Assembly: GCA_027314705.1 (NCBI GenBank)
Contig: DAHVAJ010000109.1
Span: 1 to 45,561 of the forward strand
Direction of reading: 5' to 3'
Origin: Acidimicrobiaceae bacterium
GTDB taxonomy: Bacteria; Actinomycetota; Acidimicrobiia; Acidimicrobiales; RAAP-2
DNA length: 45,561 nucleotides
Part shown: positions 1 through 45,561 of the stretch, piece after piece
Layout of the letters: the number at the start of each line of letters is the position of its first letter
Numbering within the stretch: position 1 is the stretch's first letter
Program-made: the position numbers and the translations under genes
Notes under the pieces: generated by a model
The model's database searches: none
What the model saw: only the letters and a program-made list of their open reading frames with translations
Told to the model about the DNA's origin: nothing

Positions 1-1
1 A

Positions 2-304
2 CTCATCGTGGTCGTTGCCGTTTGGCAAGCAACCCGGCCCCCGCGGCACGCCGGCCCGACGGACATTGCCGCGGCCCAAGCATTGAAGGGACAGTGCCTG
101 GCGCAAACGGGGGATGAGCAGGGTTCCCCCGCATATTCACCGGTGCCTGTTCCATGTGGGCAGCATGACGCCACCGTCAAGGTGGTCTCCGTCCTGGTGC
201 CGGGGCGACCTGGAACGTGCCCCCGGGGGAGCACGGTGGTCCAGGTGCTCCAACCCGGTGTTGTGGGAGAACCGAGCGAGTGCGTGGTGCCAGTGAGGCG
301 CTAG
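2..304 (+). CDS. C-terminal part of a membrane-anchored extracytoplasmic protein (partial)
   Basis: The reading frame is open from the left edge, so the true start lies outside the window. The visible part begins with the end of a hydrophobic segment (LIVVVAVW) followed by about 90 residues containing four cysteines. The spacing of GQC, VPC, GTC and SEC, together with KVVSVL, resembles small exported actinobacterial proteins with a disulfide-stabilised tail of the 'C-P-x-G-S-T' type (here TCPRGSTVV). I infer a single-pass or signal-anchored protein with an outer domain. Function is unknown. It ends 14 bases before tRNA-Gly. Confidence 0.55.
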   Translation, partial: LIVVVAVWQATRPPRHAGPTDIAAAQALKGQCLAQTGDEQGSPAYSPVPVPCGQHDATVKVVSVLVPGRPGTCPRGSTVVQVLQPGVVGEPSECVVPVRR

Positions 305-318
305 TCTGTTGGAGCAAC

Positions 319-394
319 GCGGACGTGGCTCAGTTGGTAGAGCATCACCTTGCCAAGGTGAGGGTCGCGGGTTCGAATCCCGTCGTCCGCTCCA
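319..394 (+). tRNA. tRNA-Gly (anticodon GCC)
   Basis: A complete cloverleaf is visible. The acceptor arms GCGGACG and CGTCCGC pair perfectly, the D arm is GCTC/GAGC, and the anticodon arm TCACC/GGTGA encloses loop TTGCCAA with anticodon GCC at 352-354. The T arm is GCGGG/CCCGT with loop TTCGAAT. The 3' CCA is encoded at 392-394, so 3' maturation need not rely on CCA addition. It reads GGC and GGT glycine codons, which are very common in this DNA. Confidence 0.97.
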
Positions 395-416
395 CGCAGG
401 ACCTCCGCCGCACGCG

Positions 417-838
417 GTGACCGCGTGGCGGCGGCCGCGGGCCCGGCTGGTCGCCGGTGCCGCCGTGGCCCTCGTGGTCTGGGCGGTGCTGACCGGCACC
501 GCCACCGCCCACGCCCAACTCCTGGGCACCGACCCCGCGCCGTCCTCCGTGCTCCTCGTCCCGCCGCGCCAGGTCGTGCTCACCTTCGACGTGCCGGTGA
601 GCCTCGACCCCGGGTCGGTGCGGGTCACCGGGCCGACCGGGGCCCGAGTCGACGACGGGGGGCGCACCATCCCGGTGGCGTGGCCCGCGCGGCCGCGGTG
701 GGGCTGCCGGCCGGCCTGGCCCGGGGGTCGGTCCTTCTGGCCACCTTCCTCCTGCCCGGTGCCGACCTCGCGGGGGTGCCCGCCGACCCGCTGTCGGCCG
801 CCCTCCGGGTCTCGGCGGTGGCCGGGTCCAGGCGGCCG
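417..838 (+). pseudogene. CopC-like copper-binding protein, frameshifted and truncated
   Basis: From the GTG start there is a clear export signal (basic WRRPRAR, hydrophobic core, TATAHA cleavage region). A CopC-type domain follows, beginning AHAQLLGTDPAPSS and continuing RQVVLTFDVPVS and SVRVTGPTGARVDDGG. CopC proteins are exported and bind copper through an N-terminal histidine, present here. After the six-G run at 657-662 the match continues in another frame (GLPAGLARGSVLLATFLL...ALRVSAV), implying a one-base indel. The usual downstream domain is missing and the sequence runs into an opposite-strand fragment. The C-terminal match is weaker than the N-terminal one. Confidence 0.55.
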
Positions 839-840
839 GT

Positions 841-1328
841 ATGCCGGCGGGCAGCGTGGCCGGATCGACGGCCCGCAGGGCCGCGATCGGCGCGGGGTGG
901 ACGGCCCGGATGGCCGCGAGGCGCGGCCCGTAGATGACGACCGGCGTGACCGAGGTGATGACGTAGGGCACGACGAGGAAGGCCACGGCCCCGGTCACGC
1001 TGGAGACCACCACCACGGTGAGGTAGCAGCGGAACGAGATCTGGAAGTGGCCGAGTACCGAGGGCGCCACCGAACCGCCCACGTACTGCTGGGAGTAGAG
1101 GACGACGGAGGAGAGCGCCACCACCAGCAGGTGGCCGGCCCGGGTCCGCCGCTCCGGGTAGTGGTGCAGGCAGCGATCCCACCGGCGCCGCACCCGCGTG
1201 GGTTCACCGCCCGGCGCGCCCTCCTCCCCCTTGGCTGCCTCCCCTGCCGGGTCCCGGGCGGCGTCTGCTCGACCACGTCGGTCCCCGGCCAGCCAAACAC
1301 CTGTCATCCAGTACGTCAACAGTTCCAC
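841..1328 (-). pseudogene. Truncated MFS-type transporter fragment
   Basis: The minus-strand frame from GTG 1328 gives a polar N-terminus, then HLLVVALSSVVLYSQQYVGG and YLTVVVVSSVTGAVAFLVVP. These two hydrophobic stretches resemble the first helices of MFS transporters known from actinobacteria. After ITSVTPVVIYGPRL the hydrophobic pattern stops; an MFS protein should have about ten more helices. The frame then continues only as antisense of the copC remnant. I read it as the 5' end of a deleted transporter gene, possibly with an internal deletion. It could instead be a small two-helix membrane protein. Confidence 0.4.
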
Positions 1329-1413
1329 GTCGGCCCGCGGTCCGGTTGACTACCCTCGGAGCGGGGTCGCGCCAGGGACGGGCACCCGACGTGACCGACG
1401 GAGGAGTGACGAC

Positions 1414-2622
1414 ATGAGCTTCGAGCCGAGCCCCCGGGGCACCGATCTGCGGAACCGAGCCGCCGACTTCCTGGAGTCGGCGGTGATCCCGGCCGAGGCC
1501 GTCTACGAGGAGCAGATGGCGTCCTCGGGCGACCCCCACCACCATCCCCCGGTCATCGAGGACCTGAAGGCCGAGGCCCGCCGCCGCGGTCTGTGGAACC
1601 TGTTCCTGCCCCACGCGACCCCGTGGACCCCGGACCCGGTGCCCAACCTCGACTACGCCTACATCGCCGAGCTCGCCGGTCGGAGCCACCTCGCCTCGGA
1701 GGCCATGAACTGCTCGGCACCCGACACCGGCAACATGGAGGTGCTCGCCCTCTTCGGCTCCGACCGGCAGAAGGAGGAGTGGCTGGTCCCCTTGCTCGAA
1801 GGCGAGATCCGTTCGGCCTTCGCCATGACCGAGCCGGCAGTGGCCTCGTCGGACGCCACCAACATCCAGCTCTCCATCGACCGTGACGGCGAGGAGTACG
1901 TCCTCAACGGGCGCAAGTGGTGGATCTCCGGGGCGGCCTCGGAGCGGTGCCGGGTCTTCATCGTCATGGGCAAGACCGACCCGGAGGCCCCCCGCCACCA
2001 GCAGCAGTCGATGATCCTGGTGCCCCGGGACACCCCGGGACTGACCATCGTCCGGAACCTCCCCGTGTTCGGGTACGAGGACCGCGAGGGCCACTGCGAG
2101 CTCACCTTCGAGGACGTACGGGTGCCGGCGTCCAATCTCATCGCCGAGGAGGGCATGGGCTTCGCCATCGCTCAGGCCCGCCTCGGCCCCGGTCGCATCC
2201 ACCACTGCATGCGCTGCATCGGCCAGGCCGAGCGGGCCCTCGAGCTGATGTGCCGTCGGGTCACCGGCCGGGTGGCGTTCGGCAGGCCCCTCGCCGACCA
2301 GGGTGTGATCCAGGAGTGGATCGCCGACTCCCGCATCGAGATCGAGCAGGCCCGCCTCCTCACCCTCAAGGCGGCCCACCTCATGGACACCGTCGGGCAC
2401 AAGGGTGCGGCCGTGGAGATCTCGGCCATCAAGGTGGTGGCCCCGAACATGGCCCTGCGGGTCGTCGACCGGGCCATCCAGGCCCACGGCGGTGGCGGGG
2501 TGTCGGACGACTTCCCGCTGGCCCGCATGTACGCCGGCCTGCGGACCCTGCGCTTCGCCGACGGTCCCGACGAGGTCCACCGGCGGCAGCTGGCCCGGCG
2601 CGAGCTCGGCAAGTACGCCTGA
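1414..2622 (+). CDS. Acyl-CoA dehydrogenase (ACAD10/11-like)
   Basis: This flavoprotein of 402 residues introduces the alpha-beta double bond into acyl-CoA in beta-oxidation-type pathways. Family marks are [15 protein letters not shown] (flavin/substrate region), [34 protein letters not shown], the C-terminal helical stretch [15 protein letters not shown], and [17 protein letters not shown]. The end [15 protein letters not shown] is typical of the ACAD10/11 branch, which favours long or hydroxylated acyl-CoA. The ATG at 1414 is chosen because GAGGAG lies 8 bases upstream; the longer open frame upstream has no family similarity. A possible -35 TTGACT is at 1346-1351. Substrate cannot be read from sequence. 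Confidence 0.92.
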
Positions 2623-2992
2623 GGGCGGGCCTCGAGGGAGCTCGGGGAGGGCCGGTGGCCCGGTGAACCGGCGGCACGTCCACGGCGGTCGTCCCGACGC
2701 CCGGCGAGCGGTCCGGAAGGATCGGCTGGACCCTCGCCCCGCGCCACCTCCCGCACCCCTGCCGGCGGCGCCAGCACGACGGGCACCAGCGGCCGGCCGT
2801 CGGCGACGGCGCCTGCTTCCACCCCACCGACCGACCCGTGTGACTCCTGGCCGACCTGCACCGGGCCGGCCGGTGCGCCGACGAGGTGCGCGCCGTCGCC
2901 ACCACCCCCGGGCGCGTCGGCCCCTGCTCCTGCGGCGTCGGCCGGACGGCCGAGGGCTGGCCCGGCGGACGACCGCCGGCCGGGGGGTCGGT
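2623..2992. other. 370-base gap between convergent genes, no supported gene
   Basis: This GC-rich spacer lies between the 3' ends of the acyl-CoA dehydrogenase and the nitronate monooxygenase-like gene. One plus-strand stretch (about 2840-2960) reads LLADLHRAGRCADEVRAV...GPCSCGV after an in-frame stop. That could be the tail of a decayed gene, but no start or family match supports it. I see no convincing terminator with a T-run. Confidence 0.4.
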
Positions 2993-3934
2993 TCAGGAGG
3001 CCGGGTAGCGGGCGGCCAGCTCGGCCAGGACCGCCTCGCACCCCTCCGCACAGGTGCGGATGATCTCGGCCACCGGCCGGCTGGCCGTGATGCGCCCGGC
3101 CACTTGGCCTCCGAGGGCGATGCCCGAGTCGAGGTCGCCCCCGAAGTAGAGGTCGGTCACGTTGCCGAACGCGGCCATGGCGTTGCGGTCATGGTCGAAC
3201 TCGAGGGCCTCGGTGCGGGCCGTGCGCAGGGCCCGGAGGGCCGGGGAGGTGTGGCTGTTGAGGAAGACGGTGCCGGTCTCGGCGGCGTCCACGATGGCGT
3301 GTTTCCAGTTGGGGTGGACCGGTGACTCGGCCGACGAGACCATGGCCGTCCCGAGCTGGACGCCCTCGGCGCCCAGCGCCAAGGCGGCGGCCATGGTGGG
3401 GCCGTCGAGGAACCCGCCGGCGGCGATGACGGGCACGTCGACGGCACGGGTGACCGAGGGGAGGAGGACCATGCTCGCCACCGGCCGGGGGTTCTTGAAC
3501 CCGCCCCCCTCGCCCCCCTCCACGATGAGGCCGTCGACCCCGGCGGCCACGGCCTTCTCGGCTGCCCGCAGCGTAGGCACCACGTGGAAGACGGTCAGGC
3601 CGGCGTCCTTCAGTTGGGCGGTGTACGTCGTCGGGCTCCCGGCCGAGGTGGTGACGAACCGCACCCCCTGGGCGATCACGAACTCGACGATGACCGTGGG
3701 ATCGGCCACGAAGGCCTGGGCGATGTTGACCCCGAAGGGCCGTTCGGTGAGGTCCTTCATCTTGGCGATCTCGTCCCGCACCACATCGAGCTCGCCCGAG
3801 GAGGTCTCGATGATGCCCATGGCCCCGGCGTTCGAGACGGCCGAAGCCAGGGCCGAGCGGGCGATCCAGCCCATCGGAGCTTGCACGATCGGGATCTCGA
3901 CGCCGAGGAGCTCGGTGACGCGGTTGGTCAGCAC
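2993..3934 (-). CDS. Nitronate monooxygenase / 2-nitropropane dioxygenase-family flavoprotein
   Basis: This 313-residue TIM-barrel FMN protein begins VLTNRVTELLGVEIPIVQAPMGWIA, the classic NPD-family N-terminus with the QAPM loop. It continues with GVNIAQAF, VDGLIVEGGEGGGFKNPRP (family GGE/H motif region), VPVIAAGGFLDG and GAEGVQLGTAMVSSAES, the phosphate-binding end of FMN barrels. Members oxidise alkyl nitronates, and related proteins act as enoyl reductases; sequence alone does not decide. The GTG at 3934 is chosen because family similarity starts there. CATGAT lies 6 bases upstream and could be a leaderless -10. The open frame continues far upstream antisense to xylA, but only as shadow. 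Confidence 0.88.
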   Translation of the reverse strand: MLTNRVTELLGVEIPIVQAPMGWIARSALASAVSNAGAMGIIETSSGELDVVRDEIAKMKDLTERPFGVNIAQAFVADPTVIVEFVIAQGVRFVTTSAGSPTTYTAQLKDAGLTVFHVVPTLRAAEKAVAAGVDGLIVEGGEGGGFKNPRPVASMVLLPSVTRAVDVPVIAAGGFLDGPTMAAALALGAEGVQLGTAMVSSAESPVHPNWKHAIVDAAETGTVFLNSHTSPALRALRTARTEALEFDHDRNAMAAFGNVTDLYFGGDLDSGIALGGQVAGRITASRPVAEIIRTCAEGCEAVLAELAARYPAS

Positions 3935-4207
3935 GGGGGCATCATGGCACGGCTCGCGGTGGCGGCCCCGAGCCGTCGCCGGGGCCCGCTGACGGCGGAC
4001 GCGGCCACGCCGCCCGCCCGGCCTCCCGACCGCCCGCGGCGAGGGACTCCGGGAGGTCGGCCACGGCCACCGCGCCGGCCGCGTCCGCCGAGACCGCACG
4101 CTCCCCGCCGGGCCCGCGGACTCCGGGCCCGACCGGGCCGGCGTGGCCCGACCTCCCGGTGCCGGCCTGCGCGAAGATGCCACCGTGGTCGATGACGCAA
4201 GGATCGG

Positions 4208-5563
4208 GTGAGCGTTCCCGAGGGGGACGTCCCCGAGTTCTTCCCCGGAGTCGGCCCGGTCCGCTACGCCGGCCCGGACAGCGACGACCCGCTCGCCTTC
4301 CGCTGGTACGACGCCGACCGGGTGGTGGCCGGCAAGCCGATGGCCGAGCACCTCCGGATGGCCGTCTGCTACTGGCACTCGTTCGTCTGGGCCGGCGCTG
4401 ACGTCTTCGGAGCGGGCACGTTCGACCGGCCGTGGACCGCCCCGGGGCGCGATCCGATGGAGGCGGCCGCGCAGAAGATGGCGGCCGCCTTCGAGTTCAT
4501 GGCCAAGCTCGGCGCCCCGTACTTCTGCTTCCACGACCGGGACCTCGCCCCGCCGGGCGCCACCTTCGCCGAGTCCTGCGCACGGCTCGACGCCCTGGTC
4601 GACCAGGCCCTCGGGCACATGGAGCGCACCGGGGTGCGGCTCCTGTGGGGGACGGCCAACCTCTTCTCCCACCCCCGCTTCGCGGCCGGGGCAGCCACCA
4701 GCCCGGACCCCGAGGTCTTCGCCCACGCCGCCGCCCAGGTCGCCCACGTCCTCGAGGCCACCCACCGGATGGGCGGTGCCAACTACGTGCTGTGGGGCGG
4801 GCGGGAAGGGTACGAGACGCTCCTCAACACCGACCTCCGGCGCGAGGAGGCCCAGCTGGCCCGCTTCCTCCACCTGGTCGTCGAGCACAAGTACCGGATC
4901 GGGTTCGAAGGGGCGATCCTGGTCGAGCCCAAGCCGGCCGAGCCGGCCAAGCACCAGTACGACCACGACGTCGCCACGGTGGCCGGCTTCCTCGTCCGGC
5001 ACGGGCTCGACGGCGAGGTCCGGCTCAATCTGGAGGCCAACCACGCCACGCTCGCCGGCCACAGCTTCCACCACGAGGTGGCCACGGCCGCCGCCCTCGG
5101 TGTGCTCGGATCGATCGACGCCAACCGCGGCGACGCGCAGAACGGGTGGGACACCGATCAGTTCCCGAACTCGGTGGAGGAGTGCACGCTCGTCCTCTAC
5201 GAGGTCCTCCGGGCCGGGGGGTTCACCACCGGGGGGGTGAACTTCGACGCCAGGCTGCGCCGGCAGTCGGTGGACCGTGACGACCTCGTCCACGCCCACG
5301 TCGGAGCCATGGACACGTTGGCCCGGGCCCTGCTGGCCGCCGTCTCCCTGCTCGAGTCGGGGGAGCTCGAGGCGTTCCGGCACGACCGGTACGCGGCCTG
5401 GGACGGGCCGCTCGGCGCCGCCATCCTCGACGGCGGCCGCAGCCTGGCCGATCTCCACCGACTCGTCCTCGACGACGACCTCGACCCGCGGCCCGCCTCG
5501 GGCCGCCAGGAGCTGCTCGAGCGGGTCGTCAACCGCCACGTCGAGCAGGCCCGCTGGCCGTGA
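4208..5563 (+). CDS. xylA: Xylose isomerase
   Basis: The 451-residue protein interconverts D-xylose and D-xylulose in the cytoplasm. Length and sequence match the long class II isomerases (E. coli type, about 440 residues). Catalytic and metal-binding segments are intact: [10 protein letters not shown] (His and Asp of the proton shuttle), [52 protein letters not shown] and [13 protein letters not shown]. The GTG at 4208 has AAGGA about 5 bases upstream. It is the first gene of an operon: its TGA overlaps the GTG of the GH3 gene by 4 bases, and xylB follows. The last codons (PLA in another frame) lie in a 54-base duplication. Confidence 0.97.
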
Positions 5564-5640
5564 CCGACGAGGCGGGCGCCTTCGCCGTGACCGACGAGGC
5601 GGGCCCGCTGGCCGTGACCGACGAGGCGGGCGCCTTCGCC
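5548..5640 (+). repeat. 54-base duplication of the xylA/GH3 junction (three 27-base units)
   Basis: The 39-base segment 5548-5586 recurs exactly at 5602-5640. Within it, three 27-base units beginning GTGACCGACGAGGCGGGC start at 5560, 5587 and 5614. Units 1 and 3 are identical; unit 2 ends CCGCTGGCC instead of GCCTTCGCC. Each unit starts with a possible GTG start codon. In the GH3 frame the repeats encode TDEAG(AF/PL)AV three times. Confidence 0.95.
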
Positions 5641-7827
5641 GCGGCCGCGGTCCGGGTGGCGGCCGGTGGCGACCACCGTGCCGAGGCGGCGGCCCTCGTC
5701 GGACGCATGACCACCGAGGAGAAGCTCTGGTGCCTCGACGGCGACACCGAGTTCTGGCCGGGCCTGGTCGACCTGGTGGGCGGGGGGTACCACCGCCACC
5801 CGTGGCCGGCCGCCGCCGTGCCCCGATTCGGCATCCCGGGCATCCGCTTCGCCGACGGTCCCCGCGGGTGCGTGATCGGACCGGCCACCTGCTTCCCGGT
5901 GTCGATGGCGCGGGGCGCGACCTTCGATCCGGCGCTCGAGGAGCGGATCGGCGCCGCCATCGGGACCGAGCTGCGGGCGATGGGAGCCACCTACACGGGG
6001 GCGGTGTGCATGAACCTCCTCCGGCACCCGGGATGGGGGAGGGCCCAGGAGACCTACGGGGAGGATCCCCACCACGTGGGGGAGATGGCTGCGGCCCTGA
6101 CCCGGGGCCTCCAGCGTCACGTGCTGGCCTGCATGAAGCACTTCGCCTGCAACAGCATGGAGGAGCCGCGCTTCCGCATCGACGTCCGGGTGGGCGAGCG
6201 GGCCCTCCACGAGGTCTACCTCCCGCACTTCCGCCGGGTGGCCGACGAAGGTGTGGCCTCGGTGATGTCGGCGTACAACGCCGTCAACGGCACCTGGTGC
6301 GGGGAGCACCGTGTCCTCCTCACCGACGTGCTGCGGGCCGAGTGGGGATGGGACGGGTTCGTCACCTCCGACTTCGTCGCCGGCGTGCACGACGCCGTCC
6401 GCTCGGTCGAGGCCGGTCTCGAGATCGAGATGCCCTTCCGACAGGTGCGGGCCGCCGGCCTACCGGCGGCGCTGCTCTCCGGCGAGCTGCACCAGGCCGA
6501 CGTGGACGCCCGGGTGGTGGCCACCGTGGCCACGCTGCTGCGCTTCGCCCACGTCTTCGGTCCCGGTCCCGGCGCCGAGGTCCTGGCCGCACCGGCCCAC
6601 CGAGCTCTGGCCCGTGAGGCCGCCGTGACCTCGACCGTCCTCCTCCGCAACGCCGGGGGCCTGCTGCCGGTCGGCGAGGTGGACGGCCGCCTGGCCGTGC
6701 TCGGCCGCCTGGCCGCCGTACCCAACCTGGGCGACGGCGGGTCGAGCGACGTCTACCCGCCCGAAGTGGTCACGCTGCTCGACGGGCTGCGGGAGGGTTT
6801 CCCGAGGGCGGAGGTCGTGCACGCCACCGACGACGCGAGGGTGGCGGCCGGCGCCGACCTCGCCGTGGTCGTGGTGGGCTGCACGCGGGCCGACGAGGGC
6901 GAGTTCGTCGACGTCGGGACGTCCGCGTCGATGGCGACGCGCTTCCCATCCCCGCCCGACCCGTCGGCACCGCCGGGCCCGGTGCCGGCGTCGACCGCAC
7001 CCGAGGGATGGACACCGGCCCCGGCGGCCGGTCCGTCCCCGAACCCGGACGGCGGCGCCTTCGCCCCGGGAGGGGACCGGCGCTCGCTCCGGCTGTCCGA
7101 GGGTGACGAGGTCCTGGTGCGGGCCGTCGCCTCCGTCTGCCCGCGGACGGTGGCCGTGGTGATGGGGGGCTCGGCCGTGGTGGCGCCGTGGCTCGAGGAG
7201 GTGCCGGCCACCCTGCTGGTGTGGTACCCGGGGATGGAGGGCGGCCGGGCCCTGGCCGATCTCCTGACCGGTGCCGCCGAGCCCGGCGGCCGGCTCCCGT
7301 TCGCCCTGCCGGCGGACGAGGCCGACCTCGTGGCATTCGACCCCGATGCCGACACCGCCGACTACGACCTCTTCCACGGCCAGTGGAAGCTCGACCGCGA
7401 CGGGACGGCGCCGGCGCGGCCGTTCGGCTTCGGGCTGGGGTACACGACCTGGGTGGTGGACCCGGCCTCGGTCCAGGTCGCCGTCCCGGTCGGCGACGGC
7501 GTCGGCACCGTCGAGGCGGAGGTGACCAACGGGGGCGACCGCCCCGGGGCGACCGTGCTGTTCCTCTTCGGGGGACGTCCCGACTCGGCGGTCGACCGGC
7601 CCGCCCGCCGGCTGGTCGGCTTCCGTCGGGTGACGCTGCCGGCCGGGGGTCGCGCCGTGGTGCGCCTGCCGTTCGACCTGGCCACGCTCGACGTCCGCCG
7701 GGACGGTGGCTGGTGGCGCGAGCCGGGGCCCTACCGGCTCGAGGTGGCCTGGGACGCCGCCTCGACCGTGGCCACCCTGGACGTCGACGTCCGCGGCGGC
7801 CCGGCGGGCCGGACCCGGACGGGGTAG
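5560..7827 (+). CDS. Glycoside hydrolase family 3, probable beta-xylosidase/beta-glucosidase
   Basis: The 755-residue enzyme has a GH3 N-terminal barrel ([48 protein letters not shown]) with the nucleophile Asp in [12 protein letters not shown]3 C-terminal domain ([39 protein letters not shown]) and a fibronectin-like tail ([14 protein letters not shown]) follow. No signal peptide is visible, so it probably acts on imported oligosaccharides or glycosides. Its place between xylA and xylB argues for beta-xylosidase releasing D-xylose. The first residues are a threefold repeat unlike any GH3 N-terminus, so translation may begin at 5560, 5587 or 5614. It overlaps xylA and ends 8 bases before xylB. 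Confidence 0.9.
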
Positions 7828-7835
7828 GGGCCGGC

Positions 7836-9281
7836 GTGCCGCTCGTGCTCGGAGCCGACAGCTCGACCCAGTCCACCAAGGTCGAGGTGCGTGACGCCGA
7901 CGACGGGACGCTGGTGGCCGCCGGTTCTGCCCCCCACCCCCCGGTGGGTCCGCCCCGGAGCGAGCAGGACCCGGAGGCGTGGTGGCTGGCGCTGGCCGAG
8001 GCCGTCGGCGCCGCGCTGGGCCCCTCCGGCGCTCGGACCGACGACGTGGCCGCGGTGTCGGTGGCCGGCCAACAGCACGGCATGGTCCTCCTCGGCCGCG
8101 GCGATCGGGTCCTCCGTCCGGCCAAGCTGTGGAACGACACCGAGTCGGCGCCGCAGGCGACGGCGCTCGTCGAGGCGCTCGGTCCGGCCGAGTGGGCCCG
8201 GCGCACCGGGTCGGTGCCGGTGGCCGCCTTCACCGTGACCAAGCTGGCCTGGGTGGCCGCCCACCAACCCGACGTGCTGGCTGCCACCCGTCGGGTCCTG
8301 TTGCCGCACGACTGGCTGACCCTCCGTCTCGGCGGGCGGGCGGTGACCGACCGCGGCGACGCCTCGGGCACCGGGTACTACTCACCGGCCGACGGGCGGT
8401 GGCTGCCCGAGCTGCTGGACACCGTGGTGGGCGCCGGACCGTGGGCCCACCGGCTCCCGGAGGTGCTCGGGCCGACCGAGGCGGCCGGCGGGGTGTCCCC
8501 CGAGGCGGTCGCCACCCTGGGGCTGGCCCCGGGGACGGTGGTCGGACCGGGCACGGGCGACAACATGGCCGCGGCCCTGGCCCTGGCCCTCGATGCCGGT
8601 CGGCCGTGCCTCTCCCTCGGGACCTCCGGGACCGTCTACCTGGTGTCCGACCGGCCCACGGCGGACCCGTCGGGGGCCGTGGCCGGCTTCGCATCGGCCG
8701 ACGGGCGGTTCCTCCCGCTCGTGTGCACACTCAACGCCACCCGTGTGACCGACGCGGTGGCCCGCCTCCTGGGGGTGGACGCCGCCGGGCTCGACGCCCT
8801 CGCCCTCGCCGGATCGTCCGGGGCCGGCGGGGTGGTCCTCGTCCCGTACTTCGACGGCGAGCGCACGCCCGACCGTCCCACCGCCACCGGGTCGGTGCGC
8901 GGACTGCGAGGGGACGTGGCCCGTGAGGACCTGGCCCGGGCCGCCGTCGAAGGGGTGGTCTGCGGACTGCTCGACGCCCTCGACGCCCTGGCCTCGACGA
9001 CACCCATCGCCCCCGGTCCGCTCGTCCTGCTGGGTGGCGGGGCCCGCTCTGCGGCGTACCGCCGGGTGGTGGCCGATCTCTCCGGTCGCCCCCTCGTCCT
9101 GCCCGCCGTGGGCGAGGCCGTGGCCACCGGCGCCTGCGTCCAGGCCGCCGCCACCCTCCACGCCCGCCCGCCGGCGGACATCCAGCGGGCCTGGGGGCTC
9201 GGCGGTGGGGTGACGGTCGAGCCCGGACCGGGCGTCGACCGCGCCGCCGTCCGCGCCGCCTACGCCGCCGCTCGCGGCTGA
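7836..9281 (+). CDS. xylB: Xylulokinase
   Basis: The 481-residue FGGY-family kinase phosphorylates D-xylulose to D-xylulose 5-phosphate, feeding the pentose phosphate pathway. Motifs include the N-terminal phosphate loop GADSSTQSTKVEV, AGQQHGMVLL (xylulokinase-specific QQHG), KLWNDTES, VGPGTGDNMAAALAL, SLGTSGTVYLVS and the C-terminal LLGGGARSAAYRRVVADL. The GTG at 7836 follows GTAGGGG; the longer upstream frame is a shadow of the GH3 gene. It is the last gene of the xylA-GH3-xylB operon. No sugar transporter or XylR-type regulator is encoded beside it. Confidence 0.95.
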   Translation: MPLVLGADSSTQSTKVEVRDADDGTLVAAGSAPHPPVGPPRSEQDPEAWWLALAEAVGAALGPSGARTDDVAAVSVAGQQHGMVLLGRGDRVLRPAKLWNDTESAPQATALVEALGPAEWARRTGSVPVAAFTVTKLAWVAAHQPDVLAATRRVLLPHDWLTLRLGGRAVTDRGDASGTGYYSPADGRWLPELLDTVVGAGPWAHRLPEVLGPTEAAGGVSPEAVATLGLAPGTVVGPGTGDNMAAALALALDAGRPCLSLGTSGTVYLVSDRPTADPSGAVAGFASADGRFLPLVCTLNATRVTDAVARLLGVDAAGLDALALAGSSGAGGVVLVPYFDGERTPDRPTATGSVRGLRGDVAREDLARAAVEGVVCGLLDALDALASTTPIAPGPLVLLGGGARSAAYRRVVADLSGRPLVLPAVGEAVATGACVQAAATLHARPPADIQRAWGLGGGVTVEPGPGVDRAAVRAAYAAARG

Positions 9282-9318
9282 CCCCGGTGGACCCGGCCCC
9301 CGGCGGTCCGGGTCCCCG

Positions 9319-9339
9319 CGGCCGCCGGTCAGGCGGCCG
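9319..9339. terminator. Possible bidirectional terminator hairpin
   Basis: CGGCCGCC (9319-9326) pairs with GGCGGCCG (9332-9339) around a 5-base loop. It sits between the convergent ends of xylB and the following minus-strand gene, whose stop codon lies in and beside the loop. No T-run follows, which is common in very GC-rich genomes. Confidence 0.4.
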
Positions 9340-9886
9340 GCCCCCGTCGGCGCACGGTCTCCACCGAGGCCATGGCGGCGCGCAGTTCCTCGAGCCACTC
9401 GTCGGCGTGGCTGCCCACCAGGCGCACGCACCAGGCCAGGGCGTCGGACCGGCTCCGGGCCACGCCGGCGTCGACCAGGGTGTCGAGGACGAGTCGTTCG
9501 GGCTGGCGGAGCCGGGTCATGACCGGCACGGAGGCGGTGGTGAAGACCTGCCGGGTGCCCCCGACCTCGGCCCCCCAGGCCACGTGGCGCCCGAAGTGGT
9601 GCTCGGCCTCGCGGGCCACGGCCATGCGGGCCTCCCGGGTCTCCTCCCGGAAGCGGGTGACCCGCCCGGCCTCGGCCGCGGCCACCTCGGCCTCGGACCC
9701 TGCGGGGAGGTCGCCGGCGGCGACCCGGCCCACGACCAGGATCTCGTCCCGGTCGACGACCACGTCGGGGGGCCCTTCGAACCAGGTGCCGGGCAGGCGC
9801 CCGGCCAGCCACCCGGCCAGCTCCTCGGTGGAGGGGGCCTCCTCGGCACGGGGCCGACGCCCCCCCGGTCCGTGTGCGTGTCGCAT
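9329..9886 (-). CDS. Conserved protein with ribbon-helix-helix-like C-terminus, possible regulator
   Basis: The 185-residue protein starts at an ATG preceded by GAGAGGAGCACGACC. The N-terminal half (EELAGWLAGRLPGTWF, VVVDRDEILVVGRV) looks like a small alpha/beta domain. The middle is a charged helix (GRVTRFREETREARMAVA). The end (RQPERLVLDTLVDAGVARSRSDALAWCVRLV) resembles an Arc/CopG-type segment in which one strand and two helices contact DNA. I recall similar actinobacterial hypothetical proteins but no assigned role. A DNA-binding function is inferred. The divergent intergenic region holds short direct repeats that could be its own operator. Confidence 0.6.
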   Translation of the reverse strand: MRHAHGPGGRRPRAEEAPSTEELAGWLAGRLPGTWFEGPPDVVVDRDEILVVGRVAAGDLPAGSEAEVAAAEAGRVTRFREETREARMAVAREAEHHFGRHVAWGAEVGGTRQVFTTASVPVMTRLRQPERLVLDTLVDAGVARSRSDALAWCVRLVGSHADEWLEELRAAMASVETVRRRGPAA

Positions 9887-9937
9887 GGTCGTGCTCCTCT
9901 CGCCCGACCCGGCACCGTGGCCGGGTCCTGCTCGTCT

Positions 9938-9951
9938 GATTACTAGATTAC
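9938..9951. promoter_or_regulatory. GATTAC direct repeats in divergent promoter region
   Basis: Two copies of GATTAC (9938-9943 and 9946-9951), 8 bases apart, form the only AT-rich island between the RHH-like gene and glycerate kinase. Short repeats at this pitch are typical of ribbon-helix-helix operators. Reading toward the RHH-like gene, the same island could supply its -10 box. Confidence 0.35.
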
Positions 9952-10031
9952 ATGACACGCGACGTCGGGCGGACGGCCGGTCGCACCGGGCCCGGCCGGC
10001 CGGCCGTCGCCCGGGCCGGCGGCGGCCTCGG

Positions 10032-10037
10032 TAGGGT
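10032..10037 (+). promoter_or_regulatory. -10 box TAGGGT of leaderless glycerate kinase gene
   Basis: TAGGGT matches the actinobacterial TANNNT consensus and ends exactly 7 bases before the ATG at 10045. That spacing places the transcription start at or next to the A of the start codon. No Shine-Dalgarno sequence is present. Confidence 0.55.
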
Positions 10038-10044
10038 CGCCGCC

Positions 10045-11067
10045 ATGCCCGTCCTCGTCGCCGCCCCGGACAAGTTCCGGGGCACGGCCACGGCGATCGA
10101 GGTGGCGACGGCCATGGCCGGCGGGGCCGCCGCCGTCGGGTGGGAGGCGGAGGTCGTCCCTCTCGCCGACGGGGGCGAGGGGCTCCTCGACGTCTGCGCC
10201 CGGTTCTTCCCCGACCTCCACCGGACCACGGTGTGCGGACCGCTCGGCGTCCCGGTGGCCGCCGCCTGGCGGAGCCGGGCCCGGACGGCCGTGGTCGAGT
10301 CGGCGCGGGCCTCGGGGCTGGTGCTGGCCGGTGGGCCGACGGCGAACGACCCGCGGGCGGCCACGTCGCGGGGGACGGGCGAACTGCTCGTGGCCGCGGC
10401 CCGGGCCGTCGGTGCGGGCGGCACGGTGGTCGTCGGGCTCGGGGGCTCGGCCAGCACCGACGGGGGGCTCGGGGCGCTCGAGGCGGTGGAGGCGGCCGGA
10501 GGGCTCGGGGGCGCCACCGTGCTCGCCGCGTGCGACGTCGACGTGGCCTTCGCCGAGGCGGTGCACTTCGCTCCGCAGAAGGGTGCCGGACCGGGGGAGG
10601 TGGCCGAGCTCGCCGACCGGCTGGCCCGCGTGGCCGAACGGTACGAGGGCCGCTACGGGGTCGACGTGCGCGCGCTCGCCGGGGCGGGGGCGGCCGGCGG
10701 GCTCGGGGGCGCCCTCGCCGTGCTCGGAGCCGAGCTGCGTTCGGGGTACGAGCTCGTGGCCGAGGTCGTCGGCCTGCCCGCCGCCCTCGCCGGCGCCGAC
10801 GCGGTGGCCACCGGCGAGGGAGCGCTCGACGGGAGCTCCTTCGCCGGCAAGGTCGTCGGCGGTGTGCTCGCCGGGGCCGGCTCGTCCGGCGTCCCGGTCC
10901 TGGTGGTGGCCGGCCGGGTCGACCCGGCCGCCGGGGCCCGGGCCCGCGCCGCCGGCGCCGCCGTCGTGTCGCTGGTCGAGCGGTACGGCGCCGCCCGGGC
11001 CACCGGCGACACCGCGGCGTGCACCGCCGACGCCACGGCCGGGTGGCTTTCCGGCGCGGACCGGTGA
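10045..11067 (+). CDS. Glycerate kinase (GarK family)
   Basis: The 340-residue cytoplasmic enzyme phosphorylates D-glycerate, linking glyoxylate/glycerate breakdown to glycolysis. Family motifs are APDKFRGTATAIEVA at the N-terminus, PLADGGEGLLDVCARFF, GLGGSASTDGGLGAL (nucleotide-binding glycine loop), AAGGLGGALAVLGAEL and GEGALDGSSFAGKVVGGV. The length suits the family. It is transcribed alone, probably leaderless, divergent from the RHH-like gene. The cobalamin riboswitch begins shortly after its stop and belongs to the next operon. Whether the product is 2-phosphoglycerate or 3-phosphoglycerate cannot be read here; GarK enzymes make 2-phosphoglycerate. Confidence 0.9.
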   Translation: MPVLVAAPDKFRGTATAIEVATAMAGGAAAVGWEAEVVPLADGGEGLLDVCARFFPDLHRTTVCGPLGVPVAAAWRSRARTAVVESARASGLVLAGGPTANDPRAATSRGTGELLVAAARAVGAGGTVVVGLGGSASTDGGLGALEAVEAAGGLGGATVLAACDVDVAFAEAVHFAPQKGAGPGEVAELADRLARVAERYEGRYGVDVRALAGAGAAGGLGGALAVLGAELRSGYELVAEVVGLPAALAGADAVATGEGALDGSSFAGKVVGGVLAGAGSSGVPVLVVAGRVDPAAGARARAAGAAVVSLVERYGAARATGDTAACTADATAGWLSGADR

Positions 11068-11124
11068 CCGGTGCCGGTGGAGGCCACGCCGGGGTGGGCC
11101 CGGGTGCGGCGCCCCCCGTCCTGC

Positions 11125-11130
11125 TAGGGT
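11125..11130 (+). promoter_or_regulatory. -10 box TAGGGT of the cobalamin operon
   Basis: TAGGGT lies just upstream of the riboswitch core and would place transcript initiation near 11137. No clear -35 hexamer is visible. It is the same hexamer as in front of glycerate kinase and the methyltransferase gene. Confidence 0.45.
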
Positions 11131-11136
11131 CGGTCC

Positions 11137-11250
11137 CCTCACCACACGCAGCTGGTCGGGGAAGCCGGTCGAATTCCGGCACTGGTCCGCAACCGTAGGT
11201 GGCGCCCGCACGGGGGTCACGAGTCGGGATACCGCCCTGCTGCGCCGTTG
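11137..11250 (+). ncRNA. Cobalamin (B12) riboswitch aptamer
   Basis: The conserved core is unmistakable: GGGGAAGCCGGTCGAATTCC, then GGCACTGGTCCGCAACCGTA, and the B12 box GAGTCGGGATACCGCCC at 11221-11237. These match the receptor core and junction elements of cobalamin riboswitches (GGGAAnCnGGTG...CCGCAACCGT...AGTCnGGAnACC). Outer boundaries are approximate. It precedes a five-gene B12 uptake operon, so adenosylcobalamin or another cobalamin should repress that operon. Confidence 0.95.
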
Positions 11251-11293
11251 AGTCCTGACCGTCGAGAACGCGGCACGGGCTCGGTCGCCGGGC

Positions 11294-11333
11294 GGAGACT
11301 CGCCGCAACGGTCTCCGGGGTCGTCGCCCCGGA
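11294..11333 (+). promoter_or_regulatory. Likely riboswitch expression platform with two exclusive hairpins
   Basis: TCCGGGG (11314-11320) can pair with CCCCGGA (11327-11333) around TCGTCG. GGAGAC (11294-11299) can instead pair with GTCTCC (11311-11316). The two helices share 11314-11316, so they cannot both form fully. The 3' hairpin contains the GGA of the GGAAAG ribosome-binding sequence of the first gene, which suggests control of translation initiation. Inferred from base pairing only. Confidence 0.55.
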
Positions 11334-11348
11334 AAGCGAGCCGAGCCC

Positions 11349-12956
11349 ATGTCCCTCACCCGCCTCCTGGCGTCGGCAGCCCTCGGGGCGTGCCTGGTCG
11401 CCACGGTCGACGCGGCACCGTCGGCCGCGGCCACGCCGGCCCCGCACACCACCGCCGCGCCGGGTCTTCCCGGTTCGGCGGCCCTGTCCGCCCGCGCCGG
11501 CGCCCTGTGGCTGGCCGGCCAGTTCGGCCCCGGCGGCGCCATCCCGTCGGCCACCACCCCCGGGCAGCCCGACGACTCGGCCACGGCCAACGCCGTGCTG
11601 GCCCTGGCATCGGCGGGGACGGACACGCCGGTGGCCCAGCAGGGGCTGGCCTACCTGGCCGCCCACGTGAACGACTACGTCCAGGTCGGCGGCGTGGACC
11701 AGCCCGGCGCCCTGGCCCTGCTCGTGCTCGACGCCCACGCCCTCGGGGTCGACCCGCGCACCTTCGGTGGGACGGACCTGGTGGCCCGGCTCGAGGCCAC
11801 CCAGTTGACGGCCGGTTCGGACGCCGGTCTGTTCGGCACGTCGGATCCCACCTACGACGGCGCCTACCGCCAGGGGCTCTCCCTCGCCGCGCTGGCCGCG
11901 GCCGGGGTGACCACGGGGGCCACGGTGACGGCCGCCGAGGCGTGGCTGACCGCCCAGCAGTGTCCGGGCGGCGGGTGGACGAGCTACCTGACCGCGTCCA
12001 ACCCCTGCAACGGGGCGCCCGCCAACTACGCGGGCCCGGACACCAACTCGACCGCCCTGGCCGTCCTGGGCCTGGCCGCCGAGGGCGCCGCGCCGTCCGC
12101 CCTCACCGCCGCCCTCGGGTTCCTACGGACCAACCAGAACCCCGACGGTGGGTGGGGCTACTACCCGACGAACACCAGCGACCCGGACTCGACCGGCCTG
12201 GTGGCCCAGGCCCTCGCCGCCCTCGGCGTCCCGGCCGTCGATCCGAGCCTGGTCCAACCGGGGGGGACGCCGGTCACCTCGCTCGCCTCGTTCCAGGTCC
12301 TGTCCGGACCCGGCAGCGGCGCCTTCACGTTCCCCGGGGTGCCCGGTCCCGACCTGCTCGCCACCTACCAGGCCCTGCCCGGGCTGGCCGACGTCGCCCT
12401 GCCCTTCCGGTCGACGGCGGTGACGGTCTCGGTGCCGCCGGGCGGGGCCGCCCCCGGGGCGCCCGCCACGTACACGGCCACCGTGGGCCTGGTCGGGTCG
12501 CCGGCCGGCGGGCCGACCGGCACCGTGACCTTCACGGAGGGCTCCTCGGAACTGTGCGCCGCGCCGGTCGTCGGGGGGACGTCCTCGTGTTCCGGCGCGG
12601 CCACGCCCGTCGGCGCCGCGCCGGTGCTGGCCGTCTTCACCGGCGGTCCGTCGTTGGGGATCTCGACGGCGGCGGCCGCGTCGGGCCCCGGTGGCGCCTA
12701 CTGGGTGACGTCGGCCGACGGCGGGGTCTTCGCCTACGGCCCGGCCGGCTTCTTCGGCTCGGCCGGCGGGCAGACCCTCGACCGGCCGGTGGTGGGCATG
12801 GCCGCCACCCCCGACGGGCACGGCTACTGGCTGGTGGCCAGTGACGGCGGGATCTTCGCCTACGGCTCGGCCCGCTTCGCCGGGGGACCGCTGTCCGAGG
12901 CGGGCGGCGCGCCGGTGGTGGGGATGGCCGGCGAGTCGGCCGCGGCGGCCGGGTGA
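11349..12956 (+). CDS. Secreted alpha/alpha-barrel (intrinsic-factor alpha-domain-like) protein, probable cobalamin binder
   Basis: The 535-residue exported protein has a signal peptide at about 1-27 (cleavage near VDAAPSAAA). At about 45-350 comes an all-helical domain of the prenyltransferase/squalene-cyclase alpha6/alpha6 fold, with repeated helix starts such as [34 protein letters not shown] and [14 protein letters not shown] plus the [11 protein letters not shown] turn. An Ig-like domain at about 360-440 contains a Cys pair. Two 'YW(V/L)xxxDGGxFAYG' repeats form the tail. The same fold makes the alpha domain of animal intrinsic factor and transcobalamin. Position directly behind the B12 riboswitch and coupling to an ECF importer support cobalamin capture. 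No anchor is visible. It overlaps the next gene by 4 bases. Confidence 0.72.
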
Positions 12957-13879
12957 CCGCACCCCGACCGAGCCGCCGGCCCCGGGGGCGGCACTTGGCC
13001 GGGCTGACCTGCTGTTCGGCCGCGGGTGCGGCGGCGCTGGCCCTGGGTGGGCCCCTCGTCCTGCGCTCGCTGGCCGACGTCGCCGGGGCGGCCACCGACG
13101 TGGGCGTGGCCTTCGTCGTCGACTTCGGCGGTACCGTCGGCACCGTCAGCGGTTGCGTCACCGTACCGACCGACGACAGCGGGTACGAGGCGCTGGCCGC
13201 CTTCGTGGCCCAGGAGCACCTGGCCGCCCCCACCTACGACTCGAGCGGCCTGCTCTGCTCCATCGGGGGCGTGCCGGCGTCGGGATGCGGGCAGACGGTG
13301 GCCAACGGGTACCTCTACTGGTCCTACTTCACGGCGTCGGCGTCCCAGCCGTCCTGGACCTACGCCACCACCGGCGCGTTCGCCCCGGTGGCCACCGGCG
13401 ACGTCGAGGGGTGGCGGTTCCAGGACCCGGGCACCGGGAGGGCCGGCGACCCCCCGCCCCGTTCGGCGCCCGACTACGCCGCCCTCTGCCCGCCGGCCGC
13501 GGTGGCACCGGGGCCGGCGCCCACCACGGCGCCGGCGGCGGCTCCGGCCATCGTGCCCGGGGCCGCGGCCACCACGGCCCCACCGCCCGCCGGCCCGTCG
13601 TCGGGGCCGGCCGCGGTACCGACTCCGTCGGGCACCGGGACCGGGACCACCGCCACCACGGCCACCACCGCGCCGACGGCGTCCAGCGGCGGCTCCCCGA
13701 CCACGGCGCCGTCCGGACGGAGACGTCCCGTCTCGCCCGGACTGGCCGCCCTCCGGGCGACGTCGGCCGCGGCGTCCTCCGGCCCCGGGCCGGTACCCCT
13801 GGTCGTCGGCGGCGCCCTCGTGGTGGGCCTGGCCGTCGCGGCCGGCGTGCGCTGGCGACGCCGGCCGCCGGCCCGGTGA
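12953..13879 (+). CDS. Membrane-anchored DUF4430 (transcobalamin beta-domain-like) protein
   Basis: The 308-residue protein has an N-terminal export signal, then a compact domain at about 48-155: [13 protein letters not shown], Cys-containing [15 protein letters not shown], and the aromatic end [18 protein letters not shown] followed by [16 protein letters not shown]. This matches DUF4430, the family that includes the C-terminal beta domain of intrinsic factor and transcobalamin. A long Ala/Pro/Thr linker follows (about 170-270), then a C-terminal membrane helix [18 protein letters not shown] with a basic RRRPPAR end. I infer a tethered outer-face partner of the preceding barrel protein that hands cobalamin to the ECF importer. 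Its GTG overlaps the previous stop. Confidence 0.78.
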
Positions 13880-15036
13880 GGTGGCCCTGGGCCGCGACCG
13901 CCGGCCGCCGTGGACTGCACCCGGCGGCCTGGTGGCTGTGGGCGGCGTGCCTGGCCGGAGCGGCCACCCGGACGACCAACCCGCTCCTCCTCCTCCTGGT
14001 GGCGGCCGTGGCCGCCTTCGTGGTGGCGGCCCGCCGCACCGACGCCCCGTGGTCGCGCTCGCTCGTGGTGTTCGTGCGCGTGGGCGCCGTGGTCATCGTC
14101 CTCCGCGTGGTCCTCGAGGTCCTGTTCGGCAACCGCCTCCCGGGCCACGTCCTGGTCACGCTGCCCCACGTGCCCCTGCCCTCGTGGGCCCGCGGCGTGA
14201 GCGTCGGCGGCCCGGTGACGGCCGAAGCCGTGCTCCAGGCGGCCGTCGAGGGTCTCCGGCTGGCCGTGGTGCTGGTCTGCTTCGGCGCGGCCAACTCCCT
14301 GGCCAGCCCCTACCGGCTGCTGCGCTGCCTGCCTCCCGTCCTCTACGAGGCCGGGGTGGCGGTCACCGTGACGCTGGCCTTCGCCCCCGAGCTGGTGGTG
14401 GCCGTGGGGGAGGTCCGGGCCGCCCGGCGGCTCCGGGGACGGCCGGTGCGGGGGGTGGCCGGCCTGCGGGGGATGGCCGTCCCCGTCCTCGAGACCGCCC
14501 TCGACCGCTCGCTCCAGCTCGCGGCGTCGATGGACGCCCGCGGCTACGGCCGTCGAGCGTCGCTGGCACCGGCCGCACGCCGGGCGGCGTCGGGGGGCAC
14601 GGCGCTCGGACTGCTCTTGGTGGTGGCCGGCGTCTACGGACTGCTCGTGCCCGGCTCCCTCCCGGCCGGCGGCGTGCCCTTCGTCGTCCTCGGGGCGGGG
14701 CTGGTCGCCGGCGGACTCGCCGCCCGTGGCCGACGCACCCTGCGGACGCGGTACCGGCCCGACCCCTGGGGGGCGCCCGAGTGGCTGGTGGCCGGCTCGG
14801 GGGTGGCCGCCCTCGGGGCGCTGGTGGTGGCCTCGGTGGTCGGGACCCCCGGCCTCACCTTCGCGGCCTATCCCCTCACGGCCCCGGCCCTGCCGCTGCT
14901 CCCGACCGTCGGGCTGCTCGCCGGCCTCCTGCCCGCGGTGGTCGCCCCGGTGGAGCGGCGCCCGGACCGCTCCGTCCCGACCGACCGGTCCCGCGGCGAG
15001 CCGGCCGCCGCCCGGAGCGACGGGAGGGCGGCGTGA
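13876..15036 (+). CDS. ecfT: ECF transporter T component (EcfT/CbiQ family)
   Basis: The 386-residue membrane protein has N-terminal helices, a conserved cytoplasmic coupling region and further helices. ALDRSLQLAASMDARGYGRR carries the second Ala-Arg-Gly coupling motif (ARG in MDARGYG), and VRAARRLRGRP the first basic motif that contacts the ATPases. EcfT links S component and ATPases. The start GTG overlaps the DUF4430 stop (GTGA), and its own stop overlaps the ATPase start, so translation is coupled. It is longer than minimal EcfT proteins (about 260 residues) because of an additional hydrophobic C-terminal region (SGVAALGALVVASVVG and beyond). Confidence 0.9.
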   Translation: MRWPWAATAGRRGLHPAAWWLWAACLAGAATRTTNPLLLLLVAAVAAFVVAARRTDAPWSRSLVVFVRVGAVVIVLRVVLEVLFGNRLPGHVLVTLPHVPLPSWARGVSVGGPVTAEAVLQAAVEGLRLAVVLVCFGAANSLASPYRLLRCLPPVLYEAGVAVTVTLAFAPELVVAVGEVRAARRLRGRPVRGVAGLRGMAVPVLETALDRSLQLAASMDARGYGRRASLAPAARRAASGGTALGLLLVVAGVYGLLVPGSLPAGGVPFVVLGAGLVAGGLAARGRRTLRTRYRPDPWGAPEWLVAGSGVAALGALVVASVVGTPGLTFAAYPLTAPALPLLPTVGLLAGLLPAVVAPVERRPDRSVPTDRSRGEPAAARSDGRAA

Positions 15037-16661
15037 TCCGCTTCGACCACGTCAGCTTCACCTACGACGGTGCCGAGGTTCCGACCCTCGACCGTGTCGA
15101 CCTCGTCGTGGGGGAGGGGGAGCTGTGTGTGGTCGTGGGTCCGACCGGCTCCGGCAAGACGACGCTGCTCCGGGCGGTCAACGGGCTCGTCCCGCACTTC
15201 ACCGGCGGCCGGCTGGCCGGCGAGGTGCGCGTGGCCGGACGTTCGACCCGGGACGTCCCGCCCCGTGAGCTGGCCGACGTGGTCGGCATGGTCGGCCAGG
15301 ACCCGGCCGCCTCCTTCGTCACCGACGTGGTCGAGGATGAGCTGGCCTACACCATGGAGAACCTGGGCCTCGCCCCCGACGTGATGCGCAGGCGGGTCGA
15401 GGACACCCTGGACCTCCTCGGCCTCCACGACCTGCGCGACCGCCCGCTCCGGTCGCTCTCGGGAGGCCAGCAGCAACGGGTGGCCATCGGCGCCGTCCTC
15501 ACCGCCTCACCCGGGGTCCTCGTGCTCGACGAGCCCACCTCGGCCCTCGACCCGGCCGCGGCCGAGGAGGTGCTGGCCTCCCTCACCCGACTCGTCCACG
15601 ACCTCGGGCTCACCGTGCTGCTGGCCGAGCACCGGCTCGAGCGGGTGCTCCCGTTCGCCGACACGGTCGTCCTCGTGCCCGGACGGGGCGGGCCGCTGGA
15701 GATCGGCCCGGCCGACGAGATCATGGTCGGTTCGCCGGTGGCACCGCCCCTCGTGGAGCTGGGGCGTCTGGCCGGTTGGCGGCCGCTCCCGCTGTCGGTG
15801 CGGGACGCCCGCCGTGTGGCCGGGCCGTTGCGCGACCGCCTGGCCGGGGCGGTTCCCCGACCGCCGGTGACGGTGCCCGGGGCGGGGGGGGGACCGGCCG
15901 GCCGGCTCGAGCGGGTCACGGTGCGCTTCGGTGCGGTCCGTGCCCTCGAGGACGTCGACGTGGCCGTCGCGGCCGGGGAGGTGGTGGCCGTCATGGGGCG
16001 CAACGGCTCGGGGAAGTCGACCCTCCTCGGTCAGCTCGCCGGGGTACGCCGACCCGACGCCGGCCGCGTCCTGGTCGGCGGGGTCGACCCCGCCGGGCTG
16101 ACCCCGCGGGAGCTCGTGGCCCGGGTGGGCCTCGTCCCCCAGGACGCCGGTGTGCTCCTCTACGGCGAGTCCGTGGCCGACGAGTGCGCGGCGGCCGACC
16201 ACGACACCGGGCTGGTTCCGGGCACGTCGGCCGGCGTGCTGGACCGCCTGGTGCCCGGCCTGCCGCCCGGCCGCCACCCCCGTGACCTCTCCGAGGGCCA
16301 GCGCCTGGCCCTCGCCCTCGCCGTGGTGCTGGCGCCGGCGCCACCGCTGGTGCTCCTCGACGAGCCGACCCGGGGGCTCGACTACCGGGCCAAGGAGCGT
16401 CTGGTCGGCCAGCTGGCCGGGCTGGCCGCCGCCGGGCACGCCGTCGTCGTGGCCACCCACGACGTCGAGCTGGTGGCGCGGGTGGCCACCCGGACGGTGG
16501 TGCTGGCCGAGGGCGAGGTGGTGGCCGACGGCCCCGCCCGAGACGTCATCTGCCACTCGCCGATCTTCGCCCCCCAGGTGGCCAAGGTGCTGGCCCCGGA
16601 GCCGTGGCTGACGGTCGACGAGGTGCGCGGTGCGCTGGCCGGGAGCGGGACCCGTGGCTGA
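15033..16661 (+). CDS. ecfA: ECF transporter ATPase, two ABC domains in one chain
   Basis: The 542-residue protein holds two complete nucleotide-binding domains. Domain 1 has Walker A GPTGSGKTT (36-44), Q-loop MVGQDPAASF, signature LSGGQQQR and Walker B VLVLDEPTSALD. Domain 2 has Walker A GRNGSGKST, VPQDAGVLLY, signature LSEGQRLAL (SGG changed to SEG) and Walker B LVLLDEPTRGLD, then THDVEL. It powers the ECF importer by forming an EcfA-EcfA' pair within one polypeptide. The second signature lacks the usual second Gly, which may make the two ATP sites unequal. It overlaps ecfT by 4 bases and the S component gene by 8. Confidence 0.93.
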   Translation: MIRFDHVSFTYDGAEVPTLDRVDLVVGEGELCVVVGPTGSGKTTLLRAVNGLVPHFTGGRLAGEVRVAGRSTRDVPPRELADVVGMVGQDPAASFVTDVVEDELAYTMENLGLAPDVMRRRVEDTLDLLGLHDLRDRPLRSLSGGQQQRVAIGAVLTASPGVLVLDEPTSALDPAAAEEVLASLTRLVHDLGLTVLLAEHRLERVLPFADTVVLVPGRGGPLEIGPADEIMVGSPVAPPLVELGRLAGWRPLPLSVRDARRVAGPLRDRLAGAVPRPPVTVPGAGGGPAGRLERVTVRFGAVRALEDVDVAVAAGEVVAVMGRNGSGKSTLLGQLAGVRRPDAGRVLVGGVDPAGLTPRELVARVGLVPQDAGVLLYGESVADECAAADHDTGLVPGTSAGVLDRLVPGLPPGRHPRDLSEGQRLALALAVVLAPAPPLVLLDEPTRGLDYRAKERLVGQLAGLAAAGHAVVVATHDVELVARVATRTVVLAEGEVVADGPARDVICHSPIFAPQVAKVLAPEPWLTVDEVRGALAGSGTRG

Positions 16662-17469
16662 ACGGCCCGGCACCCGGGCCCTGCCGCTCGGGCGGCGCGG
16701 CGGCACCCTCGTCGGGCTGACCTCGCTGGTCGGGGCGGCCGCCTTCCTGTGGCCCTTCGTGCTCCACGGCCAGGCGCCGACGGCCCAGGCCCACGCGGCC
16801 GACGCCCCCTGGGTCTTCCTCGCCGTGCTGCCCCTGCTCCTGGCCGTGGTCCTGGCCGAGCTGGGCGAAGGCACCCTCGACGCCAAGGGCGTCGCCCTGC
16901 TCGGGATCCTGGCCGCCTGCGGGGCCGCCCTTCGGGTCCCGAGCCCCGGCGTGGCCGGCTTCGAGCCCGTCTTCTTCCTGCTCATCCCCTCGGGCCGGGT
17001 CCTCGGCCGGGGGTTCGGCTTCGTGCTCGGGGCGGTGACCCTGGCCGCCTCGGCCCTGGTCACGGGCGGGGTCGGCCCGTGGTTGCCCTTCCAGATGTTC
17101 GGAGCGGCCTGGATGGGCTTCGGTGCCGGCTGCCTCCCGGCCGCCCGGGGCCGGACCGAGCTCGGGATGCTGGCCGGCTACGCCGCCGTCTCGGGCATCG
17201 CCTACGGGACCCTCCTCAACCTGTGGTTCTGGCCGTTCGGGGCGGGCACCACGACGACCTTCTCCTACGTGGCGGGGGCCGGTCTGGTCCACAACCTCCA
17301 CAGCTTCTTCCTGTTCGACCTCACCACCTCGCTGGGCTTCGACATCCCCCGGGCCCTCACCAACGCCGGCCTCGTCCTGCTGCTGGGCCGGCCGGTCCTG
17401 GCCGCCCTGCGCCGGGCCACCCGGCGGGCCGCCTTCGACGTCCCGGTGGTCCTGGTCCCCGAGCCCTGA
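16654..17469 (+). CDS. ECF transporter substrate-binding (S) component, probable cobalamin-specific
   Basis: The 271-residue integral membrane protein has about six helices, among them VGLTSLVGAAAFLWPFVL, WVFLAVLPLLLAVVLAEL, GFGFVLGAVTLAASALVTGG and GYAAVSGIAYGTLLNLWFWP. The stretch GPWLPFQMFGAAWMG is characteristic of S components encoded with ECF modules for cobalamin (CblS-type, from family recall). Specificity for B12 is inferred mainly from the riboswitch and the two transcobalamin-like neighbours. The GTG start sits inside the end of ecfA. It is the last gene of the operon. The open frame has an upstream ATG, but it lies deep within ecfA. Confidence 0.85.
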   Translation: MAERPGTRALPLGRRGGTLVGLTSLVGAAAFLWPFVLHGQAPTAQAHAADAPWVFLAVLPLLLAVVLAELGEGTLDAKGVALLGILAACGAALRVPSPGVAGFEPVFFLLIPSGRVLGRGFGFVLGAVTLAASALVTGGVGPWLPFQMFGAAWMGFGAGCLPAARGRTELGMLAGYAAVSGIAYGTLLNLWFWPFGAGTTTTFSYVAGAGLVHNLHSFFLFDLTTSLGFDIPRALTNAGLVLLLGRPVLAALRRATRRAAFDVPVVLVPEP

Positions 17470-17486
17470 GCCCTGGTCCCCGAGCC
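17451..17486 (+). repeat. 15-base direct repeat at the operon end
   Basis: CCTGGTCCCCGAGCC occurs at 17451-17465 and again at 17472-17486. The second copy lies just past the S component stop codon, so it looks like a 21-base slippage duplication of the gene end. Confidence 0.8.
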
Positions 17487-17501
17487 ACCGGCCCGGACCG
17501 G

Positions 17502-18416
17502 TCAGCGCCGGCGGGGAGGGACGGGCACCCGCAGGAGGTCCTCGGCGGCCACCACGTCGGAGAAGACGGCGGCCGCTTCGTCGAGCAGGACCCTGGCGTC
17601 GGGGTAGCGCTGCGAGAAGTGGGTGATGAGGAGCCGCCGGGCCCCGGCGTCCCGGGCGATGCGCCCGGCATCGCCCGCCGTCAGGTGGCGGTAGCGGCGG
17701 GCCAGGCGGGCGTCGGCGCCGGCGAAGGTGGCCTCGCAGACCACCAGGTCGGCCCGGTCGGCCAGGGCCACCGCCGCCTCGCACATCCCGGTGTCCATGA
17801 CGAAGGCCACCCGTTGGCCGGGCCGGGGCTCGCTGACCTCGGCCAGCGCCACCGTCCGGCCGTCGACCTCGAGCACACCCGCGTCCCGGAGGCGGGCGAC
17901 GTCCGGGCCGCGGACCCCGACGGCGGCCAGCCGGTCGGCGAGGAAGTGGCGGCCGTCGGGCTCCACGACCCGCCAGCCGAACGTGGTGGGCTCGTGGTCG
18001 AGCCGGCGGGCCTCCACGACGAAGTCCGGGCCGGCGGCGGCCCGGCCGTCGTCGGCCACCGGCACGGCGCGCACGTCGAGCTGGTCCTGGTAGACGGAGG
18101 CCCGGCGCAGGCGGTCGAAGTAGACCTGGCCGTCCGCCGGGTACAGCACCTCGACGGGGTGGGGGAGGCGGTCCAGGGAGAGGCGCTGGAGGACGCCCGG
18201 CAGCCCGAGGCAGTGGTCGCCGTGGAAGTGGGTGATGCAGATGTGGTGGATGGCCGCCGGTGACGCCCCGGCCAGGAGGAGTTGACGCTGGGTGCCCTCG
18301 CCCGGGTCGACGAGGACCGAGCGGGCGCCCCACCGCAGGAGGTAGCCGTTGTGGTTGCGGTGTCGCGTCGGCGTCTGGCTGGCCGACCCCAGCACGACGA
18401 GCTCGCGGTCGGCCAC
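17502..18416 (-). CDS. rnz: Ribonuclease Z (tRNA 3' endonuclease)
   Basis: The 304-residue metallo-beta-lactamase-fold nuclease removes 3' trailers from tRNA precursors. It starts ELVVLGSASQTPTRHRNHNGYLL, has the zinc motif ITHFHGDHCLGLPGVLQRL, the conserved aspartate FVMDTG and a late histidine motif LLITHFSQRY. Length fits the short bacterial form (about 300-320). The GTG start is 6 bases downstream of TAGATC, so the gene is probably leaderless and shares its promoter with the divergent DUF167 gene. tRNAs that encode CCA, like the tRNA-Gly in this window, are usually poor RNase Z substrates. Confidence 0.93.
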   Translation of the reverse strand: MADRELVVLGSASQTPTRHRNHNGYLLRWGARSVLVDPGEGTQRQLLLAGASPAAIHHICITHFHGDHCLGLPGVLQRLSLDRLPHPVEVLYPADGQVYFDRLRRASVYQDQLDVRAVPVADDGRAAAGPDFVVEARRLDHEPTTFGWRVVEPDGRHFLADRLAAVGVRGPDVARLRDAGVLEVDGRTVALAEVSEPRPGQRVAFVMDTGMCEAAVALADRADLVVCEATFAGADARLARRYRHLTAGDAGRIARDAGARRLLITHFSQRYPDARVLLDEAAAVFSDVVAAEDLLRVPVPPRRR

Positions 18417-18422
18417 GGTCCC

Positions 18423-18432
18423 GATCTAGCGT
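18423..18432. promoter_or_regulatory. Overlapping divergent -10 boxes (GATCTAGCGT)
   Basis: Rightward TAGCGT (18427-18432) ends 6 bases before the GTG at 18439. Leftward TAGATC (18428-18423) ends 6 bases before the GTG at 18416. Both share the central TA step of CTAG. The whole spacing between the two start codons is 22 bases, so each -35 region lies in the opposing gene. Confidence 0.5.
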
Positions 18433-18438
18433 GGGCCC

Positions 18439-18717
18439 GTGGACGGGGTGCGGCGGAGCGTGCACGTCCGGCCCCGGTCGTCACGGCCGGCCGTCGGGGG
18501 CGACCACGACGGGGCGCTGGTGGTGGCCGTGGCCGAGCCGGCCGAAGGCGGCCGGGCCAACCGGGCCGTGGTCCGGGCCCTGGCCGCGGCCCTCGGACTG
18601 CCCGCCCGGAGCGTCCGCATCGCCGCGGGCCCCACGTCGCGCCGAAAGCTGGTCGAGCTCGACGGCGACTCCGCCGTCCTGGCCGCCCGCTGGGAGGAGC
18701 TGCGGGGAGGAGGCTGA
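18439..18717 (+). CDS. DUF167 (YggU-type) small protein
   Basis: The 92-residue protein fits the DUF167/YggU family: an early basic strand SVHVRPRSSRP, GALVVAVAEPAEGGRANRAVVRALAAALGLPARSV with the family Gly-Arg-Ala-Asn segment, then RIAAGPTSRRKLVEL where the family has G-x-x-S-R-x-K. The role of the family is not established; structures show a small alpha/beta fold. It is divergent from rnz and probably leaderless. Confidence 0.88.
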   Translation: MDGVRRSVHVRPRSSRPAVGGDHDGALVVAVAEPAEGGRANRAVVRALAAALGLPARSVRIAAGPTSRRKLVELDGDSAVLAARWEELRGGG

Positions 18718-18757
18718 CCGCTCCGGGACGTCCCGACGGACCGGTGGCCGGGGGCCG

Positions 18758-20056
18758 TCACCGCCGGGCGAACCGTTCGGCCTCGGTGGCGAACTGCCCG
18801 GCGGCCACCGGGTTCACCGACGCACGGGTCTCGGCCACCGCCGCCAGCACGTCCTCGCCGCCGATCTCGGCCACCCCACCCCCGAGGGCCCGGTCGAAGG
18901 CCCGTTGGGCGGAGCGCTGGGCCACGAGGGCGAAGTCGGCCGGCGTGAAGCCGTCGGTGCGGCGGGCCACCTCGGCGGCGTCGCCGGCCGGCACGAACGC
19001 CGCCGCCAGCTCGGTGCGCTCCGCCTCGTCGGGCGGGCCCACCGGGATGATGAGGTCGAACCGGCCCGGCCGCAGGAGGGCCGGGTCCATGGCGGCGATC
19101 GAGTTGGTGGCCATGACCATGAGCCGGTCGGGACGGTCCTTGAACACCGGCACGGCCTTCAGGAGCTCGTTCACGAGGGGCTGGCTCTCCGGGCGTCCGG
19201 TCCGGTCGGAGGCGATCTCGTCGGCCTCGTCGATGAAGCAGACCAGGCGGTCCACCCGGGAGAGCTCGTCGAGGGCGTCGCGCAGGGCCCGGGCGCCGGC
19301 CACGCCCTGGCCGAGGAGGGACGGATGGAGCTCGACGAAGGCCCACGAGAGCCGTGACGCCATCGCCCGGGCGAACGACGTCTTGCCCGTGCCGGGCGGG
19401 CCGAAGAGGAGGACGGCGCCCGGCGGCCGGAGCCCGAGCTGGTCGGCCAGGCCGGTGTGGCCCAGCGGGGCGACGACGCGGCGCTCGAGGAGCTCCTTGG
19501 CCGTCGAGAAGCCGAGCAGGGACTCCCACAGGCCGTCGGGGGGGACGTGGCCGCCGAACCGCTCGACCACCTCGAGCTCCGAAGGGACCATCGACGCGTC
19601 GCGGGCGTAGAGGTGGAGCCCGTCGGTGCGGGTGAATCCCTGGTTGGCGAAGGCGTCCTCGCCGACCTGGCCGGGTCGGACCACGGCCACCAGCCGGGAC
19701 GCCCCCCGGTGGATGATCTCCTGGTCGAGCTGGCGCAGGAGGGCGGAGCCGATCCCCTGGTGGCGCCAGTCCGGGTGGAGGGCGAGGGCGAGGAGGTGGG
19801 CGTCGGCCCCGGCCACCTGGGCCACGGCCACACCGGCCAGCGTCCCGTCGGCGGCCACGGCCACGGCGGCCGGCTCACGGTCATGGAGGGCCTCGACCAC
19901 GTCGCTGCGGCCGTAGGCGGCCCCCGTGGAGGTGCCGGCCAGGTCGATGAGGCGGACCACCTCCTCGGAGGAGACGGCCGGGTCGCGGTCGTCGGGGCTC
20001 AGGACTCGCCATGCAGCGTGCACTCGCTCGGCCTCCTCGGACGGGTCGACCCTCAT
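18758..20056 (-). CDS. GNAT acetyltransferase domain fused to AAA+ ATPase
   Basis: The 432-residue protein has two recognisable parts. Residues about 30-150 form a GNAT domain: HLLALALHPDWRHQGIGSAL carries the acetyl-CoA loop R-x-x-G-I-G, and EDAFANQGFTRTDGLHLY is the usual end. From about 180 it is an AAA+ module: Walker A GPPGTGKT (219-226), Walker B LVCFIDEADEI (271-281), sensor 1 MATNS (315-319), and LLRPGRFD with a likely arginine finger, as in the FtsH/proteasomal classic clade. The fusion suggests ATP-dependent remodelling of a target that is also acetylated, but no substrate can be named. The ATG is chosen because both domains fit from there; TAGCAT overlaps it. Confidence 0.85.
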   Translation of the reverse strand: MRVDPSEEAERVHAAWRVLSPDDRDPAVSSEEVVRLIDLAGTSTGAAYGRSDVVEALHDREPAAVAVAADGTLAGVAVAQVAGADAHLLALALHPDWRHQGIGSALLRQLDQEIIHRGASRLVAVVRPGQVGEDAFANQGFTRTDGLHLYARDASMVPSELEVVERFGGHVPPDGLWESLLGFSTAKELLERRVVAPLGHTGLADQLGLRPPGAVLLFGPPGTGKTSFARAMASRLSWAFVELHPSLLGQGVAGARALRDALDELSRVDRLVCFIDEADEIASDRTGRPESQPLVNELLKAVPVFKDRPDRLMVMATNSIAAMDPALLRPGRFDLIIPVGPPDEAERTELAAAFVPAGDAAEVARRTDGFTPADFALVAQRSAQRAFDRALGGGVAEIGGEDVLAAVAETRASVNPVAAGQFATEAERFARR

Positions 20057-20167
20057 GCTACGGCCACGGGTCGCGGCGGGCCGGAACGGCCGCCGCGGTT
20101 GACCCGCCGGGCGGGGCGTCGCACACTGGGGCCCGGCCCACCGGGGTCGACGGGGAGGTCCGACGTC

Positions 20168-20635
20168 ATGGCGCAGTGGAGTCGCGGGGAGCTCGAAGGG
20201 GCGTTCGCCGAGTACCAGCGGGTGGCGGCGACCTCCGGGGCGAGCGGCGACTGGCGGCCGTGGGCCGACCTGTTCACCGAGGACGCCGAGTACGTCGAGC
20301 ACGTCTACGGACGGATGCACGGACGCCAGGCCATCCTGGAGTGGATCACGGCCACCATGACGACGTACCCGGGCAGCGAGATGCCCGAGTTCCCCATCGA
20401 GTGGTCGCTCATCGACGAGGAGCGGGGCTGGGTGGTCTGCCAGGTGTGGAACCGCATGCGCGACCCGGGGGACGGCTCCGTGCACCAGGAGTACAACTTC
20501 ACCCTCCTCAAGTACGCGGGCGGCGGGCACTGGTCCTACGAGGAGGACATCTACAACCCACTGCACTTCGGCACCATGCTCGCGGCCTGGGAGGCGGCCC
20601 GGGACGCGGCCGGGGACGCCGCCGCCGCTCCCTGA
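20168..20635 (+). CDS. SnoaL/NTF2-like small protein
   Basis: The 155-residue protein has the cone-shaped NTF2-fold pattern: helix LEGAFAEYQRVAATS, DWRPWADLFTEDAEYVEHVYGRMHGRQAILEWI (typical SnoaL start), then strands EWSLIDEERGWVVCQVWNRM and YNFTLLKYAGGGHWSYEEDIYNP. Members are ketosteroid-isomerase-like enzymes, hydratases or binding proteins. The Asp/His arrangement does not fix a reaction. The ATG is preceded by GGGGAGGT. It is followed by an aldo/keto reductase gene with its own likely promoter. Confidence 0.8.
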   Translation: MAQWSRGELEGAFAEYQRVAATSGASGDWRPWADLFTEDAEYVEHVYGRMHGRQAILEWITATMTTYPGSEMPEFPIEWSLIDEERGWVVCQVWNRMRDPGDGSVHQEYNFTLLKYAGGGHWSYEEDIYNPLHFGTMLAAWEAARDAAGDAAAAP

Positions 20636-20654
20636 GGGCCGGACCGGCTCGCAC

Positions 20655-20660
20655 TACGGT
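20655..20660 (+). promoter_or_regulatory. -10 box TACGGT of leaderless aldo/keto reductase gene
   Basis: TACGGT fits TANNNT and ends 6 bases before the GTG at 20667. No Shine-Dalgarno sequence lies between them. Confidence 0.45.
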
Positions 20661-20666
20661 GGGTCC

Positions 20667-21527
20667 GTGGAACGCCGCCGCCTCGGCCGTACCGGGCACC
20701 ACTCCTCACTCGCCGTCCTGGGCGGCGCCGCCTTCTGGGACGGCGACCGCGCCGCCGCTGCCGCCGCCTTCGGAGCGGCCCTGGACGCCGGGGTCAACCA
20801 CCTCGACGTGGCCCCTCAGTACGGGCGGGCCCAGGCGGTGCTCGGCCCCCTCCTCGCGCCCGTCCGCCAGCGGCTCTTCGTGGCCTGCAAGACCCTCCGC
20901 CACCGCCCCGACGGGGTCCGCGCCCAGCTCGAGGAGTCCCTCACCCTCCTGCGCTGCGAGACCTTCGATCTCTACCAGCTGCACGCCGTCACCGACCTCG
21001 CCGAGCTCGACGCCCGGGCCGGGGCCGTCGAGGCCGTCCTGGCCACCCGGGACGAGGGATTGTGCCGGTTCGTCGGCATCACCGGCCACGAGATGACCGC
21101 CCCGGCCGCCCACCGCGAGGCCCTCCGCCGGTACGACCTCGACACCGTGATGTTCCCGGTCAACCCCCGCCTGTGGTCCGACGCCGACTACCGCCGGGAC
21201 GCCGAGGCCCTCCTCGAGGAGGCGGCCCGCCGCGACGTCGGGGTCATGGCCATCAAGGCGGTGGCCGCCCGGCCCTGGACCGGTCGGACGCCGACGGCCA
21301 CCACCTGGTACGAGCCCTACACGGCGCCGGCCGACGTGGCCCGGGGGATCGCCTTCGCCCTCTCGGTGCCCGGCGTCCACGCCGTGTGCACGCCCGGCGA
21401 CACCGGCGTGCTCACCACGGCGCTCGCCGCCGCGCAGGCCTTCACCCCCCAGTCGGCCGATCAGCGCGCCGCGGCGGTGACCGCCTGCGCCGGGGAGCCC
21501 AGCATCTTCCCCATGCCCACGGCCTGA
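20667..21527 (+). CDS. Aldo/keto reductase
   Basis: This 286-residue NAD(P)H-dependent oxidoreductase has the AKR TIM-barrel pattern. It starts ERRRLGRTGHHSSLAVLGG. The tetrad residues are seen in LDVAPQYGRAQ (Asp, Tyr), VACKTLR (Lys) and LYQLHAV (His). The late sequence PGVHAVCTPGDTGVLTTALA is the cofactor-binding end common in AKRs. The carbonyl substrate is unknown. One base separates it from the following biotinyl-carboxyltransferase gene, so the two are probably co-transcribed. Confidence 0.88.
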   Translation: MERRRLGRTGHHSSLAVLGGAAFWDGDRAAAAAAFGAALDAGVNHLDVAPQYGRAQAVLGPLLAPVRQRLFVACKTLRHRPDGVRAQLEESLTLLRCETFDLYQLHAVTDLAELDARAGAVEAVLATRDEGLCRFVGITGHEMTAPAAHREALRRYDLDTVMFPVNPRLWSDADYRRDAEALLEEAARRDVGVMAIKAVAARPWTGRTPTATTWYEPYTAPADVARGIAFALSVPGVHAVCTPGDTGVLTTALAAAQAFTPQSADQRAAAVTACAGEPSIFPMPTA

Positions 21528-21528
21528 C

Positions 21529-23397
21529 GTGGCCGCCGCCGTCCCGACCGGGTCCGGGCACGAGCCGGGCCAGGTCACCGGCGTGGAGGCCCCCCTCCAG
21601 GGGACGGTCGTCGACCTGCCGGTGACGCCCGGTGAGTCGGTGGCCGCCGGCACCGCCCTGGTCGTGCTCGAGTCGATGAAGATGGAGCACGTCGTGGCCA
21701 CGCCGGTCTCCGGGACGGTCCGGTCCCTGGCCGTCGCGGTCGGGGACCTGGTGGCCGCCGGGGACCTGCTCTGCGAGCTCGAGGCCGGGGCCGGCCCGGC
21801 GCCGGCGGCCGGTCCGTCCCCGGCGGAGGACCCCGACGCGGTCCGTCCCGACCTGGCCGAGCTCCTGGCCCGGCGGGCCCTCCTGCTCGACGCGGCCCGG
21901 CCCGACGCCGTCGCCGGCCGGCACCAGCGGGGCCGGCGCACGGCCCGGGAGAACCTCGACGACCTCTGCGACCCGGGGAGCTTCACCGAGTACGGCGGGT
22001 TCGCCGTCGCCGCCCAGCGGGGCCGGCGCAGCGAGCAGGAGCTCATCGAGCGGACCCCGGCCGACGGGCTGGTCGCCGGCACGGCCCGGGTCAACGGCGG
22101 CACGTTCTCCGACGAACGGTCCCGGTGCGCGGTGGTCTCCTACGACTACACGGTGCTGGCCGGCACCCAGGGCCAGCAGAACCACCGCAAGAAGGACCGC
22201 CTCTTCGAGCTCGTCGAGCGGCTCCGGCTGCCGGTCGTCCTCTTCGCCGAGGGTGGGGGCGGCCGGCCGGGGGACACCGACTACGCCACCATCACCGGGC
22301 TCGACACCCAGGCCTTCGCCCTCTTCGCCCGCCTCAGCGGGCTGGTCCCCCTGGTGGGGGTGGTCTCGGGCTGGTGCTTCGCCGGCAACGCCGCCCTCCT
22401 CGGGTGCTGCGACGTCATCATCGCCACCGAGGGCTCCTCCATCGGGATGGGCGGCCCGGCCATGATCGAAGGTGGCGGGCTCGGGACCTGTCGGCCCGAG
22501 GAGGTGGGCCCGCTCGAGGTGCAGGTGCCCAACGGCGTCGTCGACCTCGTGGCCGAAGACGACGGCGACGCCGTGCGGCTGGCCCGCGCCTACCTCTCGT
22601 ACTTCCAGGGAGCGGTCGCCGAGTGGGACTGCGCCGACCAGCGGCTCCTGCGCACGGCGGTGCCCGAGCAGCGCCTGCGGGCCTACGACATCCGCCGCCT
22701 GCTCGGCCTGTTGGCCGACACCGGGTCGGTGCTCGAGCTGCGGGCCGGGTTCGCCGCGGGCATGGTCACCGCGCTGGTCCGCATCGAGGGCCGGCCCCTC
22801 GGGGTCATCGCCAACGACCCGACCTGGCTCGGCGGGGCGATCGACAGTGACGGCGCCGACAAGGCGGCCCGGTTCCTCCAGCTCTGCGACGCCCACGATC
22901 TGCCGGTGGTCTCGTTGTGCGACACGCCCGGCTTCATGGTGGGCCCCGAGGCCGAGCGCACGGCCCAGGTCCGCCACGTGAGCCGGCTGTTCGTGGTGGG
23001 GGCCAGCCTCACCGTTCCCCTCTGCACCGTCGTGGTGCGCAAGGGGTACGGGCTCGGGGCCCAGGCCATGGCCGGTGGAAGCTTCCGCACCCCGCTGGTC
23101 ACGGTGGCGTGGCCGAGCGGCGAGCTCGGGGGCATGGGACTCGAGGGTGCGGTCCGGCTGGGCTTCCGACGGGAGCTCGCCGCCGTGGAGGACCCGGCCG
23201 AACGGGAGTCCCTCTACCAGACCATGGTGGCCCGGGCCTACGAGCACGGCACGGCCCTCCACGTGGCCACCGCCTTCGAAATCGACGACGTCATCGATCC
23301 GGCCGACACCCGCCGGCGGATCGTCGAGGCCCTCCGGGCCGTGCCGCCCACCGCGCCCCGCACCGGCAAGAAGCGGAGCTGCATCGACACCTGGTGA
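21529..23397 (+). CDS. Acyl-CoA carboxylase: N-terminal biotinyl domain fused to carboxyltransferase
   Basis: The 622-residue protein combines an N-terminal biotinyl domain (about 17-77; VVLESMKMEHVVATPVSG, biotin on Lys51) with a full carboxyltransferase (about 120-615). The latter has AGRHQRGRRTARENLDDLCD, SFTEYGGFAV, the oxyanion region GWCFAGNAALLG, GVIANDP, DTPGFMVGPEAE, VRKGYGLGAQAMAGG and AWPSGELGGMGLEGAV. Such enzymes move CO2 from biotin to acetyl-, propionyl- or larger acyl-CoA. The biotin carboxylase domain is absent, so a separate BC subunit elsewhere must charge the biotin. The GTG begins one base after the aldo/keto reductase stop. Confidence 0.92.
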   Translation: MAAAVPTGSGHEPGQVTGVEAPLQGTVVDLPVTPGESVAAGTALVVLESMKMEHVVATPVSGTVRSLAVAVGDLVAAGDLLCELEAGAGPAPAAGPSPAEDPDAVRPDLAELLARRALLLDAARPDAVAGRHQRGRRTARENLDDLCDPGSFTEYGGFAVAAQRGRRSEQELIERTPADGLVAGTARVNGGTFSDERSRCAVVSYDYTVLAGTQGQQNHRKKDRLFELVERLRLPVVLFAEGGGGRPGDTDYATITGLDTQAFALFARLSGLVPLVGVVSGWCFAGNAALLGCCDVIIATEGSSIGMGGPAMIEGGGLGTCRPEEVGPLEVQVPNGVVDLVAEDDGDAVRLARAYLSYFQGAVAEWDCADQRLLRTAVPEQRLRAYDIRRLLGLLADTGSVLELRAGFAAGMVTALVRIEGRPLGVIANDPTWLGGAIDSDGADKAARFLQLCDAHDLPVVSLCDTPGFMVGPEAERTAQVRHVSRLFVVGASLTVPLCTVVVRKGYGLGAQAMAGGSFRTPLVTVAWPSGELGGMGLEGAVRLGFRRELAAVEDPAERESLYQTMVARAYEHGTALHVATAFEIDDVIDPADTRRRIVEALRAVPPTAPRTGKKRSCIDTW

Positions 23398-23506
23398 ACC
23401 GGCCTCGGCGCCGCCCGGTCCGAGCGGGCGCCGGGCCGTCCCACCCGACGGGTGGCGCCGACGGAGAGGGCTCCGGCCGGTCGGGGCCCGCACCGGGCGG
23501 AGGCGC

Positions 23507-24700
23507 CTAGCGCATCAGGTCGGGGGAGACCTCCATCCCGGCACTCCACACGGTCTTCGCCACGATCTTGCTGAAGTCCGCACGGCTCGCATACTTCACA
23601 CCGATCTCGCGCGTCTCTTCGAGGAGGCCCTCCGAGAGCGTCGTCGGGTTGAGGCCCAGGGCCAAGAACCGGTCGCGTGTCACGTTGAGGTCGTTCTCCG
23701 CCGCCTCCTTCCGGGGGTTCGGGAGGTAGACGATCTCGACACCGGTCATCCGGGAGACGAGCTCGGCGAGGGCCCGGACCTGGTAGGTCTCGGTCACCTG
23801 GTTGAAGACCGAGACCTGCTCCCCCCGGACGGGCGGATCGTCGAGCGCGAGCTCGATGCACCGCACGGTGTCGCGGATGTGGATGAAGGCCCTGGTCTGA
23901 CCGCCGGTGCCGTGCACGGTGAGCGGGTGGCCGATGGCCGCCTGCATGATGAACCGGTTCAACACCGTGCCGAAGTCGCCGTCGTAGTCGAAGCGGTTGA
24001 TCAGTCGCTCGTCGATTGCCGTCTCGGGGGTCTGGGTTCCCCAGACGATGCCCTGATGGAGATCGGTGACCCGGACCCCGTCGTTCTTCGCGTAGAAGGC
24101 GAAGAGGAGCTGGTCGAGCGTCTTGGTCATGTGGTACACCGAACCCGGGTTGGCGGGGTGGAGGATCTCTCGCTCGAGCTGGCCCTCGGGAGTCGGGACG
24201 TGGACGGTCAGGTAGCCCTCGGGGATGGGGGCCGATCCGGACCAGCCGTAGCCGTAGACGCCCATGGTGCCGAGGTGGACCACGGCGATGTCGAGTCCGG
24301 TCTCGACGATGGCGGCGAGCAGGTTGTGGGTGCCGGTGACGTTGTTGTCGACGGTGTAGCGCTTCGTCTTGGCGCTCCGCATCGAGTAGGGGGCGGCGCG
24401 CTGTTCGGCGAAGTGGACGACGGCGTCCGGACGGGACTCGAGGAGGACGCCCAGGACCCGGTCGTACTCCCTGGCCAGGTCGAGGTTGACGAAGCGGATC
24501 TCCTTGCCCGTGTGCTCCCTCCACGCGGCCAGTCGCTCGTGGACGGGGCGGATGGGCGTGAGCGACTCCACCTCGAGCTCGACGTCGATGAACCGCCGGC
24601 TCAGGTTGTCGGCGATGGTCACGTCGTGGCCGGCCTGCGAGAGGTGCAGCGCCGTGGGCCACCCGCAGAACCCGTCACCGCCGAGAACCAGAACCCTCAC
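23507..24700 (-). CDS. sqdB: UDP-sulfoquinovose synthase (SQD1/SqdB/Agl3 family)
   Basis: The 397-residue extended short-chain dehydrogenase begins VRVLVLGGDGFCGWPTALHLS with the NAD-binding GxxGxxG. It continues with family-specific blocks: ESLTPI, VVHFAEQRAAPYSM, HLGTMGVYGYG (catalytic Thr145), YHMTK (Tyr189, Lys193), TDLHQGIVWG, GTVLNRFIMQAAIGHPLTV and GGQTRAFIHIRDTV. This is the enzyme that builds UDP-sulfoquinovose from UDP-glucose and sulfite for sulfolipids or glycans. Plant SQD1, as I recall it, has Glu where this protein has Val in GTMGVYG. AGGAAG lies before the GTG. No sulfolipid glycosyltransferase gene is adjacent. Codon choice looks slightly less GC-rich than its neighbours. Confidence 0.9.
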   Translation of the reverse strand: MRVLVLGGDGFCGWPTALHLSQAGHDVTIADNLSRRFIDVELEVESLTPIRPVHERLAAWREHTGKEIRFVNLDLAREYDRVLGVLLESRPDAVVHFAEQRAAPYSMRSAKTKRYTVDNNVTGTHNLLAAIVETGLDIAVVHLGTMGVYGYGWSGSAPIPEGYLTVHVPTPEGQLEREILHPANPGSVYHMTKTLDQLLFAFYAKNDGVRVTDLHQGIVWGTQTPETAIDERLINRFDYDGDFGTVLNRFIMQAAIGHPLTVHGTGGQTRAFIHIRDTVRCIELALDDPPVRGEQVSVFNQVTETYQVRALAELVSRMTGVEIVYLPNPRKEAAENDLNVTRDRFLALGLNPTTLSEGLLEETREIGVKYASRADFSKIVAKTVWSAGMEVSPDLMR

Positions 24701-24761
24701 GTCGCTTCCTTCCGCTGCACGATCACCGCCCGAGCGTCCGGTGTCCACAGGGGCTGCGAGG

Positions 24762-24767
24762 ACTCTA
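24762..24767 (-). promoter_or_regulatory. -10 box TAGAGT upstream of sqdB
   Basis: On the minus strand TAGAGT fits TANNNT and would give a leader of about 55 bases ending in the AGGAAG ribosome-binding site of sqdB. It suggests a promoter separate from the upstream universal stress protein gene. No clear -35 is seen. Confidence 0.4.
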
Positions 24768-24795
24768 ACTGCCGTCGAGCCCTCGAGGGGTTCGG

Positions 24796-25251
24796 TCAGG
24801 CCGGCGGCTCGGGAGCCCGATAGACGACGACGGGGCAGGAGCTGTGGGCCACGCAGTGCCGGCTCACCGATCCGAGGAGCATGCCGGTGAAGGCACCGTG
24901 GCCCCGGCTGCCCACGACCAGGAGGCCGGCGTGGCGGGAGGCCTCGGTCAGGACCTCGGAGGGGTGGCCCTCGACGACGCGCCCGTGGACCTCGAGGCCG
25001 GGGTGCGCGGCGCGCACCTCGTCGACCACCGGGTCGAGGAGGGCCCGGGCGTCGGCCTCGGGATCGAAGCCGTCGGGCAGGGGGATGGCCGTCCCCCAGC
25101 TGGTCGGGTACTGCCAGGCCGTCACCAGCTCGAGCCGGGCGCCGGTGCGCGCGGCCTGCTCGGCGGCCCAGTGGGCGGCCGCCACCGAGTCGGCCGAGCC
25201 GTCGACACCCGCCGCCACGTTGCCCGGTGCGGTCCCGGTCTGGTCGGCCAT
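24796..25251 (-). CDS. Universal stress protein (UspA family)
   Basis: The 151-residue protein has the UspA pattern: AAGVDGSADSVAAAHWAAEQAARTGARLELVTAW at the N-terminus and VVGSRGHGAFTGMLLGSVSRHCVAHSSCPVVVY at the C-terminus. The G-x2-G-x9-G-S/T nucleotide-binding motif is present (GSRGHGAFTGMLLGSVS), so it probably binds ATP. Residues 56-105 are the variable middle. The ATG has GAGGAG 9 bases upstream. It lies on the same strand as sqdB, 95 bases apart. Confidence 0.92.
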   Translation of the reverse strand: MADQTGTAPGNVAAGVDGSADSVAAAHWAAEQAARTGARLELVTAWQYPTSWGTAIPLPDGFDPEADARALLDPVVDEVRAAHPGLEVHGRVVEGHPSEVLTEASRHAGLLVVGSRGHGAFTGMLLGSVSRHCVAHSSCPVVVYRAPEPPA

Positions 25252-25343
25252 GGGCGAGCTCCTCGGTGTCGTCGGGGGTCAGGGGTCGGGGCCGGGAGGA
25301 CACCGCCTCGGGCCGGAGGAAAGCGTAGCGGTCGGCGACCGGC

Positions 25344-26357
25344 TCAGCCGTCGGCGGCGGCCAGGGCGGCCGAGCGTCGGACCGCCACCTGGGCCACCCG
25401 GTCGGTCCCGGGCCCGCCCGAGGTGGGCGGCTCGCCGGTGGGGGCGGCCCCCACCAGGCGCCCGAGGGTGGCCGCCACCGAGCTGCGCAGGGCACCGAGG
25501 TCGTACCCCCCCTCCAGCAGGAGCACCAGGCGTCCCGGCGGCGCGTACTCGGTGACCACGCCGGCCAGGTCGGCGAAGTCACCGGCCGAGAGGGCCAGGT
25601 CGGCCAGGGGGTCGGCCCGGTGGGCGTCGAAGCCGGCCGACACCAGCACCCAGGTCGGGACGAACGCCTCGACCACCGGCGCCACCAGCTCGTCGAAGGC
25701 CCGGCGGACCACGTCCCCGGTGGCGCCGGGGGGCAGGGGCACGTTGAGCGTCCACCCGCGGGCACCCGGGCCGCCGACCTCGTCCGACCGGCCGGTGCCG
25801 GGGTAAGAGGGCCACTGGTGGGTCGAGACGTAGAGGACCGACGGATCGTCCCAGAACAGGGCCTGGGTCCCGTTGCCGTGGTGCACGTCCCAGTCCACCA
25901 CCAGGACCCGCTCGCCCGCGTCGGCGAGGGCGGCGGCGGCCACGGCCACGTTGTTGACCAGGCAGAAGCCCATGCCCTGCCCGGTGACGGCATGGTGCCC
26001 GGGCGGACGGGCGGGCACGAAGGCCGGCGCCCCGTGGAGCCGGGCCGCCTCGACCGCGGCGAGGGCCGCCCCCGCCGCCCGACGGGCGGCGTCCCAGGAC
26101 CCCGGCCTGACGTAGGTGTCCGGGTCGAGCGGGCCACCGCCCTCGGCGCTCAGGAGACGGAGGCGTTCGAGGTAGGCCGGGTCGTGGACGCGCTGGAGGC
26201 GGTCGAGCGGGGCCGGCGGGGCGTCGACGACCAGGAGGTCCCCCTCGAGGTGGAGGTCGCCGATGCCGGCCATCACCGCCTCGATCCGGGACGGCCGTTC
26301 GGGGTGGCCGTGCAGGGCGTGGTCCTCGGCGTCGAGGGGCTCGACGACGATCAGCAC
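25344..26357 (-). CDS. Histone-deacetylase-family hydrolase (class II type)
   Basis: The 337-residue zinc amidohydrolase of the HDAC/AcuC/acetylpolyamine family begins with HPERPSRIEAV. Active-site blocks are FVPARPPGHHAVTGQGMGFC (tandem His), VLVVDWDVHHGNGTQALF (metal Asp/His), YVSTHQWPSYPGTGRSDEVG, VLVSAGFDAHRADPLADL and LLLEGGYDLGAL. Bacterial members deacetylate proteins, polyamines or small molecules; the PYPGTG-type loop matches class II. The GTG start follows the DsbA-like gene stop by 13 bases with no obvious ribosome-binding site, so it is likely translated by coupling. Confidence 0.92.
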   Translation of the reverse strand: MLIVVEPLDAEDHALHGHPERPSRIEAVMAGIGDLHLEGDLLVVDAPPAPLDRLQRVHDPAYLERLRLLSAEGGGPLDPDTYVRPGSWDAARRAAGAALAAVEAARLHGAPAFVPARPPGHHAVTGQGMGFCLVNNVAVAAAALADAGERVLVVDWDVHHGNGTQALFWDDPSVLYVSTHQWPSYPGTGRSDEVGGPGARGWTLNVPLPPGATGDVVRRAFDELVAPVVEAFVPTWVLVSAGFDAHRADPLADLALSAGDFADLAGVVTEYAPPGRLVLLLEGGYDLGALRSSVAATLGRLVGAAPTGEPPTSGGPGTDRVAQVAVRRSAALAAADG

Positions 26358-26370
26358 GGCCCGGCGCCGG

Positions 26371-27084
26371 TCACGGTGTCGGGCGCTGCACCGAGACCCA
26401 GTCCCGTGCGTCGAAGTAGGCGGCGAAGGCGGAGGCGATGGCGTCGACGTCCGCCGCGCCCTTGGGCCGCTGCACCTCGTAGACGTGGGGGAATTCGAGC
26501 CAGCCGGCCACCACCTCCCACAGTCGGACGGCGGCCGCGCCCTCGGGGGGGTCGATCAGGACCGGGCCGAACAGGGCCTGACCGTCGTCGAAGACGAGCG
26601 TCGGGACGCCGAAGCCGCCCTTGCCCACGACCAGGTCGTGCTCCGTCCGGACCTCGTCGCCGGTGGTGGGGTCCTCGATGGCCCGGTGCACCAGGGCCGG
26701 GTCCAGGCCCATCCCGGCCAGCAGGTCCTCGGCCACCTCGGGCCGGTGGGGCTTGCGCCCCTCGACGTGGAGGGCACGGCCGGCCACCGCGTACCACCGG
26801 TCGAGCAGGTCCATGTCCTGCCGGCGCAGGAGGGCCCCGATCCGCATCATCGACCACCCGTAGGACCACTCCCGCTCCCACGGGTGCTTCTTGCCCTCGG
26901 TCCGGTTGATCTCCTCCAGGCTGAAGAACCGCCAGCCCACGGCCAGCCCGGTCTCGGCCCGCACGTTCCGGATCCAGAGCGAGGTCTGGTAGGCGTAGGG
27001 GCACATGATGTCGAAGTGGAAGTCGACCGCGACCGGCAGCCCGGCGCCGCCGCCGTCCCGTGGCCCGCTGGTGGTTCCGCTCAC
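26371..27084 (-). CDS. DsbA-like thioredoxin-fold protein with a single-cysteine active site
   Basis: The 237-residue protein starts near [23 protein letters not shown], the DsbA/2-hydroxychromene-carboxylate isomerase fold. The usual CPxC is CPYA, so the resolving cysteine is missing. The helical insert ([43 protein letters not shown]) and the cis-Pro strand [10 protein letters not shown] resemble mycothiol-dependent nitroreductase-like actinobacterial proteins. A one-cysteine centre favours a thiol-transferase or isomerase role over disulfide formation. The GTG is chosen for the GGAGGAGGAAG just upstream. No signal peptide. It heads a two-gene operon with the HDAC-like gene. Confidence 0.8.
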
Positions 27085-27124
27085 GGCACTTCCTCCTCCG
27101 CCCGGTCGTCGCCCGGCCGGCCAC

Positions 27125-27152
27125 GTGCACCGTACTCCCAGGTGCACCGTAC
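27125..27152. promoter_or_regulatory. Direct repeats GTGCACCGTAC, candidate operator
   Basis: GTGCACCGTAC occurs at 27125-27135 and 27142-27152, 17 bases apart. The second copy includes the palindrome GGTGCACC. They lie about 40-70 bases upstream of the DsbA-like gene, where a regulator could block or activate transcription. No regulator gene is adjacent. Confidence 0.4.
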
Positions 27153-27253
27153 ACTCGCTCCCGGAGGGCCGGCCGCCGTCCCGGGGCCCCGGGCGGGCGG
27201 GACGCCGCCGGGACGCCGCCCACCCCGGTCGGCTGCCCGGGGGCCGGGACCGG

Positions 27254-28234
27254 TCAGACGTGGCCCAGCACGGGGTGGGCCACGTAGGGCTCCTCGAGCC
27301 GGGCCACCTCGTCGTCGGTGAGCGAGAGCGACTCGGCGGCCAGGGCATCGGCCAGGTGGTCGGGTTTGGTGGCCCCGACGATGGGCGCGGTGACGCCCGG
27401 GCGCCCGAGCAGCCAGGCCAGGGCCACCTGGGCCGGGGGGACCTCCCGGGCGGCGGCCACCTCGGCCACCCGTTCCACCACGTCGAAGTCGGTCGGCTGG
27501 CCGTAGAGGACGTCGGTGAAGGTGTCGGTGCCCGAACGCGTCGTCCGCTTCTCGCCCGAGCGCGTCCGGTTGCCGGCCAGGACGCCGCGGGCCAACGGGC
27601 TCCAGGGGATCACGCCGACGCCCTGGTCGATGCAGTGGGGAATCATCTCCCGCTCCTCCTCCCGGTAGACGAGGTTGTAGTGGTTCTGCATGGAGACGAA
27701 CCGGGTCCACTCGTGGGCGTCGGCCGTGTGCTGGGCCTTGGCGAACTGCCAGGCGTACATGGAGCTGGCGCCGATGTAGCGGGCCTTGCCGGCCCGCACC
27801 ACGTCGTGGAGGGCCTGCATGGTCTCGTCGATGGGCGTCCGGCCGTCCCAGCGGTGGATCTGGTAGAGATCGACGTACTCCATGCCGAGCCGGGCCAGCG
27901 AGGCGTCGATGGCCGAGAGGATGTGCTTGCGCGAGAGGCCGCCACCGTTCTCCCCCGGTGTCATCGGCATGAAGACCTTGGTCGCCACCACCATCTCGTC
28001 ACGACTCAGGTACTTGGGCAGCAGGCGGCCGGTGGCCACCTCGGAGGCGCCCTTCGAGTAGGTGTCGGCCGTGTCGAAGAAGGTGATGCCACCCTCCACC
28101 GCGCTCCGGACGATGGGCTCGGCGGCCGTCTCGTCGAGGACCCAGGGACGTTCGCTGCCGTTGCCGTAGCTCATCATGCCGAGGCACAGGCGGGACACCC
28201 GCAGGCCGGTGCGACCGAGGTTGGCGTAGCGCAT
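27254..28234 (-). CDS. Aldo/keto reductase (YajO/potassium-channel-beta-like branch)
   Basis: The 326-residue AKR begins [23 protein letters not shown]. Tetrad positions are [14 protein letters not shown] (Asp, Tyr), VVATKVFMP (Lys) and LYQIHRWD (His). [16 protein letters not shown] and [15 protein letters not shown] form the NADP end. Family members reduce aldehydes and ketones; no specific substrate is indicated. The ATG has CGGAGG 6 bases upstream. It is on the same strand as the DsbA-like gene but separated by 169 bases containing an apparent regulatory region. Confidence 0.93.
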
Positions 28235-28408
28235 GGGGACCTCCGAGGGGTCGGTGGGCGGGGAGCGCCCCGCCGGGCCGCGCCCTGCGGCACCGGGTCG
28301 TGGGCCTCACCTTAGGCACGGGGTTCGACGGCCGGGGACCGGCCGCCCCGCCGATCTTCATGGAATTCCCAGCTGAGCCTTACCTTTCCCTTAGGCGGCA
28401 GGACTCTG

Positions 28409-29752
28409 ATGCGTGGAGTCCCCTGGCCGGTCCGGTCGGGTGGACGTCGGCGGGTGGCCGCCGGCATCACGGGGAGAGCAGGTACCGACCGGGTGCGACA
28501 CCGACAGGGCACGGAGCAAGCCACGGGGCGCGTCCGCCGCTGGACCGTGGCCGCCACGGTGGTGGTGGTGGCCGGGGCGGGCCTGGGCGTCTGGCTGGCC
28601 ACCCGGAGCTCCGGGGCGGCGGCGACCGGGCTCACCACCACGACCAGCGTCCAGACGGTCGGGACGGGCACCATCACCCAGACCGTGGCGGCCACCGGCA
28701 CCGTCGAGCCGGCCAGCCAGGCCGACCTCGACTTCGCCGTGGCCGGACGGGTGACGGCGGTCGCCGTCGTCCCGGGACAGGCGGTCACCGCCGGAGCGAC
28801 CCTGGCCACGCTGGACGCCACCGCCCTCGACGCCGCCCTGGCCCAGGCCCAGGCCACGTTGGCCGACGACCAGGCCCAGCTGGCCGGTGACCAGTCCGGC
28901 GGGGCGACGGCGGCCCAGATCGCCCTGGACGACGCCAACATCGCCTCGGCCCAGACGCAGGTCGACTCGGCGCAGGGCGCGGTGGCCGACGCCACGCTGA
29001 CGGCCACCATCTCCGGGACCGTCGCCTCGGTCGACCTGGCGGTCGGGCAGCAGGTCACGGGGTCGGGCCCCACCCCGAACGGCACCACGGCCAACGGGAC
29101 CACCGCGGCCGGGACCGGCGCCTCGGGTGGCGGGGCCACCGCCTCCTCGTCGGGTTCGACCGCGGCCCAGGTCGTCCTGGTGTCGACGGGGTCCTACGTC
29201 GTGGACACCGCGGTGAGCAGCTCCGGGATCTCCCAGGTGCAGGTGGGCGACCAGGCCGACGTCAACGTCTCGGGCTCGACCTCCACGGCGCCCGTCTACG
29301 GCACGGTGGGCTCGGTGGGGCTCCTCGCCACCACGACGTCGGGCGTCTCGTCCTTCCCGGTGGTGGTGGACGTCACCGGCAGCCCGACCGGCCTCTACGG
29401 TGGCACGAGCGCCGACGTCACCATCATCGTCCGCCTGCTCCAGGACGCCGTCGTCGTGCCCACGGCGGCCATCAGCTACGCCGGGGGTGCACCCGCCGTC
29501 ACCCTCGACCGGGCCGGGCAGCGGGTCGCGCAGCCCGTCACCGTGGGGCCGGCCTCGGGTGGGAAGACCCAGGTCACGAGCGGGCTCTCCGCCGGCCAGC
29601 AGATCTACGTGACCACGGTGTCGTTCCGGGGCCCGCTCGGCGGGGCCCGGAACGGAGGTCCGGGCGGCGGAGGCTTCGGCGGCGGTCTCGGCGGCCGGGG
29701 CGGCGGCGCCTTCGGCGGCGGGGGCCTCGCCGGCGGGGGACCCGGCGGATGA
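28409..29752 (+). CDS. MacA/HlyD-type membrane adaptor of an ABC exporter
   Basis: The 447-residue adaptor has a basic N-terminus, one membrane helix (about 48-65, VAATVVVVAGAGLGVWLA), a lipoyl-like half motif (LDFAVAGRVTAVAVVPGQAV), a short helical hairpin (ALAQAQATLADDQAQLAGDQ), the second lipoyl half (ISGTVASVDLAVGQQV) and a beta-barrel. The end is almost only Gly. It begins the exporter operon; its stop overlaps the ATPase ATG. MacA-like proteins bridge to an outer channel in diderms; in a monoderm they probably act in cell-wall delivery or sensing. Start chosen at the first ATG; GCAGGAC lies upstream. Confidence 0.85.
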   Translation: MRGVPWPVRSGGRRRVAAGITGRAGTDRVRHRQGTEQATGRVRRWTVAATVVVVAGAGLGVWLATRSSGAAATGLTTTTSVQTVGTGTITQTVAATGTVEPASQADLDFAVAGRVTAVAVVPGQAVTAGATLATLDATALDAALAQAQATLADDQAQLAGDQSGGATAAQIALDDANIASAQTQVDSAQGAVADATLTATISGTVASVDLAVGQQVTGSGPTPNGTTANGTTAAGTGASGGGATASSSGSTAAQVVLVSTGSYVVDTAVSSSGISQVQVGDQADVNVSGSTSTAPVYGTVGSVGLLATTTSGVSSFPVVVDVTGSPTGLYGGTSADVTIIVRLLQDAVVVPTAAISYAGGAPAVTLDRAGQRVAQPVTVGPASGGKTQVTSGLSAGQQIYVTTVSFRGPLGGARNGGPGGGGFGGGLGGRGGGAFGGGGLAGGGPGG

Positions 29753-30540
29753 GCGACGAGGGCCCGGCCGCGCCGGACCTCCGGAGCGACGAGACGGCCG
29801 AGGTCGTCGTCGACCGGACGGCGCCCCACCCGATCGTCGGGGTCCCGGTCATCGAGGTGGCCGGCGTCTGGAAGACCTACCGCAGCGGTTCGCTGGAGGT
29901 CGACGCACTGCGGGGTGTGGACCTGTGCGTCGACCGGGGCGAGTACGTCGCCGTCATGGGTCCCTCGGGATCCGGGAAGTCGACGCTCATGCACATCCTC
30001 GGCTGCCTGGACGTGCCCACGGCCGGGACGTTCCGTCTGGCCGGCGACGACGTGCGCTCCATGAGCGAGGAGGACCTGGCCCAGGTGCGCAACCGGCGCA
30101 TCGGCTTCGTCTTCCAGCAGTTCAACCTCCTGGCCACCCTGTCGGCCTGGCGCAACGTGGAGCTGCCCCTCCTCTACGCCGGGATCGAGCGGGCCGAGCG
30201 CCGCCGGCGGTCGCTGGCGTCACTCGAGCGGGTCGGCCTCGCCGACCGGGTCGACCACCGTCCCGGGGAGCTCTCCGGGGGCCAGCAGCAGCGGGTGGCG
30301 ATGGCCCGCGCCCTGGTCACCGACCCCGACCTGATCCTCGCCGACGAGCCGACCGGCAACCTGGACTCGGTGTCGGCCGGTGACGTCCTCGCCCTCCTGG
30401 CCGACCTCCACCGCAGCGGGCGTACCGTCGTGCTCATCACCCACGACACCGAGGTGGCCGCGGCGGCCGACCGGGTGGTGCGGATCCGTGACGGACGCAT
30501 CCTGGCGGGCGCTCCGGTGGGGGCCCGGGAGGTTCGGTGA
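29749..30540 (+). CDS. MacB-type ABC transporter ATPase
   Basis: The 263-residue ATPase has an extended N-terminus of about 35 residues, then Walker [17 protein letters not shown], the LolD/MacB-type core [23 protein letters not shown], signature [15 protein letters not shown], Walker [14 protein letters not shown] and H-loop ITHDTEVA. It energises the permease encoded next. Such transporters do not move substrate through the membrane but drive mechanotransmission to export peptides, lipids or drugs outside. It overlaps both neighbours by 4 bases. Confidence 0.93.
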
Positions 30541-31781
30541 ACCTGCTCGAGACCTTCCGGACCGGCCTCGACGCGGTCCTCACCCACCGGCTGCGATCGG
30601 TCCTGACCGTGCTCGGGATCACGATCGGCATCGCCGCGGTGATCCTGACGGTCGGCCTCGGGGAGGGTGCCCAGCAACAGGTCGGCTCGGAGATCTCGGC
30701 GCTCGGTTCGAACCTGCTGACCGTCACGCCGGGCAGCGCCACCTCGAGCACGGGCATCCGGGGGGGTATCGGCACGGCCTCGACCCTCACCGTCGGCGAC
30801 GCCGCCGCTCTGGCCTCCAAGGTGGTGGCGCCCGACATCAACGCCGTCGCCCCGGCCACGTCGGTGCAGGAGACCCTGGTGGCCGGGACCCAGAACTGGA
30901 CGACGACGGTGGTGGGGACCGACCCGGCCTGGCTGACCGTGCGCGGCCGGTCCATGGCCGAGGGCCGCTTCCTGGTCGCGCAGGACCTGGCATCCCGGGC
31001 CGACGTGGTGGTGCTCGGGGCCACCACCGCCCAGGAGCTCTTCGGCGTGCGCGACCCGGTCGGGCAGACCGTGGACGTCGCCGGCCGCCCCCTCACCGTC
31101 ATCGGTGTGCTCCAGCCCGTGGGCTCATCGTCGGCTGCGTCGACGGCGGCGAACCCCGACGACCAGGCCGTGCTCCCGCTGACCACCGCCTCGGCCCTGC
31201 TCTTCAGCGGCGCCAGCCGCAACGCGGTGAGCCAGATCCTGGTCCAGGCCACCTCGGCCGCGACGCTCTCGGCCGCCTACCAGGAGACCGACGCCGAACT
31301 GCTCAACCTCCACCGGGTGGCCACGCCGGCGCAGGCCGACTTCACCATCACCAGCGAGCAGCAGGTGCTCTCCACGGCCACCTCGGTCGACCGGACTCTC
31401 ACCGTGCTGCTCGGCGGCATCGCCGGCATCTCCCTGGTGGTGGGGGGGATCGGCGTCATGAACATCATGCTGGTGTCCGTCACCGAGCGCATCCGTGAGA
31501 TCGGCCTGCGCAAGGCGCTCGGCGCCACCCCCCGGGTGATCCGTCGGCAGTTCCTCGTCGAGGCCTCCGTGCTCGGCACCGTGGGCGGCGTCCTCGGGGC
31601 ACTGCTCGGGATCGCCGGTGCCCTCGTCCTGCCCCACCTCATCTCGAACCCGATCGCCGTCTCGCCGGCCGCCGCCGCCGCCGCCGTGGCCGTGGCCGTG
31701 GCCCTCGGCGTGGCCTTCGGGGTCTACCCGGCCGACCGGGCCGCCCGCCTGGAACCCATCGACGCGCTCCGCACCGAGTGA
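30537..31781 (+). CDS. MacB-type ABC transporter permease
   Basis: The 414-residue permease has the MacB/FtsX architecture. Helix 1 ([23 protein letters not shown]) is followed by a large extracytoplasmic domain (about 45-270) and three C-terminal helices. [28 protein letters not shown] is the family hallmark before the coupling helix. The tail [13 protein letters not shown] is typical. It pairs with the upstream ATPase as a homodimer. The GTG overlaps the ATPase stop. Confidence 0.93.
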
Positions 31782-31843
31782 GCCGGCCCACGACCACCAC
31801 CGCCCACCGCCGGGCGTCCGTCCACGACGACAAGGAAGCGACC

Positions 31844-32707
31844 ATGGACCACAGCAGCGTGCCGCGACAGGACCACCAGGGCGGGCGGAGGCCCGGCCGG
31901 CTCGCCGGCATGGCCGTGCTCGGCGTCGCCGGCCTGCTCCTGGCGGCCTGCGGCTCGAGCTCGTCCACCCCGACGACGACCGTGCCGTCCCGACCGGCGT
32001 CGGCGGCCGGGACGGCGACGGCGCGCCTCCCCGGTGCCTTCGGCACCATCGCCGCCGTCAACGGGACCTCGTTCGAGGTGCAGAACTCCCGGACGGGGCA
32101 GACCACGGTCACCTACACGGCGACCACGACCTTCCGTCAGGTGGTGGCCTCGTCGGCGGCGGCCGTGACCACCGGCTCGTGCATCTCGGCGGTCGGCACA
32201 CCGACCTCGGCCACCACGGGGACGGCCCGGTTCGGCGTGCCCGTCACGGCGTCGGCCGTCGCGGTGAGCCAGCCCTCCTCGGGCGTCTGCGTCCGCGGCG
32301 TCGGCGGTCGGGCCGGGACCGGCAACCCGCCGCCCGGCCGTGCGAACGGTGCGGCACCGGGCGGGGCCGCCCCGGGTGGGCGACGCTTCGGCGGAGGACG
32401 CGTCGGCGTGGCGGCGGGTCAGGTGACCGCCGTGGCCGGCGACGCCGTGACCGTGGCCGAGACGGACCCTGCCACCCACCAGTCGGCGACCGCCGTGGTG
32501 ACGTTGACCGGATCGACCGCCTTCACGACGTCGGGCCCGGCGACGCCGGCCGCCCTCGCCGTCGGTCAGTGCGCACGCGCCGTGGGCTCGGCCGACTCGA
32601 CCGGGGCGATCACCGCACGGTCGATCACCGTCTCGTCGCCCACGGGCGGCGGGTGCGCCGCCGGCTTCGGGTTCCGCCGCGGCGCACCGGGCACGACCGG
32701 TGGCTGA
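31844..32707 (+). CDS. DUF5666-like lipoprotein of the exporter operon
   Basis: The protein of 287 residues has a twin-basic start, membrane stretch LAGMAVLGVAGLLLAAC with lipobox LLAAC and a Ser/Thr-rich spacer, so it is an outer-face lipoprotein. It holds two similar beta modules (GTIAAVNGTSFEV... and GQVTAVAGDAVTV...), each with 'A-V-x-x-x-x-x-V' strands and a late Cys (GSCISAVG, GQCARAVG), resembling DUF5666. A Gly/Pro-rich linker joins them. Function unknown; possibly substrate holding for the exporter. The ATG with AAGGAAG upstream is preferred over a GTG at 31778 that overlaps the permease stop. Confidence 0.7.
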   Translation: MDHSSVPRQDHQGGRRPGRLAGMAVLGVAGLLLAACGSSSSTPTTTVPSRPASAAGTATARLPGAFGTIAAVNGTSFEVQNSRTGQTTVTYTATTTFRQVVASSAAAVTTGSCISAVGTPTSATTGTARFGVPVTASAVAVSQPSSGVCVRGVGGRAGTGNPPPGRANGAAPGGAAPGGRRFGGGRVGVAAGQVTAVAGDAVTVAETDPATHQSATAVVTLTGSTAFTTSGPATPAALAVGQCARAVGSADSTGAITARSITVSSPTGGGCAAGFGFRRGAPGTTGG

Positions 32708-34457
32708 CGGCGAGGTACCGGCCCCACCCGCGGCCGACCGGCCTGCGCCGGTCGACCCACCCGCGGCCCGGCCCGCACCCGGCGGTCCCGCGGCCGCGAC
32801 CCGAGGGGCCGGCGGGGTCCCACGGCGGCTGTCGCCCCTCCGCCTGGTCGTGGCCGCCGTCCTCGTGGCCGCGGTCGTGACGGCCTGGCTCCTCACCCGC
32901 CCGGCGGCACCGGCCTACCGCACCGCCGGCGTGGCGCAGGGCGACGCGGTGGCCACGCTGGACGCAGTGGGGACCGTGACCCCGGTCCACCAGGCCGACC
33001 TCACGTTCGCCACGGCGGGGACGGTCGGCAGCGTCGACGTGGCCGTGGGCCAGCCGGTGACGGCCGGCCAGACGCTGGCCTCCCTCGACCCCACCCCGCT
33101 CGACGACGCGGTGGTGTCGGCACAGGCGTCCCTGGCCCATGCCCAGGCCATCCTGGCGGCCGACGAGGCGGCCCAGGCGGCCACGGCGGTGGCCGCGCCC
33201 ACGACGGCGGGGAGCAGCCCCCCGACGACCGCCGGCCCGCCGGCGCCGGCCACCACGGCGGCGAGGAGCCCGCAGGTGGCCGGCCTGCAATCGGCGCTGG
33301 TCACCGCCCAGCACCACGAGGACGCCGACTCGTCGGCCGCTGTCGCCGCCCTGGCCCAGGCCACCGCCACCTGTGCGCCGGCCACCGCGGCCCCCGGCGG
33401 GCCACCGGGCGCGCCGGGGGCGGGCGGGCCGGGAGGGGGCGTCCCCGGGGCGGCGCCGACCTGTGCCGAGGTGCTCGACCGGGCCACCGCGGCGCAACAG
33501 GCCGTCGTGGCCGACATCAGCGCGGTCCAGGAGGCCGAGGCCGCCCTGACCGCCGCGCTCGAGGGGTCCGGTCCGACCGCCTCCGGCGGGACGGCCCCCA
33601 CCGGCGGGACGGGCCCCGCGGCCACGACCCCGCCCGCCCCGTCCCCCACGCCGGTGAGGACGGCCGACCCGGCGGCGACGCCGGCGGCGCCCGGTCGGAC
33701 CCGCACGGTGACGGCCCAGCGGGTGGCCCTGGACCAGGCCGACGTGGACGTGGCCCAGGCCCGGCTGGACCAGGCCCAGCAGGCCGCGGCCCAGGTCGAC
33801 CTGGTGAGCACCCTGGCCGGCACCGTGGCCTCGGTGGCCGTCGGCGTCGGCCAGAGCGTGGCCGCCGGCTCCCCGGGGTCGAGCCCCGAGGTGGTGGTCA
33901 TCGGCTCGGGCCCGTCCTACCAGGTGACCGCCGAGGTCCCGGTGGCGGAGATCGGCCGGGTGGCCGTGGGCCAGCGGGTGCTCGTCACCCCGGACACGTC
34001 CCCCGTCACCCGTTCCGGCACGGTGACGGCCGTCGGCGTGCTGGCCACGTCCACCTCGTCATCGGTCACCTACCCGGTGACCGTGGCCGTCGATGCCGCC
34101 GGCCTCGGCCCGTTCTCGGGGGCCGAGGCCACGCTCTCGATCGTCACCGGGCAGACGGACCGGGTGCCCACCGTCCCCACCTCGGCGGTCCGGACCGTCG
34201 GGGCCGACCACTTCGTGACGGTCCTGGAGGGCACGACCCCGCGGGCGGTGCGCGTGGGCGTGGGCACCGTGGGGACGGTGCGCACCCAGATCACCTCGGG
34301 TCTCTCCGACGGCCAGCAGGTGGTGCTGGCCGACCTGGCCCGCCCGGTGCCGGCCACCTCGACCGGCCGGGTCGGCCTGGCGGGCCTCGCCGGTGTCGGC
34401 CGGTTCGGGGGCGGGCCGGGCGGCCGGGCGGTGGCCCGGGCCGGAGCGGGCGGCTGA
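32700..34457 (+). CDS. Second HlyD/MacA-type adaptor, with long Ala/Pro insert
   Basis: This 585-residue membrane-fusion protein has one helix (LRLVVAAVLVAAVVTAWLL), lipoyl half LTFATAGTVGSVDVAVGQPV, a hairpin interrupted by low-complexity Ala/Pro/Thr-rich segments (about 150-345) containing only three Cys, then LVSTLAGTVASVAVGVGQSV and beta domains ending VRTQITSGLSDGQQVVLADL. It differs from the first adaptor of the operon mainly by this large insert. Its GTG overlaps the lipoprotein stop by 8 bases. A heteromeric adaptor ring or an alternative partner is possible. Confidence 0.8.
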   Translation: MADGEVPAPPAADRPAPVDPPAARPAPGGPAAATRGAGGVPRRLSPLRLVVAAVLVAAVVTAWLLTRPAAPAYRTAGVAQGDAVATLDAVGTVTPVHQADLTFATAGTVGSVDVAVGQPVTAGQTLASLDPTPLDDAVVSAQASLAHAQAILAADEAAQAATAVAAPTTAGSSPPTTAGPPAPATTAARSPQVAGLQSALVTAQHHEDADSSAAVAALAQATATCAPATAAPGGPPGAPGAGGPGGGVPGAAPTCAEVLDRATAAQQAVVADISAVQEAEAALTAALEGSGPTASGGTAPTGGTGPAATTPPAPSPTPVRTADPAATPAAPGRTRTVTAQRVALDQADVDVAQARLDQAQQAAAQVDLVSTLAGTVASVAVGVGQSVAAGSPGSSPEVVVIGSGPSYQVTAEVPVAEIGRVAVGQRVLVTPDTSPVTRSGTVTAVGVLATSTSSSVTYPVTVAVDAAGLGPFSGAEATLSIVTGQTDRVPTVPTSAVRTVGADHFVTVLEGTTPRAVRVGVGTVGTVRTQITSGLSDGQQVVLADLARPVPATSTGRVGLAGLAGVGRFGGGPGGRAVARAGAGG

Positions 34458-34492
34458 GCGCCGGCGTGCGCCACCCCGGGCCCGGCCGGCAG

Positions 34493-34498
34493 TAGCGT
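34493..34498 (+). promoter_or_regulatory. -10 box TAGCGT of leaderless SnoaL-like gene
   Basis: TAGCGT ends 7 bases before the GTG at 34506, the same arrangement as at 10032 and 42695. Confidence 0.5.
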
Positions 34499-34505
34499 CC
34501 CGACT

Positions 34506-35024
34506 GTGGTCGACGAGGAGCTCCTGGCCGAGGCGGTGCACGACACCGCCGTCCGGCGGCTCCAGCACGCTTACGCCGACGTGGTCAACCGGCGGGCGTG
34601 GCCCGAGTTGGACGAGCTCTTCCTGCCCGACGCCGAGGTGGTCCTCGACCTCCGGGCCGGCGTCCCCCTCCGGCTGGTCGGGGGGGCCGCCCTCGGGTCG
34701 TTCATCGGCGGGGCCATCGAGCACTTCTCCTTCTTCGAGTTCGTCGTCCTGAACGCCCACGTCACCTTCCCCGGGGGCCCGGGGGCCGGCCGGGCCCTGA
34801 GCCGGCTGTTCATGTGCGAGATCCGCCAAGATGCCGGCAGCGGCCGGCTCACCACCGCCTTCGGCCTCTACCACGACCGCTACGAGCTGGACGGGCGGCG
34901 CTGGCGGTTCGCCGAGCGCCGGTACCACTCGCTGGCCCGCCACGCCGGCACCCTCGACGTCTTCGGGCTCCCGGTCGACCCCGGCGTGGCCGTCCCCGGG
35001 ACCGGGCCGTCTGCGGGCGGGTGA
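34506..35024 (+). CDS. SnoaL-like domain protein
   Basis: The 172-residue protein has the SnoaL_4-type start VRRLQHAYADVVNRRAWPELDELFLPDAEVVLDL, a middle strand set and the end YHDRYELDGRRWRFAERRYHSLARH, where His residues sit as in steroid-isomerase-like or dioxygenase-associated members. Exact reaction unknown. It probably starts its own transcript and lies 62 bases upstream of the phosphatase gene on the same strand. Confidence 0.78.
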   Translation: MVDEELLAEAVHDTAVRRLQHAYADVVNRRAWPELDELFLPDAEVVLDLRAGVPLRLVGGAALGSFIGGAIEHFSFFEFVVLNAHVTFPGGPGAGRALSRLFMCEIRQDAGSGRLTTAFGLYHDRYELDGRRWRFAERRYHSLARHAGTLDVFGLPVDPGVAVPGTGPSAGG

Positions 35025-35086
35025 GCCTCCCCGACCCCGGAGGTGCATCAGCCACCGGTGACCAGCCGCGTGGCAGCATCCGGGAC

Positions 35087-35554
35087 GTGCCGCTGCTCGT
35101 CGTCCGCCACGCCCGCGCCGGACGGCGAAGCGCCTATCGGGGCGACGACCGCCAGCGCCCCCTCACCGCCCGAGGCCGGGCCCAGGCCGAGGCCCTGGTC
35201 GAGAGCCTGGCCCCCTACCGCCCCCGTCGCATCCTGTCGAGCCCCTACGTGCGTTGTTTCGAGACGGTGCGCCCCCTCGCCGTCGCCCTCGGGGTGCCCG
35301 TCGAGGGCGTCGACACCCTGGCCGAGGGTCACGGCAAGGCGGTCGTCCGGCTGGTGGAGCGCATGGTGGGCGAGCCCGCCGTGCTCTGTACCCACGGCGA
35401 CGTCGCCGACGTGCTGCTCGAGGCCCTGGCCGGCGACCGGTCGGCGACGGTCCGCCACGAGCTGCGCCTCCTCAAGGGGGAGGTGTGGGTGGTGCAGTCG
35501 ACCGGGACCCGCCTGGCCATCGTCGATCACCTCCATCCCCGGCCCCGGAGATGA
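35087..35554 (+). CDS. SixA-like histidine phosphatase
   Basis: The 155-residue protein begins VPLLVVRHARAGRR, the phosphohistidine loop (RHA) of the histidine phosphatase superfamily. RPLTARGRAQAEALVESL and RILSSPYVRCFETVRPLA supply the second Arg, and VLCTHGDVADVLLEAL the second catalytic His. The small size matches SixA, which removes phosphate from phosphohistidine proteins; related forms hydrolyse nucleotides or sugar phosphates. It lies 57 bases upstream of murL. The GTG start is chosen at the beginning of similarity. Confidence 0.85.
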   Translation: MPLLVVRHARAGRRSAYRGDDRQRPLTARGRAQAEALVESLAPYRPRRILSSPYVRCFETVRPLAVALGVPVEGVDTLAEGHGKAVVRLVERMVGEPAVLCTHGDVADVLLEALAGDRSATVRHELRLLKGEVWVVQSTGTRLAIVDHLHPRPRR

Positions 35555-35611
35555 GCCCGCCGGCGGCCCCCTGGCGGGGGAGGATCCTCCCGCCGGTAAC
35601 CTGACCGCCCG

Positions 35612-36994
35612 ATGCACCCCCCCGACCGCTTCGACCCGGACTCCTTCACCACCTTCCGGGTGACGCGGCGGTCCTACGACCCCGGCACCCGCACGGTCGC
35701 CCTCCACTACGCCCTCGACGACCGGATCGCCTTCACCGAGACGCTCACCTTCGAGACCCCGCCCCCGCCCGGACGGACCCCCTCCGGCCCCGGGTTCGAC
35801 CGGGCCCTCCTCCACCTCCACGTGGCCGCCGGGACGAGCTACTACAAGACGGCGGCGCCACCGGAGGTGGTCGTCGAGGGGGTGGCCCTCACCGAGGTCG
35901 AGGCCGGGGTCCATCACCACCTCTACGACGACGGGCTGCGCGAGTTCGCCGTGGCCAACGGCCTGCCCGTGCCCCGACCGGTCACCGTCCGGGCCGACGG
36001 CGGGATCCGGGCCCTCCCCGAACCGCCGCCTGGGGCCCTCGGGCGCGGGCTCGTGGTCCCGATCGGCGGGGGCAAGGACTCCCTCGTGCTCCTCGAGGCC
36101 GTGCGCGGCCTGGCACCCCGGCTGTTCGCCGTGAACCCGCACCCGCTGGTCGAGGAGCTGGCCGCCGAGGCCGGCCTCGACCTCCTCGTCGTCCGCCGGA
36201 CCCTCGACCCCGGCCTCGCCGCCCTTCACGCGGCCGGTGCCCGCAACGGGCACGTGCCGGTGACCGCCATCGTCTCCCTGGTGGCTGTGGTCGGCGCCTT
36301 CCTCTACGGCTACGACACCGTCGCCCTGGCCGTCGAGCGCTCGGCCAGCGAGGAGACCGTCGTCGTCGGCGGGGTGCCGGTCAACCACCAGTACTCGAAG
36401 AGCCTGGCGTTCGAGCACCACCTCCGGGAGCTCCTGGTCCACTCGGTGGCGCCCGACCTGACGTGGGGATCGGCGCTCCGCCCCTGGTCGGAGCTGGCCA
36501 TCGCCCGGGCCTTCTCCCGGCTCACCCGCTACCACCCGACGTTCTGCAGCTGCAACACGGCCTTCCGGGCCGACGCCGGCCCCGGCGACCGGTGGTGCGG
36601 CCGGTGCCCCAAGTGCCGCTTCGTGGCCCTCGTCCTGGCCCCGTTCCTCGGCCCCGACCGGGTGTCGGAGCTCCTCGGCGCCGACCTGTTCGCCGACCCC
36701 GAGGGTGTCCCGGGCTTCGCCGCCCTCATGAGCACCGACGACAAGCCCTTCGAGTGCGTGGGGGAACGGCGCGAGTCGGCCGCCGCGCTTCGGCTGCTGG
36801 CCGGGCGACCGGAGTGGCGGTCGTCCCCGGTGGTCGCCGCCCTGGCCCCGGTGGCCGAGCGGCTGGTGGACCGGGCCGCCGTCGACGAGCTCCTCGCCCC
36901 CGACCCGTCCCTGGCCTTCCCCGACCCCGAGGTCGCCGCGGCGGTCGACGCCTTCCTGTCGGCCGCCCCGACCGAGGGCGCGGCGCCCGGGTGA
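35612..36994 (+). CDS. murL: UDP-MurNAc-L-Ala-L-Glu epimerase
   Basis: The 460-residue protein matches MurL, which inverts the terminal L-Glu of UDP-MurNAc-L-Ala-L-Glu using ATP. It has an N-terminal beta domain (FRVTRRSYDPGTRTVALHYAL, LHLHVAAGTSYYKTAAPPEV), then a PP-loop-like ATP site IGGGKDSLV (151-159), HQYSKSLAFEHHLR, and a Cys cluster FCSCN...WCGRCPKC (Cys312, 314, 329, 332, 335) followed by DDKPFECVGERRES. The adjoining murD homologue, joined by a GTGA overlap, strongly supports the call. A TAACCT box is 9 bases before the ATG and no ribosome-binding site is obvious, so it may be leaderless. Confidence 0.88.
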   Translation: MHPPDRFDPDSFTTFRVTRRSYDPGTRTVALHYALDDRIAFTETLTFETPPPPGRTPSGPGFDRALLHLHVAAGTSYYKTAAPPEVVVEGVALTEVEAGVHHHLYDDGLREFAVANGLPVPRPVTVRADGGIRALPEPPPGALGRGLVVPIGGGKDSLVLLEAVRGLAPRLFAVNPHPLVEELAAEAGLDLLVVRRTLDPGLAALHAAGARNGHVPVTAIVSLVAVVGAFLYGYDTVALAVERSASEETVVVGGVPVNHQYSKSLAFEHHLRELLVHSVAPDLTWGSALRPWSELAIARAFSRLTRYHPTFCSCNTAFRADAGPGDRWCGRCPKCRFVALVLAPFLGPDRVSELLGADLFADPEGVPGFAALMSTDDKPFECVGERRESAAALRLLAGRPEWRSSPVVAALAPVAERLVDRAAVDELLAPDPSLAFPDPEVAAAVDAFLSAAPTEGAAPG

Positions 36995-38376
36995 GGCTCG
37001 CCGAGGCCCTCGCCGGGCGCCTGGCCATCTGGGGCACCGGCCAGGAGGGACTGGGCCTCGCCGTCCTGGCCCTGGCCCGCGGCGTCGAGCCCCTGCTCGT
37101 CGACGACCGGCCGGCGGAGGCCGCGGCCCGGGCCCGCGCCCTCGGTCACGACCTCCCCGTCGTGGCCCCGGGCGCCGCGGCGTGGACGGCCGTCGACGTG
37201 GTCGTCCGCTCGCCGGGAGTGAGCCGCTACCGGCCCGAGCTGGGCGCCGCCCGGGCCGCCGGGGCGCGGGTGACCACGGCCATGGCGCTCTGGCTCGAGG
37301 ACGTGGCCGGGGAGCGGGTGGTGGCGGTGACGGGCACCAAGGGGAAGTCCACGACGGCCGCCCTGACCGCGGCGGTGCTGGCCGCCGACGGCTGGGACGT
37401 CGAGCTGCTGGGCAACATCGGCGTGCCGGTCACCACGGCCTACGACCGGCCCCCGGCCGGGGTCTGGGTGGTCGAGGTCTCGTCCTTCCAGGCCGCCGAC
37501 GTGACCCGGACGCCCGGGGTGGTCGTGCTCACCGGGCTGGCGCCCGACCACCTCGACTGGCACGGCGGCGTCGAGGCCTACTACCGGGACAAGCTCCGCC
37601 TGGTGACCGCCGGGCCCCCGGGGGAACTGGCCGTGAACGCGGCCAGCGACGAGGCGGTGCGCCGCACGGCCGGCCATGCCCGCCGGACGCTCTACGGACC
37701 CACCGGGCGGGTACGGGCGGCGCCCGACGGCACCGTCGAGCTCGACGGTGCGCCCCTCATCGACGGCGCCCGCCTCGGCCTCCCCGGACGCCACAACCTC
37801 GACAACCTCTGCGGCGCGGTGGCGGGAGCGCTCCTCGTGGCCGGCCGCCCGCCCACCCCCGGCGCCGTGGCCCGGGCGGTCGACGGCTTCGCCGGCCTCC
37901 CGTCGCGCTGCATGCCGCTCGGTGAGCGCGACGGGAGGACCTTCGTGGACGACGCCCTGGCGTCGAACCCGTCGGCCACGGCCGCCTCGGTGGCCGCCTT
38001 CGCCGGCCGCCCCCTCACCGTGGTGCTCGGGGGTGCCGACCGCGGGGTCGACCCCGAACCGCTGGTGGCCGCCCTCACCGCCCACCGCCCGCCGCCCACC
38101 GCACTGGTCCTGCCCCCGGACCCCGAGCGGCTGGCCGGGGCGCTGACCGACCGCTTGGTCGCCGCCGGGGGCGTGGTGCGCGCCGTGGCCGATCTGGGCG
38201 AGGCGGTGGCCGTGGCCGCGTCGTGCACACCGCCGGGCGGCGTCGTGCTCTTCTCGCCGGGGGCGCCGACGCCCGAGGGTGGTGGCGGGTACCGGGCCCG
38301 CAGCCGGGCCTTCGCCGAGGCCGCCGGGCTGGACGCGGCGGGGGGCCGAGCCCCGGGCCGGCCGGTCCCGGATTGA
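36991..38376 (+). CDS. murD2: UDP-MurNAc-L-alanine--glutamate ligase (MurD2 type, probably L-Glu adding)
   Basis: The 461-residue Mur ligase has an N-terminal UDP-binding domain (LAIWGTGQEGLGLAVLALARG), central ATP domain with P-loop TGTKGKSTTAAL (about 114-125), LLGNIGVP, VVEVSSFQA, LAPDHLDWHGGVEAYYRDKL, and C-terminal domain GLPSRCMPLGERDGRTFVDDALASNP. Ordinary MurD adds D-Glu; proteins paired with MurL add L-Glu, which MurL then epimerises. That pairing, not a diagnostic residue, is the reason for calling MurD2. It is coupled to murL by a 4-base overlap. It could be the only MurD of the genome or a second one. Confidence 0.85.
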   Translation: MRLAEALAGRLAIWGTGQEGLGLAVLALARGVEPLLVDDRPAEAAARARALGHDLPVVAPGAAAWTAVDVVVRSPGVSRYRPELGAARAAGARVTTAMALWLEDVAGERVVAVTGTKGKSTTAALTAAVLAADGWDVELLGNIGVPVTTAYDRPPAGVWVVEVSSFQAADVTRTPGVVVLTGLAPDHLDWHGGVEAYYRDKLRLVTAGPPGELAVNAASDEAVRRTAGHARRTLYGPTGRVRAAPDGTVELDGAPLIDGARLGLPGRHNLDNLCGAVAGALLVAGRPPTPGAVARAVDGFAGLPSRCMPLGERDGRTFVDDALASNPSATAASVAAFAGRPLTVVLGGADRGVDPEPLVAALTAHRPPPTALVLPPDPERLAGALTDRLVAAGGVVRAVADLGEAVAVAASCTPPGGVVLFSPGAPTPEGGGGYRARSRAFAEAAGLDAAGGRAPGRPVPD

Positions 38377-38432
38377 CACCTCGGACCGCCGGGGCCACGA
38401 TGAACGCCGTCCGCGGCGGGCGGAGGGGGGCC

Positions 38433-39539
38433 ATGGGCGAGATCACCGTCATCACCGACCGACCCGTCGCCGTCGCCGGCCAGGCCGACCGGGCGCGGGG
38501 GACCGTCCTCGTCGATCCGACCGTGCTGGCCGACGTCCTCGGGTGGGAGCTCACGTCGAGCGGGCTGTGCCGCGGCGACCGCTGCGTGCCGGTGGCCGAC
38601 CCGGCCGTGCTCCTGGCCGGCGACCGGCTCGACCTGGTGGCCGTGGCCGCGGCCGTGGGCCAGGCCGCCGTGGTCGACCTCGACGCGGGGCTGGTGGCCC
38701 TGGCCCTCCCGGCCGAGCTCCGCCGCCGTGCCCTGCACGACCTGGTGGCCGCCCCCTTCGCCCTGCCCGACCTCGAGGGCACGGTCCACACCCTCGAGGA
38801 GTGGCGGGGGAGCAAGAAGCTGCTCGTGGCCTTCGCCAGCTGGTGCGGGTGCCGCTACGACCTGCCCGGGTGGCAGGCCCTCCACGACGAGCTGGCCGGC
38901 GAGGGCTTCACCGTCCTCGCCGTGGCCATCGACCAGGACCCCGAGGACGTGCGGCCCTTCACCGCGGGTGTCTCGCTGCCCGTGCTGTACGACCGGCACC
39001 ATCTGCTCACCGAGCTCTACGCCATCTCCAACGTGCCCACCGTGGTCTGGATCGACGAGGACGACCGCATCGTCCGTCCCAACAGCGAGGCCTTCGGCAC
39101 CGACCTCTTCGCCGGGTTCACCGGCGCGGTCTCGGGTCCGCACCTCGACCTGGTCCGTCGCTGGGTCCGCACCGGCGAGGTGCCCCTCGACGCGGCCGAG
39201 GCCCGGGGGGCGGTGGCCGATCTGAGCGTCGACGAGGTCGCGGCCCGGCTCCACTTCCGGGTGGCCGCCGAGGCCCACCGTCGGGGCGACACCGCCGCGA
39301 CCCGGCGCCACCTCGACCGGGCGGCCGCGCTGGCCCCCGACGACCTGACCGTCTGGCGGGCCGGCATGCCCCTCGTGGGGGAGGACCCCTTCGGGTCGGG
39401 GTTCCTCGACCGGTACGAGGCGTGGACGGCCCGGGGGAGCCCGGCCCACCGGCTCCGCACGCCGGACGACGCCCCGGCCCCGGCTCAGCTCACGGCGTCC
39501 TCGTCCACCGGGGGCACCGGCGACGCGCGGCGGGCCTGA
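38433..39539 (+). CDS. Redoxin (TlpA/AhpC-like) protein with CxC motif and helical tail
   Basis: The 368-residue cytoplasmic protein has an N-terminal domain of about 105 residues including GLCRGDRCVPVADPAVLL. A thioredoxin-like domain (about 108-245) follows: FALPDLEGTVHTLEEW, FASWCGCRYDLPGWQALHDELAGEGF and AISNVPTVVWIDEDDRIV (cis-Pro). The redox site is WCGC (Cys138, Cys140), a CxC rather than CxxC. The C-terminus has a TPR-like pair (AAEAHRRGDTAATRRHLDRA). A thiol oxidoreductase role is likely, partner unknown. The ATG at 38433 is preferred over 38400 because GGAGGGGGG precedes it. Its 3' end overlaps a convergent gene by 55 bases. Confidence 0.78.
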   Translation: MGEITVITDRPVAVAGQADRARGTVLVDPTVLADVLGWELTSSGLCRGDRCVPVADPAVLLAGDRLDLVAVAAAVGQAAVVDLDAGLVALALPAELRRRALHDLVAAPFALPDLEGTVHTLEEWRGSKKLLVAFASWCGCRYDLPGWQALHDELAGEGFTVLAVAIDQDPEDVRPFTAGVSLPVLYDRHHLLTELYAISNVPTVVWIDEDDRIVRPNSEAFGTDLFAGFTGAVSGPHLDLVRRWVRTGEVPLDAAEARGAVADLSVDEVAARLHFRVAAEAHRRGDTAATRRHLDRAAALAPDDLTVWRAGMPLVGEDPFGSGFLDRYEAWTARGSPAHRLRTPDDAPAPAQLTASSSTGGTGDARRA

Positions 39540-39994
39540 CGCCGCACGAACTTCAAGACGGCGATGTGCTTGTCCGTGTCCCTCTCCATGAGGCGCACCA
39601 GGAGCGGCCACAGGTTGGTGTCGCCGAGGTCCCGGAGCGTCGAGGCCAGCCGGTGCAGCTCGCGCTGGTCGTCCCGCTCGCGCTGGAGCAGCGCGTCGGT
39701 CAGCGCCACCACCCGGGCCGGGTCCGACCCCCAGTGGTCGAGCCGGGGTACGGCCGGGGTGCCGCCGCCCAGCTCGGCGTCGGTGCGCAGCGAGTCGGCC
39801 AGCTGGGCGAAGAGCCGGTGGTGGCGCACCTCGTCCTCGACGATGAGCCCCACCAGGTAGGCGAAGGCCCCCGAGCCGGAGGACTCGGCCGCCTCGCGGT
39901 ACTCGGTCAGCAGCTCCTGCTCGGCTGCCTCGTGTCCGGTGAGGTGCTGGTAGAGCTCGTTCTCCCAGACGCTCGCTCCGATGAGTTTCGCCAC
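39485..39994 (-). CDS. Ferritin-like domain protein
   Basis: The 169-residue all-helical protein has paired metal-ligand patterns. EAAEQELLTEYREAAES and VEDEVRHHRLFAQLAD (E-x-x-H-H) form the first helix pair. RERDDQRELHRLAS and LMERDTDKHIAVLKFV (E-x-x-x-x-x-H) form the second. This is the carboxylate di-iron arrangement of ferritin/rubrerythrin-like proteins. A role in iron handling or peroxide defence is inferred. The GTG has GGGAGG 6 bases upstream. It reads convergently into the end of the redoxin gene. Confidence 0.7.
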   Translation of the reverse strand: MAKLIGASVWENELYQHLTGHEAAEQELLTEYREAAESSGSGAFAYLVGLIVEDEVRHHRLFAQLADSLRTDAELGGGTPAVPRLDHWGSDPARVVALTDALLQRERDDQRELHRLASTLRDLGDTNLWPLLVRLMERDTDKHIAVLKFVRRQARRASPVPPVDEDAVS

Positions 39995-40120
39995 GGTCGC
40001 CTCCCTTGGGCCGTCCCGGCCCTGCTCGGGCCGCGCCGTGATCCTCGCGCCCGGTGGTCGGTCCGGACAGGGCCGTTGGTCCCAGATGGGCGGGCGGGGC
40101 GCCTGGCCCACCGCGGCTCC

Positions 40121-40126
40121 TACAGT
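40121..40126 (+). promoter_or_regulatory. -10 box TACAGT upstream of ferredoxin gene
   Basis: TACAGT fits TANNNT and would give a leader of roughly 43 bases that ends with GGGGAGGAGGCC before the ferredoxin GTG. Confidence 0.4.
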
Positions 40127-40176
40127 GCAGGGACGTCCCGGTGCGGCCGGACCGCCGGGGTGGGGAGGAGGCCGAG

Positions 40177-40371
40177 GTGCGGGTACGGATCGACGGTGAC
40201 CGATGCACCGGGCACGGGCGGTGCTACACGTTGGCCCCCGAGGTCTTCGGCTGCGACGACCGGGGGTTCGGCGAGGTGGCCGCCGACGGGGACGTCGACC
40301 CGGCCCTCGAGGGCCCGGCCCGGCTGGCCGCGGCCAACTGCCCCGAGGAGGCCGTGTTCCTGGAGGGGTGA
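40177..40371 (+). CDS. Small 3Fe-4S-type ferredoxin
   Basis: The 64-residue protein begins VRVRIDGDRCTGHGRCYTLAPEVFG and ends AAANCPEEAVFLEG. Cys10 and Cys16 (C-x5-C) and Cys55 (CPEEA) are the ligands of actinobacterial 3Fe-4S ferredoxins that feed cytochrome P450s or Rieske oxygenases; Cys26 is an extra cysteine. No P450 or reductase gene lies in the window. The GTG was chosen because GGAGGAGG precedes it and similarity starts there; the longer upstream frame is unlikely. The thioesterase gene follows after 64 bases. Confidence 0.88.
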   Translation: MRVRIDGDRCTGHGRCYTLAPEVFGCDDRGFGEVAADGDVDPALEGPARLAAANCPEEAVFLEG

Positions 40372-40435
40372 CCGCCTCCCCCGGTACGCTCTCCGCCGTC
40401 GCCCCGTCCGGGGCCTGGCCCAGGAGGTCCGAACC

Positions 40436-41287
40436 ATGCCCGCCCTCGACGACCTGCTGGCCGTGCTGACCCTGGAGCCGGCCGGCGGTTCGGTGTGGCG
40501 CGGGGGCAGCCTCGACCTCGGGGGTCCGGTGGTCTTCGGCGGCCAGCTCCTGGCCCAGACGCTCCTCGCCGCCGGGGCCGCCGTGCCCGACAAGGAGGTC
40601 AAGTCCCTCCACACCGTGTTCGCCCGGGGGGCGTCGACGGCCGAGCCCCTGGAGTTCGCCGTCGACGTCCAGCAGTCGGGGCGGTCGTTCGCCACCGCCG
40701 CCGTGACCGTGCGGCAGGCCGAGCGCCTGTGCGTGAGCTCGTTGGTGCTCCTCCACGCCCCCGACGACGACCTCATCCGCCACCAGGTCCCCGCGCCCGA
40801 CGTCGGCCCGCCCGCCGCGGCCGTGCCGTCGGCCCACTCGAGCGCGTTCTGGGAGGTGCGCACGGTCGGCGGGGTCGACGTGGCCGACCCCGACGCCGTG
40901 GGCCCGGCCACGCTCGGCATCTGGACCCGCTTCCCGGGCGCCCCCGACGACCCGGACGTCGGACGGGCGCTCCTGGCCTTCGCCTCCGACGGGTTCCTCA
41001 TCGGGACGGCCATGCGCCCCCACCCCGGGGTGGGCCAGTCGCTCGCCCACCGGACCGTCTCGACCAGCGTGATCACCCACACCCTCGCCTTCCACGGGCC
41101 GGTGCCGGCCGGGCGGTGGCTCCTGCTCGATCACGAGAGTCCGGCCGCCGGCGCCGGCCGCAGCTACGGCCGGGCCCACGTGTTCACCGAGGACGGGGTG
41201 CTCGTGGCGTCGTTCGCCCAGGAGAACCTGATCCGCGCCTTCGCCTCCGACCGGGCACCGTCCCCCGGGGAGCGGGCCGCCCACTGA
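40436..41287 (+). CDS. Acyl-CoA thioesterase (TesB, type II double hotdog)
   Basis: This 283-residue cytoplasmic protein hydrolyses acyl-CoA to free acid. It contains two hotdog halves: GGPVVFGGQLLAQTLLAAGAAVPDKEVKSLHTVFARGA (with the family G-Q-x-x-x-Q segment and long helix) and the C-terminal SLAHRTVSTSVITHTLAFHGP, HESPAAGAGRSYGRAHVFTEDGVLVASFAQENLIR. TesB active-site Asp/Thr/Gln positions appear preserved by alignment in memory (Gln of FAQENL). The ATG has AGGAGGT 8 bases upstream; a TACGCT box at 40385-40390 may be its promoter. It fits the lipid-oxidising setting of this region. Confidence 0.92.
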   Translation: MPALDDLLAVLTLEPAGGSVWRGGSLDLGGPVVFGGQLLAQTLLAAGAAVPDKEVKSLHTVFARGASTAEPLEFAVDVQQSGRSFATAAVTVRQAERLCVSSLVLLHAPDDDLIRHQVPAPDVGPPAAAVPSAHSSAFWEVRTVGGVDVADPDAVGPATLGIWTRFPGAPDDPDVGRALLAFASDGFLIGTAMRPHPGVGQSLAHRTVSTSVITHTLAFHGPVPAGRWLLLDHESPAAGAGRSYGRAHVFTEDGVLVASFAQENLIRAFASDRAPSPGERAAH

Positions 41288-41299
41288 GTCCCGTCCGGC

Positions 41300-42490
41300 T
41301 CAGGCCGGCACGCCCACCCCCATGAGGCCGGCGAGGTTGCCGCCCATGATCCGCGCCGCCGTCTCGGCAGAGAGCCCGCTCAGCTCGTCGACGTAGCTGA
41401 GCGGGTCCTTCAGGCCCTCCGGATGGGGGTAGTCGCTGCCGAAGAGGACGTGGTCGTCCCCGACCAGGTCGACCAGGTCCTGGAGGTCGTCCTCCCAGAA
41501 CGGGTTGACGTAGACGCACCGGCGGAAGGCCTCGGTCGGGTCCTCGTCGAACTGCTGGGGCATCTTGTCGTAGGCGTCGGCGAGGTCGTGGAGCAGCGGG
41601 CCGACCCAGTTGGCGCCGTTCTCGACGGCCGCCACCTTGAGGCCGGGGAAGCGGCTGAAGGCGCCGTGGCAGACCATGGCGGCCATGGCGTCGCAGATCG
41701 GTCGCTTGCCCTGGGTGAGCATGCGGAAGGGCGAGGGTTGGAAGGGGAGGAACTCCGAGCTCGACTCCCACAGGTTGGCGATCTGGTGGTAGCCGCTGTC
41801 CGACGCATGCATGCCGACCAGGATCCCGGCGTCCTGGATGCGGTCCCAGATGGGGTCGAACTGGGGAAGGCCGGGGGAGCGGCCGCCCTGGTACCCGGGT
41901 ACCGGTGCCGGCCGGATGAGCACGCAGCGGGCCCCGCGTTCGAGCACCCAGTCGAGCTCCTCGAGCGCCCGGTCCACCAGCCCCATGAAGATCACCGGGG
42001 TGGCGAAGATGCGGTCCTCGTAGTTGAACTGCCAGGTCTCGAACATCCACTGGTTGAAGGCGTGGACCATGGCCTGGATGAGGTCCGGGTCGTCCTTGAT
42101 GCGCTCCTCGATCACACTGGCCAGGGTCGGGAACATGAGGGTCCGGTCGACGCCCTGCTCGTCCATGCGCACCAGCCGGGGCTCGGCCGAGCGGAAGGCC
42201 GGGTCGCACCGGATGGGTTCGCCGATGAGCTCGCGGTACGACTTCCCGTCGGGGTTGCCGTGGCGGTAGAACTCCTCCTGGGCCCCGGGGGCGGCCACCA
42301 CGTCGAAGGTGGGGTTGGGGATGTACTCGCTGATCTGGCCGCGGAGCACGAGTTTCGTCCGACCCCGCACCTCCACGTAGTCGACGGCCCGGGCGAACTC
42401 CTTGGGCAGGTACTTCGTGAAGGCCTCCCGCGATTCGTAGAGATGGTTGTCGGCGTCGAAGACGGGGAAGTCGAGCGTTCGCGATGGCAC
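41300..42490 (-). CDS. Amidohydrolase family 2 (metal-dependent hydrolase)
   Basis: The 396-residue PF04909-type TIM-barrel protein begins SRTLDFPVFDADNHLYESREAFTKYLPKEF, the usual N-terminal metal region with DADNH instead of HxH. Later blocks are MDEQGVDRTLMFPTL, LIRPAPVPGYQGGRSPG, ILVGMHASDSGYHQ (metal His), AVENGANWVGPLL and HVLFGSDYPHPEGLKDP (catalytic Asp). Relatives act as decarboxylases or hydrolases of aromatic ring-cleavage products; mycobacterial and acidimicrobial copies are many. The GTG at 42490 has GAGAGGGGG upstream; a longer frame to 42598 lacks family similarity. Confidence 0.9.
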   Translation of the reverse strand: MPSRTLDFPVFDADNHLYESREAFTKYLPKEFARAVDYVEVRGRTKLVLRGQISEYIPNPTFDVVAAPGAQEEFYRHGNPDGKSYRELIGEPIRCDPAFRSAEPRLVRMDEQGVDRTLMFPTLASVIEERIKDDPDLIQAMVHAFNQWMFETWQFNYEDRIFATPVIFMGLVDRALEELDWVLERGARCVLIRPAPVPGYQGGRSPGLPQFDPIWDRIQDAGILVGMHASDSGYHQIANLWESSSEFLPFQPSPFRMLTQGKRPICDAMAAMVCHGAFSRFPGLKVAAVENGANWVGPLLHDLADAYDKMPQQFDEDPTEAFRRCVYVNPFWEDDLQDLVDLVGDDHVLFGSDYPHPEGLKDPLSYVDELSGLSAETAARIMGGNLAGLMGVGVPA

Positions 42491-42557
42491 GTGGGCCCCC
42501 TCTCGCTGTGGCGGTGGCGGCCCCCGGCCCGCGGTCGGCCCCACACCTTCGGCACGT

Positions 42558-42572
42558 GACGCATGCTGCGTC
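42558..42572. promoter_or_regulatory. Palindrome GACGCATGCTGCGTC in divergent region
   Basis: Perfect 6-base arms around TGC, between the amidohydrolase and methyltransferase genes, 68 bases before the former start. It could be an operator for a dimeric regulator. Chance occurrence in GC-rich DNA is possible. Confidence 0.35.
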
Positions 42573-42694
42573 TCGCCAGGTGAGAAGGACGTTATCACCG
42601 GACCTCGGCCGGCTCAACGCCGGCACCCCGGCCGCGCCGACCGGAGGGCCGCGACCCGGGCCGGGCACGGTCACCGGCCGCCCCCCGGGGTGGC

Positions 42695-42700
42695 TAGGGT
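42695..42700 (+). promoter_or_regulatory. -10 box TAGGGT of leaderless methyltransferase gene
   Basis: TAGGGT ends exactly 7 bases before the ATG at 42708, identical in sequence and spacing to the glycerate kinase promoter. Confidence 0.55.
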
Positions 42701-42707
42701 GCCGCAG

Positions 42708-43478
42708 ATGGACCCTCCGCACCCGGCCGATCACGGCGCCGCCGCTCCTGGGACCCCGGCCGACGACGCCAACGCCGCCATCTGGCGGTCGGACGAGATG
42801 GTCGAGCACTGGGTGGCCGGCGTCGACGACCGGGCCCGCGGGCGGGCCCCGCAGTGGCGTCTCATGGCCGAACTGCTCCCCTTCGCCACCCACGACACCT
42901 TCACGTTCCTCGACCTCGGCGCCGGCACCGGCGCGGCGGCCCGGGTCCTCCTCGACTTCTTCCCGGCCAGCCGGGCGGTGCTGGCGGACTTCTCGGAGCG
43001 GATGATCGACGAGGGGACCCGGGCCCTCGCCCCGTACGAGGGTCGGTTCGAGTTCGTAACGTTCGACATGGCGGGCGGCGACTGGCCACCGGACCTGCCC
43101 GCCCCCTTCGACGCCGTGGTGACCTCCCAGTCCGTCCACCACGTGGCCGACGAGCGCAAGCGGACCCTCTTCGCAGAGATCCTCGACCGGTTGGCCCCGG
43201 GCGGCTGGTACCTGAACTTCGACCCCGTCGCCACCGACGACCCCCTCGTCGAAGCGGCGTGGCGGCGGGTCAACGACCGCCGCGACCCCGCGGCCGCCGC
43301 GCACCGCGCCCACCGGACCCCCGAGGAGGCGGCGCGCTGGGAGAACCACGTCCGCCACCTGGCGCCGCTCGACCGTCAGGTGGGCGACCTGCGGGCGGCC
43401 GGGTTCGAGGCCGTGGACGTCTACTGGAAGCAGCTCGACTACGTCATCTACGGAGGCCGGCGGCCGGCGGGCCGCTGA
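42708..43478 (+). CDS. Class I SAM-dependent methyltransferase
   Basis: The 256-residue protein has the Rossmann methyltransferase order: helix region IWRSDEMVEHWVAGVDDRARGR, motif I TFLDLGAGTGAAARVLLDFF, acidic loop AVLADFSERMIDEG, post-motif FVTFDMAGGDWP, motif II FDAVVTSQSVHHVADERK and LAPGGWYLNFDPVA. The SQSVHH stretch and the length resemble small-molecule or quinone-type methyltransferases, but the acceptor cannot be named. No ribosome-binding site is seen, consistent with leaderless expression. It converges with the aldehyde dehydrogenase gene. Confidence 0.88.
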   Translation: MDPPHPADHGAAAPGTPADDANAAIWRSDEMVEHWVAGVDDRARGRAPQWRLMAELLPFATHDTFTFLDLGAGTGAAARVLLDFFPASRAVLADFSERMIDEGTRALAPYEGRFEFVTFDMAGGDWPPDLPAPFDAVVTSQSVHHVADERKRTLFAEILDRLAPGGWYLNFDPVATDDPLVEAAWRRVNDRRDPAAAAHRAHRTPEEAARWENHVRHLAPLDRQVGDLRAAGFEAVDVYWKQLDYVIYGGRRPAGR

Positions 43479-43493
43479 GGCCCGGCCCGCCGG
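43464..43493. terminator. Bidirectional terminator hairpin
   Basis: CCGGCGGGCC (43464-43473) pairs perfectly with GGCCCGCCGG (43484-43493) around a 10-base loop that contains the methyltransferase stop codon. It stands between two convergent genes. No T-run follows on either side. Confidence 0.5.
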
Positions 43494-43505
43494 GGAGGTC
43501 GACGC

Positions 43506-44999
43506 TCAGCGCCCGCCGGCGATGGTCTTGGTCTCGAGGTACTGCTCGAACCCCTCGACGCCGTTCTGGCGTCCGAGCCCGCTGGCCTTGTACCCCCCGA
43601 AGGGCGAACCGGCGCTGTAGTAGACCCCGCCGTTGACGCTCACCGTGCCGGCCCGGATGCGGCGGGCCACGGCCAGGGCCCGCTCCTCCGAGGCCGAGGT
43701 CACGCCCCCCGAGAGGCCGTACTCGCTGTCGTTGGCGATGCGGACGGCGTCGTCCTCGTCCTCGAAGGGGATGAGGACCACGACCGGTCCGAAGATCTCC
43801 TCCCGGGCGATGGTCATGGCGTTGTCGACGTCGGCGAACAGGGTGGGCTCGACGTAGTAGCCGCGGTCGAGGTGGGCCGGCCGCCCGCCGCCGGTCACCA
43901 GCCGGGCACCCTCGCGGAGGCCGGACTCGACGTAGCCGAGCACCCGGTCGCGTTGGCGGGCGCTGATCAGGGGCCCCTGGATGGTGCCGGGGTCGGTCGG
44001 GTCGCCGTAGGTCACGGTCGCCATGGCCGCGGTGGCCAGCTCCACGGCCTCGTCGTAGCGCGACCGGTGGACCAGCGTGCGGGTCAGCATGGCGCAGCCC
44101 TGGCCGGCGTGGAGGCACGAGAAGCCGAGGTAGGCCAGCTTGGACTCGAGCGGTGCATCCTCCAGGATGATGTCGGCCGACTTGCCGCCGAGCTCGAGGA
44201 AGAGGCGCTTGAGGGTCGGTGCCGCAGCGGCCATGATCCGCCGGCCGGTGGCCGTCGACCCGGTGAAGGAGATGAGGTCGACGCGGGGATCGGTCACCAG
44301 CTGCTCCCCGAGCAGGTGGTCCGAGGAGGTGACGACGTTCACCACACCCGGGGGGATGTCGGTCTGCTCCCCGATGAGGCGGCCGATGCGGGTGGCGTTC
44401 CACGGCGTGTCGGGGGCGGGCTTCACGACCAGGGTGTTCCCCGTGGCCAGGGCCTGGCCGAGCTTGCCCAGGAGGATCTCCACCGGGTAGTTCCACGGGA
44501 TGATGGCGCCGACCACGCCCACCGGCTCCTTCACCACGCGCTGCCAGCTGGGCACCCCGAAGGCGTGGTTGTCGGGCAGCGGGCGCTCCCAGCCGAAGCG
44601 GTCGATCTGCTCGGCCGGCCACAGGAGGGCCTCGGCCAGCGGCGCGTCGAGCTGGGCCAGGTAGGTGGTCATGACCGGGCAGCCGACCTCGGCCACCAGC
44701 TCGGACCGGAGGAGCTCCTGCTCGCCGACGATGGCCTCGTGGAGCTGCCGGAGGCACCGCTGGCGCAGGGCGCGGTCGGTCGACCAGGCCGTCGCGTCGA
44801 ACGCCCGCCGGGCGGCGGCGACGGCCCGGTCCATGTCGGCCGCGGTGGCGTCGGCCACCGGCCCGAGGACCTGTTCGGTGGCCGGGTTGACGTTCTCGAA
44901 GGTACCGCCCCCCGTGGCCTCGACCAGGCGCCCGTCGATCAGCATCCGCAGCTCACCGGGGGGGAGCACCGACCCGTCGGACGGGGGGGAGGTCGTCAT
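43506..44999 (-). CDS. Aldehyde dehydrogenase (NAD(P)+-dependent)
   Basis: The 497-residue enzyme of the ALDH superfamily oxidises an aldehyde to an acid. Hallmarks are VGAIIPWNYPVEILLGKLG (Asn of the oxyanion hole), VVKPAPDTPWNATRIG, FTGSTATGRRIMAAAA, LFLELGGKSADIIL (general base Glu), GQGCAMLTRTLVHRS (catalytic Cys), EEIFGPVVVLIPFEDEDDAVRIANDSEYGLSGGV and SPFGGYKASGLGRQNG. It resembles the broad-range aldehyde/betaine-aldehyde type. The ATG follows GAGGAGCC on the minus strand. An acyl-CoA ligase gene lies behind it on the same strand, 240 bases upstream. Confidence 0.95.
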   Translation of the reverse strand: MTTSPPSDGSVLPPGELRMLIDGRLVEATGGGTFENVNPATEQVLGPVADATAADMDRAVAAARRAFDATAWSTDRALRQRCLRQLHEAIVGEQELLRSELVAEVGCPVMTTYLAQLDAPLAEALLWPAEQIDRFGWERPLPDNHAFGVPSWQRVVKEPVGVVGAIIPWNYPVEILLGKLGQALATGNTLVVKPAPDTPWNATRIGRLIGEQTDIPPGVVNVVTSSDHLLGEQLVTDPRVDLISFTGSTATGRRIMAAAAPTLKRLFLELGGKSADIILEDAPLESKLAYLGFSCLHAGQGCAMLTRTLVHRSRYDEAVELATAAMATVTYGDPTDPGTIQGPLISARQRDRVLGYVESGLREGARLVTGGGRPAHLDRGYYVEPTLFADVDNAMTIAREEIFGPVVVLIPFEDEDDAVRIANDSEYGLSGGVTSASEERALAVARRIRAGTVSVNGGVYYSAGSPFGGYKASGLGRQNGVEGFEQYLETKTIAGGR

Positions 45000-45239
45000 C
45001 GTGGCTCCTCAGGGCTGGCCGGCGGGCCCGAACGGCCCCGACCGGGCGCCCGTCGAGGCGACCGGATCATCGGGGGAGCGCCGGCACCGCCGTCCGACCG
45101 GTGGTCTCCCCGCCGCCCGGATGGTAACGACGCGCTCGCCCGGCGGTCAAGGAGCACCTCGCCGGGACGGGACCCGGGCGCCCGGCCGGCGGGACCGGGC
45201 GCGCCGACGGCCCGAGGGGGCGACCCGCCCCGGGCCCGT

Positions 45240-45561
45240 TCAGACGATGTCCGAGCCCCGCCCCTCCCAGTAGGGATCGCGGAGGCGCCGCTTGAAGAGC
45301 TTGCCGCTCGGGTCCCTGGGCAGGGCGGCGACCACGTCGAGCGACCGCGGGCACTTGTAGGGGGCGAGCCGGGCCCGGCACCACTCGATGAGGGCCCCGG
45401 GTGTCACCGCCGCCTCCGGGCCGGTGAGTTCGACGACGGCCTTGACCGCTTCGCCCATCTCGCCGTCGGGCACGCCGAAGACGGCCGCGTCGACCACGGC
45501 GGGGTGCTGGAGCAGGACGTGCTCCGCCTCGCGGGGGTAGATGTTGACGCCGCCGGAGACG
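45240..45561 (-). CDS. C-terminal end of an acyl-CoA synthetase (AMP-forming), partial
   Basis: The frame is open to the right window edge, so the start lies outside. The visible 106 residues begin VSGGVNIYPREAEHVLLQHP, the A8 hinge region of ANL-superfamily ligases. They continue VVDAAVFGVPDGEMGEAVKAVVEL and end with ARLAPYKCPRSLDVVAALPRDPSGKLFKRRLRD, where the Lys of SGKLFKRRL is the catalytic lysine that helps make the acyl-adenylate. Such ligases activate fatty or aromatic acids with CoA, which fits the dehydrogenase and thioesterase nearby. Confidence 0.93.
   Translation of the reverse strand, partial: VSGGVNIYPREAEHVLLQHPAVVDAAVFGVPDGEMGEAVKAVVELTGPEAAVTPGALIEWCRARLAPYKCPRSLDVVAALPRDPSGKLFKRRLRDPYWEGRGSDIV

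Follow-up and report, generated by a model that had tools for sequence, protein, structure and literature searches.

Does the gene cluster between positions 11,125 and 17,469 of this DNA (the window, 45,561 nucleotides in all, from an Acidimicrobiaceae bacterium) encode an importer for vitamin B12 that is fed by two separate capture proteins, corresponding to the two domains of the animal B12 carriers? The comparison of the window with other genomes of its phylum described below leads us to regard the cluster as probably a B12 (corrinoid) uptake operon, in which a two-chain capture system would feed an ECF importer.

A riboswitch and five overlapping genes

A cobalamin riboswitch aptamer (Rfam RF00174) lies on the forward strand at positions 11159–11233 and reaches 33.3 bits in cmscan, where the gathering threshold is 31.5 bits. 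It was also recovered at 11158–11233 by a core-motif scan for the cobalamin riboswitch, which returned 12 matches in 762,229 bases and none in reversed sequences. No other RF00174 element was reported in its own genome, where 150 of the 179 candidates from a first look were scored and the assembly is 93% complete. Five genes follow on the same strand, overlapping by 4, 4, 4, and 8 bases and sharing a third-codon G+C of 0.93–0.97.

The last three of these are the importer genes. A CbiQ-like EcfT coupling subunit of 386 amino acids (13876–15036) displays eight membrane-like segments by hydropathy and scores 22.8 bits against CbiQ, under the cut-off of 25. The double ATPase EcfA-EcfA′ (15033–16661; 542 amino acids) contains two ABC_tran stretches (E = 6.3e-50) with the Walker A, signature, and Walker B motifs all paired, and exceeds the cut-off of TIGR01166 cbiO (227.5 versus 211.8 bits). 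The final gene (16654–17469; 271 amino acids, read from a chosen GTG at 16654 within a longest frame from 16630) is presumed from its membrane segments, its place, and its relatives to encode the membrane-embedded substrate binder, or S component. It has no Pfam or NCBIfam match and its profile found no convincing match among solved structures; a weak relative at locus L098, fused to a barrel, exceeds the DUF6580 cut-off and falls just below that of the ECF riboflavin S component. With EcfT below its cut-off and S assigned by context, EcfT, two ATPases, and S are thus encoded together as in a dedicated (group I) ECF importer. Relatives of all three were found together at all 20 of the first loci collected (these represent 20 of 44 genomes that gave an SCO2322-like match), and the grouping is therefore not due to chance. 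Among viral contigs, 71 stretches fitted a pattern in a search with the S profile and no relative was among them. The riboswitch, the joins of 4–8 bases between five genes, and the order of EcfT, double EcfA, and S component had all been claimed in a preliminary description made from the sequence of the window, and the gene cluster with its riboswitch is confirmed as first described.

Two proteins predicted to act at the cell surface

The first gene (11349–12956) encodes an SCO2321-like protein of 535 amino acids. It matches Pfam SQHop_cyclase_C, the alpha/alpha-barrel sequence pattern of squalene-hopene cyclase, at 34.7 bits (cut-off 26.1), and a barrel profile matches positions 11487–12227. 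An Ig-like stretch (approximately 12438–12680; Big_3_5 at 31.3 bits, below the cut-off of 35.5) and what appear by eye to be two propeller-like repeats at the C-terminus follow. The match to the NCBI family SCO2321_fam (NF053823) comes in two stretches totalling 174.8 bits, below the cut-off of 300. Hydropathy reveals a single, N-terminal hydrophobic segment, from which the protein is predicted to be exported. Of the secreted alpha6/alpha6 barrel first proposed, the alpha/alpha barrel therefore stands by its profile match, and secretion as a prediction from hydropathy.

The best Pfam and PDB matches of the barrel are squalene-hopene cyclases, while intrinsic factor is reached by profile at E = 0.06 over 41 positions only, and the barrel is closer in sequence to the cyclases than to intrinsic factor. 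A profile search against the eukaryotic cobalamin-binding family, which we take to be PF01122, had been proposed as a check and gave no match for any of 16 barrels at limits of E = 1 or 0.1. A cyclase-like barrel with active-site acids had been named as evidence against B12 capture. Cyclases are indeed nearest in sequence, but the full DXDD motif is present in none of 15 barrels at the two aligned repeats. The central Asp alone occupies its position in the first repeat in 8 of the 15 and in the second repeat in the window barrel alone, and a DXDD string occurs elsewhere in four of the 15 rows.

The second gene (12953–13879; 308 amino acids) encodes an SCO2322-like protein with a DUF4430-like domain of the transcobalamin C-terminal type at approximately 13088–13450. 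Hydropathy places hydrophobic segments at residues 19–37 and 281–299, the latter (approximately 13793–13849) being a C-terminal membrane segment that would tether the protein. NF040672 (SCO2322_fam) is matched in two stretches at 58.6 bits, below the cut-off of 85. The preliminary description had called this a tethered DUF4430 protein. Direct membership has to be rejected, as Pfam DUF4430 (PF14478) has no match in the protein or in its genome, and the model finds just one of 22 beta-grasp relatives, at E = 0.014. The kinship survives at the level of profiles: hhalign joins the beta-grasp and DUF4430 alignments at 81% and E = 1.2e-5 over 91 columns, with controls below 1%. Alignment A1 omitted four permuted domains (L032–L035), A2 omitted barrel pieces that are permuted together with a second protein from L032, and A6 took 25 of 30 DUF4430 loci. 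In further profile comparisons, the DUF4430 set reaches human transcobalamin-1 at E = 0.1, and the beta-grasp profile meets nothing real among solved structures, its one match being to an antibody chain at E = 0.7. An aromatic residue precedes the invariant cysteine in 20 of the 22 relatives, compared with 6 of 22 at one control stretch. An aromatic residue before strand 3 has been named as central to binding (PMC1949818), and the two residues may be equivalent.

Recurrence and rearrangement across the phylum

A profile search of 296 genomes from the phylum found the S component in 107, 58 at E ≤ 1e-30 and 49 more weakly, and the weaker ones may serve other substrates. Where a genome has an SCO2322-like match (44 cases), an S gene lies within 7 kb and on the same strand in at least 38; these counts of strength and proximity are lower bounds that omit second hits of genomes already listed. 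Of the 92 genomes having a DUF-type match, 89 also carry the S component (33.3 expected), as do 80 of the 107 with a barrel (38.7 expected), with kinship uncorrected and all 107 barrel and all 107 S genomes retained. All three parts occur in 72 of the 296 genomes. The design thus recurs across the phylum and for that reason is not rare, contrary to its first description as unusual.

Seventeen of the 107 S genomes lack a barrel match although they have a DUF-type one, among them G062 (locus L035), a single contig listed as 100% complete. Ten more have neither by these profiles; of the loci fetched from these, three are cut off by the end of a contig and two carry an S frame that is broken or partial, and in one genome (G008) a custom profile of our own found a beta-grasp gene. 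The barrel is therefore not always needed.

A cobalamin riboswitch adjoins the operon start or the first capture gene at 16 of 20 first-set loci, nine at the Rfam gathering score, three by core motif only, and four below threshold (E = 0.001–0.02). All 20 loci were scanned at the gathering score and with the core motif, leaving eight without a match at the operon, and a lower-threshold scan of four of these matched in every case (L033, L035, L038, and L042 lay outside that scan). In a second set of 20 loci, six of the nine scanned with Rfam carried the riboswitch. L106, a named relative with the gene order of the window, gave none by Rfam or motif scan.

Fifteen S genomes carry the barrel elsewhere or on another contig, a count that omits low-scoring partial matches (approximately 23–45 bits) resembling terpene cyclases. 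Six of these separate loci were checked and five have a cobalamin riboswitch upstream of the barrel, three by Rfam (L108, L109, L112) and two by core motif (L110, L111), the latter giving no cobalamin match with Rfam at the gathering score; the sixth, L123, had no match in the motif scan, the only one applied to it. Barrel loci lacking an S gene gave no riboswitch, by Rfam or motif for L114 and L115 and by motif for L113.

The two halves are also found joined. Barrel-DUF fusions occur in four genomes of two families, with the barrel first and the DUF4430-type domain second, and S component-barrel fusions in five genomes of two families. A contig scan with narrow patterns, built on a two-row alignment of fusions, yielded two loci. 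Two of the barrel-DUF fusions have a riboswitch at the gathering score (L043, L112), while L042 had none at that score and L116 none by motif scan. Elsewhere, the barrel frame overlaps the DUF frame by 8 bases (L040) or 4 bases (L123) in pairs that either diverge from the importer genes or lie away from them. The SCO2322 members above cut-off that were examined are circularly permuted, and the window proteins match the SCO2321 and SCO2322 models in two stretches each, with the order of the halves differing. In a mirror-tree comparison of 13 loci, barrel and DUF distances correlate at 0.875 (0.65 as a partial correlation given S; permutation p = 0.0002), which lends the pairing weak support because operon partners tend to evolve together.

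Competing explanations and known systems

B12 capture by the cluster is largely supported by what was observed, namely the order of the genes, their riboswitch, the links to known families, the fusions, the co-occurrence, and the riboswitches at separate barrels. Scarcity of B12 would permit expression of the operon through the riboswitch, the barrel protein would move to the cell surface or wall, and a C-terminal segment would anchor the beta-grasp protein in the membrane. It seems rather probable that both proteins clamp one B12, with the corrinoid between the chains, an arrangement known from transcobalamin and intrinsic factor. The tethered lid might then present it to the S component, with the EcfT-EcfAA′ motor powering import. 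We infer both the ligand and the hand-over; the evidence for a B12 importer comes from the riboswitch and the regulon. The genome itself has three B12-binding-domain matches, its FecCD falls only just below cut-off, and CbiC was not found in the 93% complete assembly.

The tethered beta-grasp protein might instead catch B12 by itself, leaving the barrel another role at the surface, for instance in docking, in anchoring, or in binding a second ligand. This would suit the 17 genomes, G062 included, that have no barrel match, as well as the wall-binding parts (CWB2, SLH) found on some barrels, but it sits poorly with the barrel-DUF fusions, with overlapping barrel and DUF frames away from importer genes, and with the riboswitches retained at separate barrels, and we consider it unlikely. 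Somewhat less likely again is that the two pieces capture a precursor, for example cobinamide, or another cobamide in place of B12. Cobalamin riboswitches also control salvage genes, which counts in favour of this idea. So does the Lactobacillus importer ECF-CbrT, which imports cobinamide as well (PMC5997447). The observations above apply to B12 and its precursors alike.

Two further readings are very improbable. A CbiMNQO-type importer for cobalt, assisted by accessory proteins at the surface, would agree with the CbiQ-like EcfT and with an ATPase above the cbiO cut-off. It is disfavoured because the S component has no CbiM-type match and CbiC was not found, so that there is no visible corrin synthesis for cobalt to feed. 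It is just as improbable that the barrel is an enzyme resembling terpene or squalene cyclases and serving some unrelated pathway: its best matches are cyclases and the Asp at the central acid position of one repeat is common, yet the full DXDD is absent at the aligned places, an export segment is present, and barrels keep constant company with importer genes and cobalamin riboswitches and may be fused to the S component.

Beyond the window, two-chain capture of B12 might reflect a true clamp, with the barrel free, wall-bound, or S-linked and the beta-grasp lid held at the membrane, that evolves by fission, by barrel-lid and S-barrel fusion, and by circular permutation of both halves, the animal carriers being one fused outcome; we regard the chances of this wider reading as evenly balanced. 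If true, it would give a function to SCO2321 and SCO2322, which are numbered families named at NCBI without one, and would link them with how the animal carriers arose. The S component is usually thought to catch its substrate alone, and the cluster suggests that some ECF importers use surface capture proteins. The two-chain form makes the clamp idea testable with separately purified halves.

The principle of capture, a barrel and beta-grasp pair scavenging B12, has been in print since 2007. In the relevant parts of their paper, Burroughs, Balaji, Iyer and Aravind (PMC1796856) describe extracellular pairs of a beta-grasp (SLBB) domain and an alpha/alpha toroid in Gram-positives, in predicted operons with a CbiO-like ATPase and a CbiQ-like membrane protein, and propose that they scavenge B12 where synthesis is absent. 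The window appears to share this architecture, location, and neighbourhood. The systems in those parts belong to low-GC Gram-positives, planctomycetes, and euryarchaea and have either a fused toroid or another SLBB protein as the second part, whereas the branch seen here escapes the DUF4430 model, has its halves in separate genes, which in some cases lie at different loci under different riboswitches, and is permuted in some lineages. The literature searched yielded no account of the split form, the separate riboswitches, the S-barrel fusions, or the circular permutations. ECF-CbrT of Lactobacillus delbrueckii resembles the proposed system in being a B12 importer of the ECF type that includes an S component. 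It differs in using a shared ECF module, the sections used here mention no surface capture protein (PMC5997447), and the window S profile matches no solved chain convincingly. The SCO2321 and SCO2322 families are both matched by the window proteins, below the curated cut-offs. Animal transcobalamin, intrinsic factor, and haptocorrin are extracellular and place the barrel before a DUF4430-type domain, as in the natural fusions found here. In the window, by contrast, the two parts are separate chains, the barrel has no match to the eukaryotic cobalamin-binding Pfam family, and the pair would presumably feed an ECF importer rather than endocytosis.

A riboswitch-led operon and its predicted surface proteins

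The operon begins with a cobalamin riboswitch (RF00174; 11159–11233, plus strand; 33.3 bits against a gathering score of 31.5), which is, besides a tRNA, the only Rfam match in the window at the gathering score. Five same-strand genes lie 3' of it with successive overlaps of 4, 4, 4 and 8 bases. These encode a 535-residue alpha/alpha barrel with an N-terminal hydrophobic segment (11349–12956), a 308-residue beta-grasp protein with hydrophobic segments at both its N- and C-terminal ends (12953–13879), EcfT (13876–15036), a double EcfA (15033–16661) and a 271-residue S component, the presumed membrane substrate binder (16654–17469). A glycerate kinase gene stands upstream and a metallo-beta-lactamase-fold gene downstream, the latter on the opposite strand. 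By eye, the barrel protein ends in two propeller-like repeats (12693–12953).

The second protein had been assigned in the preliminary description to DUF4430. As a Pfam match this did not stand, as Pfam finds no DUF4430 in the protein and its model touches only one of 22 relatives (E 0.014). A more distant relationship is likely: profile–profile comparison of the beta-grasp family with 25 same-phylum DUF4430 domains gave 81% (E 1.2e-5, 91 columns), with both controls, the S component and the barrel, below 1%. When the DUF4430 set was compared with the PDB, the top match was a protein named RUMGNA_00854 (E 0.0096) and the second was the C-terminal domain of human transcobalamin-1 (E 0.1). A DUF4430-type domain is described as terminating the transcobalamins (PMC4350170), and in transcobalamin-type domains the residue given a central part in binding the ligand is an aromatic one that precedes strand 3 (PMC1949818). 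An aromatic residue is found within the 12 positions preceding the invariant cysteine in 20 of the 22 family members (6 of 22 for one control stretch) and may occupy that same place.

The nearest NCBIfam families for the two surface proteins are SCO2321_fam and SCO2322_fam, both below the curated cut-off and each aligning in two stretches because the order of the halves is permuted. Streptomyces-type genomes, a likeness we infer from scores above the SCO2322 cut-off, carry the halves of both the barrel and the beta-grasp domain in reversed order relative to the window; at locus L032, the barrel matches profile positions 85–236 and then 1–102, and the beta-grasp domain positions 13–120 and then 1–68. 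The permuted beta-grasp domain was seen in L032–L035 and the permuted barrel in L032–L034, L124 and L125, in the last case close to a contig end. At L124 the barrel is permuted and the beta-grasp domain is not, and the two permutations are therefore separate events.

Cyclase-like and carrier-like features of the barrel

The window barrel scores 34.7 bits against SQHop_cyclase_C (cut-off 26.1) and, judged by sequence, resembles cyclases more closely than it does intrinsic factor; the latter meets the barrel profile at E 0.06 over 41 positions. The same profile matches six barrels from genuine DUF4430 operons at 99.9%. Active-site acids would have placed the barrel with the squalene cyclases, in conflict with the preliminary description. 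The full catalytic DXDD motif is present in none of 15 barrels at either of two repeats aligned to squalene-hopene cyclase, its place being taken by DTNST-, DVDTT- or NANST-like strings. Just the central Asp survives in 8 of the 15 at the first aligned repeat, and at the second in the window barrel alone; a DXDD string occurs elsewhere in four of the 15 rows. By these alignments, the family does not appear to be a plain cyclase.

Distribution, separation and fusion

Among 296 genomes of the phylum searched at E 0.001 or better, SCO2322-like matches were found in 44, DUF4430 in 51, and the barrel and the S component each in 107, with 49 of the 107 S matches weaker than E 1e-30. Ignoring kinship, S was also matched in 89 of 92 genomes that have one or the other DUF type (33.3 expected) and in 80 of the 107 barrel genomes (38.7 expected), and all three occurred together in 72 of the 296. 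At least 74 of the 107 S genomes have a DUF-type gene on the same strand as S and no more than 7 kb from it, and 64 of them have a barrel no more than 8 kb away (list filtered by hand). From a second set of loci, 16 were picked for DUF4430 near S; 11 of these have a barrel, always downstream of S or in one frame with it. Cobalamin riboswitches (best 112.6 bits) are carried by six of the nine loci of that set that were scanned. The gene order of the window recurs in Glycomyces sp. L485 (L106), where the beta-grasp and barrel frames share 4 bases; neither Rfam nor the core motif found a cobalamin riboswitch there.

Other arrangements were also seen. At L040, a barrel and beta-grasp pair (6088–8263, plus) diverges from the importer genes (2288–5803, minus), with a cobalamin riboswitch on the side of the pair; L046 holds two such pairs and four cobalamin riboswitches in 17 kb. 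In L090 (8379–10988, minus) and L091 (3949–6624, plus), a cobalamin riboswitch and a DUF4430 gene are separated by the gene for a large secreted protein that by eye resembles a propeller.

In the window's nearest relatives the beta-grasp gene adjoins the importer and the barrel sits elsewhere. A cobalamin riboswitch is nevertheless found just upstream of the barrel in five of six separate loci examined (L108, L109 and L112 via Rfam; L110 and L111 via the core motif only), and the barrel therefore remains in the B12 regulon apart from the importer. Glycine riboswitches (RF00504) lie close to the separate barrel genes of L108, L109 and L111.

Barrel and beta-grasp domain share one frame, barrel first, in four genomes of two families: L043 (5108–7384, plus; 758 aa) and L042 (4454–7282, plus; 942 aa, two beta-grasp domains), both continuing into CWB2 domains, L116 (815 aa) and L112 (758 aa). 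The barrel protein of L044 (8275–9840, minus) terminates in SLH domains, which like CWB2 are cell-wall-binding. S component and barrel are joined in a single uninterrupted frame in five genomes from two further families (L097, 1917–3953, minus, 678 aa; L098, 11242–12945, plus, 567 aa; L128, L129 and L130, 518–528 aa), tying the barrel directly to the importer. L097 and L098 each have two hydrophobic segments, one linking S to the barrel and one terminal, a pattern that would fit an exported, anchored barrel; the first may be either a membrane helix or a signal that is cleaved off, with processing possible there.

A ~1,000-residue open frame in L102 (3034–6060, minus) and L105 (2605–5625, minus) combines EcfT, both EcfA domains and S, apparently a one-chain ECF importer; each adjoins a beta-grasp gene, with no barrel found nearby. 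Genomes G027, G054 and G142 carry, on contigs with S-component relatives, open frames of ~1,500–1,900 residues that contain multiple DUF4430 domains.

Proposed corrinoid capture and comparison with known systems

The host assembly (131 contigs, 93% complete) yields three B12-binding-domain matches, no CbiC match and a single FecCD match just below cut-off (25.9 of 26.5 bits); allowing for its incompleteness, the host has no clear BtuC and probably uses B12 made by other organisms. Most likely, barrel and tethered beta-grasp protein would jointly catch a corrinoid, perhaps sandwiched between them, and then hand it to the S component. The two-piece clamp of the preliminary description is retained as a proposal, but 17 S genomes in which a DUF type is matched and the barrel is not argue against its being obligatory.

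In 2007 Burroughs and colleagues put forward B12 scavenging as the role of toroid plus transcobalamin-like domains that Gram-positive bacteria encode together with CbiO and CbiQ, and proposed these as the source of the animal B12 carriers (PMC1796856). Titles and abstract starts in the open-licence literature gave no description of the split form, the separate riboswitches, the S–barrel fusions or the permutations. Set against that literature, the B12-scavenging principle was already proposed in 2007, and these variations upon it are apparently new.
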